Positions 1 to 64,000 of a DNA stretch of 64,000 nucleotides are shown piece by piece. The notes beneath the pieces are model-generated. The model was not told the DNA's origin. It did not search any database and saw nothing but the letters and a program-made list of their open reading frames with translations. The DNA is taken from positions 4,352,001-4,416,000 of the forward strand of contig NZ_CP033365.1 in assembly GCF_013170825.1 (NCBI RefSeq), given 5' to 3'. The position numbers were made by a program, and so were the translations under genes. Source of the DNA: Mesorhizobium sp. NZP2298 (GTDB taxonomy: Bacteria > Pseudomonadota > Alphaproteobacteria > Rhizobiales > Rhizobiaceae). Numbering within the stretch: position 1 is the stretch's first letter; the number at the start of each line of letters is the position of its first letter.

Positions 1-2
1 TC

Positions 3-260
3 ATCCCGATCAATTTCATCCATCCGGTGCGGGTGGTGCGGCTGCGGCGAATCAATCTCACAATGACCCTTTTGTGGTGCGCCTTCGGCGCGCTTGCGCT
101 TGCGCAGGCGGCTCTCGCGGCCTTCTACGATCAGATCGGTGTGCTGGGCGAACAGGTCGGCACTTTCACCAAGATCGGCATTACCGTTACCGGGCTTTAT
201 CTGGCCTGCATTGGCGGCATCATGCAGTTCTTTCCAAATCTCGGTGCCAAGAAGGCCTGA
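3..260 (+). CDS. pcs: Phosphatidylcholine synthase, C-terminal fragment (5' end outside window)
   Basis: The frame is open from the window edge, so the visible 85 residues are the C-terminus of a longer protein. They contain FIHPVRVVRLRR followed by two hydrophobic segments and end CIGGIMQFFPNLGAKKA, which matches the end of rhizobial CDP-diacylglycerol:choline phosphatidyltransferase (Pcs) as I know the family. Pcs makes phosphatidylcholine directly from choline at the inner membrane. The catalytic CDP-alcohol phosphotransferase motif would lie upstream and cannot be checked. An internal GTG at 27 opens the same frame but is not the start. Confidence 0.8.
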   Translation: MPINFIHPVRVVRLRRINLTMTLLWCAFGALALAQAALAAFYDQIGVLGEQVGTFTKIGITVTGLYLACIGGIMQFFPNLGAKKA

Positions 261-282
261 CCCGCCAGAGGAATCCCAATCC

Positions 283-1260
283 ATGTCCAAAGCGATCCGT
301 ATCCACGCCCACGGCGGTCCGGAAGTTCTGACCTATGAGGACGTCGATCCCGGCCAGCCGGGTTCCGGGCAGATCCTGGTCAGGAATAGGGCCATCGGCC
401 TCAACTTCATCGACGTCTATTATCGCTCCGGTCTCTATCCGCCGCCCGGAGGTTTTCCGCTCATTCCGGGCAGCGAGGCCGCCGGCGTGGTGCTGGAGGT
501 AGGGCAGGACGTCGATTGGCTGAAGCCGGGCGACCGGATCGCCTATGCCGTGACGACAGGAGCTTATGCCGAAGAACGCGTCATCGATGCGAGCCGGGTC
601 GTCAAGGTTCCGGACGGCATCAGCGATGAACAGGCCGCCGCGATGATGCTGAAGGGCATGACGGCCGAATATCTGCTGCGCCGGACCTTCAAGGTGAAAG
701 CGGGCGACACGATCCTGTTCCATGCCGCGGCCGGCGGCGTCGGGCTCATTCTCGGCCAATGGGCGAAACATCTCGGTGCGACCGTCATCGGCACGGCGAG
801 TTCAACCGACAAGATCGAACTCGCCAAGGCGCACGGCTTCGACCATGTCATCAACTACAAGGAGCAGGATTTCGTCGCCGGCGTCGCCGCCATCACCGAC
901 GGCCGGAAATGCGACGTCGTCTACGATTCGGTGGGCAACGACACGTTCCCGGCTTCGCTCGACTGCCTGAGGCCGCTCGGCATGTTCGTCAGCTTTGGCC
1001 AGTCGTCGGGACCAATCCCGCCATTTTCCATGTCGCTCTTGGCGCAGAAGGGGTCGTTGTTCGCCACAAGGCCGACGCTGTTCGTCTACAACGCAAAACG
1101 CGAGGACCTCGATGCCTCCGCGGCCGCGCTGTTCGAGGTGGTGCTCAGCGGCACCGTCAACATTAAGATCAACCAGCGCTATGCGCTGAAGGATGCCGGC
1201 AAGGCACACTCGGATCTCGAGGGCCGCAGGACAACGGGGACGACTATTCTCGTTCCTTAG
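283..1260 (+). CDS. Quinone oxidoreductase (zinc-independent MDR family, Qor-like)
   Basis: Encodes 325 aa. The frame is open further upstream, but ATG 283 gives the canonical N-terminus MSKAIRIHAHGGPEVL and avoids overlapping pcs. The GroES-like part carries GLNFIDVYYRSGLYP and PGSEAAGVV, and the Rossmann part carries the NADPH-binding AAAGGVG at about residue 150. No zinc ligands are visible, as expected for NADPH:quinone reductases. It probably reduces quinones or other electrophiles with NADPH in the cytoplasm. It follows pcs by 22 bp and may be co-transcribed with it. Confidence 0.88.
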   Translation: MSKAIRIHAHGGPEVLTYEDVDPGQPGSGQILVRNRAIGLNFIDVYYRSGLYPPPGGFPLIPGSEAAGVVLEVGQDVDWLKPGDRIAYAVTTGAYAEERVIDASRVVKVPDGISDEQAAAMMLKGMTAEYLLRRTFKVKAGDTILFHAAAGGVGLILGQWAKHLGATVIGTASSTDKIELAKAHGFDHVINYKEQDFVAGVAAITDGRKCDVVYDSVGNDTFPASLDCLRPLGMFVSFGQSSGPIPPFSMSLLAQKGSLFATRPTLFVYNAKREDLDASAAALFEVVLSGTVNIKINQRYALKDAGKAHSDLEGRRTTGTTILVP

Positions 1261-1405
1261 TCCCGCCTGCCTTGTTATCCCTTGAATTTCCGCTGAAATT
1301 CTTGAAGCTCTTTCAAGACGCGTGCCGCTTTCCGTTGAGAGCCGGCGGCGCCTACCATGCTTGCGGGAACACAGAACATATCTGGCGAACCAGATGGGAG
1401 GCACT

Positions 1406-2971
1406 GTGAGTGCAGATCATGATGGGACGAACCTGCTTGAGGTTCGTGGCCTGACCAAGATATTCGGCACGCTGACCGCGTGCGATCATGTCGATCTCAA
1501 CATCGCCAAGGGTGAAATCCACGCGCTGCTTGGCGAGAACGGCGCCGGCAAATCGACGCTGGTCAAGATGCTGTTCGGCTCGCTGGAGCCCAATTCCGGC
1601 GAGATTTTCTGGAACGGCCAGGCGGTGCGCATCACCAGCCCGGGTGCCGCAAAGAAGCTCGGCATCGGCATGGTGTTCCAGCATTTTTCGCTGTTCGAGG
1701 CGCTGACCGCAGCCGAGAACATCGCGCTGTCGCTCGATGACGGCGCGCCGATCAGCAGCATCGCCGCGAAGGCAAGGGCGCTGTCCTACAGCTACGGCCT
1801 GCCGCTCGATCCGGACTCGCTGGTCGGCGACCTGTCGGTCGGCGAACGCCAGCGTATCGAGATCATCCGTTGCCTGCTGCAGACGCCGCAGCTCATCATC
1901 CTTGACGAGCCGACCTCGGTGCTGACGCCGCAGGAAGCCGACAAGCTGTTCGAGACGCTGGAGCGGCTGCGCGCGGAAGGCAAATCGATCCTCTACATTT
2001 CGCACCGGCTCGAGGAGGTCAAACGCATCTGCGACCGCGCCACCGTGTTGCGGCATGGCAAGGTGGTCGGTCACTGCAACCCGCGCGAGGAAACCGCCTC
2101 GTCGCTCGCGCGCATGATGGTTGGCAACGAGGTTCAGGCTGTGGTGCGGGCTCCGGTCGAGGGGATCGAAACAGCGCAGCCGCTGCTCGAAATCCGCGGC
2201 CTCAGCCGCAAGCCGGCGACGCCGTTCTCCATTCCGCTCAAGAACATCAACCTCAATGTCCGCGCCGGCGAGGTGATCGGCATTGCCGGTGTCGCCGGCA
2301 ACGGCCAGGGCGAGTTCTTCGAATCCGTCTCCGGCGAGGTCTTGCAGCAGGATGCCGCCTCGGTGCGCATCCGCGGCAAGGATGCGGGTGGTCTCACCAT
2401 CACCGGACGGCGCCTGCTTGGTGCCGCCTTCGTGCCGGAGGAGCGCCTCGGCCATGGTGCCGCGCCGCGCATGAAACTCTCGGAAAACCTTTTGCTCTCG
2501 CGCCACGCGACCGACGGCAAGGCGTTTGTCGGCACTGGCGGGATGGTCAAAAGCGGCGCCGTCTACGCTGCCGCGCAACGCATCATCCTGGCCATGGATG
2601 TGCGCAAGAGCGCGCCGGATCCGGAAGCGGCCGCACTTTCGGGCGGCAATCTGCAAAAATTCATCGTTGGCCGCGAACTCGACCGCCGCCCAAGCGTCAT
2701 GGTGGTCAACCAACCGACCTGGGGCGTCGACGCCGGTGCCGCCGCCCATATCCGACAGGCCTTGATCGAGCTGTCGCGCAGCGGCTCGGCGGTTCTGGTG
2801 ATCAGCCAGGATCTCGACGAGTTGTTCGAGATATCGGACGCGATCGCGGTCATGCACAATGGCGAATTGTCCAAGCCGATGCCGATCGCCGAGGCGACCT
2901 TCGAGAAGGTCGGTTTGCTGATGGGTGGCGCCGAGCCCGGCCACGCCGAACACACGCTGGAGACGGCATGA
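1406..2971 (+). CDS. ABC transporter ATP-binding protein, BMP/nucleoside-type (two ABC domains)
   Basis: About 521 aa from GTG 1406, chosen because GGGAGG lies four bases upstream; ATG 1394 and an earlier in-frame start lack such a site. Domain 1 has Walker A GENGAGKST (residues 43-51), signature LSVGERQ and Walker B IILDEPTS. Domain 2 has a degenerate Walker A (GVAGNGQGEF, no GK), signature LSGGNLQK and VVNQPTWGVDAGAA. This asymmetric double-ABC layout is typical of sugar/nucleoside importers of the YufO/RbsA kind. It probably energises the two permeases that follow; its stop overlaps the next start. Confidence 0.92.
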   Translation: MSADHDGTNLLEVRGLTKIFGTLTACDHVDLNIAKGEIHALLGENGAGKSTLVKMLFGSLEPNSGEIFWNGQAVRITSPGAAKKLGIGMVFQHFSLFEALTAAENIALSLDDGAPISSIAAKARALSYSYGLPLDPDSLVGDLSVGERQRIEIIRCLLQTPQLIILDEPTSVLTPQEADKLFETLERLRAEGKSILYISHRLEEVKRICDRATVLRHGKVVGHCNPREETASSLARMMVGNEVQAVVRAPVEGIETAQPLLEIRGLSRKPATPFSIPLKNINLNVRAGEVIGIAGVAGNGQGEFFESVSGEVLQQDAASVRIRGKDAGGLTITGRRLLGAAFVPEERLGHGAAPRMKLSENLLLSRHATDGKAFVGTGGMVKSGAVYAAAQRIILAMDVRKSAPDPEAAALSGGNLQKFIVGRELDRRPSVMVVNQPTWGVDAGAAAHIRQALIELSRSGSAVLVISQDLDELFEISDAIAVMHNGELSKPMPIAEATFEKVGLLMGGAEPGHAEHTLETA

Positions 2972-4098
2972 TGCGCCTTGAACTCGTCAAACGCCCGCAG
3001 CGCTCGGCGCTGTTTTCAATGCTGTCACCCTTCATCGCCTTCGCGCTCACCATTATCGCCGGCGCCATCATGTTCGCTCTGCTCGGCGTCAATCCGCTGA
3101 CCGCTTTCCGGATCTACTTCATCGAGCCGATCAGCCAGGTCTGGCAATTGCATGAACTGGCGATCAAGGCGGCGCCGCTGATCCTGATCGCGGTCGGCCT
3201 GTCGGTCTGCTACAAAGCCAACATCTGGAACATCGGCGCCGAAGGGCAGTTCATTTTCGGCGCCATCTTCGGCTCCGCCATTCCAGTCCTGTTTCCTCAG
3301 TTCGAAGGCCCGTTGGTGCTGCCGCTGATGCTTCTGCTCGGCATGGTCGGCGGTGCCGCCTACGCGGCGATCCCGGCCTTGCTCAAGACCCGGTTCAACA
3401 CCAACGAGATCCTGACCAGCCTGATGTTGGTCTATGTCGCCCAACTCTTCCTCGACTGGCTGGTGCGCGGCCCATGGCGCGATCCGCAGGGCCATGGTTT
3501 CCCACAGACGATCCAGTTCGGCGATTCGGCCGTCCTGCCGGAACTGATGCCGGACGCCGGGCGCGCCAACTGGGGTTTTGTGTTCGCGCTGGTTGCCGCG
3601 GTGCTGATCTGGATCCTGATGAGCCGCATGCTCAAGGGCTTCGAGGTCCGTGTGCTGGGCTCCAGCCCGAGGGCAGGGCGCTTCGCCGGCTTCGGTCTCA
3701 GCCGAATGGTGTTCTTCGCCTTCCTGCTGTCCGGCGCGCTGGCCGGCCTTGCCGGCATTTCGGAGGTCTCCGGCGCCATCGGGCAATTGCAGCCGGTGAT
3801 TTCTCCCGGCTACGGCTTCACGGCCATCATCGTGGCGTTCCTCGGCCGCCTCAACCCGCTCGGCATCGTCGCCGCAGGCCTGGTTCTGGCGCTGACCTAT
3901 CTCGGCGGCGAAGCGGTGCAAAGCGCTCTCGGCATTTCCGACAAGGTGGCGAGAGTGTTCCAGGGCATGCTGCTGTTCTTCGTGCTCGGCTGCGACACGC
4001 TCATCCACTATCGCATCCGCCTGATCGGCCTTGCGTTGACCAAGCCCCAGGGCTCGGCACAGCTCGAAGCCGCGCCGAAGTTGAAGGAAGCCCGCTGA
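2968..4098 (+). CDS. ABC transporter permease (BMP/nucleoside type), subunit 1
   Basis: Encodes 376 aa with about ten hydrophobic segments and the family motif NIWNIGAEGQFIFGAIFG near residue 90, typical of BPD_transp_2 permeases such as YufP. It starts with tandem ATG ATG overlapping the stop of the ATPase gene, and its own stop overlaps the next permease start (translational coupling). It forms one half of the inner-membrane channel for a nucleoside-like or simple-sugar substrate; the substrate cannot be read from sequence. Confidence 0.9.
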   Translation: MMRLELVKRPQRSALFSMLSPFIAFALTIIAGAIMFALLGVNPLTAFRIYFIEPISQVWQLHELAIKAAPLILIAVGLSVCYKANIWNIGAEGQFIFGAIFGSAIPVLFPQFEGPLVLPLMLLLGMVGGAAYAAIPALLKTRFNTNEILTSLMLVYVAQLFLDWLVRGPWRDPQGHGFPQTIQFGDSAVLPELMPDAGRANWGFVFALVAAVLIWILMSRMLKGFEVRVLGSSPRAGRFAGFGLSRMVFFAFLLSGALAGLAGISEVSGAIGQLQPVISPGYGFTAIIVAFLGRLNPLGIVAAGLVLALTYLGGEAVQSALGISDKVARVFQGMLLFFVLGCDTLIHYRIRLIGLALTKPQGSAQLEAAPKLKEAR

Positions 4099-5018
4099 TG
4101 GACATCACCGTCAACATCCTCCTGACCATCGCCACGGCGGCAACGCCGCTTTTGATCGCGGCGATCGGCGAACTGGTGGTCGAACGCTCCGGCGTGCTCA
4201 ATCTCGGCGTCGAAGGCATGATGATCATGGGCGCGGTCGGCGGCTTCGGGGCCGGCTACCTGACCGGATCGCCCTGGATCGGTCTTCTGGCGGCAATCGC
4301 CATGGGCGCGTTGTTCTCGCTGCTGTTCGCCGTGATGACGCTATCGCTGGCCACCAATCAGGTGGCAACCGGCCTGTCGCTGACGCTGCTTGGCCTCGGC
4401 CTCTCCGGCATGATCGGAACGAGCTTTGTCGGCCAGCCCGGCGTCAGGCTGCCCAATCTTGACATTCCCGGCCTCAGCTCGATCCCAGTCGTGGGCAGGC
4501 TGCTGTTCGGCCAGGATCCGATCTTCTACATCTCGATCGTGCTGACCGCCGCCGTCATGTGGTTCCTATTCAAGACGCGTACAGGCCTGACGCTCCGCTC
4601 TATCGGCGACAGCCATGCTTCGGCGCACGCGCTCGGCATCAAGGTTATCCGCTACCGCTATCTCTCGGTCATCTTCGGCGGCGCCTGCGCCGGTCTGGCC
4701 GGCGGCCATCTGTCGCTGGTCTACACGCCGCAATGGGTGGAGAACATGACCGCCGGCCGCGGCTGGATCGCTCTGGCGCTCGTGGTGTTCGCCTCGTGGC
4801 GGCCGTGGCGGGTGCTGGCCGGCGCCTACATCTTCGGCGCGGTGTGGATCGGCCAGCTTCATGCACAGGCTTTTGGCATTCCCGTGCCCTCGCAGATGCT
4901 TTCTTCTCTGCCCTATCTGGCAACCGTCGTGGTTCTCGTTCTAATCTCGCGCAACAAGCGTCTGACGATGATGAACACGCCGGCATCCCTGGGGCAGCCA
5001 TTCGTTCCGGATCGTTGA
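4098..5018 (+). CDS. ABC transporter permease (BMP/nucleoside type), subunit 2
   Basis: 306 aa from ATG 4098, which overlaps the TGA of the first permease by one base. It has eight or more hydrophobic stretches, and the conserved [18 protein letters not shown] near residue 30 marks it as the YufQ-type partner permease. A longer open frame runs upstream through the first permease but is only antiphase reading of that gene. It should heterodimerise with subunit 1 in the inner membrane. Confidence 0.9.
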
Positions 5019-5068
5019 CAATAATAACAAACGGGAAGCTCCAAGGCTTAACACAGAGAGGTAACACA

Positions 5069-6136
5069 ATGAAAAAACTGCTTATTGCCCTGATGACGAC
5101 GACAGCGGCATTGTCGCTGGCCGCGTCCGCAGAGGCTGCCGACAAGTTGAAGGCCTGCTGGGTTTATACCGGCCCGATCGGCGATTTCGGCTACTCGTAC
5201 CAGCACGACCAAGGCCGCCTTGAGGTCCAGAAGGCGCTCGGCGACAAGGTCGAGACCGCCTATCTGGAGAACGTCTCCGAAGGCCCCGATGCCGACCGCG
5301 CCTTCGAGCGCCTGGCACGCGAAGGCTGCAAGATCATCTTCGGCACGTCATTTGGCTTCATGGACGCCGAAGTGAAGGTCGCCAAGAAATTTCCCAAGGT
5401 GATGTTCGAGCACGCCACCGGCTACAAGACCGGCGACAATCTCGGCATCTATAATGCCCGCTTCTACGAAGGCCGTTACGTACTCGGCCAGATCGCGGCC
5501 AAGGAATCGAAGTCCGGCGTCGCCGGCTACATCGTTTCCTTCCCGATCCCGGAAGTGGTGATGGGCATCAACTCCTTCATGCTCGGCGCGCAGTCGATCA
5601 ACCCGAACTTCAAGGCCAAGATCGTCTGGGTGAACTCGTGGTTCGACCCGGGCAAGGAAGCAGACGCCGCCAAGGCGCTGTTCGACCAGGGTGCCGACAT
5701 CATCGTCCAGCATACCGATTCGACCGCGGCCCTGCAGGTAGCCGAGGAGCGCAAGCTGCACGGCTTCGGCCAGTCGTCCGACATGATCAAGTTCGCGCCG
5801 AATGCGCAGCTGACCTCGCTGACCGACGAATGGGGCCCCTATTACATCAGCCGCGTGCAGGCAGCCATAGACGGCACCTGGAAGCCGGACAATGTCTGGC
5901 TCGGCATCAAGGACGGCGCGGTGAAGCTCGCGCCCTACACCAACATGCCCGACGATGTGAAGGCGATGGCCGAGGCGACCGAGAAGAAGATCGCCGGTGG
6001 TTGGAACCCCTTCACCGGACCGATCGCCAAGCAGGATGGTTCGGCGTGGCTGAAGGACGGCGAGGTCGCCGACGACGGCACGCTGCTCGGCATGAATTTC
6101 TACGTGAAGGGCGTCGACGACAAGCTGCCGCAGTAA
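5069..6136 (+). CDS. BMP family ABC transporter substrate-binding protein
   Basis: 355 aa. Start ATG 5069 follows AGAGAGG and gives a signal peptide (KK, then hydrophobic core, cleavage near ASAEA-AD). The mature protein reads as a Bmp/Med periplasmic binding protein: WVYTGPIGDFGYSYQHDQGR at the N-terminus, then FGTSFGFMDAEVKVAKKFP and QHTDSTAALQVAEE. Related proteins bind purine nucleosides. It is the last gene of the importer operon, 50 bp after the second permease, and is followed by a strong terminator. There is no nucleoside catabolic gene nearby to narrow the substrate. Confidence 0.93.
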   Translation: MKKLLIALMTTTAALSLAASAEAADKLKACWVYTGPIGDFGYSYQHDQGRLEVQKALGDKVETAYLENVSEGPDADRAFERLAREGCKIIFGTSFGFMDAEVKVAKKFPKVMFEHATGYKTGDNLGIYNARFYEGRYVLGQIAAKESKSGVAGYIVSFPIPEVVMGINSFMLGAQSINPNFKAKIVWVNSWFDPGKEADAAKALFDQGADIIVQHTDSTAALQVAEERKLHGFGQSSDMIKFAPNAQLTSLTDEWGPYYISRVQAAIDGTWKPDNVWLGIKDGAVKLAPYTNMPDDVKAMAEATEKKIAGGWNPFTGPIAKQDGSAWLKDGEVADDGTLLGMNFYVKGVDDKLPQ

Positions 6137-6160
6137 GCGGCGCACCACATCTCGAATAGG

Positions 6161-6186
6161 AAAGGGCGCCGCGAGGCGCCCTTTTT
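6161..6186 (+). terminator. Rho-independent terminator of the BMP transporter operon
   Basis: Ten-base perfect stem (AAAGGGCGCC with GGCGCCCTTT), GCGA loop and a T-run, 24 bp after the stop of the binding-protein gene. It lies between convergent genes; the A-rich left side gives a weaker minus-strand version that could also serve rimO. Confidence 0.9.
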
Positions 6187-6213
6187 ATGTGCCCGGAGAA
6201 ACGGACGGAAGGC

Positions 6214-7527
6214 TCAGACAGCCGAACCGTAAAGGTCATAAGCGTCGGCACGCTCGATCTTCACCGTGACGATGTCACCGGCACGCATCGGGCGGCGTGA
6301 CTGGATGTGGACCGAGCCATCGATCTCGGGCGCGTCGTATTTGGTGCGGCCTTTTGCCGAGGTGCCGTGCGCCTCGTCGATCAGCACCGGCAGGCGCTTG
6401 CCGACCTTCTTGGCCAACTGCGTTGCCGAAATCTTCTGCTGGCGCTGCATGAAGCGGTGCCAGCGTGCTTCCTTGACCTCCTGCGGAACCTGTTCGAGGC
6501 CAAGGTCGTTGGAACGGGCGCCCTTGACGGGCTCGTATTTGAAGCAGCCGGCACGGTCGATCTTGGCCTCGTCCAGCCAGTCGAGCAGCATCTCGAAATC
6601 CTCGTCCGTCTCGCCGGGAAAGCCGACGATGAAGGTCGAGCGGATAGCCAGATCGGGGCACACGTCGCGCCAACCGCGGATGCGTTCGAGCGTCTTTTCG
6701 CCATGCGCCGGACGCCGCATGTTCTTCAGCACCTGCGGCGAGGCATGCTGGAACGGAATGTCGAGATAGGGAAGGATCTTGCCGTCGGCCATCAGCGGGA
6801 TGACGTCGGCGACATGCGGGTAGGGGTAGACATAGTGCATGCGCACCCAGATCCCGAGCTTGCCCAGTTCTTCCGACAGATCGAGGAATTTCGCGCGCAC
6901 TTCGCGATCGCCGAACATCGACGTCTGGTACTTGATGTCGATGCCGTAGGCACTGGTGTCCTGCGAGATGACGAGGAGTTCCTTGACGCCGGCCTTGGCC
7001 AGTTTTTCGGCTTCGCGCAGCACATCGGCGGCCGGGCGCGAAACGAGATCGCCACGAAGGGCGGGAATGATGCAGAAGGTGCAGCGGTTGTTGCAGCCTT
7101 CCGAGATCTTCAGATAGGCATAGTGGCGCGGCGTTAGCTTGACCCCTTGCGGCGGCAGGAGGTCGATATAGGGATCGTGCGAAGGCGGGGCTGCCTCATG
7201 CACGGCGGCCATCACGCTCTCGTAAGCCTGCGGTCCAGTGATCGCCAGCACGTTGGGGTGCTTCTCGCGGATCACGTCCGGCTCGGCACCAAGGCAGCCG
7301 GTGACGATCACCCTGCCGTTTTCTGAAAGCGCGGAACCGATGGCATTGAGCGACTCGTCACGGGCGGAATCGAGGAAACCACAAGTGTTGACCACAACGA
7401 GATCGGCGCCATCATGCTTGCGGGCGATCTCATAGCCTTCGGCGCGCAGGCGCGTGATGATACGCTCGGAATCCACGAGCGCCTTCGGGCATCCAAGGCT
7501 GACAAAACTGACGCGAGGGGCGGACAT
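6214..7527 (-). CDS. rimO: Ribosomal protein S12 methylthiotransferase RimO
   Basis: 437 aa. The N-terminal MTTase domain has cysteines in SLGCPKA, VNTCGF and VTGCLG for the first Fe-S cluster. The radical-SAM domain has [11 protein letters not shown] (CxxxCxxC), and a C-terminal TRAM domain ends [12 protein letters not shown]. It adds a methylthio group to a conserved aspartate of ribosomal protein S12, using SAM. It is convergent with the importer operon and appears to be transcribed alone. Confidence 0.95.
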
Positions 7528-7690
7528 AGGCTAGTTTCCAATGGGGGTACGGGCCGAACGCTGATCCGGCCTCAAGTCGCTGTAAATGTCGGTCTGTGGC
7601 GCGCGGCTGGAGCCGATACGGGCGGCGCAATAGCATGGCTTCCGCAATCAAGCAAACCGGCGACAGGCCGGCCCGCGCCATAAGGATGGC

Positions 7691-8377
7691 TCAGTGGCCT
7701 CCGGATCCGAACCAGGGTGCCAGGAAAGCGAAGTGTTCGGGGAATTGCTGCACGGCTCCGTCAAGCAGCATTTTGACCGCAACATAGAGGATGATCACCA
7801 GGCCGAGATAGGCAATCCAGCGGTATTTGTGCAGCAGGCGCGCGACGAACGACGCGGCAAAGCCCATCAGGGCGATCGACAGGGCCAGCCCGACAATCAG
7901 CACCGTCGGATGGTTCATGGCCGCGCCGGCTACGGCCAGAACATTGTCGAGCGACATCGAAACGTCGGCAATGACAATCTGCCAGGCTGCCTGCGAGAAG
8001 GTCTTGCTTGGCCCCTTGCCGCCGATGACCCCATCCTTGTCGAAGTCGCCGTTCGACAGCGCTTCCGTGGCGTCACGCTCCTGCTCGTGGCTAACGCGCA
8101 ATTCGCGCCACATCTTCCAGCAGACCCACAGCAAGAGCAGGCCGCCGCCGATAAGCAACATGGGCCCAATGGTGAGCAGCCATTGCGTGATCAAGGCGAA
8201 GAAAATGCGAAGGACGGTGGCGGCGGCGATGCCGACGAGAATGGCCCGTTTGCGTTGGCTTGCCGGCAGTCCGGCCGCGGCGAGGCCGATGACGATGGCA
8301 TTGTCGCCCGCAAGCGCAAGATCGATGGCGATGACCTGAAGAAGGGCCGATAGGCCCGCGGCGGTAAATATTTCCAT
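7691..8377 (-). CDS. TerC/YjbE family integral membrane protein
   Basis: 228 aa with about seven membrane segments. The early IDLALAGDNAIVIGLA and the later DVSMSLDNVLAVAGA are the paired acidic (GDN/LDN) membrane motifs of the TerC family, linked to metal, particularly Mn, efflux. A hydrophilic loop (about residues 80-105) is acidic. About 160 bp separate it from rimO. I looked for a yybP-ykoY type leader upstream and saw no convincing match. Confidence 0.88.
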   Translation of the reverse strand: MEIFTAAGLSALLQVIAIDLALAGDNAIVIGLAAAGLPASQRKRAILVGIAAATVLRIFFALITQWLLTIGPMLLIGGGLLLLWVCWKMWRELRVSHEQERDATEALSNGDFDKDGVIGGKGPSKTFSQAAWQIVIADVSMSLDNVLAVAGAAMNHPTVLIVGLALSIALMGFAASFVARLLHKYRWIAYLGLVIILYVAVKMLLDGAVQQFPEHFAFLAPWFGSGGH

Positions 8378-8563
8378 CGACCTGGAAGCCCTTCGCCGAG
8401 TGTTCGTCGTCGGCTATTCCGACGGGCCTAAAGGCATGGTCCGCTGCCGTCAAGACGCAGCATTGGACAACGCTGGAAAACCACCTTCGTGGCAGTGGCA
8501 TTACAGGAGATTTTCAGCCGTCGCCGGCTCGTGAACCGAAGCCCACACAAGCTCGCGAAAAAA

Positions 8564-8953
8564 CTAGTCGTAGAGATTGTATTTTGCCCAGTCGGCTTCC
8601 GGAATCTCATCGCCGATCCGGTAGCGAAGCTGGAGAACTTCCATATGGTCCGGCCCCGTCTGGCATTTGAATTTCAGCCGGTACCATTGCCCCTTGCTGC
8701 GGAACGCCGCACCGGGGCTCCTGATTGCATCGGCGCTCATCTCAGGCGTGGCGAAGGCGTAGGCGACGACACGGTCGGCCTTGAACTTGCGATCGTCATG
8801 GGTGATCCGGTCCAGGATTTCGGCATCGCACCGCTGCTCGAGGCGTGTTTGCGGATCAAGTTTCATCAGCCCGGCACGCAAGGCGTTGTCCATTGCGCGG
8901 GCCGGGAAAGCTAGCGTCAGGGACGCCATGGCCATCATGCAGAGTGTCTTCAT
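8564..8953 (-). CDS. DUF930 domain-containing secreted protein
   Basis: About 129 aa from the second Met (8953), which gives a clean signal peptide ending FPARA; an in-frame ATG at 8971 adds six residues, and neither start has a clear ribosome site. The mature part carries KLDPQTRLEQRCDAEILDRI, DRVVAYAF and WYRLKFKCQT, which I recognise as the DUF930 pattern common in rhizobia. It is predicted to be periplasmic with one disulfide possible (two Cys). Function unknown. Confidence 0.82.
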   Translation of the reverse strand: MKTLCMMAMASLTLAFPARAMDNALRAGLMKLDPQTRLEQRCDAEILDRITHDDRKFKADRVVAYAFATPEMSADAIRSPGAAFRSKGQWYRLKFKCQTGPDHMEVLQLRYRIGDEIPEADWAKYNLYD

Positions 8954-9027
8954 GGGCGGGACAAGCAGCATATTTTGTCTGAAAAATCAACCAAGAGGGG
9001 CGCTTCATGCCGGGCAAGCGGCCGCAT

Positions 9028-9726
9028 TCAGCGGGGCGACGCAATCAAAATCTCGTGTCGGACATCCTCGTGCGAGGCCTGCGGCCAACGCACCAGCGAG
9101 GCGCGGCCGGCATCCGTGAGATCATAAAGGCCGCGGTCCACGCGCGCGAACCAGCCATAGACGTTGTGCTGCAGGATCTTCGGGGCGATCGGCGTCAGCG
9201 CCTTCAAATCGCGCGGCCGTTTGGGTCCGTGGACAAGCGCGGCGGCACAGGTGAGGGCGCTCTGGCGGTAGGCGGTCATGATCGGATTGCGCGATCCTCC
9301 GCCCGCGACAGGATCGCCGCGTCGGCGCTGGTGTTCGTCGACAAGGCGAGAGCGCCGCCGCGCATTCTTGCGTGGCTCAGGCGCGGCCGGGCTGACAAGC
9401 ACTTCGACCTTGTCATTCGCGGTCACACCGAGCAAGCCGAAGCCGAGCCGGCGGCAGAGGTTGCGGAAACGGGCGTCGCTTTCGCGCCCCTTGCCTCGTG
9501 CCGACATACGCGCCGCCAGCCACACTTCATCGCAAGCGGCCGCGCGGTCGATGCCTTGCAGCACCAGTTCGAGGTTGAACTGCAATTTCAGTTCGCAGAT
9601 GACGACAACCGGCGGCTCGCCCTCGCGCAGCGCGACGATGTCGCAGCCGCCGATTTCACCCTTCACGACAAAGTCGAGACTTTCGAGGAACCGCTTCACC
9701 GGCGCGTAGAGTGAGGTCTCGTTCAT
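9028..9726 (-). CDS. DUF2161 family protein, PD-(D/E)XK nuclease-like
   Basis: 232 aa. GGCDIVALREGE followed by VVVICELKLQF (residues about 26-50) gives the D...ExK arrangement of the PD-(D/E)XK fold. The C-terminal part (GPKRPRDLKAL through LYDLTDAGR) looks like a winged helix. The pattern matches DUF2161 proteins, annotated as putative phosphodiesterases; the biological role is unknown. It stands alone, with 66 bp to the next gene. Confidence 0.82.
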   Translation of the reverse strand: MNETSLYAPVKRFLESLDFVVKGEIGGCDIVALREGEPPVVVICELKLQFNLELVLQGIDRAAACDEVWLAARMSARGKGRESDARFRNLCRRLGFGLLGVTANDKVEVLVSPAAPEPRKNARRRSRLVDEHQRRRGDPVAGGGSRNPIMTAYRQSALTCAAALVHGPKRPRDLKALTPIAPKILQHNVYGWFARVDRGLYDLTDAGRASLVRWPQASHEDVRHEILIASPR

Positions 9727-9792
9727 GCCTTGAGGCTTAGCCGATTCGACGAGAAAAAGCCTTCCGGCTTTAGGGGGCGGCGCACCCGATGT

Positions 9793-10599
9793 TCAAGAAT
9801 GAATGTTTCCGAGGAAGGTCAGCAGCGCGCTGTTGAACTGCCCAGGCCGTTGCAGCGGCGCGAAATGGCTGACGTCAGGCAGGATGATCAATTCCGATCC
9901 TGGGACGTTTTGAGACAGATAGTTCGCGTGCTCCCGCTTGATGAATTCGTCATGTTCACTTTGAACGATCGCCACGGGCACGCGCATCCGCGCTAGGTCG
10001 GCGGCGGAATAATTGGGTTCGGTCTTCATCATCAGGCCGACGGCTTTGACAAATACATCGAACTGGCCTGGCGTTGCCGATAGTTCGGCATAGTCCTTGG
10101 CGTGCCGGCTGAAACACCGATCGATGACCGGACTGGGCTCGAATTCCCTGGTGCCGCTCGGATCCATGTTGCAGCCGAAGAAGAACACACCCGTGATCCG
10201 ATCGGCGGCGTTCATGCCGAGGATGAGCGCGACGCACGCGCCATCGCTCCAACCCACCACAGTCGCCTTTTCCAATTGCAGTGTATCCATCACGGCCAGG
10301 ACGTCGGACGCCATCAGCTCGTATTTGTACGGTCGCCCGTCGCGGGTGCTGCGCCCGTGGCCACGGCTGTCGATCACCACGACCCGATAACCACCCTTGA
10401 CCAGCTCGGGAACCTGAAATCCCCAATTGCCGCTGTGACCGAGGCCGCCATGCAACAAGACTACGGGAAAGCCGGCCCCAAACGTGGCGTACCAGATTTT
10501 CGCGCCCTGGTTTTCGACCCGGCCTTCGTCCCTTGCGGCCGTCAGGGGCGCGGCGCCATGCGCTTCGAATCTGCTGAGGTCGTCGTCTTGATAGTCCAT
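9793..10599 (-). CDS. Alpha/beta hydrolase
   Basis: About 268 aa from ATG 10599 (MDYQDDDL); the frame extends 38 codons further upstream but that part lacks family character, and GAGG precedes 10599. The oxyanion region is LLHGGLGHSG, the nucleophile elbow GWSDGA, and the terminal catalytic His sits in LPDVSHFAPLQ. It is a general hydrolase fold; the substrate is not deducible. No signal peptide, so cytoplasmic. Confidence 0.85.
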   Translation of the reverse strand: MDYQDDDLSRFEAHGAAPLTAARDEGRVENQGAKIWYATFGAGFPVVLLHGGLGHSGNWGFQVPELVKGGYRVVVIDSRGHGRSTRDGRPYKYELMASDVLAVMDTLQLEKATVVGWSDGACVALILGMNAADRITGVFFFGCNMDPSGTREFEPSPVIDRCFSRHAKDYAELSATPGQFDVFVKAVGLMMKTEPNYSAADLARMRVPVAIVQSEHDEFIKREHANYLSQNVPGSELIILPDVSHFAPLQRPGQFNSALLTFLGNIHS

Positions 10600-10739
10600 G
10601 CCGAAAACGCCTCGAGGCCAACGCGAAGCACCTATAATTATTGCTGGTGCCCGCCAAAACCAACCCACGACGCAATCTCCGCTACCAGGCAACAGTGCCA
10701 TTTCGAGCGGCACATGGCGGACGCCATTGATATTAGCCG

Positions 10740-11537
10740 TCAGGCTTCCGTGCGCGCCACCGACCGTTTCGATCGCTTACTGCTAGGCACGAGCGGGTAA
10801 CCGACCTGACCAAAGTAGCTGGACGGGATCGGATCATCGACACCGTATTTTTCCGGCACCTTGTTGCCGGTGGCATTGTAGGTGCCGAACACCATGTCGA
10901 GGAGGGGGAGTTGGCCGGCGAAGTTCTTGTCATAAGCCTCGCGCTGGTTGGCATGGTGCCAGCGATGAAATTGCGGGCTGGCGATCAGCCATTTCAAGGG
11001 ACCAAACGGAACCCGCAGGTTTGAATGCACAAGCAGCGTGTGCCAAAAATATATGACCGAGAAGGCGGCGATCGAGGCTTCGGAGAATCCGAGGAAAAAG
11101 ATCGGCGTCAACGATATTGCCTTTGTGGCAATCGCGTCGACCGGATGGGAGTGGAAAGCGCCGAGCCAGTCCAGCTCCTCAATGCCGTGGTGTACCGCGT
11201 GGAACCTCCAAAGCGCAGGGATTTTGTGGAAGGCCCGGTGCGCCCAATAGACGCCGATGTCGGTGATCAAGATGATTTCCGCGACCTGCAACCAGACGGG
11301 CTGACCGCCGACGGCGCGCATCATTGATTGCGGGACCACGATTGCGGCGACGTCAAGCGTGTAGGCCGCTATCAGGACGATGGCTACTTTTATGATAAAG
11401 CCGTTGAACAGCACGTAGATCAGATCGACACCCAAGCCCTTGCGGAAGGTCTTCTGGGGCCGTTCATGGAACAGATGTTCGAACGGAATGAATATCAACG
11501 CGGAGATCAACAGCGCCTTGATGCCAAAAATATCCAT
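10740..11537 (-). CDS. Sterol desaturase / fatty acid hydroxylase family protein
   Basis: 265 aa with four hydrophobic segments and the histidine clusters of the family: HRAFH, HAVHH, HSHPVD, HSNL and HRWHH. These bind a diiron centre that hydroxylates or desaturates lipid substrates at the membrane. It begins with a putative membrane helix at residues 7-21. It could modify hopanoids, carotenoids or fatty acids; the sequence alone does not decide. Confidence 0.88.
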   Translation of the reverse strand: MDIFGIKALLISALIFIPFEHLFHERPQKTFRKGLGVDLIYVLFNGFIIKVAIVLIAAYTLDVAAIVVPQSMMRAVGGQPVWLQVAEIILITDIGVYWAHRAFHKIPALWRFHAVHHGIEELDWLGAFHSHPVDAIATKAISLTPIFFLGFSEASIAAFSVIYFWHTLLVHSNLRVPFGPLKWLIASPQFHRWHHANQREAYDKNFAGQLPLLDMVFGTYNATGNKVPEKYGVDDPIPSSYFGQVGYPLVPSSKRSKRSVARTEA

Positions 11538-11689
11538 TCGCCCGCCTCTATTGCCCAGCCTTTGGCAGCACCCGCTCGCACTTCAGCTTCCGGACAGAAC
11601 CATATTTCTCCTTTCCAAAGGCTTGATGGCGACTTTCGTCTTTGCAGCCGGGCAGGTGAGGGAGGCGCTCGCCGGCGTGTCACACCGGC

Positions 11690-11790
11690 GTCGCAACCGG
11701 GCGATACCTTTGTAGCGCGCGGTAGCGAACGCAGCGCGTCGCGCGTCCTCCCAGGACTAACCCCTCCGGTTCCCTGCCGGCGGGGTTTTC
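11690..11790 (+). ncRNA. Candidate trans-acting small RNA (AbcR/alpha-r15-like 3' part)
   Basis: A terminator-like stem (11759-11790) stands in a region without a plus-strand gene to terminate. Just before it is TCCTCCCAGG, and the hairpin loop contains TTCCCT; both are C/U-rich anti-Shine-Dalgarno motifs of the kind seen in the Hfq-dependent AbcR (alpha-r15) sRNAs of rhizobia. A further strong stem (about 11666-11690) lies upstream. The 5' end is a guess and no clear promoter was found. An unrelated orphan hairpin is possible. Confidence 0.4.
11759..11790 (+). terminator. Rho-independent terminator of the candidate sRNA
   Basis: Eleven-position stem with one mismatch (AACCCCTCCGG with CCGGCGGGGTT), seven-base loop and a TTTTC tract on the plus strand. 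The minus strand has no T-run after the stem, so the direction is plus. Confidence 0.75.
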
Positions 11791-11905
11791 TATTTCAGGA
11801 ACCACGCGCCCATCGGCGCGGATACGCCGCCAGACAAACCGACATGATCGTTGTCGCGCAACCAACGATGGGCGAAGGTGAAGCCGTCCGGCGCGATTGG
11901 CCATT

Positions 11906-12131
11906 CTATCCGCAGTCCGACGCCGGCGGTTGTCGATGCCGTCTGCCCGCCAGGTCAAGATTCTCTCTATAGAAATCGAGACGATCGCGATCTTTCCCCA
12001 ACCATTGAACCGTTTCCTGCAAGCCCGTGCGCAATGTCGTTTGCGCGGTCCAGCCCAGCTCTGTCGCGGCGTGTCGGGTGTCGGGTTGATTGCAATGCGC
12101 CTGCACGAGGCCGCCGAGTAGCTCAATAAGT
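11906..12131 (-). pseudogene. Remnant of an NAD-dependent sugar epimerase/dehydratase C-terminus
   Basis: Reading the minus strand directly from the tRNA 3' end gives QPDTRHAATELGWTAQTTL then GLQETVQWL, the C-terminal signature of GalE/RmlB-type short-chain epimerases (D-T, LGW, GL-ET--W). All of the Rossmann and catalytic part is missing; what is left of the frame starts within a few bases of the CCA of tRNA-Ser. It looks like the tail of a gene cut off by an integration or excision event at the tRNA. No plausible start or ribosome site. Confidence 0.6.
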
Positions 12132-12221
12132 TGGCGGAGGGAGTGGGATTCGAACCCACGGTGAACTTGCGCCCACGCCGGTTTTCAAGACCGGTGCCTT
12201 AAACCGCTCGGCCATCCCTCC
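12132..12221 (-). tRNA. tRNA-Ser (anticodon UGA)
   Basis: A 90-nt cloverleaf on the minus strand. The acceptor stem GGAGGGA pairs with TCCCTCC, followed by G and encoded CCA (12132-12134). The anticodon stem CCGGT/ACCGG encloses CTTGAAA with anticodon TGA; a long variable arm (GTGGGCGCAAGTTCAC) follows, and the T arm has GTTCGAATC. The long variable arm is the class II signature of serine tRNAs. It reads UCA codons. Confidence 0.96.
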
Positions 12222-12279
12222 AAGCAATTGCAATCATTGCGTTTTTGACAATTTGCGCGGGGCCATGGAATGCCCGTTG

Positions 12280-12516
12280 CTACGCAGTTTGCAACTGTTT
12301 GCCTTTTCGCTCGCTGCTTATAGCGGCCTGAAGCGCAACGTCAACTTGCTCCGCTGCATCAGCCTGCATGCCGGGCATAACGTCGGAGTGAAGGTCTAGA
12401 GTTATCCCGATGTTCGGATGGCCCAGGCGTTCGCCTGCTGTCTTGGGGTGACCGCCGGCTGAAAGCACCTTTGTCGCGAGGGTGTGCGAAGACCGTGGAG
12501 GCGTGGCAGCGGCGGA
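12280..12516 (-). pseudogene. C-terminal remnant of a tyrosine (phage-type) integrase
   Basis: Minus-strand reading gives SSHTLATKVLSAGGHPKT, ERLGHPNIGITLD and VMPGMQADAAEQVD, the last catalytic part of island-type integrases (HTxAT box, LGH, then the tyrosine region LDxYSHVxPGM). The position of the catalytic Tyr reads His here (LDLHSDV), and the N-terminal and middle domains are gone, so it cannot be active. It sits 58 bp from the 5' side of tRNA-Ser and marks an old island insertion. Confidence 0.7.
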
Positions 12517-12607
12517 CCGAGGGTCTAAATATTCGCTTGCGCTAATATAAAAGTGACGTAACGTCACTCCCCAGCATCTTGGGGATGCGCAACCGTGGGG
12601 AAGTACG

Positions 12608-12850
12608 ATGAGAGTGGTCATATTTTGCGCGGCACTCGTGATCGCCGCGACTGGTGTCGCCATTGCGAAGGAGAAGAAGGTGACGGTCAGCGATGCCGCG
12701 ACCCTGTGCTCTACGAAACATTCGAGCAAGAAGCCGAGGCCAGAGCTGGACTGCAACTTGACCGGAACGACTAAATTGCCGGATGGAACAACGCCGGAAA
12801 AGCCGCGCCTGGGATACGACGCCAATCCGTGGATCATGCCTGGCCTTTAA
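12608..12850 (+). CDS. Small secreted protein of unknown function
   Basis: 80 aa, preceded by GGGGAAG. Residues 1-20 form a signal peptide (hydrophobic core, GVAIA-K). The mature peptide of about 60 residues is basic, with two Cys (CSTKHSS and LDCNLTG) that could form a disulfide, and Pro-rich ends. No family recognised. It lies directly downstream of the integrase remnant on the opposite strand, so it may be part of the old island or an orphan local gene. Confidence 0.6.
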   Translation: MRVVIFCAALVIAATGVAIAKEKKVTVSDAATLCSTKHSSKKPRPELDCNLTGTTKLPDGTTPEKPRLGYDANPWIMPGL

Positions 12851-13178
12851 AGCCGGGCTTAGGTGGACAGCGGAGCAGCGCCTAGCGACCCTTACCTTTT
12901 GAGGGTCGTCCAGGATATCACAGGGAAGAATTGGCTCATCCAATGGAGCACTACAGGATGAGTGCGGCCGGCTGGATGAAACTGTTCAAGCCGTACGCAG
13001 CAAGCGCCGTCACAATCTTGCCCGGTTCCGGCCACAATCGGTTAATATCGTGATAAACAATTCCTGCGCACAAAGGATCGGGGTTCAGGGCGTCGTTGAT
13101 ATCGTCGAGTGAGTGCTTTGGCTCCTCTGTTGTTCAAACAACGGCATCTTGATTGAGACTGTAGGGGATTTCAGGAAA
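12851..13178 (+). other. Intergenic region upstream of rlpA
   Basis: 328 bp with no convincing gene. A stem (CGACCCT with AGGGTCG, 12886-12908) without a T-run may end the upstream transcript. A 36-codon plus-strand frame at 12943 lacks a ribosome site. The rlpA promoter must be in the right half; TTAATA and GATAAACAAT near 13043-13060 are the only AT-rich candidates. Confidence 0.5.
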
Positions 13179-14408
13179 ATGCAGGCTACGACGCGTCCGC
13201 GTCTTCGTCGCGCTTCCACGCTTACGCTGCTTGCTGCGTCGGCTGCCTTGCTGGCAGCCTGCGCGTCGCAGCCCGAGCCGAAAGCAATGGTAAATCCCAA
13301 GCCTCGTTCCAAGGAATATTTCGCCGAGACCGAATATGGCGTGAAGGCGAGCCCGCGCGCCAACTTCATGCGGCGCGGAGGCGGTCGCGACCAGCTCGGC
13401 AAGCCTTATCAGGTTCGTGGCAAGTGGTACTATCCCAAGGAAGATCGGCATTACGCCAAGGTCGGCCTGGCTTCCTGGTACGGCGACGCCTTCCATGGCC
13501 GGCTGACCGCCAATGGCGAAGTCTACGACATGACGCATCTTACGGCCGCGCACCCGACCATGCCGCTGCCAAGCTATGCCCGCGTCACCAATCTCAAGAC
13601 CGGCAGCTCCGTCGTCGTGCGCGTCAACGACCGTGGGCCGTATCACGAGGGCCGCATCATCGATGTCTCGGAGCGCGCGGCGCAGATGCTCGACTACGCC
13701 AATGTCGGCACCGCCGAGGTGAAGGTGGAATATGTCGGCCGCGCGCCGCTCGATGGCAATGACGACCAGTATCTGATGGCATCCTACCATCCAGGCAACC
13801 GGATTCCGGATCCGTCGGATGGCCTGCCAACCGGCGTCATGGTGGCCATGAACGGACCGTCGCCAAGCTTGCCCGTGGGTGCCGCAGCCATACCGTTTCC
13901 GGGGCAGTTGACGAATTCCGGGAAGGCGTCCGCCACGCAGACGGCTCTGTCGGCGCAGGAACCGGCTTTGGGCGACTTGGCGCTGCCCGATTTCGGACCG
14001 ATCGTTCCCGAGCGGCCGGAGATCGGCCTGCCGCCGCAGTCTCCCTTCGCGATCGCCTCGCTGTCCTACGCGGATGAACGCGTGCGGCGCGGGGATGTCT
14101 TTGCCGCACTGGACGACAACGGCATGTCGCCCGCCGACATCCTGCGGTCGTGGAAAAAGTCCAATCCGCAGGCAGCGCCGTCCAGCGCCGACTATGTCGC
14201 CGCCGGCACGTTCGACGACGCCGCGGAAGCCAAGCGCGTGGCAGCAGCACTTCAACCCTTCGGCAGAACGGAGATTCAGCGTTCCGATCTCGACGGCAAT
14301 GATTGGTATGCGGTCAATCTCTATCCGAATGGCCATGGCGGCCTGGACGAGTTGCTGCAGGCCGCATGGTCGCATGGCGCGCCCGATGCGCTGGCCGTGC
14401 GCAACTGA
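13179..14408 (+). CDS. rlpA: RlpA-like septal lytic transglycosylase lipoprotein with SPOR domain
   Basis: 409 aa. ATG 13179 follows CAGGAA and gives a lipoprotein signal with lipobox LAAC (Cys28). The double-psi beta-barrel domain (about residues 100-190) carries GLASWYGDAFHGR, LTAAHPTMPLPS and RVNDRGPYHEGR, including the His and Asp needed for activity in studied RlpA proteins. A C-terminal SPOR domain (about 330-405) should bind denuded septal glycan. It cleaves peptidoglycan at division sites from the outer membrane. The neighbouring carboxypeptidase gene fits a cell-wall pair. Confidence 0.9.
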   Translation: MQATTRPRLRRASTLTLLAASAALLAACASQPEPKAMVNPKPRSKEYFAETEYGVKASPRANFMRRGGGRDQLGKPYQVRGKWYYPKEDRHYAKVGLASWYGDAFHGRLTANGEVYDMTHLTAAHPTMPLPSYARVTNLKTGSSVVVRVNDRGPYHEGRIIDVSERAAQMLDYANVGTAEVKVEYVGRAPLDGNDDQYLMASYHPGNRIPDPSDGLPTGVMVAMNGPSPSLPVGAAAIPFPGQLTNSGKASATQTALSAQEPALGDLALPDFGPIVPERPEIGLPPQSPFAIASLSYADERVRRGDVFAALDDNGMSPADILRSWKKSNPQAAPSSADYVAAGTFDDAAEAKRVAAALQPFGRTEIQRSDLDGNDWYAVNLYPNGHGGLDELLQAAWSHGAPDALAVRN

Positions 14409-14506
14409 TTCACGAGCCGGTTTTCCGCTGAACAGTTGATCCACCCCGGAAAAAGCCCGATAGTTTCGCGGGCTTGCCGGAGGGACCGGCCAACGGGTCG
14501 AATTTC

Positions 14507-15670
14507 ATGCAGTTTCGCTTGCTTCAGCCTTTTGCCGGGTTTTTTCTTCTCGGTCTCCTGATTTCCCTTGCCCCGGCCCACGCGCAGCTCTTCGAGACCA
14601 AGGCCACACAAGCCTTCATGATCGATGCCGATACCGGCACGGTGCTGTTCTCGAAAGATGCCGACAAGCCGATTCCGCCGGCCTCGATGGCCAAGCTGAT
14701 GACAATGGAAGTGGTTTTCAATGCCATCAAATCCGGGCGGCTCAAGCTCGACGACACGTTCGTGGTGAGCGAAAACGCCTGGCGCAAGGGTGGCGCGCCG
14801 TCGGGAACATCGACGATGTTTGCCAAGCTCAAATCGGCGATCCGGCTCGAGGACCTGATCCAGGGCGTGACCGTGCAGGCCGCCAATGACGGCTGCATCG
14901 TCATCGCCGAAGGCATGGCCGGGTCAGAGGAGAATTTTGCCGCGCAGATGACCGAGCGTGCCCGCCAGATCGGCCTCAAGACATCGACCTTCGTCAACTC
15001 GACCGGCCTGCCGGCCGATGGCCAGCAGACGACCGTGCGCGAACTGGCGCAGTTGGCCTTGCATTTGTGGCGCGATTACCCGGAATTTTATCGCTACTAT
15101 GGCCTGAAGGATTTCACCTGGAACAAGATCTCGCAGAGGAACCGCAACCCGCTGCTGGCCATGGACATCGGTGCCGATGGCCTGGCAGTCGGTGCGAGCG
15201 AGGCGTCCGGCTTCGGCATCGTCGCTTCGGCCACCCACAACGGCACGCGGGTGGTCGCGGCGATGAGCGGGTTCGCCAATGACAAGGAACGCGCCGAGGA
15301 GGCGCGAAAGCTGCTCGACTGGGGCGCGCGGTCCTTCGAGAAGACCGAGATCTTCGCCAAGGACGAGGTGGTTGGCGAGGCTCAGGTTTTTGGCGGTGCG
15401 AAATCCGGTGTGACGTTGAAGGCAAAAGGGCCGATCGCCATCTTCCTGCCGATCACCAACCGCGACAAGCTGACGGCAAGGATCGTCTATAACGGCCCGG
15501 TCGCCGCACCGGTGGAGGAGGGCCAACCAGTGGGTGCGCTGCGTGTCTGGATCGGCGACACGCTGAGCCAGGAGACACCGCTTTTCGCCGCCGAGTCGAT
15601 CGGTGTCGGCACGCTGCCACAGCGCGCGCTCGATGCCGTCAAGGAACTGGCAATCGGCTGGCTGCGCTAA
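14507..15670 (+). CDS. D-alanyl-D-alanine carboxypeptidase family protein (PBP5/6-like) with altered motifs
   Basis: 387 aa from ATG 14507, chosen because it opens the signal peptide ending APAHA; an in-frame ATG at 14474 adds 11 polar residues. The SxxK motif is present (PASMAKLM, about residue 60). The second motif, normally SxN, reads QAAND, and the third, normally KTG, reads LAVGAS, so the SxN serine and the KTG lysine are both absent. A C-terminal PBP5-associated domain follows. It should act on the periplasmic wall, but catalytic competence is doubtful. Confidence 0.85.
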   Translation: MQFRLLQPFAGFFLLGLLISLAPAHAQLFETKATQAFMIDADTGTVLFSKDADKPIPPASMAKLMTMEVVFNAIKSGRLKLDDTFVVSENAWRKGGAPSGTSTMFAKLKSAIRLEDLIQGVTVQAANDGCIVIAEGMAGSEENFAAQMTERARQIGLKTSTFVNSTGLPADGQQTTVRELAQLALHLWRDYPEFYRYYGLKDFTWNKISQRNRNPLLAMDIGADGLAVGASEASGFGIVASATHNGTRVVAAMSGFANDKERAEEARKLLDWGARSFEKTEIFAKDEVVGEAQVFGGAKSGVTLKAKGPIAIFLPITNRDKLTARIVYNGPVAAPVEEGQPVGALRVWIGDTLSQETPLFAAESIGVGTLPQRALDAVKELAIGWLR

Positions 15671-15716
15671 TGCATGTCGCTCAAAAGTGGCCACGGTTTT
15701 GAGACAACGACATGCG
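15671..15716 (+). repeat. Palindromic intergenic repeat, copy 1
   Basis: Imperfect inverted repeat bounded by GCATGTCG and CGACATGC with an inner AAAA/TTTT pairing around GTGGCCACGG. It begins one base after the carboxypeptidase stop. Similar elements lie at 17549-17594 and 46680-46766. It resembles the mobile palindromic repeats common between genes in rhizobia. Confidence 0.7.
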
Positions 15717-15809
15717 TAGAAGCAAAAATCTGACGGCATGGACGTTTCCCTGAACGCGGACTATCTAGAGCGCAACAATCCACTCCAACATGGACAAAGG
15801 CCGTTTCGA

Positions 15810-16484
15810 TTGGCGCGCGGATCTTTCATCACCTTCGAAGGCGGCGAGGGCGCAGGCAAGTCAACGCAGATCGAGCGGCTGGCAAGGAAGATGCGCGCCA
15901 AGAAGTATGACGTCCTTGTCACCCGCGAACCGGGCGGCTCGCCAGGCGCGGAAGCGGTCAGGCATGTGCTGCTTTCGGGTGCCGCGGAGCCATTCGGGCC
16001 GAAGATGGAAGCACTGCTCTTCGCCGCCGCCCGCTCCGACCATGTCGAGCAGGTCATCCGGCCCGCGGTCGAGCATGGCTCCATCGTTCTTTGCGACCGC
16101 TTCCTGGATTCTTCGCGCGTCTACCAGGGCGTCACCGGCGGGATCGACCCGGCATTCATGGCTGCGCTGGAACAGGTCGCCATCAACGGCATGATGCCCG
16201 ACATCACGCTGGTGTTCGATATCGATCCGGCCGAGGGCCTCCGGCGCGCGACCCTGCGGCGCGGCAGCGACGCCGGCGCCGACCGCTTCGAAAAGGAGAC
16301 GCTGGCCATCCATCAGGCCCGGCGCGAGGCCTTTCTGGCGATCGCCGCGGCCGAGCCGGAACGCTGCATCGTCGTCGACGCGTCCGCCGATCCCGATACG
16401 GTGGAGCATGTCGTCACCGCCGCCGTGTTCGCGGCACTGGAGGCGAGGGCGCCCGCGCGCAACAGGCAGGCCGCACCAGTATGA
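15810..16484 (+). CDS. tmk: Thymidylate kinase
   Basis: 224 aa if it starts at TTG 15810, which reads as the usual family N-terminus (M)[13 protein letters not shown] with AAAGG nine bases upstream; an in-frame ATG at 15738 would add 24 residues without a ribosome site. The P-loop is [11 protein letters not shown], then [10 protein letters not shown] (DRX/TRE-type region) and [14 protein letters not shown]. It phosphorylates dTMP to dTDP. Its stop overlaps the holB start (ATGA), and this tmk-holB pair is widespread. Confidence 0.93.
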
Positions 16485-17536
16485 CCTTCGAACGCATCGC
16501 GCCGGAACAGCATGATACGCTGGACGGCGTGCCCGAGCCGGCCGAGACGCCTCGTCTGGTCGGGCACGGGCAGGCAGCCGAGATGCTTGCCGCCGCCTAC
16601 CGATCCGGAAAGCTGCCACATGCTCTGATCTTCGCGGGGCCGGTCGGCATCGGCAAGGCGACACTGGCCTTTCATCTCGCACATCACCTGCTGAAGCACC
16701 CGGACTTCGCGCAGGCGCCGGAGAGCCTTGCCGTTCCCGATCCGGCCTCGTCGCTGTTTCGCCAGATCGCGACCGGGGCGCATCCCGGCGTGTTGCACCT
16801 GACCCGGCCGATGAACGACAAGACCAAGAGCTTCAAGACGGTCGTCACCGTCGACGAGATCCGCCGGGTCAGCCGCTTCCTGTCGATGACCTCGCATGAC
16901 GGCAGCTATCGGGTGGTCATCGTCGATCCAGCCGACGACATGAATGCCAATGCCGCCAATGCCTTGCTCAAAAATCTTGAGGAGCCGCCTGCACGAACGC
17001 TGTTCGTTCTCATCGTCCATGCGCCAGGCAGCCTGCTGCCGACGATCCGCTCGCGCTGTCAAATGGTGCGCCTGACACCGCTCGGCGCCGACGAGCTGCT
17101 GGCGGTGCTGGAAACCGCCGAGCCGCCGCCACCGAACGATCCGGCCGCACGGGCGGCATTGGTCGAACGGGCAGGGGGCAGTGTGCGCAACGCGATCCTG
17201 CTGACGCAATATGGCGGGCTCGAAATCGCCCAGACACTCGATGCACTGGTGGCGGCGGGAAAGACCGATATCGGCGGAGCCTATCGGCTCGCCGAAGCCG
17301 TCGCCGGCCGAGACCAGGCGATCCAGTTCGATATCTTCAACCGCCGCGCGCTCGACCTGTTGTCGGATGCCGCAAGCCAGGCAGCGCTGTCAGGCGACCT
17401 CGCATGGGCGAAAACGCTGTCGGACACTTGGCATGAGGCGCTGGACGCGATATCTGAGACCGACACCTACAATCTCGACAAGAAGCAGCACGCCTTGACC
17501 ATGATCGACCGCCTGAATTCTGCGATGCGAATGTGA
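16481..17536 (+). CDS. holB: DNA polymerase III subunit delta'
   Basis: 351 aa from ATG 16481, overlapping tmk by four bases. Clamp-loader AAA+ features: [16 protein letters not shown] (P-loop), [19 protein letters not shown] (Walker B and sensor region) and [15 protein letters not shown] appears as [10 protein letters not shown]. It loads the sliding clamp with gamma/tau and delta. The open frame upstream of ATG 16481 runs antiphase through tmk and is not coding. Confidence 0.93.
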
Positions 17537-17548
17537 CGGCCTTTTTGG

Positions 17549-17594
17549 TGCATGCCGTTGCCCCAAAACCGGGGCCACTTTTGGGCGGCATGCA
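17549..17594 (+). repeat. Palindromic intergenic repeat, copy 2
   Basis: Bounded by TGCATGCCG and CGGCATGCA with CCCCAAAACC and CACTTTTGGG inside. Same family as 15671-15716. It lies 12 bp after the holB stop. Confidence 0.75.
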
Positions 17595-17675
17595 TCGGCA
17601 CCGGGATGGCAATCGCCATTCCGATGCGATATCCACCGCCACGGCTTCCATTCAGACATTCATGACGGTTCATTC

Positions 17676-19229
17676 ATGTCACGCGACACATTCTACATCA
17701 CGACCGCGATTTCCTATCCGAACGGCAAGCCGCATATCGGCCATGCCTACGAACTGATCGCCACCGACGCGCTCGCACGCTTCCAGCGGCTCGACGGCAA
17801 GCAGGTCTTCTTCCTCACCGGGACCGACGAGCACGGCATCAAGATGCTGCAGACGGCGAAGCGCGAAGGCATTTCGGCGCGCGAACTGGCCGATCGCAAC
17901 TCGGCCGATTTCAAGCGCATGGCGATCGCGCTCAACGCGTCCAACGACGATTTCATCCGCACCACGGAAGAACGGCATTACGCCTCCTCGCAGGCGATCT
18001 GGAAGGCGATGGACGCCAATGGCGATATCTACAAGGGCGGCTATGCCGGCTGGTACTCGGTGCGCGACGAAGCCTACTACGGCGAAGAGGAGACGGAGGT
18101 CCGCCCCGACAATGTCCGCTATGGGCCGCAGGGAACGCCGGTCGAATGGGTCGAGGAAGAAAGTTACTTCTTCCGTCTTTCGGCCTACCAGGACAAGCTC
18201 ATTGCCCTTTATGAAAGCCAGCCCGAGTTCATCGGTCCGGCGGAGCGACGCAACGAGGTGATGAGCTTCGTCAAGTCGGGACTGAGGGACCTGTCGATCT
18301 CGCGCACCACCTTCGACTGGGGCGTGCCGGTTCCGGGCGACGAGAAGCACGTCATGTATGTCTGGGTCGATGCCCTGACAAACTACATCACCGGCGTCGG
18401 CTATCCCGATGAAAAGGCTGACAATTGGCGCTTTTGGCCGGCCGACGCGCACATCATCGGCAAGGACATTGTGCGCTTCCATGCGGTTTACTGGCCGGCC
18501 TTCCTGATGTCGGCCGGCATCCCGGTGCCGAAGCGCGTCTTCGGCCACGGCTTCCTGTTCAACCGCGGCGAGAAGATGTCGAAATCGGTCGGCAACGTCA
18601 TCGACCCGTTCACCATGATCGAGCATTACGGCCTCGACCAAGTGCGCTATTTCTTCCTGCGCGAAGTGCCGTTTGGCCAGGACGGCAGCTACAGCCATGA
18701 AGCGATCGTCAACCGCACCAACGCCGACCTCGCCAACGGCCTGGGCAATCTGGCGCAGCGCTCGCTGTCGATGATTGCCAAGAACTGTGGCGGCGTGGTG
18801 CCGAAGCGCGGTGACCTGACCGATGCCGACAGCGTGATCCTGGATCAGGCGGCGGCCGCTCTAGCCACCGCCCGCAAGGCAATGGCTGAGCAAGGCATCC
18901 ATCTGGCGCTGGCGGCGATCTTCGCGGTGGTGGCGGAAGCTGATCGCTATTTCGCCGGGCAGGAGCCATGGGCGCTGAAGAAGGCCAACCCGGAGCGTAT
19001 GGAAACGGTACTGTGGACGACAGCCGAAGTGGTACGGCGCGTGGCGGTGATGTGCCAGCCCTTCATTCCGGGATCGGCCACGAAGCTGCTCGACCTGCTG
19101 GCCGTGCCGGCCGACAAGCGCGACTTCGTGCATGTCCACGCTGACCACGCGCTTGTATCGGGTACTGCCTTGCCGGTGCCGGAAGGGGTATTTCCGCGTT
19201 ACATCGAACAGCCGGGCGCGAACGCCTGA
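17676..19229 (+). CDS. metG: Methionine--tRNA ligase
   Basis: 517 aa. The class I signature HIGH is at residues 20-23 (KPHIGHAYE), and KMSKS is in [10 protein letters not shown]. The zinc-knuckle cysteines of the longer MetG type are absent, matching the short alphaproteobacterial form, and there is no C-terminal dimerisation (EMAP) domain. It charges tRNA-Met. Its stop overlaps tatD. Confidence 0.96.
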
Positions 19230-20023
19230 TGCTCGTCGACAGCCACTGCCACCTGGACTTTCCAGATTTCGCCGAGGAGCGGGCGGCCATTGTCGCTCGC
19301 GCCAAAGCGGCTGGTATCGGCCGCATGGTGACGATATCAACCCGCGTAAAGCGACTTCACCAAATCATTGAAATCGCTGAAACTTTTGATGAAGTTTACT
19401 GCTCCGTCGGCACCCATCCGCACAATGCCGCCGAAGAGCTCGAGGTCACCGCTGCGGACCTTGTTCGTCTGTCCGATCATCCTAAGGTGGTGGCGATCGG
19501 CGAGGCTGGGCTGGATTACTTCTACGACAAGGCGCCGCGCGATGCGCAGGCGCAAGGCTTTCGCAATCACATCGCGGCGGCTCGCGTGACCGGGCTGCCG
19601 CTGGTCATCCATTCGCGCGATGCCGATGACGACATGGCTGCCATTCTCGAAGACGAAACAGGGAAGGGCGCCTTCCCCTTCATCCTGCACTGTTTCTCCT
19701 CCGGACGCCGGCTGGCCGAGGTGGGCGTCTCGCTCGGCGGCTACGTGTCGTTCTCGGGCATCCTGACCTTCAAGAACTCAGCCGAATTGCGCACCATCGC
19801 CGCCGACGTGCCGCATGACCGGCTGCTCGTTGAAACAGACGCGCCATACCTGGCGCCGATCCCATTCCGCGGCAAGCGTAATGAGCCGGCCTATGTCGCG
19901 CACACCGCCAAGGTGCTGGCGGAGACGATTGGTGTCAGCGAAGCTGAAATCGCCGATCTGACGACGAACAATTTCTTCCGACTGTTCGGGAAGATGCCGC
20001 GACCTGCCGAGTTGAGCGCCTGA
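19229..20023 (+). CDS. TatD family metal-dependent hydrolase
   Basis: 264 aa with the TIM-barrel metal motifs VDSHCHLDF, VGTHPHNA, GEAGLDYFYD, VIHSRDADDD and LVETDAPYL. Members are Mg-dependent DNases (YcfH/TatD), often next to metG. The start overlaps the metG stop by one base, and the next gene follows after 3 bp, so metG-tatD-metallohydrolase form an operon. Confidence 0.92.
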   Translation: MLVDSHCHLDFPDFAEERAAIVARAKAAGIGRMVTISTRVKRLHQIIEIAETFDEVYCSVGTHPHNAAEELEVTAADLVRLSDHPKVVAIGEAGLDYFYDKAPRDAQAQGFRNHIAAARVTGLPLVIHSRDADDDMAAILEDETGKGAFPFILHCFSSGRRLAEVGVSLGGYVSFSGILTFKNSAELRTIAADVPHDRLLVETDAPYLAPIPFRGKRNEPAYVAHTAKVLAETIGVSEAEIADLTTNNFFRLFGKMPRPAELSA

Positions 20024-20026
20024 CCG

Positions 20027-20845
20027 ATGACTGACCGGCTGCGTCTAACCGTTCTCGGCTGCGGCTCGTCGCCAGGTGCGCCGCGCATCACCGGCGACTG
20101 GGGCAATTGCGACCCGGACAACCCGAAGAACCGGCGCATGCGTACGGCCGTCCTGGTTGAACGGATCGCGGCGAATGGCAACCGCACGACCGTCGTCATC
20201 GACACTGGCCCCGATTTCCGCCAGCAGATGCTGATGGCCTCTGTCAGGCGCATTGACGCGGTCGTCTACACACATCCACACGCCGATCACATCCACGGCA
20301 TCGATGACCTGCGCGGCTTCGTCCTCGATCAGCGCCAGCGGATCGATATTCACGCCGACGAGCCGACAATGCTGCGGCTGCGCCAGGCGTTCGGCTACTG
20401 CTTCGAGACACCACCCGGCAGTTCCTATCCGCCGATCGTCAGTGCCCATATCATCGACCACGCGAAGCCGGTGGTGATCGAAGGAGAGGGGGGTGCCCTC
20501 ACCCTTGAACCATTGCCGCAGGTGCATGGCGACATCATCTCGCTCGGGTTTCGCATTGGAGCGCTGGCCTATTGCCCTGACATCAGCGACTTTCCCGACA
20601 CCACCGCCGAGCGGCTGTGCGGCCTGGAGATTTTGGTCATCGACGCGCTGCAGTACAAAACCCATCCCAGCCATTTGTCGCTCGGCCAGGCGCTCGGCTG
20701 GATCGAAAAGCTGGCACCGAAACAGGCCGTGCTAACCCATATGCACGTGCCGCTCGACTATGCCACCGTAATGGCCGAGACGCCTGACAAGGTGGTGCCG
20801 GCCTATGATGGCATGGTGATCGAAATGCCTTTTGAATCAGAGTGA
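20027..20845 (+). CDS. MBL fold metallo-hydrolase (PhnP-like)
   Basis: 272 aa. The metallo-beta-lactamase motif THPHADHIHGIDDL gives HxHxDH, and IDTGPDFRQQML precedes it. PQVHGDIISLGFRIG and LTHMHVPLDY supply the remaining metal ligands. It resembles PhnP-like phosphodiesterases usually found after tatD in Rhizobiales. Last gene of the metG operon. The intergenic region that follows holds the dif-like site. Confidence 0.9.
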   Translation: MTDRLRLTVLGCGSSPGAPRITGDWGNCDPDNPKNRRMRTAVLVERIAANGNRTTVVIDTGPDFRQQMLMASVRRIDAVVYTHPHADHIHGIDDLRGFVLDQRQRIDIHADEPTMLRLRQAFGYCFETPPGSSYPPIVSAHIIDHAKPVVIEGEGGALTLEPLPQVHGDIISLGFRIGALAYCPDISDFPDTTAERLCGLEILVIDALQYKTHPSHLSLGQALGWIEKLAPKQAVLTHMHVPLDYATVMAETPDKVVPAYDGMVIEMPFESE

Positions 20846-21016
20846 TAGATCGAATTTCTCGCGAGCTGTGAGCCGTGAAATCGTTCAAGCTGGGATTACC
20901 GGCGGCAAACCGACCTGGCGTGAGTTGCTGCTTAGGATGACGACGCCAAGGACTGTGATCATCGGCGGGCGCGATGCGGAAAGCGCTGTCCTGATTACCG
21001 CACCGCCTGCTCCCAT

Positions 21017-21044
21017 CAGTTCCATAATCTATCTTATGCGACTT
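21017..21044 (+). other. dif/XerCD-like recombination site
   Basis: 28 bp in an 11-6-11 layout. The left arm is CAGTTCCATAA, the centre TCTATC, and the right arm TTATGCGACTT. The core CATAA-N6-TTATG and the CGCATAA half (read on the minus strand) match the bacterial dif consensus as I know it. The two arms agree at 8 of 11 positions as inverted repeats. It lies in the 263-bp gap after the metG operon. Chromosomal dif or a dif copy carried by an element are both possible. Confidence 0.55.
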
Positions 21045-21108
21045 TTGTGTGGGCACGCTTCGTCCCTGGCAATCCCGGATAGGGTAAGTTTCAGCCGCAT
21101 GGAGTCTG

Positions 21109-24100
21109 TTACCGCGGAGGCTTCCTTAGTCGCCCTCGAGCCTGTCGTACACCGACGACGAAGCCTTTTTGCGCGCACAGGCGAACAGCGCCCGCAAGCG
21201 CCGCATCCGCTTCTTCCGGGAGGCCGGCGATGTGGAGAACCTCTCCAAGACCGTCGAGAACGAACGACTGGAGGAACAGAAAGTCCGTCGGCTCGGCGAT
21301 CGCGACAGCCTCCCGGGACATACGGAGAGCTCCCTCCACATCGCCCACACGGACCGAGATCTTTGACCTAACGCATCGCAGCAGGCCTTGCGAGTACGTG
21401 TCGTCACTGCCGGCGATCCCCTCGCCCAACCGAACGAACGCTTCGGCCTCCTCGTACCGGCCTTGGACATAGATGGCTTGGGCGAGTATGCCGGCAATCG
21501 TAGGCAACCATGCGAACTCGCCCGTGCGTTGAAGGGTCCTTACACCCCAGCGAAGCTCCCGCTCGGCGGCTGCCGCGTCGCCCGCCCAGAGCTCGGCCAG
21601 AGCGCTCATCTCGGTGAGAGGTCCCGCGCTCCACACGGTCAGTGCGACTTCCTCGACCGTTGACCGCGCCTGCGCTATCAACTGCCGCGCCTCGCCAAAT
21701 CGGCCGCGCATCGCCTCGAGATTCCCCCAGCTGAAGAGCGCCGCCGACATCGCCTTGCGATCACCTTGTGCCCTGGCGAGCACATCCTTGCACCGGCCGA
21801 TCGCCGCCTTGACCGGCATACGGCCCGCCCACACGACAAGCGGCACCCATGATAGCGACTCGAGCCATTCTCTGTCGTTGCCCGCTGCGAACGCATGCGC
21901 CGCCGCGCTCTCCCACGCCTCTTCAGAGGCGCCGAAATTGCACTTTGTCAGGTGAAACAAGCCAAGCAAGGACCAGCCCTTGGCCAAGCCGTGCTCGTCG
22001 TTTTCCTGCTCGAACATCGATATGGCCTGCCGTGCCTCGCGGTAGGCCTCGTCCGCCCACCCCTCTGGCTCTGACAGGAAGCGCACCCACAGATCGAGAA
22101 TGAGCGCATGCGCTTGCAGTCTGCGATCGGCGGAGGCGGTCGCTGCCTCACGCATCTGGGCGATCGCGCCACGCGTGCGCTCGAGGTCGCCGGTTTCCAG
22201 CAGTGCAAATGCGAGCTCCGGCAAGAGCGCCAGTCGCCCAGGATCGTCGCGAGCTCCGAGCGAGATGGCGCGCGACAGCATGTTGACCGCGGCGGGCATG
22301 TCACCCCGCGCGAAGGCGCGCTGCCCGGCAGAAGCCAGCGGCACGCTCGCACGTCGTGCCAGCGACTCGACGCGCTCGTTCGATAGACCGAGCTCCGCGA
22401 GAGACCTGTAGGCCCGCTCGAGGTGGTAGCCGACGATCTCTTCGTACTCTCGGGCCCGCTCGCGCATCCTTGCCTCCAGCCATGATGCGAAGCGCTCATG
22501 CATGTTGGCTCGTACGCCCTTCGGAATGCCATTGTAGGCCGCGTCCCCGACGAGGCTGTGAGTGAAGCGAAAAGCATCCTCCTCCTCCAGGTCCGAGCGA
22601 TCCGGGCGGATCAGCTGCTTTCTGGCCAGGGACCGGAGCTGGCCGCCAACGCGGGGCCGCTGCTCTTCCGGCGACATCTCCTCGACGGCCCCCCACCAGA
22701 AGATGCGACCGATCACTGATGCTCGCTCGATCACAGAGCGCTCCTCGCCGCCGAGCCGGTCCAAACGCGCGTTGATAAGGGCGTTGATCGTGGGCGGAAT
22801 CGTCAGCCTCGACAGATGGTCAGCCGCCGTCCACGTCCCGTCGACGGCGATGAGCAAACCGTCGTCGATCAGCATTCGCAGCGTCTCCTCCACGAAGAGA
22901 GGGTTCCCCTCGGCGGCATCGGCGATCCGCGCGCGGTCCTCGTTCGCGAGTTCCGCGCCTCCGAGCAAGTTCCGGATCAAGCCGTCCGTATGAGCGTCGC
23001 TCAGCGAGCGCAGGGTGATGAGGGACGCGTTCGCCTTCGACGTCATCCAGCCGGCGCGGACCTCGAGCAGCTCAGGGCGAGCGAGGCAGAGGAAGAACGC
23101 CGGCACGCCGTCCAACGAATCGGCGAGATATTCGAGGAGATCGAGGAATGTCGGCTCCGCCCAGTGAATGTCGTCGAACACGACGACCAATGGCCGATGC
23201 GTTGCCAGCTTGCCGAACAGCTTGCGCACGGCCCAGAACGTCTCTTGAACGCCAGGCGTCGCACGGGTCAGCCCCATGAGTGCGGACAGGCGTTCGACGA
23301 CCAGCGCGGCATCGGGGCCTTCCAATAGCTTGCCAATCTTTGCGCGAGCATCGTCGGGCGAGTGACTATCTGTGATGCCCGCCGCGGCCTTGAGCACCTC
23401 GATGATGGGCCAAAAGGTAATCCCCTCGCCGTATGGCAGGCATCGCCCCGCCACGACTGTCGTTGTCCTTTCGAGTCGGGGAAGAAATTCACGCGTGAGC
23501 CGGGACTTGCCGATTCCCGCCGGGCCCATCACCGTTACGATCTCGCATACTCGAGACTTGACCGTCCTTTCGAACATCTCTCCGATTTCGGCGATTTCTT
23601 TGTCGCGACCGATCAGAGGGGATTCAAGACCATGGGCAGCGAGGGCCGCGGGGGCGACATCCATGAGGTTCCACGCGGCTAAGAGCTCTGACTTCCCCTT
23701 CACGCGAAGCGGCTCGATCGGTGACGTCATCGCGACATCGCGGACCAGCCGATATGTCGCGTCTCCGATCAGGATCTGCCCTGGCTCGGCAGCTTGTTCG
23801 AGCCGGGCAGCAATGTTGACCGCGTCTCCGACCGCGAAAGTTTCGCCCTGGCTCGGATCCCCGGCGATCACCTCACCCGTGGTCATACCTATCCGGATCA
23901 CGATCCTGGTGCCCCAACGCGACTCGAATTCATCATTCAGCCGATGCAGCGCATGAAGCATCGCAACCGCGGCTCGAACCGCACGCACCGCGTCGTCCTC
24001 ATGGAGCAGCGGGATGCCGAACACCGCCATGATCGCATCCCCGATGAACTTCTCGGTTGTCCCCCCGTGGCCACGAATTACCGCGGCCATCTCCCGAAAG

Positions 24101-24330
24101 TACTGGGTCATGAGATTGCGAAGCGACTCGGGATCGAGCTCATCTCCCAACGCCGTCGAGCCGACAATATCAGCAAAGAGGATCGTGACCACCTTGCGCG
24201 TATCGGCGGCACCGGAAGCTCGTTGGGTCAGCGGCGATGCACAGGACGCACAGAACTGCAATTCGGCTGCATTGGCAGATCCGCATGTCGAACAGATCGA
24301 GCTCCCAAGAGCATATCTCATTGTGCTCAT
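21109..24330 (-). CDS. Class III adenylate/guanylate cyclase with AAA ATPase and TPR-like region
   Basis: About 1073 aa from ATG 24330; in-frame ATGs at 24384 and 24321 are alternatives and none has a good ribosome site. A zinc ribbon (CSTCGSA and CASCASP) opens the protein. The cyclase domain has both metal aspartates (LFADIVGST and FIGDAIMAVFG), the substrate Lys (TEKF) and VNIAARLEQ, so it should be active. Next come an STAND/AAA module (MGPAGIGKSRL, VVFDDIHWAEP) and a long helical repeat tail. It probably makes cAMP in response to an unknown signal. It is divergent from a Crp-containing operon. Confidence 0.88.
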   Translation of the reverse strand: MSTMRYALGSSICSTCGSANAAELQFCASCASPLTQRASGAADTRKVVTILFADIVGSTALGDELDPESLRNLMTQYFREMAAVIRGHGGTTEKFIGDAIMAVFGIPLLHEDDAVRAVRAAVAMLHALHRLNDEFESRWGTRIVIRIGMTTGEVIAGDPSQGETFAVGDAVNIAARLEQAAEPGQILIGDATYRLVRDVAMTSPIEPLRVKGKSELLAAWNLMDVAPAALAAHGLESPLIGRDKEIAEIGEMFERTVKSRVCEIVTVMGPAGIGKSRLTREFLPRLERTTTVVAGRCLPYGEGITFWPIIEVLKAAAGITDSHSPDDARAKIGKLLEGPDAALVVERLSALMGLTRATPGVQETFWAVRKLFGKLATHRPLVVVFDDIHWAEPTFLDLLEYLADSLDGVPAFFLCLARPELLEVRAGWMTSKANASLITLRSLSDAHTDGLIRNLLGGAELANEDRARIADAAEGNPLFVEETLRMLIDDGLLIAVDGTWTAADHLSRLTIPPTINALINARLDRLGGEERSVIERASVIGRIFWWGAVEEMSPEEQRPRVGGQLRSLARKQLIRPDRSDLEEEDAFRFTHSLVGDAAYNGIPKGVRANMHERFASWLEARMRERAREYEEIVGYHLERAYRSLAELGLSNERVESLARRASVPLASAGQRAFARGDMPAAVNMLSRAISLGARDDPGRLALLPELAFALLETGDLERTRGAIAQMREAATASADRRLQAHALILDLWVRFLSEPEGWADEAYREARQAISMFEQENDEHGLAKGWSLLGLFHLTKCNFGASEEAWESAAAHAFAAGNDREWLESLSWVPLVVWAGRMPVKAAIGRCKDVLARAQGDRKAMSAALFSWGNLEAMRGRFGEARQLIAQARSTVEEVALTVWSAGPLTEMSALAELWAGDAAAAERELRWGVRTLQRTGEFAWLPTIAGILAQAIYVQGRYEEAEAFVRLGEGIAGSDDTYSQGLLRCVRSKISVRVGDVEGALRMSREAVAIAEPTDFLFLQSFVLDGLGEVLHIAGLPEEADAALAGAVRLCAQKGFVVGVRQARGRLRKPPR

Positions 24331-24371
24331 GGACTGTACGGCCAGGCCTTGCGTAGGGCAAGTCCGCCCTC

Positions 24372-24400
24372 TTGACAGGTCCATCTTAGTCTAGGATAGT
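24372..24400 (+). promoter_or_regulatory. Candidate sigma-70-type promoter of the small ORF-diiron enzyme-Crp operon
   Basis: TTGACA (24372-24377), 17-bp spacer, GATAGT (24395-24400). The -10 element overlaps the 10-bp repeat array. Transcription would start about 25 bp before the 61-aa gene. Confidence 0.45.
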
Positions 24401-24418
24401 TTAGGATGGTCTAAGATA
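24389..24418 (+). repeat. Three tandem 10-bp repeats in the divergent promoter region
   Basis: Units GTCTAGGATA, GTTTAGGATG and GTCTAAGATA follow each other without gaps, one helical turn apart. ATCTTAG (24383-24389) is the inverse of CTAAGAT (24411-24417). A protein-binding array between the cyclase and the operon is the obvious guess. Confidence 0.7.
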
Positions 24419-24433
24419 ACTGGAGGATGGGCG

Positions 24434-24619
24434 ATGGCAGTAGAATTGCCACCACACGTCAAAAAGTATCTCGACGACATGGAGGTCTCGGCGGATGCCC
24501 TCCCAGAGGACGCGTGGGAGACATTTGCCAGTCTCTCGGGGGGCGAGATAGCCCTTCTAAGGAAGCTGGGGAAGGACCTGGAGGAAGCAGATGTCGGCAT
24601 CGTCATCAAGGTTCACTAG
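24434..24619 (+). CDS. Small acidic protein (61 aa), possible precursor-like peptide
   Basis: GGAGG lies seven bases before ATG 24434, a near-ideal ribosome site. The product begins AVELPPHVKKYLDD, continues WETFASLSGGEIALLRKLGK and ends VGIVIKVH; it is acidic, helical-looking and has no Cys or signal peptide. The ASLSxxEIxLL pattern vaguely recalls leader parts of some RiPP precursor families, which is inference only. It heads the operon and is followed 48 bp later by a diiron enzyme. No family was recognised with confidence. Confidence 0.75.
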   Translation: MAVELPPHVKKYLDDMEVSADALPEDAWETFASLSGGEIALLRKLGKDLEEADVGIVIKVH

Positions 24620-24623
24620 CCGA

Positions 24624-24659
24624 GCTTCTTAACCACCGGGCTGCTTCTTAACCACCGGG
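24624..24659 (+). repeat. 17-bp direct repeat between the small ORF and the diiron enzyme gene
   Basis: GCTTCTTAACCACCGGG occurs at 24624-24640 and again at 24643-24659 with a two-base gap. It fills most of the 48-bp spacer just ahead of the next start codon. Confidence 0.85.
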
Positions 24660-24667
24660 ATGCCGGC

Positions 24668-25357
24668 ATGAACGGGATCGAGGTTGGGGCCGCTAGTACG
24701 CCGAGCGTTCGTCTCCGGCGGAAGATTAATCTTGTGGTGCAACCATACGCAAAGTCATGTCGCACCCTTGTGACGCATCCTAGGCTTGCTGACTTTTGGC
24801 CGCAGTTCCTGCTCACTCAGCACCAGATCATTCGTGCAACGGTGCCGTTGACGGAAGTAGCAGCGGAGCGAGCCGAGAAAATGGCGGCCGCTGACCCTAT
24901 CGCGTCCGGTCTGGCCCGATATCTGGAGGAGCATGTCAAGGAGGAGTTGGGGCATGATGACTTGCTGCTCGATGACCTCGAACTGCTAGGTGTGAAGCGG
25001 GCGACGGCGCTGAGCCGCATACCATCCCCCTCGGTCGCGAGCCTTGTGGGAGCGCAGTACTACTGGATCCATCACCATCACCCTGTCGCGTTCCTTGGTT
25101 TCGTCGCGCTGATGGAGGGACACCCGCCGACACCGACGCTGATCCAGACGCTGATTTCCGCAACGGGGTTTCCGCATGCGGCTTTCCAGACGCTCATCGA
25201 CCACGGTGAGCTCGATCCCGGACACCGCGACCGGCTCTACCGCACGATCGACGCCCTGCCCCTGACAGCCGAGCACGAAACCGTCATGGGCATCTCCGCC
25301 ATGCATGGCGCCACGCTTCTTCCATCCACGATCGAGGAGATCCTCGAACAGGGGTAG
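24668..25357 (+). CDS. Heme-oxygenase-like diiron (iron-containing redox) enzyme
   Basis: 229 aa. The helical HDO/TENA-PqqC-like fold is suggested by the first metal helix YLEEHVKEELGHD (ExxH and ExxxH spacing), the middle YYWIHHHHPVAFLGF, and the second half HGELDPGHRDRLY plus MGISAMHG. This matches the 'iron-containing redox enzyme' family, whose characterised relatives oxidise small molecules or amino-acid side chains with dioxygen. The start at 24668 has GGGA nearby. It sits between a 61-aa protein and a Crp regulator, so the small protein is a candidate substrate or partner. The reaction is unknown. Confidence 0.75.
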   Translation: MNGIEVGAASTPSVRLRRKINLVVQPYAKSCRTLVTHPRLADFWPQFLLTQHQIIRATVPLTEVAAERAEKMAAADPIASGLARYLEEHVKEELGHDDLLLDDLELLGVKRATALSRIPSPSVASLVGAQYYWIHHHHPVAFLGFVALMEGHPPTPTLIQTLISATGFPHAAFQTLIDHGELDPGHRDRLYRTIDALPLTAEHETVMGISAMHGATLLPSTIEEILEQG

Positions 25358-25381
25358 CGAGGCGGCAATTGGGAAATCAAC

Positions 25382-26068
25382 ATGGCCTCCGGCAGCGCGA
25401 ATGATGGAAATGATCTGCCGCGCCTTGCACGGATCGACCCACGCCTGTTCGATCTTCTCTTCAGCGGCTGCAAGGTCGAACGCTACGCGGTTGGTCAGCA
25501 TCTCTTCGTTCAGGAAGATCAATCCGATCGCATTTACGGGGTGATGAGCGGGACGGTGGAGATCTCGATCTATTCGCAGGGAGGCCAGAGGCTGGTGGCC
25601 AATATCGAGCTTGCGCACAGCCTGGTGGGAGAGGTTGGCGCACTCGACGGGCGCCCGCGCACCGCAACCGCCATCTGCCTCACCGCTTGCGATCTGGCCT
25701 CGCTGGGCAGGACGCAACTCTTCGATCGCATTGAAAGAAACCCATCGCTGGCACGTGCCATGATTGAGCTGTTGTGCGCACGGCTGCGTTGGATCAGCAG
25801 CGAACTTGGGGATCATGCTTTCTTCGGCATTGAGGCGAGGCTGGCAAAGCGACTGATCTTCCTGGCTGGCGTAATGGCGGATGGGTCAGGCTGGATACCG
25901 ATTTCCCAGTCCGAATTGGCGGAGTTCCTCGGCGCCACGCGCGAGTCCGTCAACAAGACGCTTAACAATTGGCGCAACCGCTCGATCATCGCAATCAAGC
26001 GCGGCGGCCTGCGAATAACCAATTTCGGCGCTCTTCGTCATTTGGCCGAGTCACAGAACGACAACTGA
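25382..26068 (+). CDS. Crp/Fnr family regulator, CRP-like (cAMP-binding)
   Basis: 228 aa. The cyclic-nucleotide domain carries VGEVGALDGRPRTATA with the Gly-Glu and Arg of the phosphate-binding cassette, and the long helix has WISSELG where E. coli CRP has its cAMP-contacting Thr-Ser. No Fnr cysteine cluster. The helix-turn-helix reads SELAEFLGATRESVNKTL; the Arg-Glu pair matches the residues that read TGTGA in CRP, with Lys replacing the later Arg. It is 24 bp after the diiron enzyme gene. A perfect CRP-type site lies at 26616. It likely senses cAMP made by the divergent cyclase. Confidence 0.9.
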   Translation: MASGSANDGNDLPRLARIDPRLFDLLFSGCKVERYAVGQHLFVQEDQSDRIYGVMSGTVEISIYSQGGQRLVANIELAHSLVGEVGALDGRPRTATAICLTACDLASLGRTQLFDRIERNPSLARAMIELLCARLRWISSELGDHAFFGIEARLAKRLIFLAGVMADGSGWIPISQSELAEFLGATRESVNKTLNNWRNRSIIAIKRGGLRITNFGALRHLAESQNDN

Positions 26069-26117
26069 TGTCGCCAATTCACAAGGGTGGAATGAGGGCC
26101 ACCAAATCGGATGTCAT

Positions 26118-26158
26118 TCCCGCCTGAGGCGGGAGAGCGGTGGCGCTGACCACCGCTC
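26118..26158 (+). terminator. Tandem hairpins ending the Crp operon (probably bidirectional)
   Basis: Two perfect stems in a row: TCCCGCC/GGCGGGA with a TGA loop (26118-26134) and GAGCGGTGG/CCACCGCTC with a six-base loop (26135-26158). They lie between convergent genes. Neither has a good T-run, so termination efficiency is uncertain. Confidence 0.55.
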
Positions 26159-26170
26159 CCCACTTGTATC

Positions 26171-26443
26171 TCAGTTGCGGCAATTGGGGCTGACAGGGTC
26201 ATACTGGTGCGGGCTAACCCCCATGCAATTGGAGTTCGAAACGCCACCAGCCAACCCGATCGATCCTGTCTGGAACCCATACACCGCTTCTTCTGAAGCC
26301 AATGGATGTTGGCCCTTGACCTCTCCCGGGGCCTCGAAGTCGCCATTGTCGGCACGAAGGCTGTGGACGAAGGTCGAGTCGATCGCGAACGAAGGCGCCG
26401 TAAGCATAAGCAATGCCGATGCAACTGTAATTATCTTGTACAT
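26171..26443 (-). CDS. Small secreted protein of unknown function
   Basis: 90 aa from ATG 26443, which is preceded by AAAGGAG at good spacing; an upstream in-frame ATG is not supported. A signal peptide ends TAPSFA-ID. The mature part is Gly/Ser/Asn-rich with two Cys (SNCMG and SPNCRN). No family recognised. It lies convergent to the Crp gene, and its upstream AT-rich region contains the CRP-type site. Confidence 0.65.
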   Translation of the reverse strand: MYKIITVASALLMLTAPSFAIDSTFVHSLRADNGDFEAPGEVKGQHPLASEEAVYGFQTGSIGLAGGVSNSNCMGVSPHQYDPVSPNCRN

Positions 26444-26833
26444 TTTGATCTCCTTTGTTTGGTTCCACCACAATTATTATGAATAGAACGAAAATTTATC
26501 CTATTTGCAAAAGACTTACCCTCTCGTTTATCTGATCTCTTTTCTGCAAGATCCATTCGCAAGGGCGGATAAATTTCTGTTCTGGCATATGTTGTGCGCC
26601 ACGCACGAATTTGTATGTGAAGGAGTTCACAAGAGGCCGCCAATATGACGTAGCCCGCCTTTCGAGAGGCGCGTGGAACAGATCCATCGCGAGAGCGACG
26701 ACACGACAATCGATTGCAAAAGCTCAGGGGGTGATCGAGGCGTCGAGCTTCTCGATCCCAAAGACGGCCCACTTTGCGGCAGCCGCTGTTACGCGATAAC
26801 CTCCCGGTCCGTGTCATCAGGACCATCAAGAAG
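26444..26833 (+). other. AT-rich intergenic region between the small secreted protein and agmatinase genes
   Basis: 390 bp, visibly lower in GC than the surroundings from about 26450 to 26620. It must hold promoters for both divergent genes. It contains a CRP-consensus palindrome (26616-26631). On the minus strand TATTCATAATAAT close to 26470-26485 is a plausible -10 region for the secreted protein. No gene seen in it. Confidence 0.6.
26616..26631 (+). promoter_or_regulatory. Perfect CRP-type site TGTGA-N6-TCACA
   Basis: TGTGAAGGAGTTCACA is an exact match to both half-sites of the classical CRP operator with the standard six-base spacer. It is 173 bp upstream of the small secreted protein start (minus) and 203 bp upstream of the agmatinase start (plus). 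A Crp-type regulator with matching DNA-recognition residues is encoded 550 bp away. Confidence 0.6.
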
Positions 26834-27739
26834 ATGTCGTCATCATTCCTCGGCCTTCCCGATCGCCTCGCCGACGGCCGCACGCCCCGCGCGGTGATCT
26901 TCGGAGCCGGCCATGGCAGCACCTATCCCGGCAAGGACAGCAGCGGGCATGCCTTGGCCGCCTTCGCGATACGCGCGGCCAGCCAGGGCGATGCTCCGCT
27001 CGTCGAGCACTGGGATTTCGATCTCGGCGGTCCGTTGTTCGACGGCAAGCCGGTCTGCTGCGTCGACGCCGGCGACATTTCGACCATCCTGCACGACAAT
27101 GCCGAAAACAGGGTCCGGATCGAAGCCAAGACGCGTGAAGTCTTGGCCTTGCCGGCCGTGCCAATCCTGATTGGCGGTGACGATTCCGTCGTCACTCCGT
27201 TCCTTGCCGGCTTTGCCGATCACGGACCGATCTGGATCCTGCAGATCGATGCCCATATTGACTGGCGCGACGAGGTGCATGGCGAACGCTACGGCTATTC
27301 GAGCCCGATGCGGCGGGCGAGTGAGATGGCGCATGTCGCGGGCATGGTGCAGGTCGGCCTGCGCAGCGTCGGCAGCGCGCGCCTCGCTGAAATCGAAGCG
27401 GCGCGGCACTATGGCAGCCGTTTCGTGACCGCCCGCGAAATTCATGCTCAAGGCGTGGAAGCGGCACTCAGGCACATTCCGGAAGGCGCGCGGGTCGTCG
27501 TCACCTTCGACTGCGACAGCCTTGATCCTGGCATCATGCCGGGCGTGGCGGCGCGTACGCCGGGCGGCCTCACCTACACGCAGGCGATCGACCTGATCGC
27601 CGGCCTCGGCAAGCGGGCCAGGGTCGCGGGATTCGACCTTGTCGAACTCTATCCGCCCGCCGATATCGACGGAATGTCAGCCCTGACCGCAGCGCGTCTT
27701 CTCGTCAATGTGATCGGCGCAATCGTCAGGCAGGTTTGA
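26834..27739 (+). CDS. Agmatinase / arginase family ureohydrolase
   Basis: 301 aa from ATG 26834 (MSSSFLGLPDR); the frame is open further upstream without family similarity. Manganese-ligand motifs are GGDDSVV, QIDAHIDWRD and TFDCDSLDPG; the first reads GGDDS rather than the usual GGDHS. The Asp-for-His change is seen in some ureohydrolases. The family hydrolyses agmatine, arginine or other guanidino compounds to urea and amine. The true substrate is open. Confidence 0.85.
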   Translation: MSSSFLGLPDRLADGRTPRAVIFGAGHGSTYPGKDSSGHALAAFAIRAASQGDAPLVEHWDFDLGGPLFDGKPVCCVDAGDISTILHDNAENRVRIEAKTREVLALPAVPILIGGDDSVVTPFLAGFADHGPIWILQIDAHIDWRDEVHGERYGYSSPMRRASEMAHVAGMVQVGLRSVGSARLAEIEAARHYGSRFVTAREIHAQGVEAALRHIPEGARVVVTFDCDSLDPGIMPGVAARTPGGLTYTQAIDLIAGLGKRARVAGFDLVELYPPADIDGMSALTAARLLVNVIGAIVRQV

Positions 27740-27849
27740 AAACCGACTTTCCTCTGTTTCGAGCAAGCAGGCCGCAATTGACCGTCAAATAGACGGTGAC
27801 CACAAGGCTTACCCGCTATGTGGCGCCGGCCGCCGAGATGCGCCGATGG

Positions 27850-27960
27850 ACACCGTCCAGGCGGCGACAACACGACCGAAGCCGGATCTTCGGCTACGGA
27901 TTTGAGCCCGCTAACGATGGCAGCCGTGAGCGTGCCTGTGCCGATGAAGCCAAGTTTCAT
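27850..27960 (-). pseudogene. proC (pyrroline-5-carboxylate reductase) N-terminal remnant
   Basis: Minus-strand reading from ATG 27960 gives MKLGFIGTGTLTAAIVSGLK and ends in VVLSP, the first beta-alpha-beta of ProC with its GxGxxT NADPH motif. After about 37 codons similarity stops and the frame continues as unrelated sequence into the agmatinase 3' end. It is a truncated relic; an intact proC is expected elsewhere. Confidence 0.65.
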
Positions 27961-28002
27961 TTGATGCCCCACGGCGTTGGTTCTTCGGTTGGCCGTCCAT
28001 GA

Positions 28003-28887
28003 TCACCGCCGCTCCTGCTCCAGGCTGATCCGGTAACCCAGAGAACGCTTCGCTCCCGGCTCGATCAGCATCACGCCAGGTTTCTCGCTGAACTCGCCGT
28101 CGAAATCGGCTGGGCTTGCAATGCCGCGCCAAGGTTCGATGCACAGGAACGGCGCGCCGCCCGGTTTGGACCAGATGCCCAGTTCCTCTGCTCCCTGCCA
28201 TGACATCTCGATCGCCGGACCGTGGTCGGCGGCGTAGCGCACGCTGGTGCTGGCGGGCCGGTCCAGAATGACGGCGTCGTCATAGAACAGGCGTTCGGAC
28301 AGCGAAAGCGTCTTGCCTTCGATGGGTGTCGGCCGCGGTGCCGGGAGCAAAAGGCCGTCCTTCAGCCGGCGGATCGGCGCTGGCTCGGCCTCCGCAAAGG
28401 TCAGCCGATAGGCCTCCTTGGGCAATTCCGGCAGCAATGGCCAGTTGAATGCCGGATGCGCACCGATCGAAGCCGGCAATGGCTCGTCACCGGTGTTGGT
28501 GATCTCGAAGGTCACGCCAAGCTGCTGGCGGTCGAGCGTGTAGGTCACGGCGAGGCGGAAGGCGAAAGGATAGTGCGCGCGCGTGTCGGCGTCGTCGGTG
28601 AGGATCAGCGTGCAGGACCGAGGCCCCCTCTCCTCCCAGGTGAATGGCTTGTCGCGGGCGAAGCCGTGCTGTGTCATCGGATAGGTGTGGCCGCGATGGC
28701 GCAGTTGGTCGCCCTTCAGCCGGCCGACGATCGGGAACAGCACCGGCGAATGGCGCCGCCACTCTGGTCCGGCCTGCCACAGGAACTCAAACCCTTGCGC
28801 ATCCTGCAGCGAGACCAGTTCGGCACCCTGCCCGACTATGACAGCCGAGATGCCGTCGCCACGAAGCGTTTGGCTGTCCTGTGCCAT
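28003..28887 (-). CDS. Aldose 1-epimerase family protein (LacX-like)
   Basis: 294 aa. SIGAHPAFNWPL carries the catalytic His, and FLCIEPWRGIASP the catalytic Glu, of the galactose mutarotase superfamily; SPVLFPIVGRLKGD and QHGFARDKPF are typical of the LacX-like subgroup. It interconverts sugar anomers, the substrate being unknown. It is followed by the proC remnant and preceded by a strong hairpin. Confidence 0.88.
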   Translation of the reverse strand: MAQDSQTLRGDGISAVIVGQGAELVSLQDAQGFEFLWQAGPEWRRHSPVLFPIVGRLKGDQLRHRGHTYPMTQHGFARDKPFTWEERGPRSCTLILTDDADTRAHYPFAFRLAVTYTLDRQQLGVTFEITNTGDEPLPASIGAHPAFNWPLLPELPKEAYRLTFAEAEPAPIRRLKDGLLLPAPRPTPIEGKTLSLSERLFYDDAVILDRPASTSVRYAADHGPAIEMSWQGAEELGIWSKPGGAPFLCIEPWRGIASPADFDGEFSEKPGVMLIEPGAKRSLGYRISLEQERR

Positions 28888-28986
28888 ATGTCCTCGCGGG
28901 CCGGCGTTGAAGCTGGCGGCAGACTAGCAAAAGCTCCCAGGGACTCAAGCCGGGTCTTGCCTGAACGGATTGGGCCGGAACGAATT

Positions 28987-29014
28987 GTGGCCGGAGGATT
29001 TCTCCTCCGGCCAC
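28987..29014 (-). terminator. Hairpin after the BI-1 gene
   Basis: Perfect 12-bp stem (GTGGCCGGAGGA and its complement) with a TTTC loop. It lies 51 bp after the BI-1 stop on the minus strand. There is no clear U-tract, so it could be a transcript-stabilising stem rather than a terminator. Confidence 0.55.
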
Positions 29015-29064
29015 CTCTCCGCATCAAGGGCGAGAACCCCACCCTTGCCCACAGCGGACAGTCG

Positions 29065-29781
29065 TTACTCCCGCTCGCCGGTGAAATTCAGCAGCAGCTG
29101 GAAGATGTTGATGAAGTTCAGGTAGAGCGAGAAGGCCCCGAAGACGGCGAGCTTCTGGCGCGATTCCGCGTCGAAATTCTCGGCATACTGTTCCTTGATC
29201 GTCTGCGTGTCCCAGGCGGTCAGGCCGATGAAGACAGCGATGCCGATCACCGAGATGGCAAACTGCAGCGCGGTCGAGCCAAGGAAGATGTTGACGATGC
29301 TGGCGATCACCACGCCGATCAGGCCCATGATCAGGAACGACGAGAACTGCGTCAGGTCACGCCTGGTCGTGTAGCCATAGAGGCTGGTGGCGCCGAACAT
29401 GGTGGCGGCGATGAAGAAGGTGCGGGCAATGCTGGTTCCGGTGAAGACCAGGAACACGGAGGCGAGCGACAGGCCCATCACCGCGCAGAAGGCCCAGAAC
29501 ATCATCTGGGCGCTGGCCGCCGACATGGTCTGCATCTTGAACGAAAACAGCATGACGAAGGCGAGCGGCGCCAGCATCACCACCCACTTCAGCGGGCTGG
29601 AGAAGATCGGCACGTAGAGCGCCGGCGTCGACGACACCAGGAAGGCGACAAGGCCGGTGACCACGAGGCCAAGGCCCATATAGTTGTAGACGCGCAGCAT
29701 GTGCTGGCGCAGGCCCTCGTCAAAGACGGCTCCGGTTTGGGCGCCGGTGCCAACGCGATATCCCAGATTGGGCGTATTCAT
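29065..29781 (-). CDS. Bax inhibitor-1/YccA family membrane protein
   Basis: 238 aa with seven hydrophobic segments. GLRQHMLRVYNYMGLGLVVT opens the domain and GLTAWDTQTIKEQY near residue 185 contains the conserved Asp of the BI-1 fold. LYLNFINIFQLLLNF ends the protein, as in YbhL/YccA. It is an inner-membrane protein thought to leak or buffer Ca ions or modulate FtsH in other bacteria. It is 21 bp downstream of the anti-sigma gene and may share its transcript. Confidence 0.92.
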   Translation of the reverse strand: MNTPNLGYRVGTGAQTGAVFDEGLRQHMLRVYNYMGLGLVVTGLVAFLVSSTPALYVPIFSSPLKWVVMLAPLAFVMLFSFKMQTMSAASAQMMFWAFCAVMGLSLASVFLVFTGTSIARTFFIAATMFGATSLYGYTTRRDLTQFSSFLIMGLIGVVIASIVNIFLGSTALQFAISVIGIAVFIGLTAWDTQTIKEQYAENFDAESRQKLAVFGAFSLYLNFINIFQLLLNFTGERE

Positions 29782-29802
29782 CTGCAGTCTCCTTTGGATC
29801 GG

Positions 29803-30576
29803 TCAGTAAAGTGTTCTGGCGAGCGTCTCGGCGGCGCGGTCGAGGTCATGAACTCCGCTCTTTGCGACCACCGCGTAGGCAACCTCGCCGATCTGAAAAT
29901 AGGCCGAGGAAATATCGCCCGAGGGCGTGACGGTCGGCTTGACCACGTCGAAGGTTCCCGGCCGGATCGCAAACAGCGACACCAGCCCCATATCCTTGGT
30001 GTCCAAAGCCATCTCGACGCTCGGACCAAAGCGTGACGGATAGATCTGCACGTCGCGCACCTTCCAATCCTTGGGCAGCGAGGGCATGACGATCGCTGTG
30101 GCGGCGCGGATCTCTCCGGCATTGTAATTGGGCGCTTCCGGCTGCGAGGGCATGGCTTCGCGCACCAGCGTCGTCCTGTGCGCCCGCACCGCCTCGTCGA
30201 CATAAGCGGGAGGCTGCGGCGAAGCGACGACCTTGGTCACAGACATCGGCCCGATGATGCCGTTCGCCAGCCAACCGGCGGCAACGAAGGCGGCAACGGC
30301 GGCAGCGCGCTGCAACACGCCGAAGATGCGGCCGCGGGCAAGCCCCCTCTCCAGACGCCGCGCCGCGTCAGCGGTCGCCGGCCGCGCCATGCCCTTGGAG
30401 CCGGCGAGCGCCACGCGCAGTTCGTCGCGGGTCCGCAGATCCGACATCACGCGTGCGGCAGCCTCCGGACGCGTGGACAGGAAAGCTTCCACCTCGATGC
30501 GGCGGGTGACATCCAGTTGCTCGTCGACATAGGCGTCGAGGTCGGTGTCCGTAACGGGGTCGACAAGAGCGGTCAT
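29803..30576 (-). CDS. Anti-sigma factor, membrane-anchored
   Basis: 257 aa. The N-terminus (DTDLDAYVDEQLDVTRRIEV) has the helical anti-sigma layout without the HxxxCxxC zinc motif. One membrane helix lies around residues 86-106 (AAAVAAFVAAGWLANGI). The C-terminal part would be periplasmic. It overlaps the ECF sigma gene by four bases, the standard arrangement for a cognate pair: it should hold the sigma factor at the membrane until a signal arrives. Confidence 0.85.
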   Translation of the reverse strand: MTALVDPVTDTDLDAYVDEQLDVTRRIEVEAFLSTRPEAAARVMSDLRTRDELRVALAGSKGMARPATADAARRLERGLARGRIFGVLQRAAAVAAFVAAGWLANGIIGPMSVTKVVASPQPPAYVDEAVRAHRTTLVREAMPSQPEAPNYNAGEIRAATAIVMPSLPKDWKVRDVQIYPSRFGPSVEMALDTKDMGLVSLFAIRPGTFDVVKPTVTPSGDISSAYFQIGEVAYAVVAKSGVHDLDRAAETLARTLY

Positions 30577-31124
30577 TGCTCACCTCCCACGATCCTGAGA
30601 TGATTCTTGCCGCGCCCCGGGGCGGCGTCTTCCATCTGGCGCAAGGCGGCGCGCGCCCTGCCGATGCGCGACATCAGCGTACCCAGCGGCACGCCCGTGG
30701 CATTGGCCGCCTGCTGATAGGAAAGCCCTTCGATGGCGACCAGATGCAGCGCCGAACGCTGCTCTTCCGGCAGGTTGAAAAAGGCATCCCGCACCTGCGC
30801 CAGGCGCACCGAATGCTCCTGCGGAGCTGGCGTGGCGGTGTCGGCGAGGTATCCGGCCTGTTCGATGCGCGCCGCTTCCGATCGGCGCGAGCGCATGCGG
30901 TCGACAAAGGCGTTGTGGACGATCGAGAGCAGCCACGCCCGCAGGTTTCCGCCGGAGCGGAAAGTGCCGCGCCGCTCATAGGCGCGCACCAGCGCGTCAT
31001 GCACGAGATCCTCGGCATCCGCACTGTCGCGGGTCAGCGACTGCGCGTAGCGCCGCAGCGATCCGAGCTGTCCTATGATGTCAAAGCGTGGCATCGACCG
31101 TTTCATGCCCTGTTTACGGAGCAT
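30573..31124 (-). CDS. ECF-type RNA polymerase sigma factor
   Basis: Up to 183 aa. Region 2 reads LRRYAQSLTRDSADAEDLVHDA and LRAWLLSIVHNAFVDRMR; region 4 reads LPEEQRSALHLVAIEGLSYQ followed by GVPLGTLMSRIGRARAALR. Later in-frame ATGs at 31106 and 31094 are possible starts. It redirects RNA polymerase when freed from the adjoining anti-sigma factor. The signal is unknown; the BI-1 gene downstream may be a target or an operon member. Confidence 0.92.
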   Translation of the reverse strand: MLRKQGMKRSMPRFDIIGQLGSLRRYAQSLTRDSADAEDLVHDALVRAYERRGTFRSGGNLRAWLLSIVHNAFVDRMRSRRSEAARIEQAGYLADTATPAPQEHSVRLAQVRDAFFNLPEEQRSALHLVAIEGLSYQQAANATGVPLGTLMSRIGRARAALRQMEDAAPGRGKNHLRIVGGEQ

Positions 31125-31210
31125 GTGGGGATTTTAATCCCGACCTTGCCATTTTTCTTCGACGGGCTCTTCGGAGGACATAGTTGCAGTACCCTGGCCC
31201 AGCGCGGCTC

Positions 31211-31804
31211 TCAGGGGCGAAATGGTTTTGCCGGTTTGGGCGTAGTCACGCCGCAGGCGCGCAACACCCATCTGCGGCCGTCGCTGCGAAAATCGGTGAT
31301 GCTCAGCGGCTCGATGTCGATCTTCCAACAGGCGGCAAGCGGAGCACCCAGAACATGCACGATCGCGGTGCGGATGACGCTGGCATGGGTCAGCGCGATC
31401 GTATGGCCACGCTCGGCGATTAGCCGGTTCATCAAGTTGGAGGCCCGATGGGCAACGTCGGCCTGCGACTCGCCGCCATGCGGCGACCCATTGGGGTCTG
31501 TCAGCCAGGCAGCCACGCCCTCGGGCGCCTCCGCCTGAACCTCCTCAAAGCTCTTGCCGACCCAGCTTCCATGATCCTGATCCGCCAGAAGGGGTTCGAC
31601 CGATGCGTCCAACCCCAGCGCCTCGGCGGTCTGCCGGGCACGAAGCGAGGGCGCTGTCCACACGCGTTCGGCGCGACGCAGCGTTCCGCGTATCGCCTTC
31701 GCCTGCGTCAGCGAGCGCGCCTCCAACGGCTCGTCCGCAGGAAACGCCCCCAGGCGTGTCGCGGCCGTGGCGCCGCTGCAGATCATCGTCAGCCGTACCA
31801 GCAT
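31211..31804 (-). CDS. Histidine phosphatase superfamily protein lacking the RHG histidine
   Basis: 197 aa. The overall pattern fits the phosphoglycerate-mutase-like superfamily: an N-terminal strand with MICSGATAATR where active members have xRHGxT, then APSLRARQTAEALGL, LADQDHGSWVGKSFEE and IALTHASVIRTAIV with the second His. The nucleophilic His (and preceding Arg) is replaced by Cys-Ser. Either inactive or using another residue. No obvious operon partner. Confidence 0.78.
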   Translation of the reverse strand: MLVRLTMICSGATAATRLGAFPADEPLEARSLTQAKAIRGTLRRAERVWTAPSLRARQTAEALGLDASVEPLLADQDHGSWVGKSFEEVQAEAPEGVAAWLTDPNGSPHGGESQADVAHRASNLMNRLIAERGHTIALTHASVIRTAIVHVLGAPLAACWKIDIEPLSITDFRSDGRRWVLRACGVTTPKPAKPFRP

Positions 31805-31983
31805 GAAGCAGTCATCCCCAAGCCGCTTTCGAAGCGGCGCATACGCTGCGATTAGAATAGCGGCTGTCGCTTCGATCGAAAGGCCACACCCTTGGATACC
31901 GCCTTCTGTTTCGCAAAACTAAAACCGCTGGTGCATCACGCTCGATTTGCGTATCACTCCGCCGCGCCAACGGAACCATAGTG

Positions 31984-33168
31984 ATGTTCGAAGACCTGCA
32001 GCCAGCTCCCGCCGACAAGATCCTGGCCTTGATCGGCCTCTATCGCGCCGATCCGCGGCCCAACAAGGTCGACCTCGGCGTCGGCGTCTACAAGGATCGC
32101 GACGGCAAGACGCCGGTCATGCGCGCCGTGCGCGAGGCCGAAAAGCGGCTGCTGAGCAGCCAGGATACCAAGACCTATCTTGGCCTTGCCGGCGATGTCG
32201 GCTTCAACGCGGTGATGGCCAAGCTCGCCTTCGGCCCGGGCGCGGACATGACGCGCATCCGGGCGGCACAGGCGCCTGGCGGCTCCGGTGCGCTGCGCCT
32301 GGTGGCGGAACTGCTGAAGCGGACGCGCTCGGATGCCACCGTCTGGCTATCGGACCCGACCTGGCCGAACCATATGCCGGTGATGCGCGCCGCCGGCCTC
32401 CAGATCCGCGAATACCCCTATTTCGATGCGGCCTCGGGTGCGGTTCGTTTCGACGACATGCTGGCGGCGTTGCGCACGGCCAAGAGCGGCGACGTGGTGC
32501 TGCTGCATGGCTGCTGCCACAACCCGACCGGCGCCAACCTGGATGCGGCGCAGTGGGAGGCCGTCACCGCCCTCGTCGTCGAGCGCGGTCTGCTGCCGTT
32601 CGTCGACATCGCCTATCAGGGCTTTGGCGACGGGCTCGAGGCCGACGCTCTCGGCCTGCGGCTGCTGGCGGCGAAGGTTCCGGAAATGGTCGTCGCGTCA
32701 AGCTGCTCGAAGAATTTCGCCGTCTATCGCGACCGTGTCGGCGCGGCGATGGTCCTGGCCAGGGACAGTGCCCAGGCGGATGTGGCGATGAGCCAGATGC
32801 TCTCGGCTGCACGCGCCATGTATTCGATGCCGCCGGACCATGGTGCCGCGGCGGTGCGCATCGTGCTGGAAGACGCTGGCCTGCGTGCCGACTGGGAAGC
32901 CGAGCTCGAGGAGATGCGTCTGCGCATGCTGAGGCTTCGCGTGGCTTTCGCCGAGGCGTTGCGCCGGCAGTCCAACTCCGACCGCTTCGACTTCGTCGCC
33001 AGCCATCGCGGCATGTTCTCGCGGCTTGGCCTCACGGAAGCGCAGGTCGAACGGCTGCGCACCGAACATGGCGTCTACATGGTCGGCGACAGCCGCATCA
33101 ATGTCGCCGGACTGCCCGAGGATGGGATGGACGACCTCGCCAAGGCCATCGTCTCCGTACTCGACTGA
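31984..33168 (+). CDS. Aspartate/aromatic amino acid aminotransferase (AspC/TyrB type)
   Basis: 394 aa from ATG 31984 (a GTG at 31981 directly precedes it). MFEDLQPAPADKILALIG, then VDLGVGVYKDRDGKTPVM are family hallmarks. PLP contacts: CCHNPTGANLD, VDIAYQGFGDGLE and SSCSKNFAVYRDRVGA with the Schiff-base Lys. It transfers amino groups between aspartate or aromatic amino acids and 2-oxoglutarate. It stands alone with 71 bp before mazG. Confidence 0.93.
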   Translation: MFEDLQPAPADKILALIGLYRADPRPNKVDLGVGVYKDRDGKTPVMRAVREAEKRLLSSQDTKTYLGLAGDVGFNAVMAKLAFGPGADMTRIRAAQAPGGSGALRLVAELLKRTRSDATVWLSDPTWPNHMPVMRAAGLQIREYPYFDAASGAVRFDDMLAALRTAKSGDVVLLHGCCHNPTGANLDAAQWEAVTALVVERGLLPFVDIAYQGFGDGLEADALGLRLLAAKVPEMVVASSCSKNFAVYRDRVGAAMVLARDSAQADVAMSQMLSAARAMYSMPPDHGAAAVRIVLEDAGLRADWEAELEEMRLRMLRLRVAFAEALRRQSNSDRFDFVASHRGMFSRLGLTEAQVERLRTEHGVYMVGDSRINVAGLPEDGMDDLAKAIVSVLD

Positions 33169-33239
33169 AGCGGCTCACCTGTGGACAAGGGCCCCTCGCC
33201 GGCTGACAACATTGGCCGCGCGTCGGGCCGCAGGATAGC

Positions 33240-34073
33240 ATGCGCCGCATGACGCCATCGAAAGACATTTCGCGCCTGATCGAGATCATGGCGGCGCTGC
33301 GCGCGCCGAAGACAGGCTGTCCCTGGGACATCGAGCAGGATTTCTCGACCATCGCCCCCTACACGATCGAGGAAGCCTATGAGGTGGCGGATGCCATCGC
33401 CCGTGGTGATCTCGATGACCTGCGCGACGAACTCGGCGATCTCCTGCTGCAGGTCGTCTATCACGCGCAAATGGCCGAGGAAGCGGGTGAATTCGCCTTC
33501 CCGGACGTGGTCCAGGCCATCACCACCAAGATGATCCGTCGCCACCCGCATGTCTTTGGCGACGAAAAGGCCCGCAGCGCCGGCATGGCCAAGGGCATGT
33601 GGGAAAAGATCAAGGCCGAGGAGAAGGCGGAGAAGCGGCAAGCCCGCCTCGCGCGCGGTCTTGACCCCGAAGACAATGGCAAAGGGTTTCTGGACAGTGT
33701 TCCGGTCGCCCTGCCAGCTTTGACGCGGGCGCTAAAACTTCAGGAGAAGGCTGCGCGTGTCGGCTTCGACTGGAGCGAGGCGGCCCCCATCCTCGACAAG
33801 ATCGAGGAAGAGATCGGGGAATTGCGCGAGGCACTTGCCAAGGGCGACGCGGCGTCGATCAAGGACGAGTTCGGCGACATGCTGTTCGCCGTCGTCAATC
33901 TCGGGCGGCATCTCAAGCTCGATTCGGAAGCGGCGCTGAGCGGTACGAATGAGAAATTCCGCTCACGCTTCCACTATGTCGAGCAGGCCCTGGAAAAGTC
34001 GGGCAATACGCTGGAAAAGGCCACCCTGGCCGAGATGGAAGCGCTCTGGCAGGAAGCGAAGAGCGCGAAGTAG
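33240..34073 (+). CDS. mazG: Nucleoside triphosphate pyrophosphohydrolase MazG
   Basis: 277 aa (or 274 from ATG 33249). Two tandem MazG domains: the first has CPWDIEQDF and EEAYEVADAI then DELGDLLLQVVYHA, the second has KIEEEIGELREAL and KDEFGDMLFAVVNLGR. The ExxE and ExxD metal motifs are present in both. It hydrolyses NTPs/dNTPs to monophosphates, acting as a house-cleaning enzyme. It is convergent with hflX. Confidence 0.93.
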   Translation: MRRMTPSKDISRLIEIMAALRAPKTGCPWDIEQDFSTIAPYTIEEAYEVADAIARGDLDDLRDELGDLLLQVVYHAQMAEEAGEFAFPDVVQAITTKMIRRHPHVFGDEKARSAGMAKGMWEKIKAEEKAEKRQARLARGLDPEDNGKGFLDSVPVALPALTRALKLQEKAARVGFDWSEAAPILDKIEEEIGELREALAKGDAASIKDEFGDMLFAVVNLGRHLKLDSEAALSGTNEKFRSRFHYVEQALEKSGNTLEKATLAEMEALWQEAKSAK

Positions 34074-34124
34074 ACCTGTCAACCAGACGGAGTGCGCTGC
34101 ACGCTTTCCCGGAATTACTCCGGG

Positions 34125-35516
34125 CTACCCGTTGTTTTTACGACGCAATCGGCTCTCGATCTCTTCGCGCGCACTTTGTGTCGCCTTGAGCGAGATGGTG
34201 GCGCTGCCGTCGTTATTGTCGGTGCGCGAAACAATATCGCCATTGCGATAAAGCCAGTCGACAAGACCGAACTGCGCCGGCTCGATCGTCACCGTCAGGT
34301 CTTCGAGTTCGCCCGCCATGCGTGTCTCGATGATTGACTTTAGCGCATCGATGCCCTCGCCGGTTACGGCAGATACGGCGATCGGCGGCCCCTTGTTGCC
34401 GTCGGCGGCGTCGGCAAGCAGGCGGTTCCTGTTGCCTTCGTCGAGCAGATCGATCTTGTTCCAGACTTCGATCACGCGCTTGGTATCGCCGGCGTCGACA
34501 CCGAGGTCGGCCAGGATGCGTTCGACATCCTCGGCCTGTGCGGCCGTGTCGGGATCGGAAATGTCGCGCAGGTGGATGACGAGATCGGCCTCGACCACCT
34601 CTTCCAGCGTCGCGCGAAAGGCGGCGATCAGATGCGTCGGCAGGTCCGAGATGAAACCGACCGTGTCCGACAGGATGATCGGCGTGCCATGCGGCAGGCG
34701 CACGCGGCGCAGCGTCGGGTCGAGCGTGGCGAACAGCATGTCCTGCGCCAGCACGTCCGCTCCGGTCAGCCTGTTGAACAGGGTCGATTTGCCCGCATTG
34801 GTGTAGCCGACGATCGCCACCACCGGGAACGGCACCTTCTTGCGCTTGGCGCGGTGCAGATCGCGGGTACGACGAACCGTTTCCAGTTCGTGCTTCAGCT
34901 TGATGATCTTTTCCTGCAATTGCCGCCGGTCGGATTCGATCTGGGTTTCGCCGGGGCCGCCGAGGAAGCCGGCACCGCCGCGCTGACGTTCAAGGTGGGT
35001 CCAGCTGCGGACAAGGCGGCCCTTCTGGTAGTTGAGATGGGCAAGTTCGACCTGCAGCGTGCCTTCCTTGGTGCGGGCGCGCTCGCCAAAGATCTCGAGG
35101 ATCAATCCGGTGCGGTCCAACACCTTGGCATGCAGCTCCTTCTCGAGATTGCGCTGCTGCACCGGGGTCAGAGGATGGTCGACGATGACCAGCTCCGCGT
35201 CCTTCTCCTTGACGATCTCGGCAAACTCTTCGACCTTGCCGCTGCCGAGCAAGGTCGCCGGGCGTGGGTCGTTGACGGTCACGACGGCCGTATGGACGGG
35301 GTCGAGATTAATGGCCCGGGCAAGGCCGACCGCCTCGTCGTGACGGGCTTCAGCCGACCGCGTCAACCGAGGACGGTTGGTGTCGTCGTCGCCGCGCGGC
35401 TGGCGGGTAAGCACGGGCACAATGACGACAGCCCGGGTCGGCCCCTTGGCTTCCGTCCCGGGATGATGTGCTGGTTTTCCGCGAACCGTAGCGTCCGCGT
35501 CTTTCTCACGTGCCAA
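34125..35516 (-). CDS. hflX: GTPase HflX
   Basis: 463 aa. The start is TTG 35516, immediately after the hfq stop; no better start lies nearby in frame. N-terminal HflX domain (ATLLGSGKVEEFAEIVKEK, VDHPLTPVQQRNLEKEL), coiled-coil linker with GPGETQIESDRR, then the G domain: GYTNAGKSTLFNRL, DTVGFISDLP, NKIDLL. It is a ribosome-associated GTPase. hfq-hflX is a conserved pair. Confidence 0.95.
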   Translation of the reverse strand: MAREKDADATVRGKPAHHPGTEAKGPTRAVVIVPVLTRQPRGDDDTNRPRLTRSAEARHDEAVGLARAINLDPVHTAVVTVNDPRPATLLGSGKVEEFAEIVKEKDAELVIVDHPLTPVQQRNLEKELHAKVLDRTGLILEIFGERARTKEGTLQVELAHLNYQKGRLVRSWTHLERQRGGAGFLGGPGETQIESDRRQLQEKIIKLKHELETVRRTRDLHRAKRKKVPFPVVAIVGYTNAGKSTLFNRLTGADVLAQDMLFATLDPTLRRVRLPHGTPIILSDTVGFISDLPTHLIAAFRATLEEVVEADLVIHLRDISDPDTAAQAEDVERILADLGVDAGDTKRVIEVWNKIDLLDEGNRNRLLADAADGNKGPPIAVSAVTGEGIDALKSIIETRMAGELEDLTVTIEPAQFGLVDWLYRNGDIVSRTDNNDGSATISLKATQSAREEIESRLRRKNNG

Positions 35517-35762
35517 TCAGGCGCCCTGGCTTTCCTCGCCATCGAACATCTGAACCGGCTGGCTCGGCATGATCGTGGAAATGGCGTGCTTGTAGACGAG
35601 CTGGGAGTGGCCGTCGCGGCGCAACAAGACACAGAAATTGTCGAACGAAGTGACCACGCCGGTCAGCTTCACGCCGTTGATGAGGAAGATGGTGAGCGGG
35701 TTCTTGCTCTTTCGAACTGAATTCAGGAACAGGTCCTGAAGGTTTTGCGATCGTTCCGCCAT
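35517..35762 (-). CDS. hfq: RNA-binding protein Hfq
   Basis: 81 aa. Sm1 and Sm2 motifs are [20 protein letters not shown] and [14 protein letters not shown], the latter with the YKHA and poly-U contacts of the proximal face. It is a hexameric chaperone for sRNA-mRNA pairing. A TTGACA at 35825-35830 (minus) is a candidate -35 of its own promoter, but it may also be reached from the ntr operon through dat. Its stop directly abuts the hflX start. Confidence 0.98.
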
Positions 35763-35845
35763 TGTTCTTGTCTTTCGCCGATCCCCTTCGGTTTGCTAGC
35801 CAATGCGCCAAATTGTCGGGCACATGTCAAGCACGCAAACACCGT

Positions 35846-35866
35846 CTTGTCGTCAGTAACGACAAG
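35846..35866 (-). terminator. Hairpin between dat and hfq
   Basis: Perfect 8-bp stem (CTTGTCGT with ACGACAAG, five-base loop) 42 bp after the dat stop on the minus strand. No T-run follows, so it may be an attenuating stem rather than a true terminator. Confidence 0.4.
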
Positions 35867-35907
35867 CAGAACGAGATATATTGATGTTCATTCCACCTGT
35901 GCGGTTA

Positions 35908-36771
35908 TCAGGCTGGACTTTTTTCCGCAACGTCAAAAAAGGCTTGCCGCAACGAAAGTGTTATTGAGCCGGGGTGTCCATTGGCGACCGGATCGCCGTC
36001 GATCGATACGACCGGCATGGCAATCGTGGTCGCGGAACTGATGAAAGCCTCGCGCGCCACCTTGGCCTCGGCAACGGAAAAACCGCGCTCCTCGATCTTC
36101 AGACCGAGCTTTGCCGCCACCTCGAACATGGTCGTGCGGGTGATGCCGCGCAGGATGCCATGGTCGGCCGGCCTGGTGACCAGGACGCCGTCCCTGGTGA
36201 CGATCCAGGCGTTCGACGACCCGCCTTCCTTGACGTTGCCGTCGGTGTCGACGAACCATGCCTCCTGGGCGCCCGCTTCCTTGGCTTTCTGCTTGGCCAA
36301 TACATTGGGCAGCAGTCCGACGCTCTTGATGTCAACCCGGTCCCAGCGGTTCTCGGGCACGGTGATGACCGCGATGCCTGTTTCGGCCCGCTTTGTACCG
36401 GCGGCGGGATCGGCCTTCTTGGCTGTCACCACCAGGGACGGCTTGGTGTCCGCCGACGGGAAGACAAAGTCGCGGCTGGCAACGCCGCGCGTCACCTGGA
36501 CATAGACCAGACCGTTGACGACATGGTTGCGGTTGACCACTTCGCGCAGGATGAGCGGCAGCACGTTGCGCGCGACCGGCCAGGCGATCGACAGTTCGGT
36601 CAGCGAGCGGTTCAGCCGCGCAAGGTGGCGCGGCATGTCGACGATGAAGCCGCGCGCCACCTCGCAGACCTCATAGACGCCGTCGGCGAATTGATAGCCG
36701 CGATCCTCGATATGCACGGAAGCATCCGCGTGAGCGACGTAGCGCCCGTTGACATAAGCAATGCGCGGCAT
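35908..36771 (-). CDS. D-amino-acid aminotransferase (class IV aminotransferase)
   Basis: 287 aa. Fold-type IV PLP enzyme: YVNGRYVAHADASVHIEDRG and FADGVYEV at the N-terminus, Schiff-base Lys in DIKSVGLLPNVLAKQKA, then EGGSSNAWIV and GILRGITR for phosphate binding. This is the D-alanine aminotransferase type, supplying D-Glu/D-Ala for peptidoglycan. It sits between ntrX and hfq, an order I recall from other Rhizobiales. A branched-chain aminotransferase-like activity cannot be excluded. Confidence 0.88.
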   Translation of the reverse strand: MPRIAYVNGRYVAHADASVHIEDRGYQFADGVYEVCEVARGFIVDMPRHLARLNRSLTELSIAWPVARNVLPLILREVVNRNHVVNGLVYVQVTRGVASRDFVFPSADTKPSLVVTAKKADPAAGTKRAETGIAVITVPENRWDRVDIKSVGLLPNVLAKQKAKEAGAQEAWFVDTDGNVKEGGSSNAWIVTRDGVLVTRPADHGILRGITRTTMFEVAAKLGLKIEERGFSVAEAKVAREAFISSATTIAMPVVSIDGDPVANGHPGSITLSLRQAFFDVAEKSPA

Positions 36772-36872
36772 TGGCGACCCCTGGAGAACTCTCGGGCTTT
36801 CTTATGCGATTCCGCCTTGGCCGTAACCGGCAAATGCTTGGCCCAGGCGTGGCTGAACAGACATCGCGCCTG

Positions 36873-38234
36873 TCAGACTCCCAGCGACTTCAGCTTGCGG
36901 TGCAGGGCCGAGCGTTCCATGCCGATGAACTCGGCGGTCTTCGAGATGTTGCCGCCAAAGCGGTTGATCTGGGCGATCAGATAGTCCTTCTCGAACTGCT
37001 CACGCGCCTCGCGCAGCGGCAGCGCCATGATGTGCTGGTCGGACTGATTCGGCGTGCGCGGCATGACATCGCCGATCTCTGACGGCAGCAGGTCCGCGGT
37101 GATGGGCGCATCGACGTCGTCGCCCCGCGCCAGGATCATCAGCCGCTCGACATTGTTGCGCAGCTGGCGGACGTTCCCTGGCCAGTTGTGCGCCTGCAGC
37201 ACGGCCAGCGCGTCATCGCCGATGCGACGCGGCTTGATACCGGCCTGGCGGGCGATCTGCTTCATGAAATTGTCGACGAGATAGGGAATATCCTCGCGCC
37301 GCTCGGCCAGTCCCGGCACCATCACGGGAACCACAGCCAAGCGATGATAAAGATCCTCGCGGAAACGGCCGTCGGCAATCATGGCTTCCAGATTCTGCGA
37401 GGTCGAGGAGATGATGCGGACATCGACCTTGACCCGCTTTGTGCCCCCTACCCGCTCGAACTGCTGCTCGACCAGCACGCGCAGAATCTTGTTCTGCGTC
37501 TCGCGCGGCATGTCTGCCACTTCATCGATGTAGAGGATGCCGCGATGGGCTTCTTCCAGCGCGCCGACCTTGCGCTCGACACCGTTCGATTCGGTGCCGA
37601 ACAGTTCGATCTCCATGCGCTCGGGCGTGATGTTGGCGGCGCTCAGCGTCACGAACGGCGCGCCCTTGCGGGCCGACAGCGTGTGGATGGCTCGCGCCGC
37701 CAGTTCCTTGCCCGAGCCGGACGGGCCGATGATCATGACACGGCTGTTGGTCGGCGCGACGCGCTCGATGGTCTGACGCAACTGGCTCATCGCCGACGAC
37801 ATGCCGATCAAGTCGAAGGTCTCGCCGCTGCGCTGCTTGAGGTCGGACACCTCGCGCCTCAGTTTCGAGGTTTCGAGCGCGCGCTCGGCAATGAGGATCA
37901 GCCTATCGGCCTTGAACGGCTTCTCGATGAAATCATAGGCGCCACGACGGATGGCGGAGACCGCCGTTTCGATGTTTCCGTGGCCGGAGATCATCACCAC
38001 CGGCAAGGTTGGATGCATGGTCTTGATCTCGTCCAGCAGCGCCAACCCGTCCAGACGCGAACCCTGCAGCCAGATGTCGAGGAAAATCAATCTCGGCGCC
38101 CGATCGGCTATGGCAGCTAGCGCGCTGTCGGCGTCGAACGCCGTGCGGGTTTCGTGACCTTCGTCGCTCAGGATACCTGCGACGAGCTCGCGGATGTCTT
38201 CCTCGTCATCGACGATGAGAATATCAGACGCCAT
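36873..38234 (-). CDS. ntrX: Nitrogen assimilation response regulator NtrX
   Basis: 453 aa from ATG 38234 (MASDILIVDDEEDIRELV); this overlaps the ntrY stop by 11 bp. Receiver domain with FLDIWLQGSRLDGL, AAA+ domain with GPSGSGKELAARAIH and ILYIDEVADMP, and a Fis-type HTH at the end (GNISKTAEFIGMERSALHRK). The sigma-54-contacting GAFTGA loop is replaced by ERKVGALEEA. It is the partner of NtrY in nitrogen/redox control. Confidence 0.94.
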   Translation of the reverse strand: MASDILIVDDEEDIRELVAGILSDEGHETRTAFDADSALAAIADRAPRLIFLDIWLQGSRLDGLALLDEIKTMHPTLPVVMISGHGNIETAVSAIRRGAYDFIEKPFKADRLILIAERALETSKLRREVSDLKQRSGETFDLIGMSSAMSQLRQTIERVAPTNSRVMIIGPSGSGKELAARAIHTLSARKGAPFVTLSAANITPERMEIELFGTESNGVERKVGALEEAHRGILYIDEVADMPRETQNKILRVLVEQQFERVGGTKRVKVDVRIISSTSQNLEAMIADGRFREDLYHRLAVVPVMVPGLAERREDIPYLVDNFMKQIARQAGIKPRRIGDDALAVLQAHNWPGNVRQLRNNVERLMILARGDDVDAPITADLLPSEIGDVMPRTPNQSDQHIMALPLREAREQFEKDYLIAQINRFGGNISKTAEFIGMERSALHRKLKSLGV

Positions 38235-40509
38235 TACCGACCTTTTCAGTTTCTCTTTCGTGTTCCGTCTTGGCCTCACCGCGCGGCGGCGTGGCGGCCG
38301 CGGGCGGCAGGATGATGCTGATCATCGCGCCGCGCCCGCCATGGAAGTCCGCAGGTGCATCATGAAGTTCCAGCCGGCCGCCATGGTCCTCCACGATCTT
38401 CTTGACGATAGCGAGACCAAGCCCGGTGCCCTTCTCTCGTGTGGTCATATAGGGCTCGAGCAGCCGTTGGCGATTCTCCCGCGGCAGGCCTTTGCCATTG
38501 TCGATGACGTCGATACGAATCGCGCCATTCTGACGGCCGGCTTGAATCCGGATTATGCCGTGCGAACCATCCTTCTGTTCCAGTCCATCGATCGCTTCGG
38601 CGGCATTCTTGATCACATTGCCGAAAGCTTGCGCCAGAAGGCGGCTGTCGAACGTGCCCTTGAGCGGTTCGTTGCCGAATATCCGCTCGAACGTGATGTC
38701 GGCCCGGCTGACTTCGACCAGGAACGAAGCCTCGCGCAGCGATTCGCGCAAATCGATGGCCTTCATCTCCGGCTTTGGCATGCGCGCGAAGGCGGAGAAT
38801 TCGTCGACCATGCGGCCGATATCCTCGACCTGCCGGATGATGGTGTCGGTGCACTGGTCGAAAACCTCGCGGTCCTCGGTGATGACCTTGCCGTAACGGC
38901 GCTTGATGCGTTCGGCCGAAAGCTGGATCGGCGTCAGCGGGTTCTTGATCTCGTGGGCGATGCGGCGCGCCACGTCGGCCCAGGCGGAAGAACGCTGCGC
39001 CTGAACCAGATCGGTGATGTCGTCGACCGTCACGACGTAGGATTTCTCCTCCGATCCGTCATCGCCCGCCTCGATGGTGATCTGCACGTTGAAGGTGCGC
39101 TCGGTGCCGGCGCGGAAGAATGTCACCTGCTCGCGGTAGACGGGCTTGCCTGACTGGCGGCCGATCTCGAAGACGCGGCCGACATGCGGCAGAATGGCGG
39201 AAAGGTTCTGTCCGAGCGCGGCACTGGCGGAGATGGCCAGCATCGATTCGGCCGAACGGTTGACGATGGTGATGATGCCGTAGGGATCGACGCCGATGAC
39301 GCCGGCGGTGACACCGGCAAGCACGGCTTCGGAAAAGCGCCGCCGCTCGTCGATCAGGTCCTTTGCCGACAGGATTTCGTTGCGTTGCGATTTGAGCTCG
39401 AGCAGCATCTTGTTGAAGGTGTCGCCGAGCGAGGCGACATCGCCATCGGAAGGCCTGACGGGGACAGCGACGTCGAGATTGCCGGTCGCCACCTCGTCGG
39501 CGGCACCGATGAGCTGGCGAATCGGCCGCACGAGACGGTCGGCGACGGCAATGCCGGTCCAGATCGCCGACAGGATGATGATCAGGGTCAGCGACAGATA
39601 AGGCAGCGCGAAGGCCACTTGCGAGGTGCGCCTGTTGTCTTCGAGATTGCGGTACTCGTCCGTGTTGGACCTGACGATCTGTCGCGCCTTGATCACCTCG
39701 GGATCGACCAATCGGATGGTGTAGAGGTAAAGGCCCTCGATCTCACGCAGCTTGACGATGGCGCCCATGATGTTGCGGGTGCGCGGCTCTATCAGCACCG
39801 GCCTGCCGTCGGTGGCGCTGCTGACCGAGCCTTCCGGCGGTTCCGGCATGGCGAAATCGGCATCGGTCTGGGCGCTCATGACGAACGAGCCGTCGGGTTT
39901 GATCAGCGCCGCGTGGGCCAGCGACCGGCCCACCGCCTCCTTGTTGAGGAGGTCGAGAAAGCCCGTCCGGTCAAGGCCGTAGAGCGTGCGCGACGCATCG
40001 AGGTCATAGGCCATCGACAACGTCGTGCCTTGCAGATTGCGGGCGTTTTCCTGGACATAGGCATCGGCGATCGACAGCGAGGAATTGACGATCGTCTTGG
40101 TGCGAATCTCGAACCAGCGATCGAGGCCGATATCGAGCGTGATCGAGGCAATGATCGCCACCATGATGGCGGGAATGGCGGCAACCAGCGCGAACATGGC
40201 GACGATGCGCACATGCAGCCGCGAGGCCGCCTTGCCATGCCGGCGCGCCATGACGATGCGATGCACCTCGCGCCCAACCAGGGCGCTGAGGAAGATCACG
40301 AAAGCGGCGTTGAGCGCGATCAGCGCCCAGGTCGTCCTGGCGTCAGGCGCGATCGGCGTCGCACCGACCAGGATGGTGAAGGAGATGGCCGCCATGACCA
40401 GCGCGCCGACGACCGCCACCACTCCGGGCAGCGCCAGCAAGCGGCGCCCGTCGCGCGCGCCGGGTTCGCTGAAGAGCGGTTGGTCGAGTACAGGTGCCTG
40501 CGGAGCCAT
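38224..40509 (-). CDS. ntrY: Sensor histidine kinase NtrY
   Basis: 761 aa. Three or four N-terminal membrane helices (about residues 30-110 and again around 305), a periplasmic region between, HAMP (RPIRQLIGAADEVATGNLDV), PAS, then His[22 protein letters not shown] with the phospho-acceptor His, and HATPase motifs (NVIKNAAEAI, DNGKGLP, GTGLGLAIVKK). It autophosphorylates and passes phosphate to NtrX. The 126-bp gap after ntrC on its 5' side suggests its own promoter. Confidence 0.95.
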   Translation of the reverse strand: MAPQAPVLDQPLFSEPGARDGRRLLALPGVVAVVGALVMAAISFTILVGATPIAPDARTTWALIALNAAFVIFLSALVGREVHRIVMARRHGKAASRLHVRIVAMFALVAAIPAIMVAIIASITLDIGLDRWFEIRTKTIVNSSLSIADAYVQENARNLQGTTLSMAYDLDASRTLYGLDRTGFLDLLNKEAVGRSLAHAALIKPDGSFVMSAQTDADFAMPEPPEGSVSSATDGRPVLIEPRTRNIMGAIVKLREIEGLYLYTIRLVDPEVIKARQIVRSNTDEYRNLEDNRRTSQVAFALPYLSLTLIIILSAIWTGIAVADRLVRPIRQLIGAADEVATGNLDVAVPVRPSDGDVASLGDTFNKMLLELKSQRNEILSAKDLIDERRRFSEAVLAGVTAGVIGVDPYGIITIVNRSAESMLAISASAALGQNLSAILPHVGRVFEIGRQSGKPVYREQVTFFRAGTERTFNVQITIEAGDDGSEEKSYVVTVDDITDLVQAQRSSAWADVARRIAHEIKNPLTPIQLSAERIKRRYGKVITEDREVFDQCTDTIIRQVEDIGRMVDEFSAFARMPKPEMKAIDLRESLREASFLVEVSRADITFERIFGNEPLKGTFDSRLLAQAFGNVIKNAAEAIDGLEQKDGSHGIIRIQAGRQNGAIRIDVIDNGKGLPRENRQRLLEPYMTTREKGTGLGLAIVKKIVEDHGGRLELHDAPADFHGGRGAMISIILPPAAATPPRGEAKTEHERETEKVGNGV

Positions 40510-40540
40510 ATCGCCTTGGAGCCAATGATTGCGTCCGATC

Positions 40541-40569
40541 TATGCAACGCATTGTGGCGATTATGCAAC
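40541..40569 (-). promoter_or_regulatory. Direct repeat of TATGCAAC upstream of ntrYX
   Basis: TATGCAAC occurs at 40541-40548 and 40562-40569, 21 bp or two helical turns apart, 32-60 bp upstream of the ntrY start. It could be a regulator-binding pair in the ntrYX promoter. GTTGCA also begins the arms of the inverted repeat ahead of dusB-ntrBC. Confidence 0.4.
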
Positions 40570-40635
40570 AAGTGTGACAATGGCGGAAATCTTTCGCCGC
40601 TCAGTCCCCTGAAAAGAGCGGGATCGGATCAGCGC

Positions 40636-42092
<1,457 letters not shown>

Positions 42093-42096
<4 letters not shown>

Positions 42097-43235
42097 TTGC
42101 GGTCTCCTTCACCGTCTTCTTCAGCGCCGAACGGCGTTTCCTTCCAGGCCGGCATCAGGATGCGGAAAGTGGTTCCGCGCGGGGTCGAGTCGCATTCGAT
42201 GATGCCGCCATGCTCGCCGACGATTTTGGCGACCAATGCCAGCCCCAGCCCAGAGCCGTTCGGCTTGGTGGTGATGAAGGGATCGAACAGGATCGGCAGG
42301 ATATCCTCCGAGACGCCGGAGCCGTTGTCGCGGACGCAGAATTCCAGCGGCAGCGATACGCGGTCCTGCGTTCCGGGAACCGAAACGCGAATGCCCGGCC
42401 GGAAGGCGGTCGACAGCACGATCTCCCCTTGCGGGTCGCTGCCGATCGCCTCAGCGGCGTTCTTGACCAGGTTCAGGAACACCTGGATCAGCTGGTCGCG
42501 ATTGGCGAATACCGGAGGCAATGATGGATCATAGTCCTCCATTATCTTGATTTTCTTTGCAAAACCGTTCTTGGCAATCGCCTTGACGTGGTCGAGCACG
42601 ACATGGATGTTGACGGGGTATCGATCGATCGGCCGCTCGTCGGAAAACACCTCCATGCGATCGACCAGCGACACGATACGGTCCGTCTCGTCGGTAATCA
42701 GCCGGGTCAGCGCGCGGTCTTCATCGGAGGCGGACAGTTCGAGCAACTGGGCGGCACCGCGAATGCCGGAGAGCGGGTTCTTGATCTCATGGGCAAGCAT
42801 CGCCGCCAGGCCGGTCACCGAGCGCGCCGCACCACGATGCGTCATCTGCCGGTCGATCTTGTCGGCCATCGAGCGTTCCTGGAACATGACCACGACGGAG
42901 CCAGGGAATTCCGGCACCGGCGCGACATAGAGATCGACGACCTTCTCGATGCCGAGGCGTGGCGACGACACATCGACGCGATACTCGTTGACCGGAGCCC
43001 GGCGCTCGCGCACCTGGTCGACAAGGGTCAGCAGCGGACTGCCGAAGGGGATCAGCTTGGACAGCGTGTTGCGCGCCAGCATGGTCGCGCTGGAGCGAAA
43101 GAAGTCCTCGGCATCGGCGTTGGCGAAGGTGATGAACCCCTCCTCGCTGATCATGATCACCGGACGCCGGATGGTGTTGAGAACGATCTGGGCGGCATCC
43201 GCCATTTCAGCGACCTGGCCTGCGGTGGCGTTCAT
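42093..43235 (-). CDS. ntrB: Nitrogen regulation sensor kinase NtrB
   Basis: 380 aa from ATG 43235, which overlaps the dusB stop by four bases; the same frame is open further upstream but antiphase to dusB. No membrane segments: PAS ([20 protein letters not shown]), HisKA with [20 protein letters not shown] and HATPase ([27 protein letters not shown]). Cytosolic, PII-controlled kinase/phosphatase of NtrC in the known pathway. Confidence 0.96.
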
Positions 43236-44260
43236 GCGGCGCTCCTCAGGATCAAGGGTTGCGGATCGCGCGAGAACACATCTCGCAGCAAGGCAATGAC
43301 GCGGTCCGGCTCGAACGTGGTCAGGATGGCTTTCCGGTCGTCGTCGGCAACGCCAACGGCATGGCGATCGAGATACCAGCCCAGATGCTTGCGCGCCTGC
43401 CGCAAGCCGCTCTCGACACCATAAAGCGCCAGCATGTCCTCGTAGTGGGCGACAATATAGTCGGCCAATGCCGCGGGATTTTGCGGTACGTAGACGGCCG
43501 TTTCGCCTGCCGCCGCGGCTGCGATGCCACCGGCGATCCAGGGCGCGCCATAATGCGCGCGGCCGACCATCACCGCGTCGGCGCCGGATTGCTCTAGAAT
43601 GGTGGCCGCTTCGGCCGGGGAGCAGACATCGCCATTGGCAACGACAGGAATCGACACAGCTTCCTTGACGCGAGCGATGGCACGCCAGTCGGCCTTGCCC
43701 TGATAGAACTGGCAGCGCGTGCGACCGTGCACCGTCACCATGCTGACGCCCGCCTGCTCGGCACGGCGCGCAAGGACCGGTGCGTTGAGCGCACCTTCGT
43801 CCCACCCAAGCCGCATCTTGACCGTCACCGGCACCTTCACCGCGCCAACCACGGCCTCGATCAAAGACAGTGCATGGTCGAGGTCGAGCATCAATGCCGA
43901 ACCGGCATAGCCGCCGGTAACCTTCTTGGCCGGGCAGCCCATGTTGATGTCGATGATGTCGGCGCCCTCGCCAGCGGCGATCCGCGCGCCTTCGGCCATA
44001 TGGGCCGCCTCGCGGCCGGCAAGCTGCACCATATGGACGGGCAGCCCGGAATGACGTATGCGCAGGTCGAAGCCGGCCCTGCCCTTGGCCAGTTCGCCGC
44101 TTGCCACCATTTCGGACACGACAAGGCCAGCGCCATGCGCATGGGCGCGTTGCCGGAAAGGCTCGTCTGTAATACCCGACATCGGCGCGAGGAACACGCG
44201 ATTGCGGATTTCCACGCCGCCAACGTCGAGAGGCGCGGCCAATTTGGTCAGGTTAACCAT
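43232..44260 (-). CDS. dusB: tRNA-dihydrouridine synthase DusB (nifR3)
   Basis: 342 aa from ATG 44260 ([14 protein letters not shown]); the longer open frame upstream reads through the promoter. FMN-TIM-barrel motifs: [35 protein letters not shown] with the catalytic Cys, and [14 protein letters not shown]. It reduces uridines in tRNA D-loops. First gene of the dusB-ntrB-ntrC operon typical of alphaproteobacteria. Confidence 0.95.
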
Positions 44261-44284
44261 GCACAAAAACCAAGCACGTCCATT

Positions 44285-44325
44285 CGTTGCACATTCTCTA
44301 GCCAGAACCGCCGCAATGTGCAACG
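44285..44325 (-). promoter_or_regulatory. 11-bp inverted repeat in the dusB-ntrBC promoter region
   Basis: CGTTGCACATT (44285-44295) and its exact complement AATGTGCAACG (44315-44325) flank a 19-bp spacer, 25-65 bp before the dusB start. The GCAC/GTGC halves recall NtrC half-sites, but the spacing is wider than the usual single NtrC dyad. It could be two half-sites or an RNA stem in the leader. Confidence 0.5.
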
Positions 44326-44503
44326 CGGAATGACGCCACATTAAGGCGCAATTGGGAAAATGCCGGCCCTTCGGTTTTGTCGCGACCCCGGGCGCCCCGC
44401 GTCCTTGAGGACGCGTCGGGGACACCTTGGAATTCATATTTGACGCACGATCTTTTCGGAAAACCAATTACACTTTTGGGGATCGTGCGCTAAGCCAATC
44501 GCC

Positions 44504-45727
44504 ATGACTGACGGAAGTGAAAACTCGAGCGCGACAGGTGGGGTTGCGGTGGTGATCGTCGCCGCCGGCCGGGGCGCTCGTGCCGGGCAGGCCAACGGAC
44601 CCAAGCAGTACCAGAACATCGGCGACCGCGCGGTCATTGCGCATACGCTGGAGATGTTTCTTGCCCATCCGCGAACCGGCCAGATTGTCGTCGCCATCCA
44701 CGCCGACGATCACGAACTGTTCCGGCAGGCGGCGGGTGCCCAGGCCCAGCGTGTCATCGCCGTCATCGGCGGGCCGACCAGGCAGGAGTCCGTCCGGCTC
44801 GGGCTTCTGGCGCTGAAGGGCCACGCGCCGGGCCAGGTTCTGATTCACGATGCCGTCCGCCCCTTCGTCGACGCGGACTTGATCGACCGCACCATCGCCG
44901 CCATCAGCGAACACGAGGGGGCGTTGCCTGCCCTGCCCGTCGCCGACACGCTGAAGCGCGAGTCGGCATCCGGCGTGGTCGCGGAAACCGTTTCCCGCAG
45001 CGGGCTGCACGCGGCGCAAACACCGCAAGGTTTTCCCTACGGGCCGATCCTCGCCGCACATGACAAGGCCCATCAGTTGGGCAAGCTCGATTTCACCGAT
45101 GACGCGGCCATCGCCGAATGGGCGCATATTCCGGTCAAGCTCGTTCCGGGCTCGCCGGACAATGTCAAACTCACCTGGGCACGGGACATCGCCATGGCGC
45201 ACCAGCGACTTTCCAGCGAACGAATACACTTCCCAGACATCCGCACCGGGAACGGCTATGATGTCCATGCCTTCGAGGCTGGCGATCACGTGACCCTGTG
45301 CGGCGTCGCCATTCCGCACGACAAGAAATTGTCCGGCCATTCCGATGCCGATGTCGGCCTGCACGCCTTGACCGATGCGCTGCTGGCGACCTGCGGCGCC
45401 GGCGACATCGGCACGCATTTTCCCCCGTCCGATCGACAGTGGAAGGGTGCCGCGTCGCGGATATTCGTCGAACATGCGGCGAGGGTGGTGCGCGAGCGCG
45501 GCGGACGCATCGCCAATGCCGACATCACGCTTATCTGTGAAGCGCCGCGTGTCGGCCCGCACCGCGAGGCGATGACATCGGCCCTTTCGCAGATGCTGGG
45601 GATTTCCGCCGACCGCATCTCGATCAAGGCCACAACCAACGAAAAACTCGGCTTCGTCGGCCGCGAGGAAGGCATCGCGGCGATCGCTACCGCCAGCGTG
45701 GTTTTCCCCGGCGAGGTGCCGGAATGA
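44504..45727 (+). CDS. ispDF: Bifunctional IspD/IspF (MEP pathway)
   Basis: 407 aa. The N-terminal IspD part has [13 protein letters not shown] and [14 protein letters not shown]; the C-terminal IspF part from about residue 248 has [20 protein letters not shown] (metal Asp/His), [10 protein letters not shown] and [15 protein letters not shown]. It performs the cytidylyltransferase and cyclodiphosphate synthase steps of isoprenoid synthesis. The fusion is usual in alphaproteobacteria. It overlaps the next gene by four bases. Confidence 0.96.
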
Positions 45728-46233
45728 GCAACGGCGAGCTGGCAATTGCCCTGTTCGAGGCCTGCCGCGAGCGCGGCATCATGGTGGCCACGGCGGAAAG
45801 CTGCACCGGCGGCATGATCATTGCCGCGCTGACCGACATTGCAGGCTCCTCCGCCGTGGTCGATCGCGGCTTCATCACCTATTCCAATGAAGCCAAGATG
45901 GACATGCTTGGCGTTTCCGCTGCCACGCTCGACGCGCATGGCGCGGTTTCCCGCGAGACAGCGATCGAGATGGCCGCCGGTGCGCTTTCCCGCTCGCGCG
46001 CAGGGTTGACCCTGGCGGTTACCGGGATCGCCGGGCCCGGCGGCGGTTCGGCGGAAAAACCTGTCGGCCTGGTCTGGTTTGGCGTCGGCCTTGCTGGGCA
46101 AACGGTGACCGCCGAACGCCAGCTGTTCGCCGACAACGGCCGTGCTTTCATCCGCCGCGAAACGGTCAGGCAAGCGCTGGAGTTGGGTCTGCGTGCGCTC
46201 GGCCAGCATCAGGCCGGCGGCGCAACCCCATAG
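45724..46233 (+). CDS. CinA-like nicotinamide-nucleotide amidase (PncC-type)
   Basis: 169 aa. This is the stand-alone C-terminal CinA domain: [20 protein letters not shown] with the catalytic Ser/Thr region, [11 protein letters not shown] and [20 protein letters not shown]. It deamidates NMN to NaMN. It is coupled to ispDF by a four-base overlap and its last 25 bp overlap the convergent COQ10-like gene. Confidence 0.93.
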
Positions 46234-46667
46234 ATGACGTCGGCGCGCTTTTCGAAAGCCTCGGCGAACATGCGAAAGGCACGGTCGAACATGGTGCCCA
46301 TCACCGCGCCCAGGATGCGGCTCTTGAACTCATAGTCGATGAAGAAGCGGACGGCACAGCCGGCGCCATTGGGCTCGAAACGCCAGACATTGCTCAGATA
46401 TTTGAACGGGCCGTCGATGTACTTTACGTCGATGGCGTTCTCGTCGGGCTTCAGCAGCACCTGCGTCGTGAAGGTTTCGCGGATGGCCTTGTAGCCGATG
46501 CTCATATCGGCGACGAGAACGGTGCGCCCATCACGCTCCTTGCGCGAGCGCACCGTCAGCGCTTCGCAAAGCGGCAGGAATTGCGGATAGGCCTCGACAT
46601 CGGCAACCAGCGCAAACATCTGCTGCGGCGTATGGGTAACGCGGCGGGTGGCTTCGAATTTCGGCAT
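46209..46667 (-). CDS. COQ10/RatA-like START-domain protein
   Basis: 152 aa with the polyketide-cyclase/START pattern: RRVTHTPQQMFALVADVEAY, FLPLCEALTVRSR and FKYLSNVWRFEPNGAGCAV. Members bind coenzyme Q or a related lipid and help respiratory function. E. coli RatA is named for another effect. It lies downstream of lipA with a repeat between, and overlaps the convergent cinA gene. Confidence 0.9.
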   Translation of the reverse strand: MPKFEATRRVTHTPQQMFALVADVEAYPQFLPLCEALTVRSRKERDGRTVLVADMSIGYKAIRETFTTQVLLKPDENAIDVKYIDGPFKYLSNVWRFEPNGAGCAVRFFIDYEFKSRILGAVMGTMFDRAFRMFAEAFEKRADVIYGVAPPA

Positions 46668-46679
46668 GAACCAGCTCTA

Positions 46680-46766
46680 AAGCGGGTCGCGTCGAAACGG
46701 ATTCACGCGACGCGCTTCAGAATCTTCGTTTTTATGCATGTCGTTCTCACTTTGGGCGCCATGCAT
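46680..46766 (-). repeat. Compound palindromic intergenic repeat, copy 3
   Basis: Two stems: AAGCGGGTCGCGT with ACGCGACGCGCTT (46680-46717), then ATGCATG with CATGCAT (46734-46766) around GTCGTTCTCACTTTGGGCGC. The second stem is a shortened form of the elements at 15671 and 17549. It abuts the lipA stop. Confidence 0.7.
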
Positions 46767-47731
46767 CAGAGCGATTTCTGGAGCTGCGCTTCCCGCGCCG
46801 CGCGTAGCCGGGCGAAATCGTCGCCGGCGTGGTGCGATGAGCGCGTCAGCGGACTCGATGCCACCAGCAGAAAACCCTTGGTCCGGCCGATCGTCTCAAA
46901 GGATTTGAATTCCTCCGGGGTGACGAAGCGGATCACCGGGTGGTGCTTCTTCGACGGCTGCAGATATTGGCCGATGGTCATGAAGTCGACATTGGCCGAA
47001 CGCAGATCGTCCATCAGCTGCAGGATTTCATTCCGCTCCTCGCCCAGCCCGACCATGATGCCGGACTTGGTGAAGATCGACGGATCGAGTTCCTTGACCC
47101 GCTGCAACAGCCGGATCGAGTGGAAATAGCGAGCACCCGGCCGGACCTTAAGATAGTTGGACGGCACTGTTTCGAGATTGTGGTTGAAAACGTCGGGCTT
47201 GGCCGCCACGACGATCTCAAGCGCACCGTCCTTGCGCAGGAAATCCGGCGTCAGGATTTCTATCGTGGTCGACGGCGTTGCCGCCCGGATGGCCCGGATC
47301 ACGTCGGCGAAGTGCTGAGCGCCGCCATCGGCGAGATCGTCGCGGTCGACGGAGGTGATGACGACGTGGCTGAGCCCCATCTGCTTGACGGCATGCGCGA
47401 CGCGGGCAGGCTCACCAGGATCAAGCGCGGTTGGAATGCCGGTGGCGACATTGCAGAAGGCACAGGCGCGGGTGCAGATCTCGCCCATGATCATGAATGT
47501 GGCGTGCTTCTTTTCCCAGCATTCACCAATGTTGGGGCACCCAGCCTCTTCGCAGACCGTCACCAGCTTGTGGGATTTGACGATCTCACGCGTCTCGGCA
47601 TAGCCCTTCGAGACCGGCGCCTTGACGCGGATCCAATCCGGCTTGCGCAAAACTTCCTGGTCGGGCTTGTGCGCCTTCTCGGGGTGCCGCAACCGCGGCG
47701 CGTTGGCGATCGTGTCGAGGACCGTGACCAT
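46766..47731 (-). CDS. lipA: Lipoyl synthase
   Basis: 321 aa. Auxiliary cluster cysteines in [17 protein letters not shown] and the radical-[16 protein letters not shown]. The C-terminal region has GLGEERNEI and [12 protein letters not shown]. It inserts two sulfurs into octanoylated E2 domains, directly serving the pyruvate dehydrogenase encoded nearby. Confidence 0.97.
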
Positions 47732-47803
47732 CTGAACCTTGGCTTTTCTCGCGATCGCCTGTCGGCGATCGTCACTTTAACGTCATCTAGGACTTTTCGG
47801 CGC

Positions 47804-47836
47804 AAAGAAAAAGGCTGCAGCGGCGCATGCCGCTAC
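47804..47836 (-). terminator. Probable terminator of the GlsB-like gene
   Basis: On the minus strand AGCGGC-ATGC-GCCGCT forms a 6-bp stem (8 with a mismatch), followed by GCAGCC and a TTTTTCTTT tract, 33 bp after the stop. Confidence 0.5.
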
Positions 47837-47868
47837 AACCGTTTTCGCATAGCCGCAACGATATGCCT

Positions 47869-48126
47869 TTAACGGCGCACCAGGCGTCCGACCCAGATCA
47901 GCAGGCAGGCACCGATGAAGCCGGTGATCAGGTAGGCAATCCAGCCGACGCCGAATGGACCGAAATTGAGCGCCTGCAGGATGGCGTTCAATACCACCGC
48001 ACCAACGATGCCCATGATAATGTTCATGAAAATGCCGGTGTTGCTCTTCATGAACATTTCGGCGAACCAGCCTGCCAGGCCGCCAATGATGATGGCTGCG
48101 ATCCAGCCCACGCCGTTCAAGTGCAT
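47869..48126 (-). CDS. GlsB/YeaQ/YmgE family stress-response membrane protein
   Basis: 85 aa, three membrane helices with the family's glycine pattern (IIIGGLAGWFAEMFMKS, NIIMGIVGAVVLNAIL, LITGFIGACLLIWVGRLVRR). Known relatives are general-stress-induced inner-membrane proteins of unknown mechanism. It lies between lpd and lipA, probably as its own unit. Confidence 0.93.
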   Translation of the reverse strand: MHLNGVGWIAAIIIGGLAGWFAEMFMKSNTGIFMNIIMGIVGAVVLNAILQALNFGPFGVGWIAYLITGFIGACLLIWVGRLVRR

Positions 48127-48225
48127 ATGCCTTCTCCTTGCGCGCGTAAAAATGCATCCGGAAATGAACTGCCTTGCCGCCGAGTTCCCAGGGCTTTCGC
48201 GGCTGAGTCTCTTGCGGCGAATCTA

Positions 48226-49689
48226 TCATGCGTTCAACGCGCGGCCATAGGCGTCGAGCACGCTTTCCTTCATCATCTCCGACAGCGTCGGATGCGGGAA
48301 GACGGTGTGCATCAGCTCCTCTTCAGTCGTCTCAAGGTTCATCGCCACGACAAAGCCCTGGATCAGCTCGGTCACTTCGGCGCCCACCATATGGGCACCG
48401 AGCAACTGACCGGTCTTCTTGTCGAAGATGGTCTTGATGAAGCCCTGGTCCTCGCCAAGCGCGATCGCCTTGCCGTTGGCGGCGAACTGGAAGCGGCCGA
48501 CGCGGATATCCTTGCCCTCGGCCTTGGCCTTGGCTTCCGTCAGGCCGACGGAGGCGACCTGCGGATTGCAGTAGGTGCAACCGGGGATCTTGAGCTTGTC
48601 GATGGCATGCACGCCGGGGAAATTCGCGATCTTCTCCACACATACGACGCCCTCATGCTCGGCCTTGTGGGCAAGCATTGGCGGGCCGGCGACATCGCCG
48701 ATGGCGTAGATGCCCGGTACATTGGTCTTGCCGTAACCGTCGACGACGACGCAGCCGCGGTCGGTCTTCACACCAAGCGCTTCAAGCCCAAGATTCTCGA
48801 TGTTGCCTTGCACGCCGACGGCCGAAATCATGCGGTCGGCGGTGATCTTCTCGACCTTGCCGTCCTTCATCTCGACATGCGCGGTGACCGAATTGGCTCC
48901 CTTTTCGACTTTGGTCACCTTGGCCTCGAGGATGATCTTCATGCCTTGCTTCTCGAACTGTCTTTGCGCGAATTTCGAGACTTCGGCATCCTCGACCGGC
49001 ATCACCGCCGGCAACAATTCGACGACCGTTACGTCGGCACCCATGGTGCGGTAGAAGGAAGCGAATTCGATGCCGATGGCGCCCGAGCCCATCACCAGCA
49101 GCGATTTTGGCATCTCCTTCGGCACCATGGCTTCAAAATAGGTCCAGATCAGCTTGCCGTCCGGCTCGATGCCAGGCAGCGCGCGGGGCCGCGCACCGGT
49201 CGCCAGGATGATATGTTTGGCGGTGTAGGTGCCCTCGCCCTTGACGCCCTTCGGCACTGGCGGCTGCGGCTCCATCGGCTTCTTGGCCGTCTTGGAGACG
49301 ACGATCTCGCCCAATTTGTCGCCAGAAGGAGCCTTCGACAGCTTGGCTTCGCCCCAGATGACGTCGACCTTGTTCTTCTTCATCAGGAAGGCAACGCCGC
49401 CATTGAGCCGCAGCGAGACTTTGCGCGACCGGTCGACGACAGCCGACGTGTCGACACTGACCTTGCCGTCGAGCTTCAGGCCATAGTCCTTCAAATGATC
49501 GGAATAGTGCATGATCTCGGCCGAGCGCAGCAGCGCCTTGGTTGGAATGCAGCCCCAGTTGAGGCAGATGCCGCCGAGATGCTCCCGCTCGACGATCGCC
49601 GTCTTGAAGCCGAGCTGGGCGGAACGCACCGCCGTGACATAGCCGCCCGGGCCGGAGCCGATGATGATGACGTCGTAGTTCTCAGCCAC
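48226..49689 (-). CDS. lpd: Dihydrolipoyl dehydrogenase (E3)
   Basis: 487 aa. FAD motif DVIIIGSGPGGYVTAVR, redox-active disulfide CLNWGCIPTKALL (shown by the CxxxxC), NAD-binding MGSGAIGIEFA and the catalytic His-Glu near the end (VFPHPTLSEMM). Regenerates lipoamide on E2. Positioned downstream of pdhABC, so it is the likely E3 of this complex; a GDSL hydrolase gene intervenes. Confidence 0.96.
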   Translation of the reverse strand: MAENYDVIIIGSGPGGYVTAVRSAQLGFKTAIVEREHLGGICLNWGCIPTKALLRSAEIMHYSDHLKDYGLKLDGKVSVDTSAVVDRSRKVSLRLNGGVAFLMKKNKVDVIWGEAKLSKAPSGDKLGEIVVSKTAKKPMEPQPPVPKGVKGEGTYTAKHIILATGARPRALPGIEPDGKLIWTYFEAMVPKEMPKSLLVMGSGAIGIEFASFYRTMGADVTVVELLPAVMPVEDAEVSKFAQRQFEKQGMKIILEAKVTKVEKGANSVTAHVEMKDGKVEKITADRMISAVGVQGNIENLGLEALGVKTDRGCVVVDGYGKTNVPGIYAIGDVAGPPMLAHKAEHEGVVCVEKIANFPGVHAIDKLKIPGCTYCNPQVASVGLTEAKAKAEGKDIRVGRFQFAANGKAIALGEDQGFIKTIFDKKTGQLLGAHMVGAEVTELIQGFVVAMNLETTEEELMHTVFPHPTLSEMMKESVLDAYGRALNA

Positions 49690-49705
49690 GGTTTTTCTCC
49701 TTCAA

Positions 49706-50341
49706 TCACAATTCCAGCATGACGCGCACGACCGGTGTCAGCGCCTTGCCGATGTTTCGCGTGTTTTCGGCGTCGAGATGGACGCCATCGAGCGGTGTGG
49801 TTTGCGCCACGGTGCCGGCATCGAAGAAACCGCAGCCGACTTCGTCGGCCAACGCCGCATATTGCGGTGCCAGATGCCTGGAAGCATCATCGCCGCCGGC
49901 GAACATTTCCTTGAAGTCGGCATTTTCGGTGCGGCTTACAACGGGCGGCGACACAATGAGTATCTGTGGCGCCGGCCAGTCGAACGGATAGTCATGGCCA
50001 CGCACGATGTCGATCAATCGCTGGATGCCTTGCTTGGCCGCGACCGGGTTGCCGTGGATCCACGGCTTCATGTCGTTGGCGCCGAGCATGATGACGATCA
50101 GGTCGATCGGTGCGTGCGTCGTCAGCACCGTCGGCAACACCCGCGCGCCATTGCGATCCGCCCCAGCCAGATGATCGTCGAAGGCCGTGGTGCGGCCATT
50201 GAGGCCATCGGCGATGACCTGGACGCCGTCGCCAAGCCCAGCCTGCAGCACGCTTGGCCAGCGATCCTGCAGTGCATGGCGGCCACCCTCGGCATTGTAA
50301 CCCCAGGTCAGAGAATCGCCGTAGCAAAGCACCGTCTTCAT
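49706..50341 (-). CDS. SGNH/GDSL hydrolase
   Basis: 211 aa from ATG 50341. Block I VLCYGDSLTWGYNAEGG (nucleophilic Ser), block III LIVIMLGANDMKPW, and the Asp-His pair in DGVHLDAENT. No signal peptide, so it is a cytosolic esterase/lipase of the arylesterase-like group. It lies 16 bp before lpd inside the pdh run; functional link to pyruvate dehydrogenase is unclear. Confidence 0.9.
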   Translation of the reverse strand: MKTVLCYGDSLTWGYNAEGGRHALQDRWPSVLQAGLGDGVQVIADGLNGRTTAFDDHLAGADRNGARVLPTVLTTHAPIDLIVIMLGANDMKPWIHGNPVAAKQGIQRLIDIVRGHDYPFDWPAPQILIVSPPVVSRTENADFKEMFAGGDDASRHLAPQYAALADEVGCGFFDAGTVAQTTPLDGVHLDAENTRNIGKALTPVVRVMLEL

Positions 50342-50365
50342 CCGTTCAACCCGTCCTTGCTTCAA

Positions 50366-50573
50366 TCAAACCGGGCCCTGCTCGCCAGCGCACGAAAAGC
50401 CATCGCACAACGAGAGGACGAGGGTGGAGACAACCGTTACCAATGCTGAGAGCAAGAACACCAGGGTGTACTCTTCCTGTGCGTTGGCGATGACAGCCGG
50501 TTGCTGCGCCACCAACGCCGCCGGCGAATCCGGAAAGGATGAAGGCGAAAAGGCTGGTGAAGAATTTCCGCAC
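50366..50573 (-). pseudogene. Frameshifted small membrane protein gene in the pdh operon
   Basis: From GTG 50573 the frame reads RKFFTSLFAFILSGFAG, a membrane helix, then becomes Arg/His-rich nonsense. Removing one G near 50517-50520 restores a sensible continuation: ALVAQQPAVIANAQEEY, TLVFLLSALVTVVSTLVLSL (second helix) and a stop at 50366. A one-base insertion, a sequencing error in a G/C-rich spot, or programmed shifting are possible. It sits between pdhC and the GDSL gene. Confidence 0.6.
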
Positions 50574-50588
50574 CGCCTCTCCCCTTGC

Positions 50589-51971
50589 CTAGACCAGCAT
50601 GCCCATCGGATTCTCGATCAACCGCTTGAAGGCGACCAGCAGTTCGGCGCCAAGTGCCCCGTCGACGGCACGATGGTCCGTCGACAGCGTCACCGACATC
50701 ACGGTGGCTATTCTGATCTCGCCGTTCTTGACCACGGCCCGCTCCTCGCCGGCACCCACCGCCAGGATCGTCGCATGCGGCGGGTTGATGACGGCGGCGA
50801 AGTCCTTGATGCCGAACATGCCGAGGTTCGACACCGCCGTGGTGCCGCCCTGATACTCTTCCGGCTTCAGCTTGCGGCTGCGTGCACGGCTCGCCAGATC
50901 CTTCATCTCGTTGGAGATGGTGGACAGCGACTTCTCGTCGGCATGCCGAATGATCGGCGTGATCAGGCCGCCGGGGATCGAGACGGCGACGCCGACATCG
51001 GCATGCTTGTGCTTGACCATGGAGGTCTCGGTCCATGACGCATTGGCATCCGGCACCGCCTTCAGCGCCATCGCCATCGCCTTGATGACCATGTCGTTGA
51101 CCGACAGCTTGTAGGCGGGCGCCTCACCCTTGTCGGTCTTCTTCACCGGGGCGGCGGCATTGATCTGCGTGCGCAGCGCCAGCAGCGCGTCGAGCTCGCA
51201 GTCGAGCGTCAGGTAGAAATGCGGAATGGTGGTCTTGGCCTCGACGAGGCGGCGCGCGATAGTCTTGCGCATGTTGTCGTGCGGGACGAGGTCGTAGGAG
51301 CCCTCCTCGAACAGCTTCAGCACCTGGTCGTCCGACATCGCCTTCACGGCAGGAGCGGAAGCAGCAGCCGGCGCGCCGGCCGGAGCCTTGGCCGGTGGCG
51401 CCGCCTTGGCGCCGCCACCGGCAATCGCCGCGTCGACGTCGGCCTTCACCACCCGCCCATGCGGGCCGGTGCCGGTCACACCAGACACATCGACGCCGGC
51501 CTCCTTGGCGATACGGCGCGCAAGCGGCGAGGCGAAGGTGCGCTCGCCAGCCGCATGACCATTGGCGGCCGGAGCCGCCTTGGGCGCGGGGGCGGCAGGT
51601 TCGGCCTTTGGCGCCTCGGCCTTCGGTGCCTCGGCTTTTGGTGCTTCAGCCTTGGCATCCGCCTTCGGCGCCTCGGCTTTCGCCGGTGCGGCACCGCCAC
51701 CGCTTTTCGCGGCGGCGCCCGCGTCTTCGCCTTCGGCCGCGAGGACGGCGATCAGTGCGTTGACCTTGACGCCTTCGGTGCCGGCCGGAACGACGAGCTT
51801 GGCGACCGTGCCCTCATCCACGGCTTCGACCTCCATCGTCGCCTTGTCGGTCTCGATCTCGGCGATGACATCGCCCGGCGAAACCTTGTCACCCTCCTTG
51901 ACCAGCCATTTTGACAGATTGCGCTCTTCCATCGTGGGCGAGAGCGCCGGCATGGTGATGTTGATTGGCAT
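50589..51971 (-). CDS. pdhC: Pyruvate dehydrogenase E2, dihydrolipoamide acetyltransferase
   Basis: 460 aa. One N-terminal lipoyl domain ([17 protein letters not shown] with the lipoyl Lys), an Ala/Pro/Lys linker built from repeated KAEAPKA units (about residues 95-140), a peripheral-subunit-binding domain (SPLARRIAKEAGVD) and the catalytic domain with STDHRAVDGA. It transfers the acetyl group to CoA. Order pdhA-pdhB-pdhC with gaps of 14 and 18 bp. Confidence 0.96.
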   Translation of the reverse strand: MPINITMPALSPTMEERNLSKWLVKEGDKVSPGDVIAEIETDKATMEVEAVDEGTVAKLVVPAGTEGVKVNALIAVLAAEGEDAGAAAKSGGGAAPAKAEAPKADAKAEAPKAEAPKAEAPKAEPAAPAPKAAPAANGHAAGERTFASPLARRIAKEAGVDVSGVTGTGPHGRVVKADVDAAIAGGGAKAAPPAKAPAGAPAAASAPAVKAMSDDQVLKLFEEGSYDLVPHDNMRKTIARRLVEAKTTIPHFYLTLDCELDALLALRTQINAAAPVKKTDKGEAPAYKLSVNDMVIKAMAMALKAVPDANASWTETSMVKHKHADVGVAVSIPGGLITPIIRHADEKSLSTISNEMKDLASRARSRKLKPEEYQGGTTAVSNLGMFGIKDFAAVINPPHATILAVGAGEERAVVKNGEIRIATVMSVTLSTDHRAVDGALGAELLVAFKRLIENPMGMLV

Positions 51972-51989
51972 TTTGTCCTCCCGCCCGGT

Positions 51990-53375
<1,386 letters not shown>

Positions 53376-53389
53376 GTCCTGGCCCTCCC

Positions 53390-54427
53390 TTACAATACGA
53401 TATCGGTCCAGAGCTCGGACGGATCCGGCTCCGCATCGTTCTGGGCAAACTCGGCGGCGTCGGCAACGATGTCGCGAACCTCCTTGTCGATGGTCTTCAA
53501 TTCGTCCTCGGTCGCCCACTTCTTCTCGATCAGCCGCGCCTTGACCTGCTCGATCGGGTCATGCTCGGAGCGCATCTTCTGCACTTCTTCCTTCGAGCGG
53601 TATTTCGCCGGATCCGACATCGAGTGGCCGCGATAGCGATAGGTCTGCATTTCGAGGATCAGCGGGCCATTGCCGGCACGGCACCATTCGGTGGCGAGTT
53701 CGCCGGCGGCCTTGACCGCGCGCACATCCATGCCGTCGACCTGGATACCTGGAATCTTGAAGGACGCACCCCGATGCGAGAAATCCGTCTCCGCGGAAGA
53801 GCGCGAAACCGACGTGCCCATGGCGTAGCGGTTGTTCTCGATGATGTAGATCACCGGCAGCTTCCATAGCGAGGCCATGTTGAAGCTTTCATAGACCTGG
53901 CCCTGGTTGGCGGCGCCATCGCCGAAATAGGTCAGCGAGACATTGTTGTTGTCGCGGTAGCGATTGGCGAAGGCCAGTCCGGTGCCGAGCGACACCTGTG
54001 CGCCGACAATGCCGTGGCCCCCGTAAAAATGCTTCTCCTTGGAGAACATATGCATGGAGCCGCCCTTGCCCCGCGACAGGCCGCCACGGCGACCAGTCAG
54101 TTCAGCCATGACGCCGCGCGGTGAAAGCTCCATCGCCAGCATGTGGCCGTGGTCGCGATAGGCGGTGATCATCTGATCGCCCTCGATCAGCGCCATCTTC
54201 ATGCCGGTGACGACCGCTTCCTGGCCGATATAGAGATGGCAGAAGCCGCCGATGAAGCCCATGCCGTAGAGTTGGCCGGCCTTTTCCTCGAAGCGGCGGA
54301 TGAGCAGCATATGCCGGTAGGCGGCAAGCTCTTCGTCCTTGGTGAATTCAGCGGGCTTGGGCGCGGAAAGACCCGATTTGCCGTCGGATTTCGATTTGGC
54401 AGGCGCTTTTCTGGCTGCGGTGGCCAT
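53390..54427 (-). CDS. pdhA: Pyruvate dehydrogenase E1 alpha
   Basis: 345 aa. A Lys/Ala-rich leader (about residues 1-25) precedes the ThDP domain: [20 protein letters not shown] (GDG...N motif), phosphorylatable-loop region [15 protein letters not shown] and [15 protein letters not shown]. First gene of the pdh operon; about 190 bp upstream to ftsB hold its promoter. Confidence 0.96.
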
Positions 54428-54619
54428 GCATCACTCCCTGTTGGCGTCTCTTGGCGGACATTAGGGCAGGATGAATCCGCCCTGGGAAGATCAGCTCTCC
54501 CCACCGATTTATGCAAGGCTAACACGCGTTACAGCGTTGCGCCATGACGAATTTGCATAGCTGGCATGCGCCTAAGCGATTAAAATCATTGAAAATATTG
54601 CTGATTAACTGAAATACGG

Positions 54620-54943
54620 TTATTTCACCGAAGCTGGCAACATGATGGTGATCTCATCGGCCTGGGACAGATTGAGCGCCCTGCGCGCCTGCTCGTCGAG
54701 CATGTCCTTCTCCAGCGTGCCGTCATGCATAAGCCGAACGCGCCGCTCGAGCTCCATCCGGCGCGCCTTGACGGCATCAAGCTGCGCCTGCAGCGCGACC
54801 GCCTGGGCTTCCAGCTGATATTTCGAATTGATGCCGAATTCGCCGTGATAGGCATGGAAGCCGAAATAGGTCAGGAACACGACGCAAAGCGAAGGGATGA
54901 TCAGCCGGCCGGTATTTCTCTGCTTGTGCTGACGCGTCCACAT
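54620..54943 (-). CDS. ftsB: Septum formation initiator FtsB/DivIC
   Basis: 107 aa. A membrane helix (residues about 15-30, LIIPSLCVVFLTYFGFHAY) is followed by a coiled coil (YQLEAQAVALQAQLDAVKAR) and ends in the conserved LDEQARRALNLSQADEI. It links early and late divisome proteins. It sits between eno and pdhA, as in many alphaproteobacteria. Confidence 0.92.
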   Translation of the reverse strand: MWTRQHKQRNTGRLIIPSLCVVFLTYFGFHAYHGEFGINSKYQLEAQAVALQAQLDAVKARRMELERRVRLMHDGTLEKDMLDEQARRALNLSQADEITIMLPASVK

Positions 54944-55043
54944 CGCCCGTTCCTCGCAGCCGCGAACTCAGGCGGCTCACGATCTTTTTCACCCGATTGT
55001 GCTTAACGGACGGTTACGGAGCCCTGCCCGGCGACAACGAAAT

Positions 55044-55071
55044 GAAAAAGGGCGGGAATGATCCCGCCCTT
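55044..55071 (-). terminator. Rho-independent terminator after eno
   Basis: Ten-bp perfect stem (AAGGGCGGGA with TCCCGCCCTT), four-base loop and a TTTTT tract on the minus strand, 30 bp after the eno stop. It separates eno from ftsB. Confidence 0.9.
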
Positions 55072-55101
55072 CGTGCAACATCCGAGTTCAGTGTTTTCGG
55101 A

Positions 55102-56496
<1,395 letters not shown>

Positions 56497-56575
56497 TCAT
56501 CATAAGTCATGCGCCCGGACATCAATTTCGGGTTATGGCTATTGTCGCGCGGGGCGAAACAGGAGGAGTTTCGCC

Positions 56576-56701
56576 ATGTCCGAGTTGAGTGGTATTGTCA
56601 GTCTGTTTCTGATCGCGGTCGCGTTGCTGACATCATGCGACAATCAGCAGTCGCCGCCAAAGGCCATTGTTACTTTGCCGGCCTTGAGCATCAACGAGTG
56701 A
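56576..56701 (+). CDS. Small lipoprotein (41 aa)
   Basis: AGGAGG lies nine bases before ATG 56576. The peptide MSELSGIVSLFLIAVALLTS is followed by Cys21 (lipobox LTSC), then DNQQSPPKAIV and a short tail. It is followed by a strong terminator, so it forms a complete tiny unit. Small entericidin-like or stress lipoproteins look like this; no family was identified. Confidence 0.6.
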   Translation: MSELSGIVSLFLIAVALLTSCDNQQSPPKAIVTLPALSINE

Positions 56702-56717
56702 CGACGATGTGGAATCA

Positions 56718-56749
56718 AAAAAGGGCCCCGTCGAAACGGGGCCCTTTTT
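56718..56749 (+). terminator. Strong bidirectional rho-independent terminator
   Basis: 13-bp perfect stem (AAAAAGGGCCCCG and complement), TCGAAA loop, with A- and T-runs on both sides. It serves the small lipoprotein (plus) and the PRC-barrel gene (minus). Confidence 0.93.
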
Positions 56750-56759
56750 GCCTGTGGGA

Positions 56760-57125
56760 TCAATGCCAGTAGGGCGTGACCTTATAATACTCATAGGACG
56801 CGTCACGCGCGCTTTCACCGTCCGCGCCGGCCAGTTCATTGATGGAATAGGCGGGCGCCGCCTTCAGCTGCTCCTTCGAGAAGGGCACGACGTAGCCGCC
56901 CTTGTCTTCATCATAGTCGAGACTCGCCCAGGGAACGGCGTGATACTTCTCGCCGATACCAAGGAAGCCGCCAAACCCGATCACCGCGAACATGATGCCG
57001 TTCGACGTCTTGTCGAGCATGATGTCCTCGATGCTTCCGATGCTCTTGCCTTCTGTGTTGTAGACGGATGTGCCGATGACTCGCGAAGCGGCAATGGCTT
57101 CGGTGTGGCCTGTCTGTGTTGTCAT
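56760..57125 (-). CDS. PRC-barrel domain-containing protein
   Basis: 121 aa from ATG 57125, preceded by GAGGAG; the longer open frame upstream is not supported. VIGTSVYNTEGKSIGSIEDI, FAVIGFGGFLGIGEKYHAVP and SLDYDEDKGGYVVP make one PRC beta-barrel, a fold found in stress-related and RNA/photosynthesis proteins. No signal peptide. Probably cytoplasmic, function unknown. Confidence 0.88.
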   Translation of the reverse strand: MTTQTGHTEAIAASRVIGTSVYNTEGKSIGSIEDIMLDKTSNGIMFAVIGFGGFLGIGEKYHAVPWASLDYDEDKGGYVVPFSKEQLKAAPAYSINELAGADGESARDASYEYYKVTPYWH

Positions 57126-57208
57126 GATCTGCTCCTCGTTGTCGTTGAACACTGCTTTGACAATGAGGAGGACGGGCGAAAGTTCCCGACTTTCTATGCT
57201 TCGGACAG

Positions 57209-57412
57209 TCACTCCGCGAGAATGAAAGTCACCTTCATGTTGACGCGGTAGGCCGAAATCTTGCCGTCCTCGACGACGATCTTCTGATCCTGGATCCAGG
57301 CGCCTTCCACGTTTTTCAGGGTTTTCGCCGCGCGGGCGATTCCCTTCTCGATAGCGTCCTGAAAACTCTTCTTCGATGACGAGGTAATTTCGGTGACGCG
57401 GGCGACAGACAT
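57209..57412 (-). CDS. Dodecin family protein
   Basis: 67 aa from ATG 57412. The sequence SVARVTEITSSSKKSFQDAI, VEGAWIQDQKIVVEDGK and YRVNMKVTF fits the dodecin fold, which forms a hollow dodecamer storing flavins (riboflavin/FMN/FAD). An open frame runs upstream into kdsA but is antiphase. It lies between the PRC-barrel gene and kdsA. Confidence 0.9.
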   Translation of the reverse strand: MSVARVTEITSSSKKSFQDAIEKGIARAAKTLKNVEGAWIQDQKIVVEDGKISAYRVNMKVTFILAE

Positions 57413-57498
57413 GGCTTTCCTCCTGCCAAGACGCTCATTTGCCGGCCAAGCGTACAACCGGCCCCTATCCACCACAAGCGGCGGCGGGACGCGCCCGC

Positions 57499-58359
57499 TC
57501 AGCGGCCCTTGGCTATCCGGTCGAAGGCCATCAGTCTCTCGAGAAGCGCTGGCATGTCCTTCAGCGGCACCATGTTCGGTCCGTCGGAAGAGGTCGAATT
57601 GTCGGGATCCTGGTGGGTCTCGATAAAGACGCCGGCAACGCCGACGGCGACGGCCGCGCGAGCCAAGGTTTCGACAAAGCGACGCTCGCCGCCTGACGAA
57701 CCGCCCTGCCCGCCCGGCTGCTGGACCGAATGCGTGGCGTCGAAAATCACCGGAGCCCCGATTTCGGCCATGATGGGCAGGGCCCGCATGTCGGATACCA
57801 GCGTGTTGTAGCCGAAGGACGCGCCGCGCTCGGTGGTCAGGACATTGGCATTGCCGGAACCTGTGATCTTGGCGACCACGTTCTTCATGTCCCAGGGCGC
57901 AAGGAATTGCCCCTTCTTGACGTTGATGACCTTGCCGGTCCTTGCCGCGGCGACCAGCATGTCGGTCTGACGCGACAGGAAGGCAGGTATCTGGAGCACA
58001 TCGACATGCGGAGCGACGATCGCACACTGCTCCTCGGTGTGGACATCGGTCAGCACGGGAAGCGAAAACGCCTTGCGCAGTTCGTCAAAGACGGGAAGCG
58101 CGGCATCCATGCCGGCGCCGCGTGTTGCCGACAGCGAGGTGCGGTTGGCCTTGTCGTAACTCGTCTTGTAGACGAGGCCGATGCCGAGCCTGCCGGTCAG
58201 TTCCTTCAGCGCGCCAGCCATGTCGAAGGCATGCTGGCGCGATTCGAACTGACACGGGCCGGCGATCAGCGCCAAGGCCGCATTGTTGTCGAAGACGACA
58301 TTGCCGACCGTTACCGACGAATTGGGCGTCGTCGAATTGGACGCTTGGGGCTTGCTCAT
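57499..58359 (-). CDS. kdsA: 3-deoxy-8-phosphooctulonate synthase
   Basis: 286 aa. [52 protein letters not shown] and [14 protein letters not shown] mark the PEP/arabinose-5-phosphate condensing TIM barrel. Makes Kdo-8-P for lipopolysaccharide. Its start overlaps the VOC gene by four bases; kdsA near eno is a common rhizobial order. Confidence 0.96.
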
Positions 58360-59246
58360 TGGATCTCCCGGAAGATGAAAGCCGCGCCCTGTCCGGATGC
58401 GGGCTGCACGACAATGTCAGTCCCCGCTATATCGTGCTGTATGGCATTGGCTGCAAGCAGGCTCGATGTGGCATTGGCGCTGCGGACCGCGAAGACGACC
58501 GCCGCGAAGCGAAGCTTCGTGGGTAAACCGGCCGAGACACCAAAACGCTCGGCGAAAGACACGGGATCGAGCACGCTCAGCGTTGCATTTGGCAAATGAA
58601 ACGCTGAGCCCTGCACGCCGGCAGCGGGATTCCCCACCGCCACGGAAATCAGCCGAGACTGTTCGGCTGGGTGGTCGCTGATCGCCACCACTTCCACGAT
58701 GCCTGTCGCGCCATTGGCGTGGGCCTGCAAAGCCGCGCGGTCCACATCAGGCGCATTGATGCGCTGGCAGGCAAAAAGGAACGCATCGGTTGTGTCATTG
58801 GCCGAGGCGAAGGCCAGCTTGAATGACGCCACGTCGCTTTTGCCTGATGTATCGGTGAAAGCGCGTGAAAAGCTCAGCGTGCCTCCCGCCGACAGGCCGG
58901 CCTCGACATAGCGCGCATGATCGGCATCGGCATTGTCGGTCCCCAGCACCACCGCGGAAAACCCCTCATCGCCGTGGCTTTCGCGGTAGAGGCGGTCGCG
59001 CGCGACGAAGACATTGCCTTCGGCGGCGGCCTTGATCGCGGCCTGTTCGCTGCCAATCGCAAGCGGCTCAAGATAGGTACCGTCGGCGAGGAAAACGCAA
59101 CAGTTTTCCGTTCCAAAGGGATGGATGCCGGTCGGGGCGACGACGAAGCCGAGCGAAGTGAGCCGGGCTCGCGCCACATCGAGGTTCTGCGTCGGCAGCA
59201 CCAGATGATCGAGCGGATGAATGCCGGCTGCTGTTGTTCGGGTCAT
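58356..59246 (-). CDS. VOC family (glyoxalase-like) protein
   Basis: 296 aa from ATG 59246; an earlier ATG at 59273 is less likely. [20 protein letters not shown] opens a glyoxalase-like module, with [10 protein letters not shown] and [20 protein letters not shown] in its following parts. The type resembles the glyoxalase_3 group, enzymes of undefined reaction. It is coupled to kdsA by overlap. Confidence 0.85.
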
Positions 59247-59321
59247 GCAGGCGCGATGTGCATCATTCCGCAAAACCGTTCAAGGTTCTTCTCATCCGCC
59301 GCCGCAGGATTTGACGCGGCG

Positions 59322-59344
59322 GCATCCCCCCGCGCGGGGGATGC
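59322..59344 (+). repeat. Perfect short palindrome near the VOC gene
   Basis: GCATCCCCC, five-base centre CGCGC, GGGGGATGC. It lies about 76 bp upstream of the VOC start, before an orphan plus-strand coding fragment. No T-run. Confidence 0.6.
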
Positions 59345-59353
59345 TCCGCTGTC

Positions 59354-59593
59354 CCGATTATCGATCGAAGCGGCTACGGGTCGATCCTCAACTATCTGAC
59401 GGTGCGCGGCGCGCTGAAAGCGGCGGCGCAGGGCCATTCCAGCGTCGTGCTGGCCGAGTTGAAGGCCTGGCGGAAGGCCACCAATCTGCCTGGCGGCCTT
59501 CATGTACTGCCGGGTTATCTGATGGGGCGTCGACCACGGCACCTGCTGGAGCAGGCACTTGATCAGCTGCCGGCCACGACATCGGCGGAATAG
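59354..59593 (+). pseudogene. Orphan C-terminal coding fragment, unidentified
   Basis: In-frame reading PIIDRSGYGSILNYLTVRG, LKAAAQGHSSVVLAELKAW and HVLPGYLMGRRPRHLLEQAL looks like genuine protein sequence (good codon use) but has no start or ribosome site and no N-terminal domain. It may be the tail of a glycosyltransferase-like gene that has decayed. Its last 31 bp overlap the convergent Dabb gene. I cannot name the family. Confidence 0.4.
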
Positions 59594-59853
59594 CGCAGTT
59601 CGCGCAAGGGTTTGACCTTGCTGGTGGTCTGCGCATAGAGCGGATGCGCCTTGTAAGCGGCCAGCGCCGCGTCATCGGCAAACTCAGCGTAGACGACAAC
59701 ATCAACTTCATCCGACAGCGGGTCGACCTTGGTGTTCAAAGTGACCTCGAAAAGGCTGGAATGAGGAATGTTGCCGAGCGCCAAAAGCCCGCTGCGCACA
59801 GCCTCCACATCCTCCTTGCGCCGGGCGCTGAAGAAAACGATATGCCGGATCAA
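59563..59853 (-). CDS. Dabb (stress-responsive alpha-beta barrel) protein
   Basis: 96 aa. MIRHIVFFSARRKEDVEAV then DVVVYAEFADDAALAAYKAH and HPLYAQTTSKVKPL fit the dimeric alpha-beta barrel family (about 100 aa). Function not known; some relatives are stress- or polyketide-linked. Confidence 0.9.
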   Translation of the reverse strand: MIRHIVFFSARRKEDVEAVRSGLLALGNIPHSSLFEVTLNTKVDPLSDEVDVVVYAEFADDAALAAYKAHPLYAQTTSKVKPLRELRYSADVVAGS

Positions 59854-60023
59854 TTCCGCCTCCTCGATCTGAATGCAGGGGTCTTTAGTGACGGCGGTCC
59901 CCTGGCGTCAACCGTTCATGGAGCCACGCGTCCTTGCGACGCGCCCGCACGGTGCCGGACCTCATCTCGCGATGACGAACGGCTCGGATCTTCGGAAGGA
60001 ATGTCCAGGTTGGGAGGGACTAT

Positions 60024-60158
60024 TCAGGCCTTGCCGGTGACGTAACGAACGACATGGGAGAGTTCCCTGACCGACATGTCGAGATACCGGCCCTGATTGT
60101 ACAGGCCATCCCAGATCAGGAAGAATGCGATGGCGGCGATGACGATTACATAACGCAT
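60024..60158 (-). CDS. Small single-helix membrane protein (44 aa)
   Basis: From ATG 60158: MRYVIVIAAIAFFLIWDGL forms one membrane helix, then YNQGRYLDMSVRELSHVV and a short basic tail. Small rhizobial proteins of this kind are familiar but unnamed. No clear ribosome site, so the assignment rests on composition. Confidence 0.5.
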   Translation of the reverse strand: MRYVIVIAAIAFFLIWDGLYNQGRYLDMSVRELSHVVRYVTGKA

Positions 60159-60494
60159 GGCTAAAACTATCGCACAGGCGTGGCGGCGGCCATAGCCGTT
60201 TTTGAGTTCGGGCAGCAACTCGACGCAAGGGAGAGATACCAAGCGACACGTGGCACAGCCCAGCCAATGGCCTGCCTCTTGAAGTTCCCCCTCATGACGT
60301 GGAAGATTGTGACCAGGCATTCGCTGGGAAGCGCTGAAGCTTTGGCTAACAGGCACGCGCTTTCGTTCGAGCCCGCCTCGCGCCGAACCCATGAGCTAAC
60401 GGGACCAGGCAAGGGCGTTCGAACCTGGCGCATGATCCAAGAGAATCGTGGCTCGGCAATTTGCGCCGAAACCACGAAAATCCAGGGGCGTGAA
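60159..60494 (+). other. Intergenic region upstream of the cyclopropane synthase gene
   Basis: 336 bp. The synthase frame stays open to 60180 but that part lacks domain features. GTTCGAAC (60417-60424) is a short palindrome; no credible promoter hexamer pair was found by eye. Nothing else seen. Confidence 0.45.
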
Positions 60495-61751
60495 ATGGCA
60501 CATGGGGAACATCACAGCGCAGCGCTGAGCGAAGCAGTCAGGCTCGACGAATTCAATTTCGCCGAGATCGTCAAGGGCCTGCCGGCCAAGGCGCGCATGG
60601 TGCTTTCGGCGGCGATGAACCTGCCGCGCGGTTCGCTCAAGGTCAGGATGCCGGACGGTCGCGCCGTTCTGGTCGGCGGCAAGGGGCCTGGCCCCGACGC
60701 CGAGTTGGTGCTGAAGAACTGGCGCCTGCCAGGCCGCGCCTTTTCCGGCGGCACGATCGGCGTTGCCGAATCCTATATGGACGGCGATTGGGAAAGCCCT
60801 GACGTGACCAGCTTCCTAGAATTGTTCGTGGTCAATTCGGCGATCGGCGAACGCGTCGCCGGCGGCGCCAGCTGGCTCATCAATACCGTCCAGCGCATCC
60901 GCCACTGGTTCAACGAGAACACGCGCACCGGTTCGAAGCGCAATATCTCGGCGCACTACGATCTCGGCAACGCCTTCTACAAGGAGTGGCTCGACCCGAG
61001 CATGACCTATTCCTCGGCGCTCTACGCCAACGGCGCCAATGATCTTGAAAGCGCCCAGGCCGCCAAATATCGGGCACTGGCCAGGGATACGGGTATCGGC
61101 GGAAAGGATCATGTGCTGGAGATCGGCTGCGGCTGGGGCGGCTTTGCCGAATTCGCGGCACGCGAAATCGGCTGCCGCGTTACGGGACTGACGATCAGCC
61201 GCGAACAGCACGACTTCGCCAAGGCACGCATCGCCAAGGCCGGGCTTGCCGACAAGGTCGACATCAAGCTGCAGGATTACCGCGACGAAACAGGGACTTA
61301 CGACCGCATTGCGTCTATCGAGATGTTCGAGGCGGTCGGCGAAAAATACTGGCCGGTGTTCTTCTCGAAGATGAAAGCTTGCCTGAAACCCGGCGGCACC
61401 GCGGGTCTGCAGATCATCACCATCAACGAAGCCGCTTACGACACCTATCGCGCCAGGCCGGATTTCATCCAGCGCTATGTATTTCCCGGCGGCATGCTGC
61501 CGACACCGTCGATCCTGAAGGCGCTCGGCAAGGATCATGGCCTTGCGCATCTGCGTGAGCGCGTTTTCCCCGACGACTATGCGCGCACACTCGCCGAATG
61601 GCGGCATCGTTTCTGGGCGTCGTGGGAGAAGATCGTACCGCTCGGCTTCGACGATCGCTTCAAGAAGCTGTGGGAGTTCTACCTGCACTATTGCGAAGCC
61701 GGTTTCCGCGCCAGCTACATCGACGTGCGCCAGGTGGTCTACAAGGCGTAG
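60495..61751 (+). CDS. Cyclopropane-fatty-acyl-phospholipid synthase
   Basis: 418 aa from ATG 60495, with AGGGG six bases upstream. AESYMDGDWESPDVTSFLEL at about residue 90, HYDLGNAFYKEWLDPSMTYS, the SAM motif VLEIGCGWGGFAEFAA and IEMFEAVGEKYWPVFF are those of CFA synthase. It transfers a methylene group from SAM to cis double bonds of membrane lipids, with role in acid and stationary-phase membranes. Confidence 0.93.
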   Translation: MAHGEHHSAALSEAVRLDEFNFAEIVKGLPAKARMVLSAAMNLPRGSLKVRMPDGRAVLVGGKGPGPDAELVLKNWRLPGRAFSGGTIGVAESYMDGDWESPDVTSFLELFVVNSAIGERVAGGASWLINTVQRIRHWFNENTRTGSKRNISAHYDLGNAFYKEWLDPSMTYSSALYANGANDLESAQAAKYRALARDTGIGGKDHVLEIGCGWGGFAEFAAREIGCRVTGLTISREQHDFAKARIAKAGLADKVDIKLQDYRDETGTYDRIASIEMFEAVGEKYWPVFFSKMKACLKPGGTAGLQIITINEAAYDTYRARPDFIQRYVFPGGMLPTPSILKALGKDHGLAHLRERVFPDDYARTLAEWRHRFWASWEKIVPLGFDDRFKKLWEFYLHYCEAGFRASYIDVRQVVYKA

Positions 61752-61940
61752 GTCGATATGCCAGTGGGCCGCCTTTTGGTGAACATCCCCGCACCGTCGA
61801 GCTTACGAGGTTAAGCCAAAGCGCCAATCGCGGCGTCTTGATGCGACGTGATGAAACCGCGATCGTGCGTCGGCCGTTCTCACGCATCGGACGCCCCGCG
61901 CCAAGATTACGCCGAGCGCCTCTGACCATAGGAGGCTTCC

Positions 61941-62246
61941 ATGAAGCGAACACTTACCGCCATTGCCATCCTGCTTGCCGCGATATCCGCTGCCGATGCA
62001 CGGCGCATAACCCCACCGACCGTCATGAACGATCCGCTGGGTGCCAGCATCAGTCCAACCACGACGCCTGGTGCCGGCGATCTCATCGACAACACACCAA
62101 CCTCGACCATCCACGAGGTGCATGCTCCGGCCGGGATGACGCCCTTGACCGTGCCCAGCGACCCGACTGGCATGTCGCTCGAGCCGACGCAGCCGGTCAG
62201 CCCGCAAGCCCCCGCGACGGCACTGCCGCTGACCCCCGAAAACTAA
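61941..62246 (+). CDS. Secreted Pro/Thr-rich protein of unknown function
   Basis: 101 aa, AGGAGG before ATG 61941. Signal peptide ends AISAADA. The mature part is low-complexity, rich in Pro, Thr and Ser (ISPTTTPGAGDL, LEPTQPVSPQAPATALP), without Cys. Probably periplasmic or surface-exposed and disordered. No family recognised. Confidence 0.65.
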   Translation: MKRTLTAIAILLAAISAADARRITPPTVMNDPLGASISPTTTPGAGDLIDNTPTSTIHEVHAPAGMTPLTVPSDPTGMSLEPTQPVSPQAPATALPLTPEN

Positions 62247-62289
62247 GGGCCGCGCCATGCGCACCGGCCGGAGCAATCCCGGGAAACAA

Positions 62290-62381
62290 GGCAAATTCCG
62301 AAACCGGTGAAAACGATCCGGAATTGCCTTCAATCGAGAGATGGAGCGGTTCGGCGTTTCCCTGAAATGCCGAACCGTTTC
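62290..62381 (+). repeat. Two consecutive palindromes between convergent genes
   Basis: GGCAAATTCCG with CGGAATTGCC (62290-62328), and GAGCGGTTCGGCGTTTC with GAAATGCCGAACCGTTTC (62344-62381). They sit between the secreted-protein gene and the phosphodiesterase gene and could end both transcripts; they also have the look of dispersed rhizobial repeats. Confidence 0.6.
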
Positions 62382-62392
62382 AGGCCACCGGA

Positions 62393-64000
62393 TCAAAGCA
62401 GGATGCGATACCTGGCAAAACCGGCTTCGCCCTCGCCCGCCGGTTCGATCTTCAGCGACTTCACATCGGCGATGAAGTCCTTTGCCTTGACGCCCGTCTC
62501 GAACACGACGCTGGTTCCCGGCAGCGGCGCGAACGACCAGTTGCCGTCGGCCGACGGGTTGATCGTGCCCTGGCTCACAATATAGCGAACGATGACGTCG
62601 CGGTTGGTGTCGGGCGCTTCGTAGATGATCTTGGAGGCATTGATGTCGGGGAAATTGCCGCCGCCGCCGGCACGGTAATTGTTGGTCGCGACGACGAATT
62701 TCTGATTGGGATCAAGTTGTTTTCCGTCGAACATCAAGTCGACGACGCGATTGGCGCCAGCATTCGCCACGCCGCCCTTGGCATCATATTTCGGCGGCTG
62801 CGACAGATCGATCTTGTAGGAGACGCCATCGATGACATCGAAATTGTAGGACGGGAAATCGGTGTTGATGAGCGTCTGGTCGGTCTTCCCCGCCTCGATC
62901 CTGTTGAAGATGCCGGCCGACATTTCCAGCCATTCCTTGACCTGGGCGCCGGTGATTTCGACGGCGCGCACGGTGTTGGGATAGAGATAGAGGTCGGCGA
63001 CGTTCTTGATGGCGATGTCGCCGGCAGGCACGTCGGTATAGTAGTCGGCGCCGTTGCGCCCGCCTGCCTTGAAGGGAGCGGCGGCCGACAGCAGCGGCAC
63101 GTCCTTCCACTGCGTGCTCTTGAGTATGTCCTTCAAGTACCAGGTCTGCGCCTGGCTGACGACCTGCACCGACGGATCGTCCGCGACCAGCGCGAAATAG
63201 GAATAGAGCGGCGCGGAGGTCTTGCCGACCGGACGGCGCACATAGGCCAGGGTCGCCTGGTGGTCCTGCTCGAGGGCGGCGATGATGCGCTTGTCGTCGG
63301 GGACAGTCGGCTTGTTCTTGTTGTCGACGCGCTCGAAGATCGGCCGCGCCTCGGAGGTCGCGGACACGACCTTCCATTTCGATCCGTCACGCTCCAGCAT
63401 CAGGTCGATCAGACCCATATGCGAGCCCCAGAAACCGCCCATCACGGCCGGCTTGCCCTGCAGGGTGCCTTTTTGCGTGTCGACCCCTTCGAGCGACTGG
63501 AAATCCTTCTTGCCGGGGAACACCAGATGCTGGTGACCGGTGAACACGGCATCGACGCCATCGATGCCGGCGACGAAGAACGAGGCGTTCTCCATCATGT
63601 CGCCCTGCTTCACATCAATGCCGGAATGCGAGAGCGCGATGACGATGTCGGCGCCCTCTTCCTTCATCTGCGGCACCCAGGCCTTGGCCGCCTCGACGAT
63701 GTCGCGCGTCTTGACGTTGCCTTCGAGATTCTTGAGGTCCCAGACCATGATCTGCGGCGGCACGAAACCGATAATGCCGATCCTGATCGGCTGTTCGGCG
63801 CCCGAACCGTCCTTGATCTTCTTGTCGAGGATCACATAGGGCTTGAGGTAGAGCTTGTCGTCACGCGGGTTGGCGGCAAGCTCGGTGCCGCGGATCAGAT
63901 TGGCGCAGACGAAGGGGAAATTGGCGCCGGCCAGCACCTTGTCCAGGAAAGACAGGCCGTAGTTGAACTCGTGGTTGCCGAGCGTCGAGCATTCATAGCC
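62393..64000 (-). CDS. cpdB: 2',3'-cyclic-nucleotide 2'-phosphodiesterase/3'-nucleotidase, C-terminal part (5' end outside window)
   Basis: At least 535 residues; the frame is open at the right edge. The metallophosphoesterase motif STLGNHEFNYGLSFL is at the visible start, then VIALSHSGID and DAVFTGHQH with metal-binding His, and the 5'-nucleotidase C-terminal domain (YLYPNTVRAVEITGAQVKEW, TNNYRAGGGGNFP). Typical CpdB is about 650 aa and periplasmic. It recycles nucleotides outside the cytoplasm. Confidence 0.92.
   Translation of the reverse strand, partial: GYECSTLGNHEFNYGLSFLDKVLAGANFPFVCANLIRGTELAANPRDDKLYLKPYVILDKKIKDGSGAEQPIRIGIIGFVPPQIMVWDLKNLEGNVKTRDIVEAAKAWVPQMKEEGADIVIALSHSGIDVKQGDMMENASFFVAGIDGVDAVFTGHQHLVFPGKKDFQSLEGVDTQKGTLQGKPAVMGGFWGSHMGLIDLMLERDGSKWKVVSATSEARPIFERVDNKNKPTVPDDKRIIAALEQDHQATLAYVRRPVGKTSAPLYSYFALVADDPSVQVVSQAQTWYLKDILKSTQWKDVPLLSAAAPFKAGGRNGADYYTDVPAGDIAIKNVADLYLYPNTVRAVEITGAQVKEWLEMSAGIFNRIEAGKTDQTLINTDFPSYNFDVIDGVSYKIDLSQPPKYDAKGGVANAGANRVVDLMFDGKQLDPNQKFVVATNNYRAGGGGNFPDINASKIIYEAPDTNRDVIVRYIVSQGTINPSADGNWSFAPLPGTSVVFETGVKAKDFIADVKSLKIEPAGEGEAGFARYRILL

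Follow-up and report, generated by a model that had tools for sequence, protein, structure and literature searches.

Does the 28-bp sequence at positions 21017-21044 of the window, by which we mean the whole analysed stretch of 64,000 nucleotides from Mesorhizobium sp. NZP2298 (bases 4352001-4416000 of a 7,336,816-bp single-contig genome), represent the dif site of the chromosome, and what does it reveal about the terminus? A first-pass annotation of the window had proposed a 28-bp site with XerC/XerD layout at this position, flanked by octamers and genes that change their polarity there and by accessory genes, and had named as checks the cumulative GC skew of the chromosome, a count of the octamer by strand and a search for a better dif match elsewhere. 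The site is present as described, with the letters CAGTTCCATAATCTATCTTATGCGACTT at 21017-21044 (genome coordinates 4373017-4373044), and we have very little doubt that it serves as the chromosomal dif in this bacterium of the Mesorhizobium group. On the minus strand the site reads AAGTCGCATAAGATAGATTATGGAACTG, and its identification as dif builds on the sole CATAA-N6-TTATG of the genome, on conservation among relatives and on a published site of M. loti.

Sequence, uniqueness and conservation of the site

On the minus strand the XerC arm, centre and XerD arm follow one another as AAGTCGCATAA-GATAGA-TTATGGAACTG, so that the architecture is that of dif-type sites, with two 11-bp inverted arms, a 6-bp centre and CATAA and TTATG at the inner edges. 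The XerD arm TTATGGAACTG (21017-21027) was assigned from its sequence, and the central hexamer GATAGA (21028-21033) from its sequence and from the centre class GATRKR, which 145 of the 146 genus genomes share. The XerC arm AAGTCGCATAA (21034-21044) was named as such partly from its likeness to the XerC arm of E. coli. All three parts are located on the minus strand within a 263-bp gap between convergent genes (20846-21108; no strand), which was delimited from gene calls and open reading frames. The assignment of the XerC arm also follows the orientation used in the table of dif sites of Carnoy and Roten (2009; PMC2731167), which lists the dif of M. loti MAFF303099. That site is likewise intergenic, has the same arms and centre and is identical to the present one in 27 of 28 bases, the last base of the XerD arm being T in M. 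loti MAFF303099 and G here. Among the other entries of the table, the dif of Brucella melitensis chromosome I (CGCATAA-GATAGA-TTATGGAACTG) differs from the site described here in the outer bases of the XerC arm, and that of the circular chromosome of Agrobacterium tumefaciens (CGCATAA-GATATA-TTATGGAACTT) in the centre as well as in the outer XerC-arm bases (PMC2731167). Predictions of dif have been reported for 641 organisms (Kono et al., 2011). The call is thus the correct recognition of a known feature, the sequence of the site having been published for the genus in 2009.

At 0 mismatches the window has a single occurrence of the core CATAA-N6-TTATG, and a pattern search of the whole 7,336,816-bp genome returned this single place. 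The reversed-pattern control matches two places in the genome, which is more than the core itself, so that the bare palindromic core is weak evidence. With a 27-mer model, in which the full arms are specified, the centre is free and up to three mismatches are tolerated, two places were found: dif fits with 0 mismatches, and 6704477-6704503 has 2 mismatches and a broken TTATG in the XerD arm. The search for a better or second dif match yielded no other place with CATAA-N6-TTATG, and a single full match per chromosome is what the genome contains.

Among relatives, the bare core is present in all 41 that were searched (the genome itself counted in), and the 27-mer was detected within three mismatches in 146 of 146 genus genomes. 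The pattern GCATAAGATRKRTTATGGAA, which combines the core with the centre class, occurs in 145 of these 146 and exactly once in 143, and its reversed-pattern control gave 0 matches in all 146. Three genomes depart from having a single GATRKR-class dif: G118 and G157 have two each, and G132 has none; in G157 the two sites are located on different contigs and have the centres GATATA and GATAGA. In the fetched loci conservation stops at the edges of the approximately 28 bp, and between species the 28 bp are kept while the flanks vary, above all on the XerC side. Exact matches to the 27-mer model extend to named contigs of Phyllobacterium, Brucella, Nitratireductor, Aminobacter and others, amounting to at least 118 stretches. 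A chance palindrome near the terminus, which the shortness of the bare core and the two matches of its reversed control might suggest, is refuted by this conservation of 28 bp across the genus despite variable flanks, and in other Hyphomicrobiales, and is left with a vanishingly small probability. The strength of the dif prediction comes from conservation among relatives and not from the bare core.

The two sides of the site differ in their gene content. On the XerD side the plus strand encodes a methionyl-tRNA synthetase (17676-19229; Pfam PF09334), a TatD-type DNase (19229-20023; PF01026) and, as the first gene next to dif, a protein of the metallo-beta-lactamase (MBL) fold (20027-20845; PF12706). 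The first gene on the XerC side, on the minus strand, is accessory and encodes a 1091-residue protein with adenylate/guanylate cyclase and AAA parts (21109-24384; PF00211 and PF13191). Across 171 fetched dif-like loci, a set in which duplicates were retained, many members have only 1.5 kb of flank and some are plasmid-type sites, the fixed order MBL protein-TatD-MetG was seen on the XerD side in 118, and the cyclase/AAA protein adjoins dif in one (L139), a count that includes the many loci holding only 1.5 kb of flank. The idea of accessory genes beside dif consequently holds for the XerC side, which is variable, but not for the XerD side, where relatives have a fixed gene order.

It could also be argued that the site was brought in by a mobile element or an integrated plasmid and is not the chromosome's own dif, since dif-like sites with the same arms are found on repC contigs of relatives and insertion sequences adjoin many dif sites. 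Yet the central hexamer belongs to the GATRKR class, which is found once in 143 of the 146 genomes, the XerD side retains its gene order in the majority of the dif-like loci, and the switch of octamer polarity at dif described below contradicts such an origin, which we regard as extremely unlikely. A comparison of the region at 20.0-24.5 kb with plasmid records gave 17 records with a match, every match being partial; the five with the highest coverage, 17% of the query, align to the MBL gene and not to dif.

Octamer polarity, GC skew and the terminus

The octamer GGGNAGGG is the same as the KOPS of Azorhizobium caulinodans (PMC2443382) and of Agrobacterium (PMC12153318), both of which belong to other genera and are described as having it biased towards the terminus dif, and its polarity towards dif has been described for large extra replicons in general (PMC13342612). 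A scan of the window located 12 copies. To the left of dif all four are on the plus strand and directed towards it (3671-3678, 6818-6825, 17169-17176 and 19661-19668, the last being the nearest on this side). To the right seven of eight are on the minus strand, again directed towards dif (25254-25261, which is the nearest, 28826-28833, 37446-37453, 44077-44084, 44931-44938, 55022-55029 and 57704-57711), and the exception at 57775-57782 is on the plus strand and directed away. The ten supporting copies and the one exception given in the first-pass annotation were all recovered at their places and on their strands; the minus-strand copy at 28826 had been overlooked and also fits. The number of copies in the window is ordinary (the mean of shuffled sequences is 7.95, and 12 was reached in 9 of 100 shuffles), but their orientation is unusual.

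The polarity extends well beyond the window. Within 464 kb around dif, 38 of 38 copies to the left are on the plus strand and 36 of 38 to the right on the minus strand, so that 74 of 76 agree with a single strand switch, and the best single switch point is the 5.6-kb interval 4371661-4377254, which contains dif and is bounded by the two copies on either side of it. Sampling of the genome in 80 pieces of 20 kb, together 1.6 Mb or 22% of its length, yielded 200 copies, of which 178 (89%) are directed towards dif and 22 away from it, with the arms split at the antipode 704623 and not at the true origin. The latter is only coarsely mapped, the best fits spanning 474-1479 kb. The whole genome contains 922 copies, 450 on the plus and 472 on the minus strand. 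Taken relative to dif, the count by strand turned out strongly biased in the 1.6-Mb sample, with a switch at dif in the 464 kb, which is the behaviour of a KOPS, polar towards dif and switching there.

When the 9,542 octamer families of pattern XXXNXXXX that reach at least 100 copies in the sample are ranked, GGGNAGGG comes first by both bias and ratio, the next best reaching 69%. This ranking bears on whether the polarity reflects mere G-richness of the leading strand instead of FtsK guidance, as could be supposed from other G-rich octamers that are biased likewise (AGGNGAGG at 69% and GGCNGGGG at 65%) and from the reversed octamer GGGANGGG, which stands at 80 to 39. At 89%, GGGNAGGG is far above the next of the 9,542 families, and its bias is stronger when N is A, C or T (25/1, 121/9 and 9/1 towards/away in the sample) than when N is G (only 23/11), so that an explanation by G-richness seems very unlikely to us and guidance of FtsK is preferred.

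The cumulative GC skew, sampled over the same 80 x 20 kb, has its maximum after the stretch 4310380-4330379, the last one sampled before the window; the turn thus adjoins the window, as had been anticipated, and falls between the stretches around it, with its fine position blurred. Within the 464 kb a local skew maximum was observed at 4465001, 92 kb from dif, and inside the window alone the GC skew is too weak and noisy to reveal a switch. The gene hemE, which lies close to the origin in relatives, is found at 955190, giving dif-to-hemE arms of about 3.4 and 3.9 Mb. Gene strands, called with a home-made codon-usage gene finder, follow the same direction: in the window 9 genes are on the plus and 6 on the minus strand to the left of dif, compared with 8 plus and 28 minus to the right, and in the 464 kb the corresponding numbers are 107 plus and 67 minus to the left and 59 plus and 127 minus to the right. 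The switch in gene polarity that had been claimed at dif is accordingly real as a bias, but only moderate, with six genes on the left (6.2-11.5 kb) on the minus strand. The site is the point of FtsK convergence and is not by itself proof of where the forks meet; according to a 2026 report, coverage is not in every case lowest at dif (PMC13342612).

Candidate recombination machinery and proposed dimer resolution

The best profile matches in the genome provide a XerC candidate at 1101294-1102181 and a XerD candidate at 1682483-1683373, two clear best matches in which the HxLRH...Y motif region is visible. Both score below the NCBIfam equivalog cut-offs (309.6 vs 335.15 and 316 vs 329.6, respectively), and in 14 control genomes the same XerC and XerD models exceed the cut-off in only 2 and 4. 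With the subfamily model NF001399 (cut-off 279) the XerD candidate passes at 369.2, and the XerC candidate, at 235, does not. FtsK gamma domains were detected at 1131817 and 1265806, indicating two FtsK-type genes, and one of these domains, when compared with solved structures, aligns with gamma chains of FtsK, 2ve8/2ve9 and 5dcf among them. The same genome has, at 6863253-6865969 (G000:C1, minus strand), three adjacent matches to Xer-like tyrosine recombinases, one with an internal TAG, which may represent a recombinase-trio element.

By analogy with the established work on XerCD, dif and FtsK, we infer that XerCD binding, strand exchange and activation by FtsK would take place at this dif. 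An odd number of crossovers would join two sister chromosomes into a dimer, whereupon FtsK at the closing septum would load on GGGNAGGG, its putative gamma-domain recognition motif here, move along each arm to the point where the motifs converge and bring both copies of dif together. XerD and XerC would then occupy their 11-bp arms and swap strands where these arms border the 6-bp centre, yielding two monomers.

Mobile DNA and the XerC arm in relatives

Of 142 unique loci in relatives, 18 have an end that begins with TGTAG precisely 5 bp beyond the outer edge of the XerC arm; the remaining offsets up to 29 on the XerC side account for 4 loci in total, and the XerD side for 1. The ISNCY transposase model NF033594 was matched above cut-off in all five loci tested (L240, L205, L247, L316 and L323), in L205 at 2.2 kb from the XerC arm, and a transposase of the IS30 family is present near dif in L161 and, barely over the cut-off, in L193. 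The elements of L161, L193, L240, L247 and further loci end at just this 5-bp distance from the XerC arm of dif. The IS1202 family has been characterized as dif hunters at 5 bp (Harmer et al., 2023), and no IS30 elements at dif were found in searches of open-licence PMC literature, including PMC12907356 and PMC12445084.

The second-best dif-like 27-mer of the genome, at 6704477-6704503 (G000:C1, outside the window; 9633-9659 of L105), combines a perfect XerC arm with the broken XerD arm AAGTCGCATAAATGGCAGTGTGGAACT. This pattern, termed class 3, is matched with up to 1 mismatch in 47 of the 146 genus genomes; 28 of the sites have about 50 bp in common, which extend 20 bp inside on the XerC-arm side. 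The class-3 sites of five genomes (G000, G009, G063, G065 and G016) have a common outer flank and different inner DNA, as is expected of a recombination junction. Five adjoining proteins on the XerC-arm side, picked by eye (L313, L317, L324, L333 and L334), all match anti-phage models, namely dGTPase, AbiEii, PDC-S04 (Fic), E1-E2 and IetA. In L316 and L323 insertion sequences likewise end 5 bp outside the XerC arm of class-3 sites; that the same insertion sequences hunt these sites suggests that they too resemble Xer sites.

A DNA comparison of ten genomes revealed a 1.7-kb module of DUF1403 and ScpB-like genes 12-20 kb inside the class-3 sites of five (G003, G016, G063, G107 and G126), the pair of G063 being found in L345. 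Near this module a tyrosine recombinase is encoded in G003 (L355), which also has RepC, and a DUF3363 protein in G126 (L353). These findings suggest that the surroundings of class-3 sites are conjugative, ICE-like or plasmid-derived. A mobilising gene shared by the junctions was also sought, and none was obvious in an all-against-all comparison of proteins from ten genomes with crude ORF calling. The other end of the elements did not emerge from a motif scan of ten genomes and G138, in which a clear second copy was seen in G109 alone.

Contigs of 208-949 kb also bear plasmid-type sites, in which the same arms surround different central hexamers (CATGTA, CATACA, TCTGAA, CATACA), and all six such contigs that were looked up carry RepC (G042:C5, G047:C2, G056:C4, G058:C2, G058:C3 and G067:C3). 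In the single-contig genomes G003 (G003:C1:152339) and G011 (G011:C1:3967566) a dif-like site is found on the chromosome contig at a distance of 36 and 120 kb, respectively, from RepC, which may point to integrated replicons. Seven further loci (L120, L123, L175, L190, L198, L228 and L232) have the same arms around TCTATC, which is the chromosomal centre GATAGA in reverse complement. Most TCTATC-centre sites share flank motifs with one another and with sites whose centres are CGCATA, CATATC or GATATC, and judging from these motifs they probably represent one kind of carrier with changing centres.

A joint reading of these observations, which we put forward as speculative and rather unlikely, is that the XerC arm could act in Mesorhizobium as a landing mark common to mobile DNA of unrelated kinds. 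ISNCY/IS1202-like and IS30 elements would land 5 bp outside it, giving rise to a fixed side and a terminus-linked hotspot of insertion, and class-3 junctions, present in about a third of the genus genomes, would have taken over the perfect XerC arm within the approximately 50 bp that border defence genes, so that host Xer, or a dedicated integrase mimicking it, may move defence cargo.

The dif site fixes the terminus of this chromosome, and raw sequence suffices to recognize both dif and GGGNAGGG. What may matter beyond the site itself are the one-sided insertion hotspot, the repABC contigs whose dif-like sites have different centres, and the defence-bearing XerC-arm junctions. With these it could be tested whether Xer recombination, usually deemed housekeeping, also trades defence genes between rhizobia.
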